A DNA stretch of 38,890 bases, from the NCBI GenBank assembly GCA_015272165.1, contig JACYMF010000013.1, positions 1 through 38,890 of the forward strand, read 5' to 3'. Positions 1 through 38,890 of the stretch are shown piece by piece. This stretch comes from Cyanobacterium sp. T60_A2020_053. GTDB taxonomy: Bacteria > Cyanobacteriota > Cyanobacteriia > Cyanobacteriales > Cyanobacteriaceae. The notes below the pieces were generated by a model, which had not been told where the DNA came from, did no database searches, and saw only the letters and a program-made list of their open reading frames with translations. Each line of letters begins with the position of its first letter. Position 1 is the first letter of the stretch. Both the position numbers and the translations under genes were made by a program.

Positions 1-84
1 AGGTATTAGGTTAAAGAATTGACAAGAAACTTATGTTTATTGATCTTTTTGTTGTACAAGAGTCTATTGAGGGAAGGGTTTTAA

Positions 85-119
85 ACCTGAAACCTGCTAC
101 CTGCTACCTGAAACCTCCC
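85..119. repeat. Heptanucleotide tandem repeat (ACCTGNN)
   Basis: Five consecutive 7-base units of the form ACCTGAA/ACCTGCT/ACCTCCC lie upstream of the first gene. The same heptad family recurs at 18767-18868 (opposite strand), 19001-19063 and 28033-28069. It resembles the short tandemly repeated repetitive sequences known from cyanobacteria, but with a different unit. Confidence 0.8.
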
Positions 120-170
120 TTAACATTTGAATCAGTGCGTAACGTCAGTTAGTAATAAAAATGAAAATTT

Positions 171-386
171 ATGGCAACTCTAACAATTAGACTCCCCGAT
201 GATAAGCACGATAGACTAAAACAATTAGCAGAAACTAGAGGGATTAGTCTTAATAAATTGATGGATGAATTTTGTACTAAAGCGATTTCAGAATTTGATA
301 CTTATAACCGTTTTCAGGCTATGGCGCTGAGGGGTAATGCAGAAACAGGCTTAAAATTATTAGCTAAACTGGATCAGTTATCCTAA
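171..386 (+). CDS. Ribbon-helix-helix (HicB/CopG-like) antitoxin-type protein, orphan
   Basis: A 71-residue protein that begins with a beta strand and two helices typical of ribbon-helix-helix DNA binders (TLTIRLPDDKHDRLKQLAE, then RGISLNKLMDEF). Short proteins of this kind are usually toxin-antitoxin antitoxins that bind DNA as dimers and repress their own operon. No toxin gene follows: the next gene, 81 bases downstream, is a GTPase. None is visible in the 170 bases upstream either, although a partner beyond the window edge cannot be excluded. The ATG start gives the full RHH strand. The fold assignment is fairly secure; the antitoxin role is inferred from the family. Confidence 0.7.
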   Translation: MATLTIRLPDDKHDRLKQLAETRGISLNKLMDEFCTKAISEFDTYNRFQAMALRGNAETGLKLLAKLDQLS

Positions 387-467
387 TCAAAAGTAATCAA
401 TTAAAATTAAGTGCAGTAGGCAACGACATATTTAAAATTTCACTCACCGACTGAAAACTGACTGACG

Positions 468-1898
468 ATGACAAAAATATCACAGTGGAATCAAGAAGAA
501 TGGGAAACAACAATTATTGATTTTGCTAACCTGCAAGGAGAAATTAACTATCGTCAGGCGCAACAATCCTTACGAGGATTATTAGATAATTTAGATTTAC
601 AACCAGAAGAAGAAATCGGTTTAGAAACGGAAATCGTGCGCCTGTCATCCATGCTGGAAAAATTAGACCAAAGCATCATTCAAATTGCTGCTTTTGGTAT
701 GGTAGGGAGAGGAAAATCTAGTGTTTTAAATGCTTTAATCGGTGAGGAAATATTTGTGACAGGGGCGCTACATGGTGTCACCCGTGATATTGATCAAACG
801 AATTGGCAACTAAATGGCGAAGTTATTGGCAATCAAGGGCAAAAAATCCAACGGTTAATCAATGCTAATGCCAATAGTCAAATTCAATTAATTGACACTC
901 CCGGCATTGATGAAATTGACGGGGAAACCAGAGAGGCGTTAGCGCACGAATTGGCTTCTCAAGTGGATTTAATTTTGTTTGTGGTGTCGGGAGATATGAC
1001 TAAAGTGGAGTATAGCGCCCTCTCCCGTTTACGAGAAGTGGGTAAACCGATGATATTGGTGTTTAATAAAATTGATCAATATCCCGAAGCAGATCGTTTA
1101 GAAATTTATGAGACAATCAGAGATAAAAGAGTAAAAGAGTTATTATCCCCCGATGAAATTGTCATGGTAGCAGCCTCCCCATTGCTGGTAGAAGCTAAAC
1201 GGGATAAAGAAGGAAAAGTTAAGGTTAACCGCTATCGTGGCGCCCCTCAAATCGAGGATTTACAGGTCAAAATTTTAGAAATTTTACATCAAGAAGGAAA
1301 ATCTTTGGTGGCGCTAAATACCATGTTATTTGCGGGTAATATTAATGAAAAGGTAGTGCAACAAAAAATTACTTTGCGCCATCATCATGCTGAAAAAATC
1401 ATTCAAAAAGCAGTGATGACGAAAGCCACCGCCATCGCCTTAAACCCTGTCACTGCCTTTGATTTGTTTACAGGGGCGCTAATTGATGTTGCCATGATTG
1501 TCAGTCTTTCTCATCTTTATAATATTCCTATGACACGGGGAGGGGCGCTGGAGTTACTGAAAAAAATTGCTTTTAGTATGGGCGGTATTACAGCTAGTGA
1601 TATACTTGTAACATTTGGTTTAAGTTCCCTTAAAGGTATTTTAGGGGCAAGTGCGCCCCTCACCGCAGGATTAACCCTAGTGCCTTATGTATCAGTGGCT
1701 ATCACCCAAGCCGGAGTAGCTGGAGTTTCTACCTATGCCATCGGGAAGATTACTTCTGTGTATTTGGCGGAGGGCGCTTCATGGGGCGATGATGGACCTT
1801 TAGCGGTGGTGGAAAGCATCATTAATTCCCTTGATGAGACTTCCATTTTAAATCGTATTAAAGGTGAATTAAAAGCTAAATTAGGTAGGGGTGGATAA
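468..1898 (+). CDS. Era/dynamin-like GTPase with C-terminal DUF697-type membrane domain
   Basis: A 476-residue GTP-binding protein. The G1 P-loop GMVGRGKS is at residues 77-84, G3 DTPG at 143-146 and G4 NKID at 200-203, so all the main nucleotide-binding motifs are present. About 75 residues of helical sequence precede the G domain. The last 170 residues are hydrophobic, with Gly/Ala-rich segments around 330-440 (GALIDVAMIVSLSHLYNIP, GVSTYAIGKI), matching the DUF697/YcjF-type domain fused to GTPases in cyanobacteria. It probably acts at a membrane; the substrate is unknown. It is transcribed alone, and its 3' end runs into TTGACAATT-type repeats. The family call is strong, the cellular role is not known. 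Confidence 0.85.
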   Translation: MTKISQWNQEEWETTIIDFANLQGEINYRQAQQSLRGLLDNLDLQPEEEIGLETEIVRLSSMLEKLDQSIIQIAAFGMVGRGKSSVLNALIGEEIFVTGALHGVTRDIDQTNWQLNGEVIGNQGQKIQRLINANANSQIQLIDTPGIDEIDGETREALAHELASQVDLILFVVSGDMTKVEYSALSRLREVGKPMILVFNKIDQYPEADRLEIYETIRDKRVKELLSPDEIVMVAASPLLVEAKRDKEGKVKVNRYRGAPQIEDLQVKILEILHQEGKSLVALNTMLFAGNINEKVVQQKITLRHHHAEKIIQKAVMTKATAIALNPVTAFDLFTGALIDVAMIVSLSHLYNIPMTRGGALELLKKIAFSMGGITASDILVTFGLSSLKGILGASAPLTAGLTLVPYVSVAITQAGVAGVSTYAIGKITSVYLAEGASWGDDGPLAVVESIINSLDETSILNRIKGELKAKLGRGG

Positions 1899-2008
1899 TG
1901 GACAATGGACAATTGATAATGGACAATTGATAATGAAAAACTACTAATTATCCCCCTGTCACCCTCTACTTCCCCTGCTTCCCTTTCTCCCTCTGCTTCC
2001 CCTTCTAA
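1897..2008. repeat. TTGACAATT-type and pyrimidine-rich short tandem repeats between convergent genes
   Basis: The first part (about 1897-1935) has repeated TGGACAATGG and ACAATTGATAATGG units. The second part (about 1944-2008) is a C/T-rich tract of CTTCCCCTG/CTTCCC units. The tract fills the gap between the convergent GTPase and Trp-rich genes and reaches the latter's stop. No classical hairpin plus U-tract terminator is seen here. Confidence 0.65.
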
Positions 2009-2253
2009 ATCAATTCCCCAGCGCCCATCTCCGCTAAAGTTTGCCAACCGGGTTGCCACAAATCTCGATCTTTTAATTGTTTGGCATTAATCCAAAAGCG
2101 CACGTCACCATCACAAGAAGCTGTCATTTCAGCAAATACCCAGCGCCCTTCATTTTTGCGGTTAATCACTTGAAAATGTCGCCATCCCCATGTTTTTTGT
2201 GTTGATGTCCATTTTGAACCTAAAAGATGAGGATATTTTTGTTTTTGTGCCAT
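2005..2253 (-). CDS. TIGR02450 family Trp-rich protein
   Basis: An 82-residue protein with seven tryptophans in motifs such as GSKWTS, KTWGWRHFQV, RFWI and LWQPGW. Length and pattern match the small Trp-rich family TIGR02450 found in cyanobacteria and marine gammaproteobacteria. Members start by matching a lysine/tryptophan 'GSKWT' segment and have no known biochemical role. The gene stands alone, convergent with the GTPase gene. The final residues (GAGELI) are read from sequence bordering a pyrimidine-rich repeat, so the extreme C-terminus may be variable between strains. Confidence 0.8.
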   Translation of the reverse strand: MAQKQKYPHLLGSKWTSTQKTWGWRHFQVINRKNEGRWVFAEMTASCDGDVRFWINAKQLKDRDLWQPGWQTLAEMGAGELI

Positions 2254-2567
2254 GGAATATTGAAAATATTAAAGATTTTTTTTGCTATTGAAAGGAATAC
2301 TTTTTTACTTTGTTCCAACTATTACTTTTATTCATGATATTTACGGAATTTTTCTAGTAAATATTGTAATATTTCTTCTCTGTCCTTATTCATATTTAGT
2401 ATTTGTTCTTCCTGATTTATTTTTTTTAATCCTCTTTCTTTTCTCGTTAACTCTTCCTTCATTTATCTTTACATTTAGTGTAAACCACAGTTATTTAGCA
2501 GACCCTAAACCGATTTTATTAAAAATAACATGGTGGGCATTGCTAACCCGACAAAATAAATTAAATT
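2254..2567. other. AT-rich gap without a supported gene
   Basis: Very T-rich sequence on the + strand. It contains an open hydrophobic frame that starts with TTG and overlaps the regulator gene; I treat this as a composition artefact. Near 2496-2508 a TTTAGCAGACCC motif resembles the outer end of the dispersed repeat at 28070-28260 and may be a decayed insertion-sequence end. Confidence 0.4.
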
Positions 2568-3269
2568 TTAATCTTCAAATTTGTAACCAACACCGACAAC
2601 AGTTTTAAGGAAAGTAGGATGTGCTGGGTTAGGTTCAATTTTTTTGCGTAAACGACGAATATGGGTATCAACCACCCTTTCATCACCAAAAAAATCAGCA
2701 CCCCATAGTTGATCGATTAATTGGGTGCGATTCCATACTTTAGCTGGATAACTAAGAAAAATCGATAGTAACTTAAATTCTAGGGCAGTTAAATCTAAAT
2801 CTTCTGATTTTTCGCCGTCTAATTGGCGCAGGGCGCTGTGTTCGTCAAGGTTAAGATAAAAATGGTCTGTTTGATAAATTTGGGATTGTTGCCCATGACG
2901 TAAACTGCGCCGTAACAGCGCCCTCACCCGTGCCACCAATTCCCTGGGGCTAAAGGGCTTAACCAAATAGTCATCAGCGCCCGTGGAAAGCCCAATAATG
3001 CGGTCTATTTCTTCTCCCTTAGCAGTTAACATCAAAATATAAGGGTCTTTTTGGAGAGATTGACTTCGGATGCGATTACAAACCTCTAACCCATCCATTT
3101 TCGGTAACATTAAATCTAAAATAATTACGTCAGGTTGCCAAGTCTGAGCAACCCTTAAACCTTCTTCACCATTTCCAGCCACCTGACAGTTAAAGCCCTC
3201 CTTAACAAAAACCGACTCAATCAAACCACTAATTTCCCTTTCATCCTCAACAATCAAAATATCCATCAA
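2568..3269 (-). CDS. OmpR-family DNA-binding response regulator
   Basis: A 233-residue two-domain regulator. The receiver domain occupies residues 1-118 with the acidic pocket E8/D9, the phosphoacceptor D52 in LDLMLPKMDG, and the conserved K104 in DYLVKPF. The winged-helix output domain occupies about 130-232, ending in the family signature VDTHIRRLRKKI...TVVGVGYKF. It should bind DNA after phosphorylation by a histidine kinase. No kinase gene is adjacent, so the partner is unknown. It is not convincingly RpaA or RpaB by its N-terminus, so no symbol is given. The gene lies downstream of tatC, separated by a C/T-rich repeat tract. Confidence 0.92.
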   Translation of the reverse strand: MMDILIVEDEREISGLIESVFVKEGFNCQVAGNGEEGLRVAQTWQPDVIILDLMLPKMDGLEVCNRIRSQSLQKDPYILMLTAKGEEIDRIIGLSTGADDYLVKPFSPRELVARVRALLRRSLRHGQQSQIYQTDHFYLNLDEHSALRQLDGEKSEDLDLTALEFKLLSIFLSYPAKVWNRTQLIDQLWGADFFGDERVVDTHIRRLRKKIEPNPAHPTFLKTVVGVGYKFED

Positions 3270-3294
3270 CTAATGAATTATGAATAATTAATAA

Positions 3295-3385
3295 TCTCCC
3301 TGTCTTCCCTTCTCCCTTTCTTCCCTTCTCCCCTTCTCCCTGTCTTCCCTTTCTCCCTTTCTCCCTTTCTCCCCTTCCTTCCCTA
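3295..3385. repeat. Pyrimidine-rich short tandem repeat tract
   Basis: About 90 bases made of CTTCCCTTCTCC-type units on the + strand. The tract lies between the start of the regulator gene and the stop of tatC, so it forms a purine-rich stretch in any transcript read leftward from tatC into the regulator. Shorter tracts of the same kind occur at 1944-2008 and 8122-8160. Confidence 0.75.
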
Positions 3386-4144
3386 ATTTCCCGTAAGTTT
3401 TACCACAGCAATACCGCCAAAATAAAGAGCTAAAACAGCGCCCCCCAACAAAGATTGAGTTAAAGGGTCAGTAGAAGGCGTAATAACAGCGCCCATCACC
3501 GCCGCCGCAACTATCACAACGCGCCATCCTGCCAACATTTGTTGAGAGGAAACCAACTTGAGATTACCTAATAATAATTGAATTACTGGGATTTGAAAAG
3601 CAATACCCGTACAAAACATCAACAACAAAACGAATTTAAAGTATTTATCGATAGACCATAACTGTTCTACTACATCCCCACCATAACTAACAAAAAAGTT
3701 CAGCGCCGCAGGAATTAATAACCAATAAGCAAAAGCTAAACCAGCAAAAAACAGAATACTTGAACCGAAGACGACGGGCGCTAATAATCTTCTTTCTTTT
3801 CTAGTTAAACCGGGTACAACAAACTGTACTACCTGATAAATTATCATCGGACTTGCCAGTAAAATACCGGTATAACCAGCTACTTGGAAAGAAACGAAAA
3901 AAAACTCGCCCGGAGCTAACTGTAAAAATTTAACCCCTTGAGCAGGGACTTCTAGCCATGCTACGATAGGTTTAACGAAAGCAAAACAGGCAAGGGCGCT
4001 GACGATAACAGAAATCAAAGAAATAAATAATCGTCTTCGTAACTCCTCCACATGATCAAAAAAACCCATTTCTGCAGATTCGGGAATTTCATCCCAATAA
4101 TTACTCTCGTCCTTTGTTTTTACTTCTTGTTCTGTAATTGCCAT
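3383..4144 (-). CDS. tatC: Sec-independent protein translocase subunit TatC
   Basis: A 253-residue polytopic membrane protein. The cytoplasmic N-terminus carries the conserved [12 protein letters not shown] motif (about residues 28-39) that contacts twin-arginine signal peptides. About six hydrophobic segments follow, with family hallmarks such as [14 protein letters not shown] and the [11 protein letters not shown] segment before the last helix. TatC recruits folded Tat substrates to the thylakoid or plasma membrane together with TatA. No tatA is nearby, as is usual in cyanobacteria. Length is typical. The gene is likely monocistronic or reads into the downstream regulator across a repeat tract. 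Confidence 0.95.
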
Positions 4145-4216
4145 AGCTGATTTTACTAACTCAATTTCATTATTTTAACTTAGGTATTGAGTATTAGGTT
4201 TTCGGGAATGAAGAAT

Positions 4217-4804
4217 TTATGCCAAAATCTCTTTGCCCACCGCTTCATATTTGCGCCATGCCTGACGAGAGCGATAATCACCATAATCCTTGACAGTTAA
4301 ACCGTTTTCTGACGCTTTCTCAAAAGCAATTAACAAGGGAATTTCTGTTTTAAATACTGGTAAATCATGGTCCTTTAAAATTTGTCTCGCCTTACGACCA
4401 TTAACCGTGCGAGAATCTACTTTAGTTAATAATATTTTGAAGGGCGCTTTTAATTCTTGGATAATTTCCACCGCCTTGAGGGTAGCATCTAAATCTAAAT
4501 GATTAGGAGTAGTAGGCAAAATGATTAAATCTTGGTCTTGAACTAATTTTTTAAGATCATCAATATCTGGTCTTGCTTTCATATCTGTGACAATATGAGT
4601 AAATTTACTTGCCAGAATAGTTGATCCTGCTTCCGTTGCCACCTGAAAAGACATCTTTTCATCCCTTGCCCATACCAACGCCGAACGATTTCGATCCGCA
4701 TCTACCAATAAAGTGGGGTTTTTTACCTGTAAATATGTGGCAAGGTGAACCGCGCTGGTGGTTTTACCGACTCCCCCTTTGAGAGAAACTAAAGCAATTT
4801 TCAT
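4217..4804 (-). CDS. ParA-family ATPase (orphan)
   Basis: A 195-residue deviant Walker ATPase. The P-loop KGGVGKTT with the signature lysine is at residues 9-16. The LLVDADRNRSALVWA segment (about 32-47) is the switch I/Walker A' region and DLIILPTTPN (about 91-100) resembles the Walker B area. It is shorter than chromosomal ParA, and no parB or parS-like gene adjoins, so it is more like the small orphan ParA proteins that position plasmids, carboxysomes or other cargo. The cargo here cannot be told from context. The start is a clear ATG giving MKIALVSLKGG. Confidence 0.85.
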   Translation of the reverse strand: MKIALVSLKGGVGKTTSAVHLATYLQVKNPTLLVDADRNRSALVWARDEKMSFQVATEAGSTILASKFTHIVTDMKARPDIDDLKKLVQDQDLIILPTTPNHLDLDATLKAVEIIQELKAPFKILLTKVDSRTVNGRKARQILKDHDLPVFKTEIPLLIAFEKASENGLTVKDYGDYRSRQAWRKYEAVGKEILA

Positions 4805-4957
4805 AGAACAAGTATATTTTATTTTTCTATTATCGCTAGAATTTTAGCAGAAAAAGTCAAAAGGGTAAGGGACGAGGTGAGAAGATTAGTTTAGAGATAG
4901 CTTGGGCTAGGACTAACTTAATTTCCCTTTCCTTTGGGAAAAGAGTTAGGGTGAAGG

Positions 4958-5006
4958 GAAAAAAGTCTGCCTGAGAAGAACCATCCAAGGGAGAGATTCA
5001 GGCAGA
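4958..5006 (-). terminator. Rho-independent terminator of the DUF4912 gene
   Basis: A perfect 9-base inverted repeat, TCTGCCTGA at 4966-4974 and TCAGGCAGA at 4998-5006, with a 23-base loop. On the minus strand it is followed by a run of six T at about 4959-4964. It starts about 20 bases after the stop of the gene at 5026-6405, the right place and orientation for its terminator. Confidence 0.75.
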
Positions 5007-5025
5007 TAGGTATATGGTCAATTAA

Positions 5026-6405
5026 CTATTTTTTAACAGGGGGAAACCACTCTAAAACGGCATCTTCCTTGGTATTAGTATGACGAGAAGGAGTTTGACG
5101 TTTAAACTCCATGTGAATAGAACGAGTTTGTTCACCATCAGAAGCAACTGCCATAATAGGATAGTCAATTAAACCATCTTGGAAAGACATTTGGAAGCGG
5201 AATGTTCCATCTGGATTAAGTTTGATGGGCCTGCCACCTATAGTAACCGTAGCATCAGGCTCCGTTGCACCATAGACGATTAACTCCGCATCAGCCACTA
5301 ACCAGAATTTACGAGGTTGAGCTTCTATATCCAAACCAGCGCCCGATCCACCAGCCAACATTCCCACTCCTGAACCAGAAGCCATACCAACTCCAGAGCC
5401 ACCGGCATAACCCATGCCAGCGCCTGAAGCAGTCGGCACAGCCCACATACCCATGCCAGAAGGAAAAACGTAAGAACTAAGGGTATTTTCGGGAATCACT
5501 GAACTAGGCACTTGTTGCATACTACCATAAAGAGAACCGGCAACCCGTTGAGCCTCAGCGCCCTTAGCCATGCCAAAGATTTCATCATAAATGGGATTAT
5601 CTTGAACTCCATGAATTTCTTGAACTTCATAAATTCCTTGATTCATAGCTTGAGCAGCGAGAGCCGCTTTTTTCGCTGGAGGAGTTAATTCATAGCTAGT
5701 TTTGCCTTTCAAATCCTCTTCCCAAGCCACAGAAATAAAAACATCTTCCACCCAATCACTAGGATACACAGGGGGAATACGCACGGGCGCGCTTCTTGCT
5801 AACACCAACCAGCGCCCATCACTACAACGATAACCAATATCAATAAGATAATCCCGATCACTTACAGGAATAGGTAAATACCACTCCCGGGCTAACTCAT
5901 CACATAAATACTCTTGAATATTGTGAGGACCTTCATAGTCAATGTCAATATCCGTAACGTCATATAATCTTAACGCCAACTGTTGCCCCCCTTGAGAACG
6001 CAAAGACGCTTTTTGTTCATGGGATATATCCCAATAAGCATAAGCCCACTGTGGGTCTCGTGGCAAAAGAATAATTTTACTATCTCCGTACCCTTCGGGT
6101 AAATCCCCTAACCCTTCATCTACCGAAGCTAATACCTCTGCAGAAAGATCATCTTGCCCGACATCAAATTTTGATACTTCCATTTGTGCTTCTCCTTGCT
6201 TAATCATTGGAACTACTAAACTATTTGCTTGATTTTGATTAAAATTGCTGGATTGATTTGGTAAAATTTCTCTCTGCTTGACTTGAATCGCACTCAATAA
6301 TTGAGCTTTACGCATCCGACTATAACGAGGAATATTAAGATCACTCGCAACCTTGCGTAATTGTCTTAAAGTCATTTCCTCTATGGGTGGTCGTTGTTTT
6401 GACAT
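5026..6405 (-). CDS. DUF4912 domain protein with N-terminal Rho-N/SAP-like helix-hairpin
   Basis: A 459-residue cyanobacterial protein. Residues about 9-46 (MTLRQLRKVASDLNIPRYSR) match the small Rho-N/SAP-like fold that may bind nucleic acid. Residues about 95-225 are the DUF4912 domain (LLPRDPQWAYAYWDIS, LRLYDVTDI, YLIDIGYR). Residues about 325-355 are Gly/Met/Ser-rich repeats (GSGVGM). The C-terminal 100 residues resemble a DUF4912-associated beta domain (VYGATEPDATVTIGGRPI). It is known from cyanobacteria but its function is unknown. It stands alone with its own terminator, preceded by a 760-base gap containing a palindrome 70-90 bases upstream of the start. Function is not predicted. Confidence 0.85.
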   Translation of the reverse strand: MSKQRPPIEEMTLRQLRKVASDLNIPRYSRMRKAQLLSAIQVKQREILPNQSSNFNQNQANSLVVPMIKQGEAQMEVSKFDVGQDDLSAEVLASVDEGLGDLPEGYGDSKIILLPRDPQWAYAYWDISHEQKASLRSQGGQQLALRLYDVTDIDIDYEGPHNIQEYLCDELAREWYLPIPVSDRDYLIDIGYRCSDGRWLVLARSAPVRIPPVYPSDWVEDVFISVAWEEDLKGKTSYELTPPAKKAALAAQAMNQGIYEVQEIHGVQDNPIYDEIFGMAKGAEAQRVAGSLYGSMQQVPSSVIPENTLSSYVFPSGMGMWAVPTASGAGMGYAGGSGVGMASGSGVGMLAGGSGAGLDIEAQPRKFWLVADAELIVYGATEPDATVTIGGRPIKLNPDGTFRFQMSFQDGLIDYPIMAVASDGEQTRSIHMEFKRQTPSRHTNTKEDAVLEWFPPVKK

Positions 6406-6476
6406 GAGATTAAATCCCCGTGGTAATAATGGCTTAACTCAGTGAAATGATCAATTTTCCCTAAGCTAATTAAGTT

Positions 6477-6494
6477 TGATCCCAGTGGGGATCA
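6477..6494. promoter_or_regulatory. Perfect palindrome upstream of the DUF4912 gene
   Basis: TGATCCC (6477-6483) and GGGATCA (6488-6494) flank an AGTG loop. Outer arms TTAAG (6470-6474) and CTTAA (6499-6503) extend it imperfectly. It lies 72-89 bases before the start codon at 6405 on the minus strand. It could be an operator for a dimeric regulator or a 5'-UTR hairpin; there is no evidence to choose. Confidence 0.4.
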
Positions 6495-6673
6495 TTTGCT
6501 TAACTTTATGTAACATAACAAAACCTAGTTTTGTCAAGGGGTTACGAGATTAGTTTTCGTCAGTTAACGATTTCTTCAGGTTTTGGGGATCACAAATATC
6601 AAGATTTGATAACATTAATGATTTCCGTTCAACATCGCCCGAAAATCATTATGGGGTTCATATTGCCCTAAGT

Positions 6674-6785
6674 GAGGTTTGCTGAATAAATCAACAATCT
6701 TGTCAAATAAAGATTTTTAGCATCATAAAAACCCAAAAAAGTGCCAAAAATAGGGTTTTTTTAGAGAAAATGCAGTATTTTCTTG
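6674..6785 (+). repeat. Dispersed intergenic repeat, copy A (MITE-like)
   Basis: Starts with GGTTTGCTGAATAAATCA and ends near a GAGAAAATGCAGTATTTTCTT block. The same order of blocks is found at about 28070-28260 on the opposite strand, and the inner part at 18873-19000. The TCTGCTGAATAA-type end resembles ends of cyanobacterial insertion sequences, so this may be a non-autonomous derivative. Confidence 0.55.
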
Positions 6786-6933
6786 TTACTAATCGACAAT
6801 TTTTAATAAAAGCTCAGAATTGATCACAGTATTCAGTTATGCTAAAGTCTTTAATTGATAAGCTAACAACACCTAGTTTGCAATTGAGAACCTCTTACAG
6901 CAAAGGATTCAGAAATTTAAAAAGGAAGATTAA

Positions 6934-7053
6934 ATGCGTCTTAGCTTAGGTTTTTTAATATTTGGTAGCAAAATTCATCTTGTTGCGCTAATTCTGGAGG
7001 TCAATAAAGTAAACCCAACAAAGTTTCTGGTAAATATTTGGAATAATTTGTGA
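6934..7053 (+). CDS. Possible 39-residue micro-protein
   Basis: An ATG ORF preceded by AAAAAGGAAGATTAA, giving a clear Shine-Dalgarno AAGGAAG about six bases before the start. The peptide has a hydrophobic N-terminal half (MRLSLGFLIF, HLVALILEV) and a more polar C-terminus (NPTKFLVNIWNNL). No family is recognised. It lies alone in a long gap, antisense-free, directed toward the convergent kinase gene. The RBS is the only positive evidence; chance is a serious alternative. Confidence 0.25.
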   Translation: MRLSLGFLIFGSKIHLVALILEVNKVNPTKFLVNIWNNL

Positions 7054-7168
7054 AATATAGTGTAGGTTTTCATTCTTTTCGTTTTTTTATATACGATGGA
7101 GGGCGCTGGGTTTCATGGGATAATACCTATTATTATTAACGAGAGAGATCGATGTGGAGCCAATCAAA

Positions 7169-8023
7169 TTAAGACATTAGCTCCGTCACTAAATCCATTA
7201 CGGCTAAGGCATTAACTGGTCTGCTCTGAGGTTCAAACTCTGTCATTTTATTGATAAAATTAATTACAGGCTTAGAAATTCCCATTTCTTCTAAACCAAT
7301 AAATTTTTTCATTATAGGATTATAAAAAGCATTGGGTGATTTTTTAGTAAGCAAATAAACTAGAGTTGTCCCCAAAGCATAAAAATCAGACTGTATAAAA
7401 GATAAACCTTTTTTCTGCTCAGGGGAACTGTAGCCAGTGGTAGCAATTCTTGTACCGGGTTCTAAGGCTGCCTCTTTCACTGCTCCAAAATCAATCAAAA
7501 CCACTTCTTGAGGACTATATCGAAAAATTAAGTTAGTGGGTTTGATGTCTCGATGAATAATAGGTTGAGGAAGACTATGTAAATAGTCTAAAATTTTTGC
7601 CACTTCCCAAGTACATTTTAAAACTTCTTTTTCATTGTTAAAGTCAACTTTATCTAAACTTTCACCGTGAATCATCTCCATAATTAAAGAATAGTAATTT
7701 TTGGAGGCAAAAAAGTCATAAAATTCAGGTATGCCTTGGTTTTGTAAAGATTGTAAAATTCTTGCTTCTCTCTGAAAAAGTTCTCTGGCTTTGGCGATGG
7801 ATGCTAATTCACAACTAATCTCCTTTAAGACAGATAATTTTTTGATTTGGTAATTATATACTAAATAAGTAATACTCATACCCCCCTGGGCAAGAACTCC
7901 CAAGACTTCATATTCATTGCCATTATCGGGATTACGGATGATTCCTTTACCTGTTAATAAATGCCCATCTAAACGACAAAAGTGACGACAAGGAGGATTA
8001 GGGCGACAACATTCTTCAACCAT
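7169..8023 (-). CDS. SpkB-like eukaryotic-type Ser/Thr protein kinase with N-terminal Cys motif
   Basis: A 284-residue kinase. The Gly-rich loop LAQGGMSITY is at about 44-53, ATP-binding K67 in VLKEI, the catalytic loop HRDIKPTNL at 157-165 and DFG at 178-180, followed by GYSSPEQ in the activation segment. All catalytic residues are present, so it should be active. The N-terminus has a dense Cys cluster (C5, C6, C12, C16 in CCRPNPPCRHFCRLDG), as in Synechocystis SpkB, where cysteines are needed for activity and suggest redox control. There is no transmembrane segment and no C-terminal repeat domain: the kinase domain fills the protein. It is monocistronic and divergent from the polysaccharide export genes. 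Confidence 0.9.
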   Translation of the reverse strand: MVEECCRPNPPCRHFCRLDGHLLTGKGIIRNPDNGNEYEVLGVLAQGGMSITYLVYNYQIKKLSVLKEISCELASIAKARELFQREARILQSLQNQGIPEFYDFFASKNYYSLIMEMIHGESLDKVDFNNEKEVLKCTWEVAKILDYLHSLPQPIIHRDIKPTNLIFRYSPQEVVLIDFGAVKEAALEPGTRIATTGYSSPEQKKGLSFIQSDFYALGTTLVYLLTKKSPNAFYNPIMKKFIGLEEMGISKPVINFINKMTEFEPQSRPVNALAVMDLVTELMS

Positions 8024-8254
8024 GATTTTAACCTACACTTTTTTCCTAATAAATTTAATATAGCAATCTAAGAACCTGTTTGAAAAGTTTGAAAAAGGAT
8101 TAAAAATTATATATTGTTGTATGTTTTTTCTCCTTCTCCCCTTTCTCCATTTTTCCCCAACTTCTCCAAAACTTGATACCTAATTATTCATTTTCGATTA
8201 TCATAAAGTTTGATCAAAGGCGCTTGTGCCTATAAATTTTATCTTCCATTATCC

Positions 8255-9499
8255 ATGAGTCAATTTATCAGAGTCACTAAACACGGATTGTCTTTCGCTT
8301 CCTTTGTCAGTGTTGTGCTGATACCGCACCTGTTTTGTACTCCTAGCTATGCACAGAGTGATACGAGGCAAGATTTGCCCATTTTAAGCCCTAATCCTCT
8401 TGCTCCAAGTCCAGCGCCCGTCACCCCAACGGTAATACCTAGTAATACTCAAGTAAATAATGATACAACCTTTAATGTAGTGCCACAGGGTTATCAACCG
8501 CCACCCTTTAACGAGCAAGAATCTTTGGAATTAAATGAATATCGTCTGGATTTTGGTGATGTCATCGCTGTTAATGTGTTGAGATTCCCCGAATTTAATT
8601 TTTCAGCAGCGCTAGACGCAAAAGGAAATGTCATTGCCCCGTTGTTAGGGCGAATTTCCCTCAAAGGTTTGACCATTGAAGAAGTAGAAAATAAAATCCG
8701 CCTTGAATTAGGAAATCGCTTTTTAAAAGAACCACCCCAAGTAGTAGCCGCTTTAACAGGGCAAAGACCAGTAAACTTAACAGTAGTGGGGGAAGTCGGG
8801 CGCCCGGGGTATTATACTATCGGGCAAGGTACACCTCTTAATATTGTTTTGGCGCAAGCTGGAGGTACAACCCAACAAGCCGATATTCGTTCCATTATCA
8901 TCAAAAGAACTCTCCATGACGGCACTATCGTAGAAGAAAAAGTCAATCTCTATCAACCCTTAATTGAAGGCAAAAGACAGCCCCAAGTTAGACTTCAAGC
9001 CGGGGATACCATTGTTGTATCTCGTTTACAAGTAGGAGAAGACCAAGATTATGATCGCTTGTTTGTCTCACGCACCAATATTCCTGACCCTGTCATTACT
9101 GTGCGCTTAGTAGCACCGACGGGCGCTGCAGGAGTGACATTAAGAAATATTAACATTCCTAATGGTAGTAGCTTCCTCGATGCAGTGGCGTTACTACCAG
9201 AATTTGTACCACTGATTACCAATAATGAAGTTAGTTTAGTGCGTTTTGACCCTGAATTAGGTAGAGTCGTAACCCAATCTCTTAATGTCAGAGAAACCAT
9301 CCAAAATAGTGATGTTACCCAAAATGTTCCCCTAAGAGATGATGATGTCATTGTGGTTAGTCGCACTCTCTTAGGTAGGGTTTTAGGTGGTATTAGAATT
9401 ATTACTCAACCTATCCGAGATATTTTTGGTTTTACCGATTTTATTCAGCGCACTTTTGACGGTAGCTTATTTGATCGTCGTAATAATTTCCGCTTTTAA
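8255..9499 (+). CDS. Wza-like polysaccharide export protein with SLBB domains
   Basis: Periplasmic/outer-membrane export protein for capsule or exopolysaccharide. I choose the ATG at 8255 (414 residues) because it places a signal peptide directly at the N-terminus (SFASFVSVVLIPHLFC, then PSYAQS as a likely cleavage site). The frame is open to a TTG at 8210, which would bury the signal. A Pro-rich linker is followed by the Poly_export domain (YRLDFGDVIAVNVLRFPEF, VIAPLLGRISLKGLTIEEVE) and SLBB-type domains (VNLTVVGEVGRPGYYTI, and LRNINIPNGSSFLDAV). No classical lipobox is visible. It is followed by a Wzc-like gene 150 bases downstream, the standard partner in envelope-spanning export. Confidence 0.88.
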   Translation: MSQFIRVTKHGLSFASFVSVVLIPHLFCTPSYAQSDTRQDLPILSPNPLAPSPAPVTPTVIPSNTQVNNDTTFNVVPQGYQPPPFNEQESLELNEYRLDFGDVIAVNVLRFPEFNFSAALDAKGNVIAPLLGRISLKGLTIEEVENKIRLELGNRFLKEPPQVVAALTGQRPVNLTVVGEVGRPGYYTIGQGTPLNIVLAQAGGTTQQADIRSIIIKRTLHDGTIVEEKVNLYQPLIEGKRQPQVRLQAGDTIVVSRLQVGEDQDYDRLFVSRTNIPDPVITVRLVAPTGAAGVTLRNINIPNGSSFLDAVALLPEFVPLITNNEVSLVRFDPELGRVVTQSLNVRETIQNSDVTQNVPLRDDDVIVVSRTLLGRVLGGIRIITQPIRDIFGFTDFIQRTFDGSLFDRRNNFRF

Positions 9500-9649
9500 G
9501 TATTTAGTTACAATAGATTGTCTATTTTTATATCAATCAAAATTGTCTTAATTCTCTATGGCTTGTTACTTTTGTTAAAGTAAATATACAATTAATTTCA
9601 CTCCCTGACTCAGCATATATACTGTTGTTAATTCCCTAGATTTTTTGCT

Positions 9650-11896
9650 ATGGCTTCCCCCCTTTTAACTCGCTTTTTAATCTCCCTTAATCAAAATAAA
9701 TTTGTTGGTTTATTAGTATTTGTCTTAATTACAGGCATTTCTGTCGTTATTGCAGTACAACCGCAACCAGACCCGGAAGACCCCGTACCAAAAGCCATTG
9801 GGCGTATTTCTTTGAATAATCCTTTACCGACTTTTACCGTCACCGGAGAGGAATTACAAGTGCAAGGGCGCAGTGTCAATTTAACGGATTTACTTTCTCC
9901 TCAAGTATTGGAAATTGTTGCCAATCGTCTTCAATACAGTGTGGGGCAAATTGAGGAGATGATCACCCAAAAGAGATTAACAATTCAGTTACCCACAGAA
10001 GAACAAAGAGCTCAGGGGGGTGTCGGTAATTTAATTACGCTGGAATATCGAGGAAATCGAAGTCCCCAAGAAACGTTATCGGTTTTGCGGGTATTTATGG
10101 AGGAGTTAGTTAATGAGAGTTATCGCATTAATACCGTACAACTTGATAACCGTATTCGTAATTTAGAAGGGCGCTTGGGGGTGGTTCGTCAAGATTTGAA
10201 AGAGGCGGAAGATGTTTTCTATGACTATATCACAGGGGAAGGTTCGTTATTACTTTCCATACAAAATGGTAGTTTATTTGGTGGTATTACCAGCGCCCAA
10301 CAACAACGCCGACAATTAGAAGTTGTCTTATCGGGCATTGAGGGGGAAATCGCTACCTTAGAAAACCAGTTAAATTTAACGGCGGATGAGGCTTACACCG
10401 CTTCAGCGTTGAGTGCTGATCCCATTATTGCCAGTTTAAGGGCGCAAATTTTACAAAATGAGTTAGATTTAGAGCGATTCTCTAAGGATTTACGACCCGA
10501 TCACCCTACTATTGTCGAAATCGAAAATCAAAAAGCAGTTAATGAGAAGTTGATGGAAGAGAGGGCGCAGGAAGTCATTGGGGATGATGGTATTTTAAAA
10601 CCACTGACGGCAGATATTCGTAAAAGCAGTAATTTAGACCCCACTAGGGCGCAGTTAGCTTCTCGTTTAATTGCTTTACAGTCGGAAAGGGAAGCTATTG
10701 CGAGACAAATTGAGTCGGTGACAAATATTGAGAATACTCTACAAGCAGAATATGAGGTTTTTCCGGAACGACAAACCCAGCAAACTCAGCTAATACAGGA
10801 AGTACAAAGTCAGCGTATTCTCTATCAAACGGTATTTTCTGCTTTAATCGATGCGCGCGCAGCCCAAGCGGAAGCGGATAGTAGTTTAACGGTAGTACAA
10901 CCGCCGTTTTTAGCTATCGAACCTCGCCCAGTTATCAGTCGTTTAAATCCTCTCTTAATTGTCGCCATTGGTGTCGGTGTTGGGGTGATGGGCGCTGTAG
11001 CAGTGATTTTCCTCCTTGCTACCCTTGATGAAAGATTACATACTCCTGAAGAAATTCGAGAGGTATTGACGGAAAGAGGTATTCCTGTTTTGGCAGAGTT
11101 ACCGACTGTACAAATTTTAACAGAAAGTCGAAAAAAAGTGCCTCTCCTCCTCGATTCAAATTCAGTGTATAACAGCTACTACGAACGTTTTCGGAGTAAT
11201 ATCGGGCGCTTTGGGGCGGAAAACACCAAAATTGTTTTAATTACCAGTGTGAGTAAAAGAGAAGGAAAAAGCATTAGTGCTTATAACCTTGCCATTGCAT
11301 CTGCTAATGCAGGAAAAAGAACTTTGCTGGTGGAAACCGATTTACGAGATAAAAACCCAAAATCTCGTAAATATTTTAATATTCAACCTGATCCTGTTTT
11401 TGCCACTGATGCCATTCGTTATTATGATGTGCAGGGGGGAAATTTACATGATGTGATCAAAAGAATTGATGAAGTACCTAATTTATTCATTATGGCCAGT
11501 CCCGGTTATCAAGCACAAGCGGCAGCTATTTTGGAATCTGGCGAGATGAAGTCTTTTCTGCGTTACGCGCGCTCTCAATATGATTTAGTGGTGTTGGATA
11601 CTCCTTCTCTCTCGATCTGTAATGATGCTTTATTACTTGAGTCTTTTGCTGATGGTCTAATTTTAGTTACTCATCCGGGTATTAGTCAACGTAATCTTTT
11701 GGAAACTACCATTGATGAGTTTGTGGAAGCTGAGTTACCTCTGATTGGTACGGTAATTAATCAAGTACAATTTGATCTTAATTCTTCACAAATGGATTCA
11801 GATCAAGATGATGATAGTTCTATTTTTGAAGTGAATGGAAATGGTAAAGTAGAGGAAGATAGTGAGGATGATTCTGAGTTTATCTTTAACGGTTAA
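9650..11896 (+). CDS. Wzc/GumC-like polysaccharide co-polymerase with BY-kinase-type ATPase domain
   Basis: A 748-residue inner-membrane protein for polysaccharide chain length control and export. TM1 is near residues 18-36, a long periplasmic coiled-coil region covers about 150-420, and TM2 lies at about 432-456 (VAIGVGVGVMGAVAVIFLL). The cytoplasmic ATPase domain has a Walker A-like TSVSKREGKS at about 530-539, Walker A' LLVETDLRDKNP and Walker B DLVVLDTPSL near 645. The Walker A lacks the usual PGEGK glycine, although the GKS core is kept. The C-terminal tail (about 705-748) is Asp/Glu/Ser-rich and lacks the tyrosine cluster typical of BY-kinases. So polymer assembly is well supported, classical tail autophosphorylation is doubtful. 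Confidence 0.88.
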   Translation: MASPLLTRFLISLNQNKFVGLLVFVLITGISVVIAVQPQPDPEDPVPKAIGRISLNNPLPTFTVTGEELQVQGRSVNLTDLLSPQVLEIVANRLQYSVGQIEEMITQKRLTIQLPTEEQRAQGGVGNLITLEYRGNRSPQETLSVLRVFMEELVNESYRINTVQLDNRIRNLEGRLGVVRQDLKEAEDVFYDYITGEGSLLLSIQNGSLFGGITSAQQQRRQLEVVLSGIEGEIATLENQLNLTADEAYTASALSADPIIASLRAQILQNELDLERFSKDLRPDHPTIVEIENQKAVNEKLMEERAQEVIGDDGILKPLTADIRKSSNLDPTRAQLASRLIALQSEREAIARQIESVTNIENTLQAEYEVFPERQTQQTQLIQEVQSQRILYQTVFSALIDARAAQAEADSSLTVVQPPFLAIEPRPVISRLNPLLIVAIGVGVGVMGAVAVIFLLATLDERLHTPEEIREVLTERGIPVLAELPTVQILTESRKKVPLLLDSNSVYNSYYERFRSNIGRFGAENTKIVLITSVSKREGKSISAYNLAIASANAGKRTLLVETDLRDKNPKSRKYFNIQPDPVFATDAIRYYDVQGGNLHDVIKRIDEVPNLFIMASPGYQAQAAAILESGEMKSFLRYARSQYDLVVLDTPSLSICNDALLLESFADGLILVTHPGISQRNLLETTIDEFVEAELPLIGTVINQVQFDLNSSQMDSDQDDDSSIFEVNGNGKVEEDSEDDSEFIFNG

Positions 11897-12009
11897 GTCA
11901 TTTCTATTTTTTGTGTAAATTTTGTCTTAATTAATAATATATTTTATTGAAACCACCCATAAATTTTTTTAAGTTAATTATCGGGAAAAGTTACAGAAAA
12001 AGGATATAT

Positions 12010-12465
12010 ATGAACAATTACTGGTTATTCAAATCTGAACCAACTGCTTACAGTATAGATCAGATAATTACAGACCAAGAAACTATCTGGGATGGAGTGC
12101 GCAATTATCAAGCTAGAAATTTTTTGCGCAGTATGAAAAAAGGTGACTATGGCTTTTTTTATCATTCTAATTGTAAAACTCCTGCCATTGTTGGATTAGT
12201 TAAAATATGTGAAGAAAATATTATTGATCCCAGTCAATTCGACATTAAATCTCCTTATTTTGATCCTCAATCTACCGTAGAAAAACCCCGTTGGTACACA
12301 GTTAAAGTTAAATTTGAAAAGAAGTTTACTAATGCTCTTACACTCAGTCAATTAAAAGAAATGTTTCTATCTGAAGATTTTTTGTTAGTAAAAAAAGGTA
12401 ATCGATTATCGATTATGCCTGTGCAAAATATACTAGCAAAAAAAATTATGCAAATTGTTAATTAA
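12010..12465 (+). CDS. EVE domain-containing protein
   Basis: A small EVE (PUA/YTH-like fold) protein of 151 residues from the ATG at 12010. That start gives the conserved N-terminus MNNYWLFKSEP and has AAAGGA just upstream; the frame extends to a TTG at 11947 but the extra residues do not belong to the family. Hallmarks are YWLFKSEP, IWDGVRNYQARNFL, GDYGFFYHSN and PRWYTVKV. EVE domains bind modified bases in DNA or RNA and occur both in housekeeping and restriction contexts. Here no restriction gene is nearby. It is transcribed alone, about 110 bases after the Wzc-like gene. Confidence 0.92.
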   Translation: MNNYWLFKSEPTAYSIDQIITDQETIWDGVRNYQARNFLRSMKKGDYGFFYHSNCKTPAIVGLVKICEENIIDPSQFDIKSPYFDPQSTVEKPRWYTVKVKFEKKFTNALTLSQLKEMFLSEDFLLVKKGNRLSIMPVQNILAKKIMQIVN

Positions 12466-12620
12466 ATAAAAAAATAAATTTGTTTTCTGGTGATGACAAT
12501 AATATTTGTGTTGATGGAGTATTTTTTACGGTTGTTTGGTTTATTTTGGATAGGAGGAGGCATTTTTGCCATTAGACAATGGTAAAGTGAAAACAAGTTA
12601 ATGATATTAAGAATTATACA

Positions 12621-12849
12621 ATGAGTCGTATTGCAAAAGACAAGAGCAGGGAAGAACGCATTGAGGATGACATTGTTGTTGATGGGTATGGCAAAGAAGA
12701 AAGGGCAATGGGATGGTACTACTATTTACAGGATAACCTTCTCGGTCATACTATACTACCAGACAGCTAAGGCATGGGCAACCAAAGCAGTGCCATTGTT
12801 ATTGAAGTTGTCAGCTCAAGATAATGGACAATCATTGACAGTGAATTAA
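12621..12849 (+). pseudogene. Remnant of a CcbP-like calcium-binding protein gene
   Basis: From the ATG at 12621 the frame reads MSRIAKDKSREERIEDDIVV followed by DGYGKEERAMGWYYYLQDNL, then departs and stops at 12770 after 49 residues. From memory this is the conserved N-terminal block of the CcbP-type calcium-binding family (about 105-120 residues). In the +1 frame downstream, WATKAVPLLLKLSAQ (to 12849) weakly resembles the C-terminal 'AVPL.QL' block. The middle is missing. I infer an internal deletion and frameshift. Family assignment is from memory only. Confidence 0.5.
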
Positions 12850-12971
12850 ACATGATTATTGATAGCGCCCATAAAGTTCTAATGCGCCCAAATGATGTCT
12901 TTCTCCTAAATGGAGGGGGGCAATAACTTCTACACAACTACCTAGAGCGCTGTAACCAAATTAAAAATTCA

Positions 12972-13083
12972 GGCGTTGCTGATTTTAAGTATGATTCATA
13001 TTGATGGGAGATCGCTCAAGTATTAAATAGTAAGTATTCCAGATTGTTGAGTTTTGATTTTCATACCTTGATTCAGCAACGCC
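12972..13083. mobile_element. 112-bp MITE-like element with terminal inverted repeats
   Basis: Bounded by GGCGTTGCTGA (12972-12982) and its exact complement TCAGCAACGCC (13073-13083). The similarity extends imperfectly inward over about 25 bases (TTTTAAGTATGA against ATCAAGGTATGA). The interior has no coding capacity. Ends of this type are common on cyanobacterial insertion sequences, so this is probably a non-autonomous or internally deleted derivative. No clear target duplication is visible. It ends 13 bases before the dnaE-N stop. Confidence 0.7.
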
Positions 13084-13096
13084 AACTTGGTAATTG

Positions 13097-13396
13097 TCAA
13101 TTATCTATTGTCCATAAATCCAAACCGCGCTCAAAAATTTCATCAATGGATAACATTTGCTTATCCACTGTCATCATTTTATGATCTTTTGTCGCCCGAA
13201 TAAAGCGCCCGTCACCCAACTCATACTCAAATAATTCTTGCTTACCCCTGTCATGCCACTGTGCCACTGGTTGAGTATAAACAAAACCATTACCATCCAC
13301 ACTATAAACAGTACACTTGATCTTTTCTGTCACTAACTTGCCGATGGGCATAGCGCCATATTCCACCGTTAACACTTCCGTATCGTAACTGAGGCA
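13097..13396 (-). other. DnaE split intein, N-terminal fragment (Int-N)
   Basis: 99 residues starting at the nucleophile Cys1 (codon TGC at 13394-13396) right after extein FAEY. Block A is CLSYDTEVL; block B is [16 protein letters not shown] with the conserved T..H. These are the residues needed for the first N-S acyl shift, so the half is probably functional. The end LDLWTIDN replaces the family ending LDLMRVDNLPN; it is read from a TTGACAATT-type repeat at the gene end. Confidence 0.95.
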
Positions 13397-15721
13397 ATAT
13401 TCCGCAAATTTAACCATTTGATCAAATAAACTCTCCGCAATATCCCGTTTAACCCCATTTTTCATCGCCCCATCAAGGAATTTTTCATGGTGTTTCTCCA
13501 TCTCAGAGGCTTTTTTCTTACCCATAGCGCGCCTCAACAAATCAGCTTCCCCTAGGGAATACCCAGCTAAATCCTGCGCCATTTTCATAATTTGCTCTTG
13601 ATACACCAAAACAGCGTAAGTTTCTTTTAAAATAGGGACAAGAAGCTGATGTTCATACTCAATAGGTAATCTACCATGTTTACGGTCAATAAATAGGGGA
13701 ATCAAACCAGCATCCAAAGGACCGGGACGATAAAGAGCTAAAATAGATGAAATATCCTCAATACCAGAGGGTTTCAAATCCCGAACAATTTGTTTCATGC
13801 CATCAGACTCAAGCTGAAACACTCCCTCTAAATCGCCTCTTTCTAATAAATCATGAGTTTTAGCCACATCTGCTGGAAGTTTTTTACTTGTGCCTTTAGC
13901 GAGGATTTGTAGAGCCCTCCGCTCTCCCAATGGTAACTCATCCACATCAATATCGATATTTTGATTTTGTTTGATCAACTCAGCAGTTTTTTGAATGGTA
14001 GTTAAATTTTTTAACCCCAAAAAGTCCATTTTCAACAAACCGAGGGACTCTAAATCCTCCATGAAATATTGCGTAATCACCGCGCCATCATTATTTTTCT
14101 GTAACGGCACAATTTCATCTAAAGGATCACTTGATATTACCACCCCAGCCGCATGAACCCCAAAAGTTTTATTCATGCCCTCAATGCGCATGGCCATATC
14201 TAACCAGCGCTTCACATGAGGCTCATTTTCATACCTTTCCTTAAATTCGGGCGCTGGACTATCTTCCGATACCATCACCTTTAATTTGGCTGGTTTACCG
14301 CGCGCTACGGGGATCATTTTTGCCATTTGATCAGCCTCAGCGTAAGGAATTGCTAACACTCGTGCCACATCCTTTAACACCGCCTTAGAAGTCATGCGGT
14401 TAAAAGTGATAATTTGCGCCACCTTATCTTCCCCGTATTTTTCCGTCACATACCGAATCATTTGATCTCGCCTTTGGATACAAAAATCCGTATCAATATC
14501 AGGCATGGACTTTCTTTCAGGATTTAAAAAACGCTCAAATAATAAGCCATGATGCACAGGATCAATATTGGTAATGCGTAAAGCATAAGCAACTAAAGAA
14601 CCGGCCGCCGAACCGCGCCCCGGTCCTACGGGTATGCTATTATCTCTAGCGTACTTGATATAATCCCACACCACGAGGAAATAAGTACAGAACCCCATCT
14701 GTTCCATCATTTTTAACTCATATTCCAAGCGCTGACGATATTCTGGAGTGATTTCCGTGCGCTGACGACAGTTAAAACGTTCTAGTAACCCTTGCCATGT
14801 TACTGCTTCTAAATAGCTTTCGGGGGTATGCCCGGGAGGAATTTCAAAATTGGGTATTCTTGGCTCACCTAAAAGAGAATACTTTTGGATTTTATCTGCT
14901 ACTTCGAGGGTATTTTTAATAGCTTCATCGATGATTTTTTCATCTAAATGATCTCGAAATAATAACCTCATTTCTGCTTCTGATTTGAGATATTCTGTGC
15001 CTGAATAACGTAGTCTTTTCTCTTCCTCAATATTTTTATTAGTTTGGATACAAAGTAGGGCGTCGTGCGCTTCTACGTCATTACAAGAAATAAAATGAGA
15101 ATCATTAGTAGCAACTATTTTTATATTTAATTCCTGACTTATTTTAACAATTTCTACATTAACTATACGGTCTTCTTGAGAACCATGATCTTGAATTTCG
15201 AGGTAAAAATCTTCGCCAAATACCCTTTGATACCAGCGCGCGACATCGTGCGCCCTTCCATAGTCACCTTTTAAAATAGCTTGGGGTATTTCTCCCCCCA
15301 AACAGGCACTGGTGACGATTAAACCTTCTTTGTACTGTTCCAATAATTCTTTATTAATACAAGGACGAGAAAAAATCCCTTTTCCCTGCATTCCCTGAAG
15401 ATGAGAAATTGTCGTTAGTTTAACTAGATTTTTATAACCAATTTTATTTTTAGCTAATACTACTTGATGAAATTTTTTTATGCCTTTATGATATTGAGTA
15501 ATATCAGCATTAATTACATACATTTCATTGCCAATAATCGGTTTTATGTCCTTACTAAAACAGTTTTTTATTAACTGAATTGCACCATACATGACACCAT
15601 GATCTGTAACAGCAATAGCTGGCATTCCCAACTCTATCGCTCGAGCAATTAAATTAGGAATTTGTGATGCACCATCTAATAAACTATAGTCTGTATGAAC
15701 GTGTAATCCAGCAAAAGACAT
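13097..15721 (-). CDS. dnaE: DNA polymerase III alpha subunit, N-terminal half with split intein (DnaE-N)
   Basis: N-terminal part of the split replicative polymerase. Of 874 residues, the first 775 are extein and the last 99 are the N-half of the DnaE split intein. The PHP domain starts at the N-terminus ([14 protein letters not shown]). The catalytic palm shows [11 protein letters not shown] and the acidic PDIDTDF motif near 410. The polymerase sequence breaks at FAEY, followed by the intein Cys1. The C-terminal half, with the other intein half and the rest of DnaE, is encoded elsewhere, and protein trans-splicing joins them. This is the standard cyanobacterial arrangement. The ATG gives the canonical [19 protein letters not shown]. 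Confidence 0.97.
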
Positions 15722-15893
15722 TTTATTTAGAACTATTTTAGTAAATTAAACTGTTTATATCATAGCATATTTTTAGTTATCAATTAATATTTGAAGGTTA
15801 AGAATAAAGTTTTGTAATTTACCCACTGTGTAATGAATTATATCAAGTTCGGATAGTTAGTTACAAATAGATCATTTTTTCGCTGTTACCCCA

Positions 15894-15945
15894 CCGTGTA
15901 ATGAATTACACGGAACCAACGCCCCGATCGTTCAATAAATTGAAC
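15894..15945. repeat. Paired hairpins with AATRAATT cores
   Basis: CCGTGTAATGAATTACACGG at 15894-15913 folds with a 9-bp stem around GA. GTTCAATAAATTGAAC at 15930-15945 folds with a 7-bp stem around AA. A diverged copy of the first (ACTGTGTAATGAATTATATC) lies 68 bases before. They look like REP-type or IS-end-derived palindromes. Confidence 0.7.
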
Positions 15946-16006
15946 TAAGATATTGATATAGCGATTCTATCTGAGTTGTGAGATTATTAGCAATCAAATT
16001 TTGATA

Positions 16007-16028
16007 ACAAGGGGTTTAAACCCCTTGT
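16007..16028. repeat. GGGGTTTAAACCCC palindrome, copy 1
   Basis: Perfect 22-base palindrome with arms ACAAGGGGTTT and AAACCCCTTGT. The same core is found at 27997-28016 and 34326-34343. Here it is between dnaE-N and the oxygenase gene, about 105 bases after the latter's stop on the minus strand. No U-tract follows. Confidence 0.85.
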
Positions 16029-16134
16029 CTGGTAAATTTTTTGATAGTATTATGGACTTGATATTAGTTGAAAAGGCAAGAGGCAAAAGTAAATTTAAGG
16101 CATTTTCAACTCTTTCATCAAAAATAATTAATTG

Positions 16135-17613
16135 TCAATTATCCATCACCACAGCGTCACACCAGCTACCGTGTAAACCGTAAGGAATATGTTTTTTAAG
16201 ATGCAAAATGGCTAAGGGTTTTTGAATATCTTTAGCATCAAAAATATACAAATCCGAAGCGTGACGACTGGCATCATAAATCAAATGGAAAACCCAACCA
16301 TCATCCTCAAATTCTCCATCTGGTTTAGGCACAAAAATTGGTTCACCCGTAAATCCTCTCGGTGCGTAAGAATATAGTTGACGCTCATTAGTTTCTAAAT
16401 CTAATTTTAAGAGTGCCTGTAACGGTGCATTAACTTCATTTTTAGCCCCAGCGCCCGTAAACCCATACCGATATTTTCGTCCGACATTATTAGGATGAAT
16501 ACTAGGAAATTCCACACAACGAGACTCAATTAATTCTTTAGTCACTTCTTCAGTATTTAAGTTGACATGAAAACGCCATATTTCCCCCGGTGCTAGTGTA
16601 CCAAAATCCACCTCTTTATAGTTTTTATCAAAGTTAATTTGACTTAATTCGGCATAACATACAGAGTCAATAACTAAATTATTTTCGTCATCTTCAAAAG
16701 CATTAACATGATGAAAAATAAATCCAGCATCTACTTCTAAAGTCCTGACATTTTTATGAGGCTTTTGGCGAGGAATAATAATAATTTTAGTTGGTTTATC
16801 TTTGTCAAAACTTAAACATTCTCCAGCGCCCTTCACCCCAAAAACAAAGGGTAATGGATTATAACCAGTAGGATTTTGAAAGAAAATGACGTAATTAGGA
16901 GTAATTACAAAATCATGGATAAAACAAAATCCGGGAGTAATGTGATCATATTGTTGGATAATATTACCATCTTGATCAAATTCATAAATAGTAATAGTGC
17001 TAGATAAACCCGGTTTAATACCAAAATTAATTAAAGAAGGTTTATTGTTGTTAAATTGAGATTGTGTATCAATGCGGGGGTGCGCTGAAAAAACATCTCC
17101 ATCTTGAAGAATACCACCTAAATTATCTAAACCAATGGTATCTAAAGTTTTACTATCAAGCTGATAAGGTTGTGCCGCTTCCCATAAAGCTAATAACTTA
17201 TTTCCCCAATAGATAATGTTGGTATTAGCAATATTTTTTACTTTAATATCAAAAATATTATTAAAAAGTCCACCCGGTTTCTGACTACCAAAAACCCCAC
17301 GATAGAGCATTTTTCCTGCTTCTTTTTCCGCTAAAAATTCTTTAGTTTTGACATAGCGATTACGAAAAAAACAGCGCCCTCCCTCGAAGCTAAAACCGCA
17401 AATCATCCCATCCCCATCAAAAGGATGCTTTAATGGTGTACCATAGACTTCTAATAATCCCGGTCCATTACGATATAAAGTACCTTTAATCTCCGCAGGA
17501 ATTTCTCCCTCTACCTCATCAATCCAATATTCCTCCTCACAAGGTTGAGATTCATAACCGCCACGCCAATCTTTAATGGTGTAAGATTGTTGATCTTTTA
17601 GCTGAGTTGTCAT
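16135..17613 (-). CDS. Carotenoid oxygenase (RPE65/ACO family)
   Basis: A 492-residue non-heme iron oxygenase that cleaves carotenoid or apocarotenoid double bonds. The four iron-ligating histidines are visible at H178 (SAHPR), H233 (FIHDF), H301 or H302 (FHHVNA) and H481 (GLHGSW). N-terminal family landmarks include GTLYRNGPG and HPFDGDGM. Length matches the Synechocystis apocarotenoid-15,15'-oxygenase, which makes retinal from apocarotenals; the exact substrate cannot be read from sequence. No retinal protein is in the window. The gene is monocistronic, and its last residues (VVMDN) are read from a TTGACAATT-type repeat. Confidence 0.93.
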   Translation of the reverse strand: MTTQLKDQQSYTIKDWRGGYESQPCEEEYWIDEVEGEIPAEIKGTLYRNGPGLLEVYGTPLKHPFDGDGMICGFSFEGGRCFFRNRYVKTKEFLAEKEAGKMLYRGVFGSQKPGGLFNNIFDIKVKNIANTNIIYWGNKLLALWEAAQPYQLDSKTLDTIGLDNLGGILQDGDVFSAHPRIDTQSQFNNNKPSLINFGIKPGLSSTITIYEFDQDGNIIQQYDHITPGFCFIHDFVITPNYVIFFQNPTGYNPLPFVFGVKGAGECLSFDKDKPTKIIIIPRQKPHKNVRTLEVDAGFIFHHVNAFEDDENNLVIDSVCYAELSQINFDKNYKEVDFGTLAPGEIWRFHVNLNTEEVTKELIESRCVEFPSIHPNNVGRKYRYGFTGAGAKNEVNAPLQALLKLDLETNERQLYSYAPRGFTGEPIFVPKPDGEFEDDGWVFHLIYDASRHASDLYIFDAKDIQKPLAILHLKKHIPYGLHGSWCDAVVMDN

Positions 17614-17767
17614 CTTAATTTATGTTAAAAATGTTTAATATTTCTTAATTTATTGTAACAGTTAAAAGAAGAGAAGCAGAGGGGAAGAAAATTTAGAATT
17701 TAGAAAGTAAAGTTAATTCAATATTTTCTAGTAATATTTTATTTATAATGAATTGTTTAGCATTCTT

Positions 17768-17803
17768 CATAACTCATAATTCATAACTCATAATTCATAA
17801 TTC
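17768..17803. repeat. CATAATTCATAACT tandem repeat at the queG end
   Basis: Repeated CATAACT/CATAATT units. They run into queG and encode its last residues (MNYEL and the stop). The same units occur at about 20346-20389, between the divergent pentapeptide-repeat gene and thf1. Confidence 0.7.
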
Positions 17804-18726
17804 ATTTGTGCTTGGGCATTACGGCGCCACATGGCTGGTTTGATACGGCGAAGGGCGCTACCTGTAAAACGTTTATCCCATTCTTCATCACTCAGATGGG
17901 CTAAATCTGCTAAGGAAGGATTAAGATTTTCGGTATAAGGGTTAAAATCTTCTACGTCTGTAGGTTGAGCAAATCTTTCATTCCAAGGGCAGACATCTTG
18001 GCATATATCACAACCAGCCACCCAACCGTTAAGATGAGGGGTGATATGATCGGGCAATTTTTCCGCTCGATTTTCGATGGTATGATAGGCTAAACAACGG
18101 TTAGCATCCACGACGGAGGGCGCTGTAATGGCATTGGTAGGACAGGCTGTAATACAACGGCTACAAGTGCCACAGTGATTAGTATGGGGTTTATCTGGTT
18201 GTAATTCTAAATTGGTGATAATTTCTCCCAAAAACACCCAACTACCGTAGTCACGGGTAATGACGTTACCGTTTTTGGCAATCCAACCGATACCAGCTTG
18301 TTGCGCCCAAAATTTATCTTGCACGGGCGCGGTATCTGCATAGTAGCGAGTTTTAATGGTGGGATGTTGATTTTCTAACCATTGACTTAATTTTTTGAGT
18401 TTTTTGTGCATGATGCGATGGTAGTCTCTACCCCAACCATAACGGGATATTTTGCCAATATTGGGGTTATTTTCTCTTTGGTGGGGGGTATAGTAATTTA
18501 AGGCAACAGCAATAATCGAGCGCCCTTCACCCCAACACTGACGTATATCTTGACGTTTAGCATTATCCATCCATGCCATATCAGCTTGATAACCTTTTTG
18601 TAACCAGTCTTGCAAATGATTCACCGCTTTTTGGCGTTCATTTTCCGTAGCTGAAATAGTGGTAATACCTACTTTATGAAAACCGGTGGAGTGCGCTTGT
18701 TCTTTAATTTCCTTTTCGTTAATCAC
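17788..18726 (-). CDS. queG: Epoxyqueuosine reductase
   Basis: Last step of queuosine synthesis: cobalamin-dependent reduction of epoxyqueuosine in the wobble position of GUN-anticodon tRNAs. The 312 residues show the DUF1730-type N-terminal domain with YGWGRDYH (about 96-103) and the catalytic Asp in YYADTAPV (D131). The two [4Fe-4S] sites are in CGTCSRCITACPTNAI (C185, C188, C191, C195) and CDICQDVCPWN (C239, C242, C246). All ligands are present. It is slightly shorter than forms carrying a C-terminal HEAT repeat, a normal variant. No other que gene is in the window. Confidence 0.95.
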   Translation of the reverse strand: MINEKEIKEQAHSTGFHKVGITTISATENERQKAVNHLQDWLQKGYQADMAWMDNAKRQDIRQCWGEGRSIIAVALNYYTPHQRENNPNIGKISRYGWGRDYHRIMHKKLKKLSQWLENQHPTIKTRYYADTAPVQDKFWAQQAGIGWIAKNGNVITRDYGSWVFLGEIITNLELQPDKPHTNHCGTCSRCITACPTNAITAPSVVDANRCLAYHTIENRAEKLPDHITPHLNGWVAGCDICQDVCPWNERFAQPTDVEDFNPYTENLNPSLADLAHLSDEEWDKRFTGSALRRIKPAMWRRNAQAQMNYEL

Positions 18727-19070
18727 TTTGACAATCCTTAATTAGGTGTTGATCAAAAAGTATTTGGGTGAGGGGAGGTGTCAGGCTTCGGGTGTCGGGT
18801 GAAATAAAGGTGTCAGGTATCAGGTAGCAGGTATTAGGTGAGATAAAGGTGTTAGGTATTAGGTGAAATAGTTGACAAAAAATAGCCTTTTTTCTCTAAA
18901 AATACTGTATTTTTTCCATCCCCATCAAAAATTATTGATACAAATGAGTAATTTATGAAAAATAACTACTTGGCTTAATTCATTAATTTATAAGTATTTC
19001 ACCTGCAACCTGCAACCTGAAACCTGCAACCTGCAACCTGCAACCTGCAACCTGAAACCTGCCTAATTTA
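18727..19070. repeat. Compound repeat region: heptads in opposite orientation around a dispersed repeat
   Basis: This gene-free gap between queG and the pentapeptide-repeat gene is almost all repeat. At 18767-18868 are CAGGTNN-type heptads, at 18873-19000 the inner part of the dispersed repeat (copy B), and at 19001-19063 nine ACCTGCA-type heptads on the complementary sense. The two heptad arms are therefore inverted relative to each other. The opening block GAGGGGAGGTGTCAGGCTTC at 18770 also occurs at 28036. Confidence 0.75.
18873..19000 (+). repeat. Dispersed intergenic repeat, copy B
   Basis: Matches the reverse complement of about 28061-28185 closely: shared blocks are AAAAATACTGTATTT, GATACAAATGAGTAATTTAT and TTGGCTTAA. 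It lacks the TCTGCTGAATAA end present in copies A and C, so it is truncated at that side. Confidence 0.7.
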
Positions 19071-20279
19071 TCATTCATTATCGGGCGCTGATTGTGATAA
19101 CACCTTATCAGGAATACCTTGACATCCTCCCGGTATAGTAGAACGGGTGTATTCACCACCCCAACAACAACAATAGTAACGATTTTCCTCACTAAGATTT
19201 TTTGCCCCCGTAAAATCAGCATTTTCAATGACAGCGCCCGTAAACTCGCCCGTAACGTAATTTGGTGTATCTTGACGATTGCGAGGGGAAGCAGTGTCAT
19301 AATTACCGTAAAACAATCTAACACCCTTAAAATCAGCCTCCTTCAAATCCGCTTCATAAAGAATAGTACGAGATAAATTGGTTTTACTTAAATCTGATTT
19401 ATCAAGATGAACTTTAACCATATTAGCTTCACTGAGGTCTAACCAGCGCAAATCTTGACCAGAAAGAAAATTTCCAGCTAAAACCACCCCCAAATTAATC
19501 ACCCTCATACCATGATCTCGATCCTCAGCATAACCGCCATTACCATCTAAAATCGGTCGCCCTAAATGACTATCCCTCTTTAAAGGAGTAATTAAACGAG
19601 AACGAGACAAAAAACGTAGTATTTTTGCTCTACCCGGAGGATCAACACTGCTAAGAATGGCCGCCGTGCGCCCTTCAGCGATAGCCCTTTCTTGGGGCCA
19701 GTCTTCCAATAAGCCATCAGGACCTAAAACTAAATCAGAAATGCCCTGAAAATAAGCGTCAATGGTTTGTTGTTGAGTAATGCGATTTTGTTGGGTAGTT
19801 AAATCTTTAGAAATTACATACTGTTGCCATGCCACATATACAGCTAAAATAGCAATCATAATTTGCCCCACAGCGCCCACCCACTCAGCCCAAGAGCCAA
19901 ATTCATCATACTTAAATTGGGTTAACCATTGAGTAATGCGACCATAAATTCCCAAATATTTAGCGAGAATGAGAAAAGAAAGAATTAAACCAACGCTACC
20001 CACCAGCGCCCTTCGCTCATCAGGGGTAAGGAAAAAAGAAACCCAACTACGGACAAAAGGAATAACTTGAAGAATAGCAAAAAAGAAAACACCACCAGCG
20101 CCCAGCGCCCCTAACCAACTAATTTGAGCGATAATGCCGACAAAGGCAACCCCTAATAATAGAATAATCCTCAGAGAATAAGATTCTTTGGGCTTTTTGA
20201 CGTGGCTTAACTGCTTGGGCGGAATTTTAACGAGGTTATTATTTTGATTTTCAGATGAAGAATTGGGCGTAGCAGTCAT
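19071..20279 (-). CDS. Membrane-anchored pentapeptide-repeat protein
   Basis: A 402-residue protein with about four N-terminal membrane segments between residues 34 and 155 (IILLLGVAFVGIIAQ, VGSVGLILSFLILAKYL, QIMIAILAVYVAW). A soluble middle part follows (QTIDAYFQGISDLVLGPDG), then A(D/N)LXX pentapeptide repeats at about 270-330 and again near 355-370 (DLSEANMVKVHLDKSDLSKT, EADFKG, ENADFTGAKN). The right-handed beta-helix such repeats form is usually a protein-protein surface. The tail has a CCCC-like YYCCCWGG stretch. This architecture is common in cyanobacteria without known function. The gene is divergent from thf1. Confidence 0.85.
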   Translation of the reverse strand: MTATPNSSSENQNNNLVKIPPKQLSHVKKPKESYSLRIILLLGVAFVGIIAQISWLGALGAGGVFFFAILQVIPFVRSWVSFFLTPDERRALVGSVGLILSFLILAKYLGIYGRITQWLTQFKYDEFGSWAEWVGAVGQIMIAILAVYVAWQQYVISKDLTTQQNRITQQQTIDAYFQGISDLVLGPDGLLEDWPQERAIAEGRTAAILSSVDPPGRAKILRFLSRSRLITPLKRDSHLGRPILDGNGGYAEDRDHGMRVINLGVVLAGNFLSGQDLRWLDLSEANMVKVHLDKSDLSKTNLSRTILYEADLKEADFKGVRLFYGNYDTASPRNRQDTPNYVTGEFTGAVIENADFTGAKNLSEENRYYCCCWGGEYTRSTIPGGCQGIPDKVLSQSAPDNE

Positions 20280-20456
20280 AAGCTATGGCAATGCAGGGTT
20301 TATTTTAATTTTATCAGAAAAGGCAAAGGGCAAGGGGCAAGATAATAATTCATAACTCATAACTCATAACTCATAATTCATAACTCTGAAGACTTGCCTT
20401 CTATGTGAGATAATTAAGTATTGTAAACAAAATAAAAAATAAATAAAAGATTATTT

Positions 20457-21146
20457 GTGAGTAATATTCCTACCGTTTCCGACACCAGAAGAGCATTTTA
20501 TCAACACCACAACCGACCCATTAACTCTATTTATCGTCAAGTGGTACAAGAGTTAATGGTAGAAATGCACTTACTTTCAGTTAATGTTGATTTTCAACCT
20601 GATCCTATTTATTATGTGGGTGTATGCCAAAGTTTTGATCAATTTATGAATGGTTATACCCCTGAAAGTGATAAGGATTCTATTTTTCGGGCGCTTTGTC
20701 AGGGCATTAATAGTAATCCCGAAGAATATCGACAACAGGCAGGGGCGCTTTTAGATTTTGTGGAAGGTAAATCCGCCGAAGATTTAATTAATTGGTTATC
20801 TAATCCTCAGCATCAAGATGGTTTGGCTGATAATGTAGTGGAAGGGTGGAAAAGCGCCCTCCACCGTGACAAGTTTAAGTATAGTCGTTTATTTGGTATT
20901 GGTTTTTATGCTTTATTAGCGAAAACTAATGAGGAAATGGTGAAAGATGAGGAAAAAATGGCGAAATTAATAGCGCCCATCACCGATAAATTACAATTAC
21001 CCATAGAAAAATTGAAAAAAGATGTTGATTTATATAAAAGTAATTTGAATAAAATTAGTCAAATGTTAACGGTAATTGCTGAAACTATTGAAGCTAGTAA
21101 GAAAAAGCGTATTAACATGGAAAAACCAGCAGAATCTAACAGTTAA
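20457..21146 (+). CDS. thf1: Photosystem II biogenesis protein Thf1/Psb29
   Basis: A 229-residue protein required for normal PSII assembly and repair, associated with thylakoids and with FtsH turnover in Synechocystis. The signature N-terminus TVSDTRRAFY...RPINSIYRQVVQELMVEMHLLS is intact. The C-terminus is a charged helical, likely coiled-coil segment (about 160-222). The start is GTG at 20457: no upstream in-frame ATG is needed and GTG places MSNIPTVSDT at the family N-terminus. Length is typical. The gene is monocistronic with a nested inverted repeat just past its stop. Confidence 0.96.
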   Translation: MSNIPTVSDTRRAFYQHHNRPINSIYRQVVQELMVEMHLLSVNVDFQPDPIYYVGVCQSFDQFMNGYTPESDKDSIFRALCQGINSNPEEYRQQAGALLDFVEGKSAEDLINWLSNPQHQDGLADNVVEGWKSALHRDKFKYSRLFGIGFYALLAKTNEEMVKDEEKMAKLIAPITDKLQLPIEKLKKDVDLYKSNLNKISQMLTVIAETIEASKKKRINMEKPAESNS

Positions 21147-21157
21147 TGATGGGTTAC

Positions 21158-21235
21158 TGAAAAAGTGCAATCGTGAGGGTAAATTGACAATTGACAATTA
21201 TGAGGTTTTACTCTCCTCACCAAAATACTTTTTCA
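21158..21235. terminator. Nested inverted repeat between convergent genes
   Basis: Outer arms TGAAAAAGT (21158-21166) and ACTTTTTCA (21227-21235), inner arms GTGAGG (21173-21178) and CCTCAC (21215-21220), with an A/T arm next to them. The loop contains a TTGACAATT repeat. Position between the stops of thf1 (+) and the small gene on the minus strand fits a bidirectional terminator. Confidence 0.45.
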
Positions 21236-21264
21236 TCACCACCTAATTATATAAAAATAAACAT

Positions 21265-21510
21265 CTAGTTTAACTGTTGATAATAGTTAATAATGGCTTC
21301 TAATTGCTGTATTTCTGTGGGGGGGAGGGCGCTGTTATACTCCACCATAATTCCCCCTACTTGGCTTTGTAAGTAATCAAAATTAGGATCAGTTTGGGGT
21401 AAGAGAGAAGCACTTACCCCGTTAACTTGTCGCACATGAGCCATCATTTCTCGGTAGCGCGCGAGGGAAGGGCGCTGGATTTTGATGGTTTTTTCGATTT
21501 TTGTGGTCAA
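21265..21510 (-). CDS. Small conserved-looking hypothetical protein
   Basis: An 81-residue soluble protein, no family recognised. The N-terminus is basic (KIEKTIKIQRPSLARYREMM) and the rest is predicted mostly helical, ending in QQLEAIINYYQQLN. It has no signal peptide or membrane segment. The ATG start is preceded by AGGAGAG, a good ribosome-binding site, which supports it as a real gene. It is 21 bases downstream of the lipoprotein gene on the same strand, so the two probably share a transcript. Confidence 0.7.
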   Translation of the reverse strand: MTTKIEKTIKIQRPSLARYREMMAHVRQVNGVSASLLPQTDPNFDYLQSQVGGIMVEYNSALPPTEIQQLEAIINYYQQLN

Positions 21511-21531
21511 TTTTTACTCTCCTTTACTGAT

Positions 21532-22452
21532 TTAAGATTCAGGGGCATTAATTCTTTCAGATTCACCAATATTTTTAATAATATTTTCGCCCAATTGTTC
21601 TAAAACTACTGTGCCTTGTAAAGGACCTAAATTTCTTTCCACAAAACCACCATTATTCCTAAGAGTAACCATTTGATTTGAAGGACGAGATAATTGGATT
21701 CTTTTTACCAATACATTTCCTTGCTCATTAGAAATTACATCCCCTTCTCGAATGGAACGAACGGGGTTATTATCAGGAGTAGAAATTAAAGCGACATTTT
21801 CTCCTCCCACATCAATAATTCCTGATATTAAGATACTCCGCGCATAAAGTGGTTCGGGGGGCGCTAGAGGTTCAAACACCTCTCCATTAGGGATCGCAGG
21901 TACATTACCACTATTACCAGCGCCCGTAGCACCCTTAGCGCCCGTAGCGCCTGTAGCGCCCGTCGCTCCCCTACCACCATTACCAGCAGCGCCTGTAGCC
22001 CCTGTAGCGCCCGTCATCCCATTACCAGCGCCGGTCATTCCATTACCGGCGCCCGTAGCGCCTGTAGCGCCCGTCATACCATTACCACCATTACCAGCAG
22101 TGCCTACTTCACCATTAAAATTACCATTCGTAGTAACACCATTGTCGGCTGAAGCGCCATTGGCAAAAGTAGGTTCTACATATTGAATAACCACGCTGGG
22201 CGTGGACAAAGAAAAGGGATCACTTTTACGCTCATTGACTTGGGCGAGGCGCGTTTGAGGGTTTGTAGAAGGAATTAAACCACTAGCCACCCCATCAGAT
22301 ATATCCAGAGAAGGGGCTTCGTTAGGAATTTCGGCGGAAGGTGTGGGATTTTCGGGGGGAAATTCATTGACAACATCATCGCTGCCGTCATCGATGGTAC
22401 ATCCAGAGATCAATAAAAACGCTGATAATAGCAGAGGAGATAATTTTTTCAT
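21532..22452 (-). CDS. Lipoprotein with collagen-like Gly-Ala-Thr tract and C-terminal beta domain
   Basis: A 306-residue exported protein. The N-terminal signal ends in a lipobox (LLISGC, Cys at about 18). A Pro/Asp-rich linker and an SDPF motif follow (about 76-80). Residues about 120-180 are a low-complexity tract of GATGATGA and GNGMTGA units. The C-terminal 100 residues form a conserved-looking beta domain (ILISGIIDVGGENVALIST, RSIREGDVIS), which recalls the small periplasmic PilP/GspC-type modules; that likeness is weak. The tract is encoded by repeated GGCGCT-containing codons, so it seems to have arisen by expansion of the local heptamer. Followed by the 81-residue gene. No function is assigned. 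Confidence 0.8.
   Translation of the reverse strand: MKKLSPLLLSAFLLISGCTIDDGSDDVVNEFPPENPTPSAEIPNEAPSLDISDGVASGLIPSTNPQTRLAQVNERKSDPFSLSTPSVVIQYVEPTFANGASADNGVTTNGNFNGEVGTAGNGGNGMTGATGATGAGNGMTGAGNGMTGATGATGAAGNGGRGATGATGATGAKGATGAGNSGNVPAIPNGEVFEPLAPPEPLYARSILISGIIDVGGENVALISTPDNNPVRSIREGDVISNEQGNVLVKRIQLSRPSNQMVTLRNNGGFVERNLGPLQGTVVLEQLGENIIKNIGESERINAPES
21910..22100. repeat. In-gene GGGCGCT-type repeat encoding the collagen-like tract
   Basis: On the + strand, AGCGCCCGTAGCGCCTGT-like 9-base units are repeated, with five exact AGCGCCC heptamers and several one-base variants in under 200 bases. Triplet structure is kept, giving Gly-Ala-Thr on the minus strand. Confidence 0.8.
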
Positions 22453-22787
22453 GGCTTTAAGTCATTCTTCGCTCACCATAACCAATATATCTCATATTCT
22501 ATTTTTTATACTCTTAATATTTTTCCGTAATTTTACTGAATTTATCATGGTGGAGGGCGCTGGGGTGCTGGTTTTTTGCAAATTTAGGTACAAAATTGAT
22601 TTGTTTTGCAGAGAAAACAAGGGAGAAAAGGAAGATTTTTTCTATTATTTGATAATGTTATAGCAGTCCTAAACGATTCGTGAACAACCATCCTTTAATT
22701 CTTCTTTTAATAAAAAGGTTCAAGGGAAATCTTATTTTACAAATCAAATAGTATTGCTATATTAGAAAAGGAAAGAGGCAAAAAACA
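22453..22787. other. Gap between divergent genes
   Basis: AT-rich, no gene seen. It holds an isolated extended heptamer (GGTGGAGGGCGCTGGGGTG at about 22548-22566), an IS-end-like string near 22661 (TATAGCAGTCCTAAACGATT) and the promoter of the downstream gene. An open frame across the left part overlaps the lipoprotein gene and is not supported. Confidence 0.5.
22736..22763 (+). promoter_or_regulatory. Sigma70-type promoter for the small pentapeptide-repeat gene
   Basis: TTTACA at 22736-22741 and TATATT at 22758-22763, 16 bases apart, 24 bases before the ATG at 22788. A purine-rich AAGGAAAGAGG leader lies between. Confidence 0.45.
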
Positions 22788-23375
22788 ATGAATAAAGAGG
22801 AAATTATTGAAAAATATCAGCAAGGAGAAAGAGATTTTACTAATCTTAATCTTGATGGTTTTTGTTTTCGTGGTGATACATTGACGGGCGCTGGAATCGG
22901 TTTTTTTCTCGGTAGTAAGAGTATAGTTTTTGCCTTGAGTCTTGCTTTCATTAGCGGTATTACTCATTTCATTGTAGGGATAATTGTGATAATAGTTAGT
23001 TTAGCTTTTGCCTGTATCAATCTTATTTTTACTCCCCTATTTTGTTTATTATTTCTATCATTATCCTTTTTTATTTCTTTTGGAATTGCTAATTTTTTTG
23101 CTTTTGCTCAATTAATAACTTTTTTAACTGTCTTTATTTTGATCGTTATTAGCAGTTTATTTACTTTGCTTTTCACGAATAAAAATACTAAAAATACTTA
23201 TTTACTAAAATTAGCAAAATTGATCAGTTGTTTTTATGGTACTAAATTTTGTTATGGGAATTTAAGCAATGTTAATTTTATTGATAGTAATTTAAAAAAT
23301 GTTGATCTACGTCACACAAATTATGATTTAAGTCACAATATTAACACAGAAAACAATAAATTTATTTTATTTTAG
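22788..23375 (+). CDS. Membrane protein flanked by short pentapeptide-repeat segments
   Basis: A 195-residue protein. Residues 1-35 are soluble and contain one or two pentapeptide-like repeats (DFTNLNLDGFCFRGDTLTG). About 36-130 are very hydrophobic, three to four membrane segments. Residues about 155-185 have further repeats (NLSNVNFIDSNLKNVDLRHT). Such proteins, a membrane core between A(D/N)LXX repeats, are found in cyanobacteria with unknown role. Codon use is notably AT-rich and Phe/Leu-rich compared with neighbours. It has a plausible promoter and ribosome-binding site, and stands alone. Confidence 0.72.
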   Translation: MNKEEIIEKYQQGERDFTNLNLDGFCFRGDTLTGAGIGFFLGSKSIVFALSLAFISGITHFIVGIIVIIVSLAFACINLIFTPLFCLLFLSLSFFISFGIANFFAFAQLITFLTVFILIVISSLFTLLFTNKNTKNTYLLKLAKLISCFYGTKFCYGNLSNVNFIDSNLKNVDLRHTNYDLSHNINTENNKFILF

Positions 23376-23417
23376 TTAAAGTATAATGATTAGCGATAAT
23401 TTTTTAAAATATAAATA

Positions 23418-23756
23418 TTATTCTTTATTTATTCGAGTAAAAATTGGGAAAGAGCCTTTAAGATAAAAACTGTCTGGAGGGCGCTGGGTTAAACGTTGCA
23501 ATTGTTTGGCACTCCAATCAAGATCAATATTTTTTTCTAAACGGGCAGTTATAATCGGAAAAGCATATTTTTCTACATCTCCTTCACTGGGTATCTTAGT
23601 AGTTTCCGCCAGTTGATCAATCACTAAATTAGCTTTAATTTGAAATAGTTTTTCCTCTTCTATTTCATTGGCTTGAACTGAAGAAATATTTTCATTAATG
23701 ACAGTAATCAAAGACAATAATAAAAATAAAAAATATTTGATTTTAAGTAATGCCAT
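23418..23756 (-). CDS. Small exported hypothetical protein
   Basis: A 112-residue protein with an N-terminal signal sequence (KYFLFLLLSLITVINENISS, likely cleaved near VQA-NE). The mature part is about 85 residues, charged, with a segment DLDWSAKQLQRLTQRPPDSF. I do not recognise the family. The stop lies 42 bases from the convergent pentapeptide-repeat gene. A GGGCGCT heptamer falls within its coding sequence, as in most genes here. Confidence 0.6.
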   Translation of the reverse strand: MALLKIKYFLFLLLSLITVINENISSVQANEIEEEKLFQIKANLVIDQLAETTKIPSEGDVEKYAFPIITARLEKNIDLDWSAKQLQRLTQRPPDSFYLKGSFPIFTRINKE

Positions 23757-23810
23757 TACTAGAAAATTTCCCCAAAGAAAGTAACACTAAATTCAAACAA
23801 AAAAAGTAAT

Positions 23811-24335
23811 TTAGTCAGGATACCAAAACATACCCTTAATCCCTTCAGGATCAAGTATAAAACCTAAACGGCGATAAAATTCCACCACTTGAGGATCAGC
23901 AAACAAAGTAACATTACTAATATCATCACTACGCAACTTTTGAATCATATATTTCATCAAAGTTTTACCCAAACCCTTATTTTGGAAGCGCGGATGAATC
24001 ACTACATCCCAGACAGTAGCATTAAAAGCATGATCAGAGGTCGCACGGGCAAAACCAATCAATACTTTACGATTACCTTTCATTTCCCATGCAGATACCA
24101 CTAGATAACTATGTTCCAGCGCCTTCCGCACCTTTCGTAAAGGTCTTCTTGCCCATCCCACGGAGTCGCAAAGTTCCTCTAATTCATACAAATCGATTTC
24201 TTCTTGGGTACTAAAAAATATTTTAGCATTGCCAAAACGTTCTGTATCTAACGATACCCAATCTCTGTGATAGTCTGTAGCGCCCGAATTATTATCGCTA
24301 CTTCCCTTTGTAAAAAATTTTTGTAACCAAACCAT
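23811..24335 (-). CDS. GNAT N-acetyltransferase of the plastid/cyanobacterial Ycf52-NSI type
   Basis: A 174-residue GCN5-related acetyltransferase. The acetyl-CoA pyrophosphate-binding motif is [11 protein letters not shown] within [20 protein letters not shown] (about 113-132), followed by the [18 protein letters not shown] segment that is characteristic of the last core helix. The N-terminus ([16 protein letters not shown]) and [17 protein letters not shown] match the Ycf52/NSI group shared with plastids, where members acetylate proteins and serotonin-like amines. The natural substrate in cyanobacteria is not established. It stands alone; 160 bases downstream is a decayed hicB copy on the same strand, upstream of which lies hicAB. 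Confidence 0.88.
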
Positions 24336-24442
24336 GCCTATATGGCTAAAGTAAGAATTTTATTATATTTTGTCCCATTGATTTCTCAATAAGTCCAATT
24401 CATATAATAGCACCTTGTTGCATAACATTTTTCCTCAATTCG

Positions 24443-24500
24443 GGCAAAAAACTACAATATAAAACAATTATCTTCATCACCCATTGAATAGTAATTCAAT
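24443..24500 (-). pseudogene. Fragment of a second hicB antitoxin gene
   Basis: The minus strand matches the intact hicB at about 24944-25000 over some 55 bases: shared blocks are ACTATTCAATGG and GATGAAGATAA, with an inserted ATAT and a one-base loss that break the frame. The corresponding protein segment in the intact copy is TITIQWSDEDNCFVV. This points to an older duplicated hicAB locus that has decayed. Confidence 0.7.
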
Positions 24501-24572
24501 ATTTGCTAATTAGTTATCCATCCTTCTGATTGATTTCGTTTAACTTTCATTGCATCTTCATGATTTATAAAT

Positions 24573-24599
24573 TTTTAGTTTTTATCATAAAAACTAAAA
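24573..24599. repeat. AT-rich perfect hairpin
   Basis: TTTTAGTTTTTA (24573-24584) and TAAAAACTAAAA (24588-24599) with a three-base loop TCA. It lies beyond the hicAB unit on the minus strand, and could stop its transcript, though an all-AT stem is weak for that. Confidence 0.6.
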
Positions 24600-24681
24600 T
24601 CAGCTTAATTTAGTTAATTTTTCAGATATTGATGTTTGATTAGAGTAAGAGACATTATTTGAAGGAAAGATATGTTGCCAG

Positions 24682-24786
24682 TTAAAAATTAGCGCATTTA
24701 TTTCCCAAAGTAGCCACAACCGTACCAATCACAGAAATAGTGGCTATAATGATCGTAGTTTTTGAATCGTGAAAATGATTACTCAT
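24682..24786 (-). CDS. Possible 34-residue single-membrane-span peptide after hicB
   Basis: An ATG ORF starting 8 bases past the hicB stop on the same strand. It reads a short polar N-terminus (MSNHFHDSK), an 18-residue hydrophobic stretch (TTIIIATISVIGTVVATLG) and a short tail (NKCANF). Layout and close spacing suggest translation from the hicAB transcript. No Shine-Dalgarno is visible and no family is recognised, so it may be chance or a remnant. Confidence 0.35.
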   Translation of the reverse strand: MSNHFHDSKTTIIIATISVIGTVVATLGNKCANF

Positions 24787-24794
24787 AATAAACT

Positions 24795-25016
24795 TTACGC
24801 AAAAACAAAGGTTTTAGGTTGGGGTAAATCTTTACCATCTTCTTGATAATCTTCGATGATTAACTCTAAAACTTCCTGCCCATTTTTTAAGGCTTCTTCA
24901 TAGGTTTCACCGTGAGTAATGGGTTGCATTTCATTTTTAAAATCAGGTAGAAATACTACAAAACAGTTATCTTCATCGCTCCATTGAATAGTGATAGTAT
25001 AATTAAATTTACTCAT
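24795..25016 (-). CDS. hicB: HicB-family antitoxin
   Basis: A 73-residue HicB with the partially degraded RNase H fold: YTITIQWSDEDNCFVVFLPDF, then the conserved THGETYEEALKNGQEVLELI. HicB binds and neutralises HicA. This is the short form without a C-terminal DNA-binding domain, so autoregulation would have to come from elsewhere or from HicA-HicB contacts. The start codon lies two bases after the hicA stop, so the pair is translationally coupled in the usual toxin-first order. Confidence 0.9.
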   Translation of the reverse strand: MSKFNYTITIQWSDEDNCFVVFLPDFKNEMQPITHGETYEEALKNGQEVLELIIEDYQEDGKDLPQPKTFVFA

Positions 25017-25018
25017 AA

Positions 25019-25234
25019 TTACTTACCCTCTTTTATTCTTTTTAATTTATCTAACTTTTGATTAATTTGTTTTTCCAAATATTTTTGAGCATCATCACCA
25101 TCACTACCTGATATAGTAATTGGGTCTTCCGGTAATAGTTCATGATACCAACGAGTATGACTACCTTTAGCTGTACGATACACAAAACCAGCTTTTTTTA
25201 GTAAACTTTTTAATTCTCGAATTTTTTTAGGCAT
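25019..25234 (-). CDS. hicA: HicA-family mRNA interferase toxin
   Basis: A 71-residue toxin with the double-stranded RNA-binding fold. The catalytic histidine is H26 in KGSHTRWY, preceded by LKKAGFVYRTAKGSH as in the family. The middle segment LPEDPITISGSDGDDA is also typical, so it should be active. HicA cleaves mRNA when free of HicB. The gene is divergent from alaS with only 96 bases between them, which must hold both promoters. Confidence 0.9.
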   Translation of the reverse strand: MPKKIRELKSLLKKAGFVYRTAKGSHTRWYHELLPEDPITISGSDGDDAQKYLEKQINQKLDKLKRIKEGK

Positions 25235-25330
25235 TAATCATCATATTTTAGTTATCGATTAACTCTTAAATCTTATGATAGCAACAAAAATCAGCAATAA
25301 TAGGATATGTACCGATATACATAAATTGCT

Positions 25331-27976
25331 ATGACTAATATCCCTCCTAGCTTGACTGGCAACGAAATCAGAGAGAAATTTTTACAATTTTTTGAAGCAA
25401 AACAACATCAAATACTACCCAGCGCCCCCCTCATTCCAGAAGACCCTACGGTATTATTAACCATAGCTGGAATGTTACCATTTAAACCAATTTTTTTGGG
25501 GCAACGACAAGCAGAATATCCTCGCGCTACTACCTCACAAAAATGTATTCGTACCAATGATATAGAAAATGTGGGACGCACAGCGCGCCATCACACCTTT
25601 TTTGAAATGTTGGGTAACTTCAGTTTTGGTGATTACTTCAAATCACAAGCCATCGCTTGGGGATGGGAATTGTCAACGAAAGTCTTTCAATTACCGCCGG
25701 AGAGAATCGTTGTTAGTGTGTTTCATGAAGATGACGAAGCCTTTGCCATTTGGCGTGATGAGGTGGGAATCCCCGAAAAACGCATTATCCCCATGGGAGA
25801 AGAAGATAATTTCTGGAAATCGGGCGCTACAGGACCTTGTGGTCCTTGTTCTGAGTTATACTACGATTTTAAGCCCGAATTGGGTGATGATCATATCGAT
25901 TTAGAAGATGATAGCCGTTTTATCGAGTTTTATAACTTGGTTTTCATGCAGTATAACCGAGATGCGGAAGGCAATCTAGCGCCCCTCACCAAGCAAAACA
26001 TCGATACTGGTATGGGTTTAGAAAGAATGGCGCAAATTCTGCAACAAGTGCCGAATAACTACGAAACTGATTTGATTTTCCCTATCATCAAAACTGCTTC
26101 CCAGTTGGCAAAAATTGACTACCACCAAGCCGATGCTAAAACTAAAGTATCATTAAAAGTCATCGGTGATCATGTGCGTTCTGTAGTACAAATGATTGCT
26201 GACGGTATTTCCGCATCGAATATGGGTAGGGGGTATATTTTGCGCCGTCTAATCCGTCGTGTGGTGCGTCACGGGCGCTTAATTGGCATTGAAGGAAATT
26301 TTATCGCTGAGGTGGCAGAAACCGCTATACAGCTATTAGAAGGGGTTTACAGCAATACTAGAGAAAGGGAAAAAGCTATTAAAGCAGAGTTGCAACGGGA
26401 AGAAAGCGCCTTTTTAGCGACTTTGGAAAGGGGTGAAAAACTCCTTGAGGATGTGATTTTGAAACTCAAACAGTCGCAAAAAACAGAAATTTCGGGAGTG
26501 GATGCTTTTACCCTTTATGATACCTTTGGTTTTCCCCTTGAGTTAACCCAAGAAATTGCGGAGGAAGAGGGTTTAACTGTTGATATTGAAGGGTTTGAAG
26601 CGGAAATGGAAACTCAAAAATTACGCTCTCAATCAGCGCACTCCACCATTGATTTAACCGTGCAAGGTAGTATAGATCAACTAGCTGAACATTTACACCC
26701 GACGGAATTTCTTGGTTACAGTGAATATCAATTAATCAGTCATGTAGAGGCGTTATTGGTAGAAGGCAAGTCGGTAGAAAAAGCGGTGACGGGCGCTGAA
26801 ATTCAGTTAATCTTAAATAAAACCCCTTTTTATGCTGAATCTGGGGGGCAAATTGGCGATAAAGGTTATCTGGCTGGAGAGGATGTATTGATTGCCATTA
26901 ATGATGTGCAGAAAGAATCAGGGTTTTTTATTCATTATGGCACGGTAGAACGGGGAATTGTCACGGTAGGACAAAAATTGCGCGCCACCATCGACAAAGC
27001 CTGTCGTAATCGTGTTAAGGCAAATCACACGGCTACCCATTTATTGCAGTCGGCTTTGAAAAAAGTTATCGATGACAGTATCTCTCAGGCTGGTTCTTTG
27101 GTATCCTTTGATAAGTTACGTTTTGATTTTAATTGCCCTCAGCCTCCTACTAAACCGCAGTTACAGCAGGTGGAAGATTTAATTAATACTTGGATTGCCG
27201 AAGCGCACTCCACCGTTATTGATATTATGTCATTAGCAGATGCTAAGGCGAGGGGCGCTACTGCCATGTTTGGGGAAAAATACGGCGCCGAAGTGCGCGT
27301 TATTGATATTCCTAGCGTTTCTATGGAGTTATGCGGTGGCACTCATGTTAATAATACTGCCGAAATCGGATTATTTAAAATTGTTTCTGAAACGGGTATT
27401 TCCGCAGGGGTAAGGCGCATTGAAGCGGTGGCGGGCGCTTCTGTTTTAGAATACCTTAAAGTAAGGGATGACGTGGTTAAGGAATTAGCTGATAAATTGA
27501 AGGCTAAACCGGAGGAAATTCCTGAGCGTTTTTCTAATCTACAAAGTGAGTTAAAAGCGACTCAAAAAGAGTTAGAAAATCTTAAACAAGAATTGGCTTT
27601 ATTAAAGTCGGATAGTTTAATTAATGAAGCGCAAACGGTGGGAGAATTTAAGATTTTAGTGGCAAATCTTGGTAATTTGGATGCTAAATCTTTGCAAACT
27701 GCTGGAGAAAAATTACAACAAAAATTAGGTAATAGTGCGGTGATTTTAGCTTCCATTCCTGAAGCTGGAAAAGTTAGTTTTGTTGCCTCTTTTAGTGAAG
27801 TAATTTATAAAGAGAAAAAACTTCAAGCTGGGAAATTTATCGGTGAAATTGCTCGAATTTGTGGCGGTGGCGGTGGAGGGCGCCCGAATTTAGCCCAAGC
27901 TGGTGGAAAAGATGCTAGTAAAATTGATGAGGCTTTAACTACTGCTAAAGATAAATTAATTGAGGCTTTATCTTAA
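25331..27976 (+). CDS. alaS: Alanyl-tRNA synthetase
   Basis: An 881-residue class II synthetase that charges tRNA-Ala. The N-terminal catalytic core includes TSQKCIRTNDIENVG (motif 2 region) and GMGLERM (motif 3). The editing domain that clears Ser/Gly-tRNA carries the zinc ligands HTATHLLQSAL and CGGTHV. The C-terminal C-Ala domain ends in a Gly-run (CGGGGGGRPNLAQAGGKD). Length is typical. The ATG at 25331 follows a short intergenic stretch shared with the hicAB promoter. A GGGGTTTAAACCCC palindrome lies 20 bases past the stop. Confidence 0.98.
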   Translation: MTNIPPSLTGNEIREKFLQFFEAKQHQILPSAPLIPEDPTVLLTIAGMLPFKPIFLGQRQAEYPRATTSQKCIRTNDIENVGRTARHHTFFEMLGNFSFGDYFKSQAIAWGWELSTKVFQLPPERIVVSVFHEDDEAFAIWRDEVGIPEKRIIPMGEEDNFWKSGATGPCGPCSELYYDFKPELGDDHIDLEDDSRFIEFYNLVFMQYNRDAEGNLAPLTKQNIDTGMGLERMAQILQQVPNNYETDLIFPIIKTASQLAKIDYHQADAKTKVSLKVIGDHVRSVVQMIADGISASNMGRGYILRRLIRRVVRHGRLIGIEGNFIAEVAETAIQLLEGVYSNTREREKAIKAELQREESAFLATLERGEKLLEDVILKLKQSQKTEISGVDAFTLYDTFGFPLELTQEIAEEEGLTVDIEGFEAEMETQKLRSQSAHSTIDLTVQGSIDQLAEHLHPTEFLGYSEYQLISHVEALLVEGKSVEKAVTGAEIQLILNKTPFYAESGGQIGDKGYLAGEDVLIAINDVQKESGFFIHYGTVERGIVTVGQKLRATIDKACRNRVKANHTATHLLQSALKKVIDDSISQAGSLVSFDKLRFDFNCPQPPTKPQLQQVEDLINTWIAEAHSTVIDIMSLADAKARGATAMFGEKYGAEVRVIDIPSVSMELCGGTHVNNTAEIGLFKIVSETGISAGVRRIEAVAGASVLEYLKVRDDVVKELADKLKAKPEEIPERFSNLQSELKATQKELENLKQELALLKSDSLINEAQTVGEFKILVANLGNLDAKSLQTAGEKLQQKLGNSAVILASIPEAGKVSFVASFSEVIYKEKKLQAGKFIGEIARICGGGGGGRPNLAQAGGKDASKIDEALTTAKDKLIEALS

Positions 27977-27996
27977 TTTTAATTTTCGATATAAAG

Positions 27997-28016
27997 CAAG
28001 GGGTTTAAACCCCTTG
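27997..28016. repeat. GGGGTTTAAACCCC palindrome, copy 2
   Basis: CAAGGGGTTTAAACCCCTTG, a perfect palindrome 20 bases after the alaS stop. It may act as a transcription stop, but only a weak T-rich stretch follows. Confidence 0.85.
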
Positions 28017-28069
28017 TTAATAAAAATGACAAGTGAGGGGAGGTGTCAGGCTTCAGGTGTCAGGTGAAA

Positions 28070-28260
28070 TGGTTATAAATTAAAGAGTTAAGCCAAATAT
28101 TTATTTTTCATAAATTACTCATTTGTATCAACAATTTTTGATTGGGAAGAAGGAAATACAGTATTTTTGGAGAAAAAAGTCAATTTATGACACTTTTTGT
28201 TATGTAGAATAGACTTTAAACCTTTATTTAACAAGGGTTTTGATTTATTCAGCAGACCCC
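28070..28260 (-). repeat. Dispersed intergenic repeat, copy C (fullest copy)
   Basis: Read on the minus strand it starts GGGGTCTGCTGAATAAATCA and runs through the CCAAAAATACTGTATTT block to TTATAA near 28070. It joins the outer half seen in copy A with the inner half seen in copy B. No coding capacity. Confidence 0.7.
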
Positions 28261-28329
28261 AAGTTATGAGATAATTTAGATACTTTGGCAAAACATCATA
28301 ATTGTCAATTGTCCATTGTCCAAAATATG

Positions 28330-28710
28330 CTATTTTTTATGTTTAAGTAAGTATTTAATGGTTTTGAGTAATTCCATTTTATCTTTCATAAAATCTTCTT
28401 TAACAATGTAAGCATCACCTCCCTGCCTTGTTGCCCAATGAATGTCAAATTCTTGATTTTTAGTAGAGCAAAATATGACGGGCAATTTTTCCGTGCCGGG
28501 ATTTTCCTTAATCCAACGACATAACTCATAGCCATTCATTTCTGGCATGACTACATCGGTAATAACCAAGTTAAATTTTTCGGTTGCTAAAATTTTGGCT
28601 GCTTCTAACCCATTTACCGCTTCTGTGACTTGAATATTAAACTTTTTGAGTGTATCACAGATCATCTCCCTAGGAGCGTGACTGTCATCAACTACTAATA
28701 TTTTAATCAT
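28330..28710 (-). CDS. CheY-like single-domain response regulator
   Basis: A 126-residue stand-alone receiver. Acidic residues D8/D9 and phosphoacceptor D52 (VITDVVMPEMNG) are present, and K104 lies in DAYIVKEDF in place of the usual VKPF. The segment VIFCSTKNQEFDIHWATRQGG resembles PilH/TaxP2-type receivers of cyanobacterial motility clusters. No kinase, CheW or methyl-accepting protein is adjacent, so the pathway is not known. It is separated from thiL, upstream on the same strand, by 67 bases and may share its transcript. Confidence 0.9.
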   Translation of the reverse strand: MIKILVVDDSHAPREMICDTLKKFNIQVTEAVNGLEAAKILATEKFNLVITDVVMPEMNGYELCRWIKENPGTEKLPVIFCSTKNQEFDIHWATRQGGDAYIVKEDFMKDKMELLKTIKYLLKHKK

Positions 28711-28777
28711 GATGTGATTAACTATAATTGATAAAAAGAGCAGATTAACGATAAATCTTAGACTTGATTCATTATAC

Positions 28778-29764
28778 CTAAAAATGGTTAAAGGTTTTTG
28801 TTTGATTTAGGAAAAGTTTGGGGTAATTATTGAGTGGACTAATTAAACAAATTTCTTTTTTCTCAGTAATTTCACCGATGATAGTTATTTGTTTATTAAT
28901 TTCTGATGTAAATTGGTCATAGAGTGAGGGAGAAATACAAATAATTAATTCAAAGTCTTCCCCACCGTATAGTATCCATTGCCAAGCAGTTTCTTCATCG
29001 GTTATGTGGAAAATTTCAGGGCTAGGAGGAATTAAATGACGTTTTATTTGCGCCCCCACTTGGCTTTGTTGACAGATTTGGATGATGGCATCGGCTAAAC
29101 CATCACTACTATCCATTCCAGCGATGGGAGATTTTTGGTATTGCTGTAGTATTTTAGTAATATCTAATCTTGGTTGGGGTTGTTGATGGGCAAGGATTAG
29201 TTTTTCTTTGATTTTGCTGTCAATATGTGGATATTTTTCGGGATAAAGGAGAATGTCTAACCCAGCGCGCGCCAAACCATGGGCGCCCGTCACCGCGATC
29301 AAATCCCCCGGCTTTGCTTGATTACGGGCGATAATCTGATGGGGTTTAACTTGCCCAAAGGCGGTAATGGCAATCACTTTATGACTACCGCCAGTTAAAT
29401 CTCCGCCGATAATAGGCGTATTAAATTGATCTAAACAGGCTTTCATGCCCTGATAAAAAGATTCTACCCAATGCAGGGGGGTGGTAGGTGGCAAAGAAAG
29501 GGCAACGGTAATACCGACGGGAAGGGCGCCCATGGCGGCTAAATCAGAAAGATTCGCTGTAACGCTACGCCAACCCACCATATACGGCGGTGAAGTGCGC
29601 TGGTTAAAATGTACTTCTTCCACTAGCATATCAGTGGTAATAACTAAGTTTTGGTCACTTTTCACGGGGAGGAGGGCGCCGTCATCTCCCACTATATCCT
29701 GATTACAATACTTTTTAATAGTTTTTAGTAATTGATGCTCCCCAATATCTTTGATTTGTGTCAT
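28778..29764 (-). CDS. thiL: Thiamine-monophosphate kinase
   Basis: Phosphorylates thiamine monophosphate to the active diphosphate with ATP. The 328 residues show GDDGALLPV and TTDMLVEEVHF near the N-terminus (metal and substrate contacts), SDLAAMGALPVG, IIGGDLTGG and the GMDSSDGLADAI segment in the C-terminal domain, followed by YGGEDFELI. All are ThiL landmarks. Length is typical. There is no TPP riboswitch in front of it. The gene reads toward the small receiver gene. Confidence 0.96.
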   Translation of the reverse strand: MTQIKDIGEHQLLKTIKKYCNQDIVGDDGALLPVKSDQNLVITTDMLVEEVHFNQRTSPPYMVGWRSVTANLSDLAAMGALPVGITVALSLPPTTPLHWVESFYQGMKACLDQFNTPIIGGDLTGGSHKVIAITAFGQVKPHQIIARNQAKPGDLIAVTGAHGLARAGLDILLYPEKYPHIDSKIKEKLILAHQQPQPRLDITKILQQYQKSPIAGMDSSDGLADAIIQICQQSQVGAQIKRHLIPPSPEIFHITDEETAWQWILYGGEDFELIICISPSLYDQFTSEINKQITIIGEITEKKEICLISPLNNYPKLFLNQTKTFNHF

Positions 29765-30014
29765 ATTACTTATTTTATTTGCCTCAAACTTATTACTTTA
29801 TCCACTCCAATTCTCTATAATCCCTATTTTTGGCACTATTAGACCGACAACTTTATATTTTTTAATGATAATTACTTGCATTAAGTGAAAATTTGGGTTA
29901 AGCTGTATTCAACTAAATAGAAATAATTAGCAATAAAATTCCTTAGTTATGTTGGGCTAGGTGATAAGATTTTGCTTAGAGCTTATTCATTTATTATTAA
30001 AATAGTTGCAAAAG

Positions 30015-30764
30015 ATGTTCAAAAATCCTGATGTTTTATGGTTAAACACTAATCCTTATTTAAGACGTTTTAACCTACCTATTATTAAATATCTTTCTAA
30101 TCACGTCAGTATTGGACATTGGGAGTATGATATTACTCCTGATGAAAACAGCGCCCTCCACACTGCCGTGGAATTATTGCGAGAATATATTATAGTAATC
30201 AAAAAACCTGTCCACTTGGTTGGACATAGTACCGATGGTTTACTAGGATTATTACTAAGTCGTCAATACCCTGAATTAGTAAAATCTTTAACCCTTTTGG
30301 GGGTAGGAGTTAATCCTGAAGTTGATTGGGTTAATTATTATTATCAAATCAGAAAAAATTTACCCTGTAGTCGAGAAGTAGCACTAGCAAAAGTAGCAAA
30401 ATGCCTTTTTAATTATCAAAATCATTATTATCAAAGAGCTTTTGTTAATTTACTAGATAAAGCGCTTTTATATACCATATCTCCCCATTCTATTTATGAG
30501 GAAAAGGAAATACTCAAAGGTGGAATTACTAACCCCATGATGGTATGTGGTAGTGAAGATGACTTGGTTGTGTCACGGGCGCTGTTAGCACAATGGCAAC
30601 CTTATTTAAAATCTGAAGATGAACTATTTGTAGTTGCGAAAGGTGGTCATTTTTTTCATTATACCTGCCCTCAATTAACTGGAGAAAAAATAATTAACTT
30701 TATGACAATGAAGAGCGTAAAGTCTTGTAATTACAAACTTTCATCTGAGGTAAATCATCAATAA
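30015..30764 (+). CDS. Alpha/beta hydrolase
   Basis: An alpha/beta-fold hydrolase of 249 residues from the ATG at 30015, chosen over a TTG nine bases earlier. The nucleophile elbow is GHSTDG (Ser about 72), the acid lies in VCGSEDDLVV (about 175-184) and the His in KGGHFFHYT (about 210-218). The N-terminus (VLWLNTNPYLRRF) shows a strand but the usual oxyanion-loop HG motif is not obvious, and the elbow TDG replaces the common LGG. A substrate cannot be assigned. It has its own 250-base upstream region and stands alone. Confidence 0.8.
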   Translation: MFKNPDVLWLNTNPYLRRFNLPIIKYLSNHVSIGHWEYDITPDENSALHTAVELLREYIIVIKKPVHLVGHSTDGLLGLLLSRQYPELVKSLTLLGVGVNPEVDWVNYYYQIRKNLPCSREVALAKVAKCLFNYQNHYYQRAFVNLLDKALLYTISPHSIYEEKEILKGGITNPMMVCGSEDDLVVSRALLAQWQPYLKSEDELFVVAKGGHFFHYTCPQLTGEKIINFMTMKSVKSCNYKLSSEVNHQ

Positions 30765-31042
30765 TTATCCTAAAATTTTCTAGTTAAACAAATTATAATT
30801 AAATTCTAAAAAAATGTATTATGTTTGTAAGTAAATTCACAATATATTTTTTAATACTTTTTTAATATTCATAAATTCAGTTAGCTATAAAATCAAATAC
30901 GGAGTTAGGAAAACCTTGCCAATGAAAGCAAATAAAATTATTAAAGATTTGTAAATTTTTATGAAAATTAGTAGCCAAAAAAATAATAATATACTACTCT
31001 AGTCTTACCCAAAAATAATCTCAATAAAGACTATTTATTATC

Positions 31043-31372
31043 ATGCGTTCTACAAATAAGGCTTCAACAACTCAAATGGAAGTAACGAGTATCAGATTAG
31101 AGAAAACCCTGAAAGATAGCTTGAAATCTTTATCGGGAAGTCAAGGTTATCAAACTTTAATTCGGGACATCTTATGGAACTATGTACAACAAAAATCAGG
31201 AGAATATCGACCAAATTTTGCGGTGGGTGATATTCGTGTTACTTTCGATGCCGTAGCTAGAAAAGATGAAAGTTGCGTATTAACTGGAAAATTAATTCCT
31301 GAAGGTGAACCACTACTATTAGCTTTAACTATTTATGGAGATTTTGTTCCTGTTTCTCTTGGTGCTTTGTAA
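31043..31372 (+). CDS. Ribbon-helix-helix-like small cyanobacterial protein
   Basis: A 109-residue protein. Residues about 12-50 (MEVTSIRLEKTLKDSLKSL, then YQTLIRDILWNYVQQ) fit a ribbon-helix-helix fold. The C-terminal 55 residues form a separate beta-rich segment (VGDIRVTFDAVARKDESCVL, then EPLLLALTIYGDFVPVSLG) that recalls a small Cys-containing or zinc-ribbon-like 'RKDESCVLTGK' motif with only one Cys. Perhaps a DNA-binding regulator, but no target is evident. It is not next to a toxin. No gene overlaps it. Confidence 0.7.
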   Translation: MRSTNKASTTQMEVTSIRLEKTLKDSLKSLSGSQGYQTLIRDILWNYVQQKSGEYRPNFAVGDIRVTFDAVARKDESCVLTGKLIPEGEPLLLALTIYGDFVPVSLGAL

Positions 31373-31762
31373 GACGAATGAGGATATGTTAAATTAGTCA
31401 GAAGACTTAAAAAATAAAGGTTTAAGGTACACTACACTATTCAAAAAGTGCGCATTTTTGGCTAATTTTACTCACAAATAGGATTATAGGAAATACCCAC
31501 CGACAAATAAACACTTGATCCCATTCTAAGAATTTTCCCCCTTCATTTTTCCCGTTTTCCCCTCTTCACAAAAAAAATTCGGCAGTTTCTAATTGGATTA
31601 AGAGATTTATAGGAATGTGAAATACTATATTCCTTATTTTTTCAGGGAATTCTCATGATCAAATATGTTACCATCAGAAAATACAAATAACTCTGATCAG
31701 GAACATTTGCAACCATAATTATTCCCAGAGTATCAGTCAGTTTAGCAAAAAATTTGGATAAT
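31373..31762. other. Gap upstream of the processing protease
   Basis: AT-rich 390 bases without a supported gene. It contains a C/T-rich stretch near 31540-31565 and only very short frames (one of 17 codons at about 31663). The promoter of the protease should be here, but no convincing -35/-10 pair could be chosen. Confidence 0.4.
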
Positions 31763-33028
31763 ATGAGCATTACCAAACAAGGATTAATTTTAGGGGCAAC
31801 AGCTTTAACAGTTTCCAGCGTAGCAATGACGGGTATCGGGTTACACTATTCCCAAACTCAGGCATTTGTCCAAGATAGTCCTAAAGAAATCATCGATGAA
31901 GTTTGGCAAGTTATTAATCGTAGCTTTGTGGATGCAACTTTTAATGGTCAGGATTGGCGTGGTATCAGAACCGAGTTTTTAGAGAAAGAATATAGCGATC
32001 AAGATCAAGCCTATGAAGCAGTGAGAGAAATGCTGAAAAGGCTAGAAGACCCTTACACTCGTTTTATGACTCCCGAAGAATTTAAGAATATGCAAATTGA
32101 TACTTCTGGGGAGTTGACTGGGGTAGGTATTCAAATCACCCAAGAGGAAGAAACTAAAAATATTGTGGTTATTTCTCCTATTGAAGATACTCCGGCTTTT
32201 GAAGCGGGAATTATTGCCCAAGATGTTATTTTGAAAATTGACGGTAAAAGCACCGAAGGAATGGACTTAAATGATGCGGTGTCTTTGATTCGTGGCAAAC
32301 CCGGCACGGATGTGGTTTTAACCATTGAGAGAGAAGGCAAAGAGATGGAGTTTACCCTCACCCGTGCCACCATTGAGATTCACCCCGTTAAGGCGAGAGT
32401 TATTGATAATCCTAGTTTGGGTAAGGTGGGTTATATTCGTTTGGTGCAGTTTAGTAGTAATGCAGGGAAGGAAATGCGCGAAGCAATTACTATGGCTGAA
32501 AAGGAAAATGTTAGCGGTTATATTCTTGATTTACGCTCTAATCCGGGAGGTTTGCTTTATTCTAGTGTGGAAATTTCTCGCATGTGGATTGATAGCGGTC
32601 GCATTGTGACGACGGTGGATCGAGTGGGGGAAGTGGATGCTCACCGTGCCAATGGTTCTGCCCTTACTGATAAACCTTTGGTGGTGTTGGTGGATGGTGG
32701 TTCAGCTAGTGCTAGTGAAATTTTGTCAGGGGCGCTACAGGATCATGAACGGGCTATCATTGTTGGTACTCAAACTTTTGGTAAGGGTTTGGTGCAATCG
32801 GTGCGTGGTTTGGGTGATGGTTCTGGTTTGGCGGTAACTATTGCTAAATATTTAACTCCTGATGGTCGAGATATTAATAAGGAGGGCATTACTCCTGATG
32901 AGGTGTATGAGATGAGTGAGGCGGAGAAGGAAGTTTTGATGAATGATCGTCAAAAAGTTGGTACTATTGATGATGCTCAATTCCGCAAGGCTTTGGAGAT
33001 TCTCACCCGTGAGGTGGCTAAAAAATAA
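31763..33028 (+). CDS. Carboxyl-terminal processing protease (S41, Ctp family)
   Basis: A periplasmic/lumenal serine protease with a Ser-Lys dyad. I choose the ATG at 31763 (421 residues) rather than the TTG at 31754. The N-terminus carries a signal segment (GLILGATALTVSSVAMTG), then the helical domain (SPKEIIDEVWQVIN). The PDZ domain is near 110-190 (GVGIQITQEE, AGIIAQDVILKIDG). The catalytic Ser lies in DGGSASASEILSGAL and the Lys in TFGKGLVQS. Cyanobacteria have CtpA (matures PSII D1), CtpB and CtpC; the N-terminus looks CtpB/CtpC-like but I do not assign one. The LpxB-like gene begins 49 bases downstream. Confidence 0.93.
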   Translation: MSITKQGLILGATALTVSSVAMTGIGLHYSQTQAFVQDSPKEIIDEVWQVINRSFVDATFNGQDWRGIRTEFLEKEYSDQDQAYEAVREMLKRLEDPYTRFMTPEEFKNMQIDTSGELTGVGIQITQEEETKNIVVISPIEDTPAFEAGIIAQDVILKIDGKSTEGMDLNDAVSLIRGKPGTDVVLTIEREGKEMEFTLTRATIEIHPVKARVIDNPSLGKVGYIRLVQFSSNAGKEMREAITMAEKENVSGYILDLRSNPGGLLYSSVEISRMWIDSGRIVTTVDRVGEVDAHRANGSALTDKPLVVLVDGGSASASEILSGALQDHERAIIVGTQTFGKGLVQSVRGLGDGSGLAVTIAKYLTPDGRDINKEGITPDEVYEMSEAEKEVLMNDRQKVGTIDDAQFRKALEILTREVAKK

Positions 33029-33038
33029 TTAATTATTC

Positions 33039-33072
33039 ATTGTCAATTATCCATTGTCAATTATCAATTATT
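33039..33072. repeat. ATTGTCAATT-type tandem repeat in the protease/LpxB-like gap
   Basis: Three ATTGTCAATTAT-like units fill the 49-base intergenic space, leaving no room for a normal promoter. This suggests co-transcription. Confidence 0.7.
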
Positions 33073-33077
33073 TATAT

Positions 33078-34313
33078 ATGGCTGATTTCGATATTGTCAT
33101 TTTATCTAATGGTCCGGGGGAAATTACCACTTGGGTTTTTCCTTTACTGGCTTCTCTGTCAGCGCCCTTCCCCCAAGCTCGAATTTCGGTCATTTTATCC
33201 CCTTGTCCTAATAGTTCGGGGCAGGAGTTGACAATGGTGCAACAATGTGCTGGGGTGCATCGGGCGCTGGGCGCTGATGATTTTTACTCTTTTCTGATCT
33301 GGGGAAAAACCCCCGATAATTGGCATTGGTGTGACAAGGGCATTGTGATTTTTTTGGGGGGTGATCAATTTTTTACTCTTGTCATTGCTAAACGTTTAGG
33401 TTATAAAAGTTTGGTTTATGCTGAGTGGGAAGGGCGCTGGTATCGTTATCTTGACCATTTTGCGGTGATGAATGAACGAGTTAAGCAGAAAATTCCCGCT
33501 CAATTTCAACATAAATGCACGGTGGTAGGGGATTTAATGTTAGATGTACCTCCCATCGATGTTATCCCTAAATCTACTTTTCGCATTGGTTTTTTGCCCG
33601 GTTCAAAACCTAGTAAATTGACTCAGGGGATGCCGTTGATGGGCGCTATCGGGCGCTGTCTTGCGGAAATAAATCCCGATTTTGAGTTAATTATTCCCCT
33701 AGCGCCCACCATCAATGGCAAAATTTTACATAGTTATACTCACATAGAAAATAATCCTTATGCTCATCTTTTTGGTGATTTTTCCTATGAATTAATAGCC
33801 GAAAATAATCAAGAATATTTATTAATAGATAATCAGTATAAAATTCGTTTAATTAGCAAATTTCCCTGTTACGATGAGTTAAAACAGTGTGATATTTGTG
33901 TAACGACGGTGGGCGCTAATACCGCCCAATTGGCATCTTTAGTGGTACCTATGGTAGTGTTACTGCCTATTTTTCAATTAGATGCCATGAAATCTTGGGA
34001 TGGTTTATTAGGATTAATGGCTAATTTACCAGTAATTGGCAGTGTTTTTGCCAAGTTAATTAACTGGTTTGTGATAGTATATACCCGTCGCACAAATCGC
34101 CTTTATGCTTGGCCTAATATTTGGGCAAAACGTGAAATTATCCCTGAGTTAATGGGATATTTAAAAGTAGAAAATATTGTTAATTTAATTATTGATTATT
34201 ATGAAAATCCTCATAAACTAGAACAGATAAAAAAAGATTTACAACCGTTTCAAAGTCACAATAATGCGAGTAAAAAAATTGTTGAAATTATTAAAAATTT
34301 AATTTCTATTTAA
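33078..34313 (+). CDS. Cyanobacterial LpxB-like (lipid-A-disaccharide synthase-related) protein
   Basis: A GT-B-fold protein of 411 residues from ATG 33078 (an upstream TTG lies in repeat sequence and is rejected). The N-terminal MADFDIVILSNGPGEITTWV matches the cyanobacterial family of lipid-A-disaccharide synthase-related proteins. Other landmarks are GFLPGSKPSKL (about 178-188), VTTVGANTAQLA (about 280-291) and the amphipathic LPVIGSVFAKLINW segment. True LpxB joins two acyl-GlcN units; many cyanobacteria have this paralogue with unproved reaction. No lpxA/C/D gene is in the window. A GGGGTTTAAACCCC palindrome lies 13 bases past the stop. Confidence 0.88.
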   Translation: MADFDIVILSNGPGEITTWVFPLLASLSAPFPQARISVILSPCPNSSGQELTMVQQCAGVHRALGADDFYSFLIWGKTPDNWHWCDKGIVIFLGGDQFFTLVIAKRLGYKSLVYAEWEGRWYRYLDHFAVMNERVKQKIPAQFQHKCTVVGDLMLDVPPIDVIPKSTFRIGFLPGSKPSKLTQGMPLMGAIGRCLAEINPDFELIIPLAPTINGKILHSYTHIENNPYAHLFGDFSYELIAENNQEYLLIDNQYKIRLISKFPCYDELKQCDICVTTVGANTAQLASLVVPMVVLLPIFQLDAMKSWDGLLGLMANLPVIGSVFAKLINWFVIVYTRRTNRLYAWPNIWAKREIIPELMGYLKVENIVNLIIDYYENPHKLEQIKKDLQPFQSHNNASKKIVEIIKNLISI

Positions 34314-34325
34314 AATGACTATAAT

Positions 34326-34343
34326 AAGGGGTTTAAACCCCTT
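34326..34343. repeat. GGGGTTTAAACCCC palindrome, copy 3
   Basis: AAGGGGTTTAAACCCCTT, 13 bases past the LpxB-like stop and before the convergent coaE end. Same core as at 16007 and 27997. Confidence 0.85.
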
Positions 34344-34514
34344 GCCTACATACAATGAATTTTGTGCAATCACTTAAAATATAGTTTTAGTTAAATACAG
34401 TGCATTTCAAATGAGTAAACCACATTTTTTGTTTCTCGCAAAGGCACAAAAAGAATATTTGTAATAATCCAAAGTCTGGTTGAAGGAAATGAAAACTGCT
34501 GTAATAAATACTCT

Positions 34515-35117
34515 TTAAATTATTGTTGATATTTCTTGATCAATTTGTCGATAAAGTTGCTCTTTATTACCATTATTATTTAAAATAAAATCACCTTTTT
34601 TCACTTTTTCAGACAAAGACATTTGACTATTAATACGCATTAGCGCCCCTCGCCGATCCAAGTTATTGCGAGTTTGTAACCTTATTAACTGCTGTGATAA
34701 ATCACAATAAACTACCCAAATTACTGAAGTTAAATCAGCCATATTAGCTTCAAAAAGTAACGGCACTGAAAGAATTATGATCGAACTGGGTAAACTACTA
34801 ATTTTTTCTGTAATCTTTTTATAAACAAAAGGATGTATTAGTGATTCTAACCAGATTTTTTCTTGCTGATTATTAAAGATGATTTCTCCCAATTTTTGAC
34901 GGTTTAAATGACCATTATCAAAACTAATTTGATCACCATAACGCATCATAATTAAATCATAAATGGGGGTATTAATTGCCACCGCCTCTCTAGCTAAAAT
35001 ATCAGCATCAATTACAGGAAATTGATATTTTTCCGCTAAATAATGGGTAACAGTAGTTTTTCCAGTAGCGATTCCTCCCGTTATGCCAATTACAATAGAG
35101 TCGTTAAATTTTTTCAT
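34515..35117 (-). CDS. coaE: Dephospho-CoA kinase
   Basis: Last step of coenzyme A synthesis: ATP-dependent 3'-phosphorylation of dephospho-CoA. The 200 residues show P-loop GGIATGKTTV (about 14-23), the substrate motif VIDADILAREAV and the Walker-B/lid segment SLPSSIIILSVPLLFEANM followed by DRRGALMRINSQ. Length is typical. The ATG start gives the family N-terminus MKKFNDSIVIGITGG. The gene stands alone, convergent with the LpxB-like gene. Confidence 0.95.
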   Translation of the reverse strand: MKKFNDSIVIGITGGIATGKTTVTHYLAEKYQFPVIDADILAREAVAINTPIYDLIMMRYGDQISFDNGHLNRQKLGEIIFNNQQEKIWLESLIHPFVYKKITEKISSLPSSIIILSVPLLFEANMADLTSVIWVVYCDLSQQLIRLQTRNNLDRRGALMRINSQMSLSEKVKKGDFILNNNGNKEQLYRQIDQEISTII

Positions 35118-35296
35118 ATTTGTTTAGTCGAGATTTAGAGGAATATTTTTGTAATTCTCCAAAAAAAAGGGACAAAGAAAATTATTACTGTTTGTTATAA
35201 ATGATAATTTTCTCTTTTGAGAATAGTGTCAATATAATTACTAATAACAAGATAGTTTTATTGAGTTGTAAATGTATCATTATTTGAAGAATTTTA

Positions 35297-35317
35297 CCCT
35301 CTCAGTATTGGAGAGGG
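35297..35317. terminator. GC-rich hairpin after the small exported protein gene
   Basis: CCCTCTC (35297-35303) and GAGAGGG (35311-35317) around a 7-base loop. On the minus strand it lies 36 bases after the stop of the gene at 35353-35673. The following T-rich stretch is weak, so it may alternatively be a plain mRNA 3' hairpin. Confidence 0.45.
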
Positions 35318-35352
35318 GTATAGTTAGTTATTTAATTGAGAGTAAATAAAAA

Positions 35353-35673
35353 CTAATTAATTTCTTCTTCCGTTTGTTTTTGTTGGCGCATTTCGAGGAT
35401 TCTTTGCTGTTGTTGTTGTCGAAAATTTTGGGCTTCTTGATCAATTTTACGGTCAGAGTTATTAACAAAATCGGCAGAATTAAGGCGATTGATACGATTC
35501 GCATTATGAATTAAATCCATGGGATTAAAGCTATCTCCGTAGAGAGAATTTTGTTCATTATTTTGAAAAGGATTATTTCCACTAGAATTATTGGTTTGAG
35601 CTTCTATTTTTGGAGTAATTAAAAGCAGAAAACTAGAACTGAGTACAAGAGAAATCAATTTATATTTTTGCAT
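35353..35673 (-). CDS. Small exported hypothetical protein, Asn/Gln-rich
   Basis: 106 residues from ATG at 35673 (a further ATG at 35688 would add five residues before the signal). The N-terminus is a signal peptide (LISLVLSSSFLLLITP, likely cleaved at IEA-QT). The mature part is Asn-rich at first (NNSSGNNPFQNNEQNSLYGD), then helical and Gln-rich (NFRQQQQQRILEMRQQKQ), possibly coiled coil. Function unknown; it resembles small periplasmic proteins of unicellular cyanobacteria. It is on the same strand as the ABC permease, 37 bases downstream of it. Confidence 0.65.
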   Translation of the reverse strand: MQKYKLISLVLSSSFLLLITPKIEAQTNNSSGNNPFQNNEQNSLYGDSFNPMDLIHNANRINRLNSADFVNNSDRKIDQEAQNFRQQQQQRILEMRQQKQTEEEIN

Positions 35674-35725
35674 AGTAAATAGATACATAATCTTAATGAA
35701 ATTGGTTAGAAACTAAATAATTTTT

Positions 35726-36607
35726 TTAAGCAAAACGGCGACTTAACAGAGGTTTAATGGTAAATAAAATTAATCCATCAATAACTGTTAAAATTATTAA
35801 AACTGTACTAAAACTTAAATCTGTCCAAGGAGTATTAACCACAACACTACTCAAATTCCAAACATCATTTTGATAAATATAACGAATTGGCTCAATGGCA
35901 TAAGTAAGAGGATTTAAACTAGCAATAACTTGTAACCAGTTTGCCATAAAATTCATCGGTGCTAAGGCGGTACTAGCAAATAATAATGGCAAATTAATAA
36001 CAAATATAACAGCTAATAATTCGATATGTCCGGGTAAAGCAAATGCTAAACCTAGACTTAATCCTGTTACTCCTAAAACAATTAGGAAAGTAATTAATAT
36101 AATTGCCAATAATCCTGTTAAATTAGGTAATCCAGCGCCCGTAAAACTACTCGCAGTGATAATCACTATCGTTTGAATTAAACTAAGACTAATAATATAA
36201 ATAGTCGAAGCCATAACAATAGAAAAACGAGTAGAAAGAGGGGCAACTAAAAGACGATTTAAGAAACCAAATTCACGATCAAACATAATAGGTAAACCAG
36301 CATTTAAAGCACCCGAGAAAGCAGTAAAAACAATGATACCGGGAGCTAAAAATTTACCATAACTAAACCCTTCACCAAATAAACTTTGAGGTGCATTATA
36401 GAATAAAGCACCGAACAAAATTAACCACATAAAAGGTTGAATTACTCCTGCTACGAGGGTAGAAGGGCGTCGTTTCAACTGAATAAAAAGACGTGTTGTG
36501 AGTGCGAATGTTTCCTGAAAAAAATCACCTAAGAAATTATTTTCAATTTGGTTATTATTGGTGACGGGCGCTAGAATTGCTTGATACTTGTCGATAGTCT
36601 GAGTCAT
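35726..36607 (-). CDS. ABC-2 type transporter permease (DrrB-like)
   Basis: A 293-residue permease with six predicted membrane segments after a cytosolic N-terminus (FFQETFALTTRLFIQLKRRP). Family landmarks are QPFMWLILFGALFY, the APLSTRFSIVMAST segment that contacts the ATPase, and LNPLTYAIEPIRYIYQ near the C-terminus. Such subunits export lipids, polysaccharides or drugs together with a separate ATP-binding protein. No ATPase gene is in this neighbourhood; the partner is elsewhere, as often in cyanobacteria. Substrate unknown. Confidence 0.88.
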   Translation of the reverse strand: MTQTIDKYQAILAPVTNNNQIENNFLGDFFQETFALTTRLFIQLKRRPSTLVAGVIQPFMWLILFGALFYNAPQSLFGEGFSYGKFLAPGIIVFTAFSGALNAGLPIMFDREFGFLNRLLVAPLSTRFSIVMASTIYIISLSLIQTIVIITASSFTGAGLPNLTGLLAIILITFLIVLGVTGLSLGLAFALPGHIELLAVIFVINLPLLFASTALAPMNFMANWLQVIASLNPLTYAIEPIRYIYQNDVWNLSSVVVNTPWTDLSFSTVLIILTVIDGLILFTIKPLLSRRFA

Positions 36608-36794
36608 AGTAGCTTATCATTACACTTTTTTCTTATTCTAACTCAATGATTATGACTCTCTCACTTTGAGTATGTAAATTGTTGATTAGGGTAGGCAACA
36701 GGCAAAAGGCAACAGTTAATAGTTTGAGCTATTTTTAAGAATGACTAACCTTATTAAAACCTTTGCGCCTCTGCGTCTTTGCGAGACATAAATA

Positions 36795-37424
36795 CTAACC
36801 GTAATAGGGAAAAACATTTTCCCATGTTGAAAAATGCTGATTTTTAACTTCTTGATGCCATTTTAACTCAGCTATTGCTAATAAATCTGGGGCATTATTT
36901 CCTAAATCATCAGGAGCAATAATTAATGAGGAATTTTCTAAGTATTGGCTTTGATATTTATCACATATTTCTGTCCATTTTTCATTATCAAATAATTGAT
37001 TTGGCAATATATTTACTATAGTTTTATCTCTTAAATTTACTTGATAAATGCTTCCATAGACTTGTTTTTGATTAGCTTTCATGGTAGTTAAAAAAATCTC
37101 TCGATGAGTTTTTTGTGCTTCATGCCAAGCCAAAGTTTCTAAGGTTGAAATGCCATAGAGAGGTATATTTAACTGTTGAGCTAAAGTCCTAGCTGTAACT
37201 ACACCAATACGGGCGCTGGTATAACTTCCCGGTCCTATAGCTACTGCTATAAACTCTAAATCATGCCATTTTAAAGGATTAATAAATAATGCTAATTTTT
37301 CTTGTAAATACTGTCCTAAAGTTCTGCCTAAATCCCAAGACGAAAATTTAATTTTTCCCTCTTTATCTCTTAAACTTAGCCCTAACTCTCCGCTACTGGT
37401 ATGTAATGCTAATCCGATACTCAT
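36795..37424 (-). CDS. tsaB: tRNA threonylcarbamoyladenosine biosynthesis protein TsaB
   Basis: A 209-residue member of the ASKHA fold. TsaB forms a complex with TsaD and TsaE that transfers threonylcarbamoyl to A37 of ANN-decoding tRNAs. The conserved VAIGPGSYTSARIGVVTAR (about 61-79) is present, with Tyr and Ser in place of the common FTGLR. The N-terminal strand is LALHTSSGELGLSL and GISTLETLAW follows. It is slightly short at the C-terminus, as usual in cyanobacteria. It is divergent from pyrB, 69 bases apart. Confidence 0.9.
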   Translation of the reverse strand: MSIGLALHTSSGELGLSLRDKEGKIKFSSWDLGRTLGQYLQEKLALFINPLKWHDLEFIAVAIGPGSYTSARIGVVTARTLAQQLNIPLYGISTLETLAWHEAQKTHREIFLTTMKANQKQVYGSIYQVNLRDKTIVNILPNQLFDNEKWTEICDKYQSQYLENSSLIIAPDDLGNNAPDLLAIAELKWHQEVKNQHFSTWENVFPYYG

Positions 37425-37456
37425 ATTAAATTTTAAATACGATGCTTAAAATAGTA

Positions 37457-37462
37457 TATAAT
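37457..37462 (+). promoter_or_regulatory. Perfect -10 box of the pyrB promoter
   Basis: TATAAT at 37457-37462, 31 bases before the ATG. No good TTGACA is seen 16-18 bases upstream, so the -35 is poor or activator dependent. Confidence 0.45.
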
Positions 37463-37493
37463 CTTGTGAGTAAAAGCGAAAAATACAGCGCCC

Positions 37494-38483
37494 ATGACCG
37501 TTACCACTGCTTGGCAGAAAAGGCATATCATCTCCTTAGACGATTTTACCATCGAAGAATACAACACCGTTTTAAGCACTGCTTCTAGTTTTCAGGATGT
37601 GTTGAAAAGTAGAACAAAAAAAGTTGCCGCCTTACAGGGTAGAGTGGTGGCTAATATGTTTTTTGAACCTTCTACTCGCACTCGTAGTAGTTTTGAACTG
37701 GCAGCCAAAAGACTTTCAGCAGATATTCTCAATTTTGCACCGGGTAGTTCATCCTTAACAAAGGGTGAAACGATTCTCGACACAGCAAAAACATATTTGG
37801 CGATGGGCGCTGATATTATGGTAATACGTCATAGTCACTCTGGTGTACCGTTAAATATTGCACAGGAAATGGATCGACTAGACACAGGGGTAAGTATTTT
37901 TAATGCAGGGGATGGTTTGCACCAACACCCCTCTCAAGGTTTACTAGATTTATTTACCATTTGTAGTTTACTAGATGAAAAAAACCCTCACATTGAACTT
38001 TTAGCAGGGAAAAAAATTGCTATTGTGGGTGATATTCTTCATTCAAGGGTAGCGCGCTCCAATCTTTATAGCTTACTGGCGGCGGGCGCCCTCCTCCATT
38101 TAGCAGCGCCCCCCACCCTATTACCAGCATTATTCGCTCAAACTGTCAAGGCTGAATGTCAAGATCGTTTATTTATTCACTGGGAATTATCTCCAGCTTT
38201 AAAAGATGCTGATTTTGTAATGACATTAAGACTGCAAAAAGAGCGCATGAGTAATTATTTATTACCCAGTTTGAGAGAATACCATCACCTATTTGGTATT
38301 ACCGCCGAGAAATTATCCTTATGTAAACCAGATGTAAAAATATTGCACCCGGGCCCAGTTAATCGAGGGGTGGAAATTAGTTCAGAATTAATGGATGATC
38401 CTCAATTTAGCTTAATTTCTCAACAAGTTACCAGTGGTGTAGCTGTCAGGATGGCTTTACTATACCTCATCGGTAATTCTTGA
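37494..38483 (+). CDS. pyrB: Aspartate carbamoyltransferase catalytic subunit
   Basis: First committed step of pyrimidine synthesis: carbamoyl phosphate plus aspartate to carbamoylaspartate. The 329 residues include the carbamoyl phosphate loop [13 protein letters not shown] (about 56-68), HRHSHSG-like [26 protein letters not shown] (about 138-152), the aspartate-domain [10 protein letters not shown] and [11 protein letters not shown]. All active-site motifs are present. No pyrI regulatory gene or pyrC adjoins. The ATG is immediately preceded by the heptamer AGCGCCC, so there is no room for a Shine-Dalgarno sequence at the usual place. Confidence 0.97.
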
Positions 38484-38560
38484 TTTTCTTTTTCAATAAC
38501 TGACATTACCCATAATAAAACTTAAAATACTAATTTTTCGTTCGCACTTAACCGTTAAAA

Positions 38561-38814
38561 CTATATCATAAATAAGATAAAAGCTAAAGCCATTACTACA
38601 AACTTAGGCTGTTGTGCCTTTGTCATAGGTACAACGGTTATAACATTGCTCTTAGCACAATAAATAAGATTATCCAATACTTGGATTCGCCATAGTGGTA
38701 TTTTTTGGAAATCTTCATATTGGGAAGTTGCTGGTAAGTGTTTTCTTAAAAAAAATCCAACTTTTTCAGGGTCAAACAGAAATGAATTTTCTATTCGTCT
38801 TGTTAATTCTTGAC
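38561..38814 (-). pseudogene. C-terminal fragment of an unidentified gene cut at an insertion boundary
   Basis: An open minus-strand frame without a start codon, running from the element boundary to TAG at 38561-38563 (about 85 codons). It reads ECQELTRRIENSFLFDPEKV, FFLRKHLPATSQYEDFQKIP, LWRIQVLDNLIYCAKSNVIT and VVPMTKAQQPKFVVMALAFI. It is well formed (charged amphipathic body and hydrophobic end) and no in-frame stop occurs, so it is probably the 3' part of a real gene whose 5' part lies beyond the element. I do not recognise the family. Confidence 0.5.
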
Positions 38815-38890
38815 ACTCCCACCACTAAACCCTACGGGTTATAGTGGGGGATTCTTGGTTCACCGACTCGCCGTTAGACGACAGCCCATA
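38815..38890 (+). mobile_element. End of an IS200/IS605-type element (runs off the window)
   Basis: After TTGAC (38810-38814) comes ACTCCCACCACTAAACCC, which folds with GGGTT and TAGTGGGGG into an imperfect hairpin (38818-38850) followed by ATTCTTGGTTCACCGAC. Hairpin ends beside a TTGAC/TTGAT target and this sequence style are typical of cyanobacterial IS200/IS605 (TnpA/TnpB) elements. The body and any transposase lie outside the window. The orientation, that this is the left end, is inferred from the flanking TTGAC. Confidence 0.5.

Follow-up and report, generated by a model that had tools for sequence, protein, structure and literature searches.

An asymmetric GGGCGCT motif in place of HIP1 in a Cyanobacterium genome, and a lipoprotein linker written in its codons

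The purpose of the palindrome HIP1 (GCGATCGC) is, to our knowledge, still open, and in Neisseriaceae and Pasteurellaceae uptake signals accumulate through recombination of preferred DNA. In the part of Elhai (2015, PMC4390886) on which we draw, the distribution of HIP1 nearly matches that of CGATCG methyltransferases, apart from a few exceptions, the function of HIP1 is argued from methyltransferases, and some genomes low in HIP1 have another palindromic word instead. Uptake sequences are described, in the part of PMC1939737 used here, as non-palindromic, with a conserved core, less conserved extensions and no orientation bias, and as commoner in non-coding DNA than expected. Here we describe a window of 38,890 nucleotides, a stretch of Cyanobacterium sp. 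T60_A2020_053 DNA, in which GGCGCT occurs 94 times, whereas 100 dinucleotide shuffles contain 6.83 on average. A preliminary description had singled out a repetitive tract in a lipoprotein gene of this window; the unusual feature, however, is the asymmetric word that replaces HIP1 throughout the genome, not the tract. Like HIP1 and the alternative HIPs in the same part of Elhai (2015, PMC4390886), this motif is one short GC-rich word that is hugely over-represented, denser in coding DNA and of similar density, and it appears where HIP1 and the C5 methyltransferase that tracks HIP1 have been lost. Unlike the HIPs, of which the alternative ones described there are palindromic, it is asymmetric, is not evenly spaced and has a one-sided extended consensus. 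With the DUS and USS of Neisseriaceae and Pasteurellaceae it shares a non-palindromic form, a strict core, graded flanks, more than 1000 copies and restriction to one species, but it is coding-rich rather than intergenic-rich and lies in a cyanobacterium.

First, the motif is abundant in this genome and rare around it. The 9-mer GGGCGCTGG occurs 1736 times in the genome of the window, compared with 5, 31, 60 and 93 times in four congeners and 0-11 times in ten other members of the family, and across 25 order-level genomes its counts run from 1 to 118, with a reversed-pattern control reaching up to 56. The longer word GGTGRNGGGCGCT is present in 973 copies here and in at most nine in each of 385 other cyanobacteria searched, which makes it abundant in one of 386. 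In a 741-kb sample of the genome, GGGCGCT was observed 1186 times where a second-order Markov model expects 57, a density of about 1.6 copies per kb that exceeds the roughly one per kb by which HIP over-representation is judged; GGGCGCT nevertheless differs from its own reverse complement and is not the palindromic word that a HIP would be. The related palindromes follow it at a distance: 372 kb contain 647 copies of GGCGCT, 48 of AGCGCT (41 expected) and 64 of GGCGCC (13 expected), so that GGCGCC is itself enriched, but far less than GGCGCT. Around the core the consensus extends to AnGGTGRAGGGCGCTGG and is clearest in 75 intergenic copies, with A at -8, GGTGRA 5' of the core and GG 3' of it; the flanks carry 7.0 bits in these copies and 4.1 bits in 1104 coding copies. 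For HIP1 in the congener G003, with which all congener comparisons other than word counts were made, the flanks are symmetric and carry 3.7 bits (547 copies) or 4.5 bits (20 intergenic copies). The symmetric extension of HIP1 in G003 reads roughly AAGG before and CCTT after GCGATCGC. The congener G004 has, with 93 copies, the most GGGCGCTGG among the congeners, far below the genome of the window.

Second, the motif has been written into coding DNA in every phase. With coding DNA taken as mechanically called open reading frames of at least 80 amino acids, its density is 1.91 per kb in coding sequence (1109 in 581 kb) against 0.47 per kb between genes (76 in 160 kb), G+C in this genome being 32% in intergenic DNA against 38%; HIP1 in G003 is likewise denser in coding DNA (0.78 versus 0.17 per kb). 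The heptamer is found in all six coding phases, unevenly, with 38 to 389 copies each. Words of the motif are the first synonymous choice in this genome for Gly-Ala (GGCGCT, 438/986), Ala-Pro (GCGCCC, 240/520), Gly-Arg (GGGCGC, 172/555) and Ser-Ala (AGCGCC, 210/889), for none of which they come first in the sample of G003, and the second choice for Ala-Leu (GCGCTG, 169/1489) and Gln-Arg (CAGCGC, 65/418). Among 230 heptamer sites with gapless orthologous codons in G003, drawn from 122 reciprocal best pairs of the two genome samples, only 5 show the heptamer in G003 as well and a further 27 differ from it by a single change, and we therefore conclude that the motif was gained largely by in-place substitutions. 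Amino-acid identity at motif codons falls to 0.66 from 0.745 overall; a protein-changing cost special to the motif does not follow, since HIP1 codons of G003 drop equally (0.65). Simple conversion of HIP1 sites was a minor route at most, as 12 of 90 aligned HIP1 sites of G003 have a heptamer no more than 8 nt from the corresponding position, where 3.4 are expected. A role of inverted pairs was also considered and set aside, with 14 convergent pairs at 60 bp or less among 1140 gaps.

Third, the gain of this motif coincides with the loss of HIP1. The genome of the window has 59 copies of GCGATCGC, whereas its congeners have 983 (in a 63% complete genome) and, in three that are near-complete, 2064, 2053 and 1989. 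Five C5 methyltransferases are common to the congeners G002 and G003, and four of them have no close relative in the genome of the window. The one of these four that was traced across genomes, G003:C1:2405321-2406586, has orthologues at 72-82% identity in G002, G004, G007, G008, G010, G011 and G012 and at 45-59% identity in G015-G020, the orthology call at 45-51% being a judgement; its best match in the genome of the window reaches 34%, and that in G021 35%, while G006 and G009 gave no match to it. Among 16 genomes with HIP1 counts, all three HIP1-poor ones (59, 41 and 41 copies) are without an orthologue of this enzyme, and 12 of the 13 HIP1-rich ones possess it, in one case as a fragment, the exception being G005, whose genome is 67% complete. 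This co-occurrence with HIP1 suggests that the lost enzyme was the CGATCG methyltransferase; if its specificity is read in this way, the genome has an alternative word where both HIP1 and that methyltransferase are gone. The two other HIP1-poor genomes, G006 and G009 of genus g3 of the family, have 41 copies each and are without the HIP1-tracking methyltransferase.

We propose that a genome-wide process rewrote this genome and would also account for the motif density of the tract described below. HIP1 was lost along with the C5 methyltransferase that tracks it, and the asymmetric motif with its GGGCGCT core accumulated by in-place point substitutions in all six coding phases; the likeliest driver, in our view, is a HIP-like sequence-directed bias, exerted by a DNA-modification or repair machine that recognises an asymmetric site. 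We favour such a bias because the motif is coding-rich like HIP1 and came with the loss of HIP1. Among the observations against it, the position-specific flanks, with their 7.0 bits between genes, exceed what a simple methyltransferase site needs. The heptamer also shows no even spacing (coefficient of variation 1.16 versus 1.03 for random placement), whereas the intervals between HIP1 sites in G003 are more regular than chance (0.83 versus 0.97), which counts against the likeness to HIPs. No GGGCGCT-specific methyltransferase was identified among the many methyltransferase genes of the genome. Its four full-length C5 enzymes have close relatives in HIP1-bearing congeners (72%, 78%, 83% and 95%), and the N6/N4 matches (6 here, 3 in G001, 0 in G002, 2 in G003 and 8 in the HIP1-rich G015) and D12 matches (4 here, one of them below the cut-off, 2 in G001, 1 in G002 and 1 in G003) belong to enzymes whose specificity is not readable from sequence. 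Candidates among them are the N6/N4 genes at C8, C12, C42, C45, C88 and C113 and the extra D12 genes at C27 and C15.

The main rival explanation takes the motif for a signal in DNA uptake: transformation through type IV pili would prefer DNA that carries it, and recombination of that DNA would let it accumulate. Its non-palindromic form, short strict core and graded flanks, the restriction of the 9-mer with its 1736 copies to one species, and the lack of orientation bias relative to GC skew among intergenic copies (34 versus 42) are what such a signal would show. However, the excess in non-coding DNA described for uptake sequences is reversed here, and HIP1 in the congener is coding-rich too; nor does uptake predict the simultaneous loss of HIP1 and its companion methyltransferase, and on balance we consider this explanation unlikely. 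The same orientation counts bear on a Chi-like recombination signal, which the GC-rich, asymmetric word might suggest, as might the fact that 656 of 1186 sites are on whichever strand is richer in G within their stretch (P=0.0003). This bias is weak (55:45, measured on draft contigs only) and is lost in intergenic copies, so that it probably follows gene orientation; with so weak a bias we regard the Chi-like reading as very improbable.

Returning to the modification or repair bias, we give about an even chance to the combined account in which the linker grew by duplication of units and HIP1 was replaced by an asymmetric motif, likeliest through that HIP-like bias; both the duplication of units and the driver are what we infer from the patterns reported here. 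We put forward more tentatively, as a possibility, that the HIP1 palindrome was swapped in one species for an asymmetric motif of about 16 nt and of the uptake-signal type, with a strict GGGCGCT core and thousands of rewritten coding positions. If true, cyanobacteria would have in it their first DNA-uptake dialect, or HIPs their first non-palindromic member, within the literature searched, in the titles and abstracts of which we found no report of an asymmetric HIP. The loss of HIP1 within a genus that otherwise keeps it, together with the gain of an asymmetric substitute, can tell apart hypotheses between which palindromes do not decide, as a one-sided extended consensus is not predicted by a symmetric methyltransferase site but is predicted by uptake recognition or by an asymmetric modification or repair enzyme.

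Table 1. Positions in the window of the lipoprotein gene, its repeats and one extended copy of the motif
Feature	Position	Strand	Basis
Gene of the lipoprotein (306 aa), with signal peptide/lipobox, a hypervariable linker of low complexity and a conserved domain at the C-terminus	21532..22452	-	Open reading frame and homologues
Gly-Ala-Thr/Gly-Asn-Gly-Met tract, 9 GGCGCT including 5 GGGCGCT	21919..22071	-	Repeat and word counts
9-bp tandem array, mostly ACNGGCGCT units; period 9, 5.0 copies, 83% matches	21919..21963	-	Tandem Repeats Finder
42-bp repeat inside the tract, two copies	21946..22029	-	Tandem Repeats Finder
21-bp repeat inside the tract, 2.4 copies	22006..22056	-	Tandem Repeats Finder
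Conserved domain at the C-terminus (about residues 205-306), matching PilP weakly and under cut-off	21535..21840	-	Pfam and homologues
Extended-motif example ggtggagggcgctgg, outside the lipoprotein gene	22549..22563	+	Sequence and consensus

The lipoprotein whose gene carries the tract (Table 1) begins with MKKLSPLLLSAFLLISGC, lipobox-like as judged by eye, and its spacer peptide GTAGNGGNGMTGATGATGAGNGMTGAGNGMTGATGATGAAGNGGRGATGATGATGAKGATGAGNS is made of 9-, 21- and 42-bp repeats. The preliminary description had called the tract collagen-like, the densest heptamer cluster of the window and intact in triplet phase. The last two points are borne out: no other 191-bp stretch is as dense in GGCGCT or in GGGCGCT, either in the window or in the 741-kb sample, where the runner-up has 4 GGCGCT to its 9, although only 5 of these 9 hexamers extend to the full heptamer, and the phase is unbroken. 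Collagen-like was loose wording. As in bacterial collagen-like Gly-X-Y proteins, the protein is extracytoplasmic and has short Gly-Ala-Thr runs, but these are interrupted, proline-free and no longer than about seven triplets (5-6, or 7 in another register by eye), which is too short, and there is no Pfam collagen match; on both grounds a collagen is rejected. With PilP-type pilus assembly lipoproteins it shares a lipobox, a variable linker, a small C-terminal domain and a weak match: a Pfam scan up to E=1 returned PilP alone (E=0.074). Membership of PilP (PF04351) is nevertheless rejected, as the match scores 13.4 bits against a curated cut-off of 25.6. In an alignment of the window protein with 10 homologues from 20 loci fetched, which also served for a profile search against solved structures, PilP matched at E<=0.1 in 2 of 11 homologues scanned (best 0.024), and the structure search gave three weak matches, namely adiponectin (4dou_A, E=0.0047, without any single stretch passing alone), 1s04_A (0.042) and 2z0t_A (0.61).

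The tract looks signature-rich mainly because the genome usually spells Gly-Ala as GGCGCT. In sampled open reading frames of at least 120 amino acids, the lipoprotein gene excluded, GGCGCT codes 438 of 986 Gly-Ala pairs, compared with 9 of 13 in the spacer (P=0.064), and is used in 69 of 101 Thr-Gly-Ala triplets, compared with 9 of 11 in the spacer (P=0.27); since such usage is close to what is normal for the genome, no special seeding has to be invoked for the density. Plain codon usage would yield about one GGCGCT in the tract, with none of 20000 draws reaching 9, and shuffling the tract's own synonymous codons yields 4.8 (P=0.0011), the P values for the tract being approximate and optimistic throughout because tandem copies share ancestry and the units are non-independent. 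What stands out is the reverse: the full heptamer is completed in 5 of the 9 tract hexamers, whereas it is completed in 68 of the 69 copies found at Thr-Gly-Ala elsewhere (Fisher P=0.0004) and in 1181 of 1362 when every GGCGCT is counted (P=0.023), meaning that the leading G is absent from 4 of 9 in the tract and from 1 of 69 elsewhere in the sample. Judged by their flanks, the five heptamers of the tract score at the 29th-66th percentile of 556 other copies. Where a motif dictates synonymous codons, as in this genome, that alone may make low-complexity protein tracts look motif-driven, a caution for readings of this kind.

Against this background, the first reading of the tract, by which a microsatellite was seeded by the heptamer itself and turned into a protein spacer, stands in part. 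The motif is indeed genome-wide, and the tandem units of 9 bp look copied at the DNA level because four of nine lack the leading G and because a second locus (L036, at G000:C8:2702-2730) shares a 29-nt identical string with the tract. This locus, the only other place with the pattern GGCGCTACNGGCGCT, is an array of the same 9-mer units running antisense within the gene of an unrelated short protein whose start is signal-like; read from the opposite coding strand, it encodes a different peptide, PVAPVAPVA, or (Pro-Val-Ala)n. However, the density follows the codon habit of the genome, and GGCGCTACNGGCGCT occurs at these two loci only in the whole genome, so that the motif does not seed arrays as a rule; neither are paired full heptamers 9 bp apart found elsewhere in the 741-kb sample. 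We regard seeding by the heptamer as a credible but doubtful origin. The simplest reading, which fits these observations, is duplication of the units at the DNA level, followed by drift: the tract is the fast-evolving linker of a cell-envelope lipoprotein, would have grown in this species through tandem duplication of short 9-, 21- and 42-bp units and is probably tolerated since little constrains the sequence of the linker.

The homologues are in line with a linker of this kind. A homologue of the lipoprotein was found at E<=0.001 in 36 of 40 genomes searched, the genome of the window counted, and in those read the N- and C-terminal parts are alignable whereas the linker diverges strongly, often into another low-complexity repeat such as KTTTG units in L018 or KPPAKATAKA units in L017; the linker therefore tolerates wide change. 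Among the congeners, G002 and G003 have the gene whole in one piece with a Gly/Pro-rich linker without Thr-Gly-Ala, in G004 it is broken across contigs, and G001 gave no lipoprotein match at E<=0.001. The preliminary description had held that orthologues keeping a Gly-Ala-Thr tract without the heptamer would point to selection on the protein, and such a linker does exist: L014 (genome G035, another family of the same order) has GATGVTGATGATGAAGAAGAAG in the equivalent linker, coded GGT GCT ACT with no GGCGCT, so that a tract of this type can arise without the motif. Because the linkers of G002 and G003 are without Thr-Gly-Ala, however, that of L014 is probably a convergence. Selection of a Gly-Ala-Thr linker on which the motif was written afterwards, unit by unit, would explain L014 and the mostly synonymous differences among the Thr-Gly-Ala units, but not the lack of Thr-Gly-Ala in both congeners with the whole gene, and it predicts ACG before nearly every GGCGCT, as in 68 of 69 copies elsewhere, where the tract has 5 of 9; we judge it distinctly unlikely. 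Taken by itself, the tract shows a linker evolving in the ordinary way, coloured by the codon habit of a genome that is unusual.

Two further kinds of repeat were observed. The window has tandem arrays with a 7-bp period that are unrelated to the heptamer, at 1892-1935, 17766-17805, 19001-19062 and 20345-20386 (for example ACCTGCA x 8.9), and the genome sample contains about 90 copies of a repeat with GTTTCCATTCAAGTATTTTC that is CRISPR-like by appearance.
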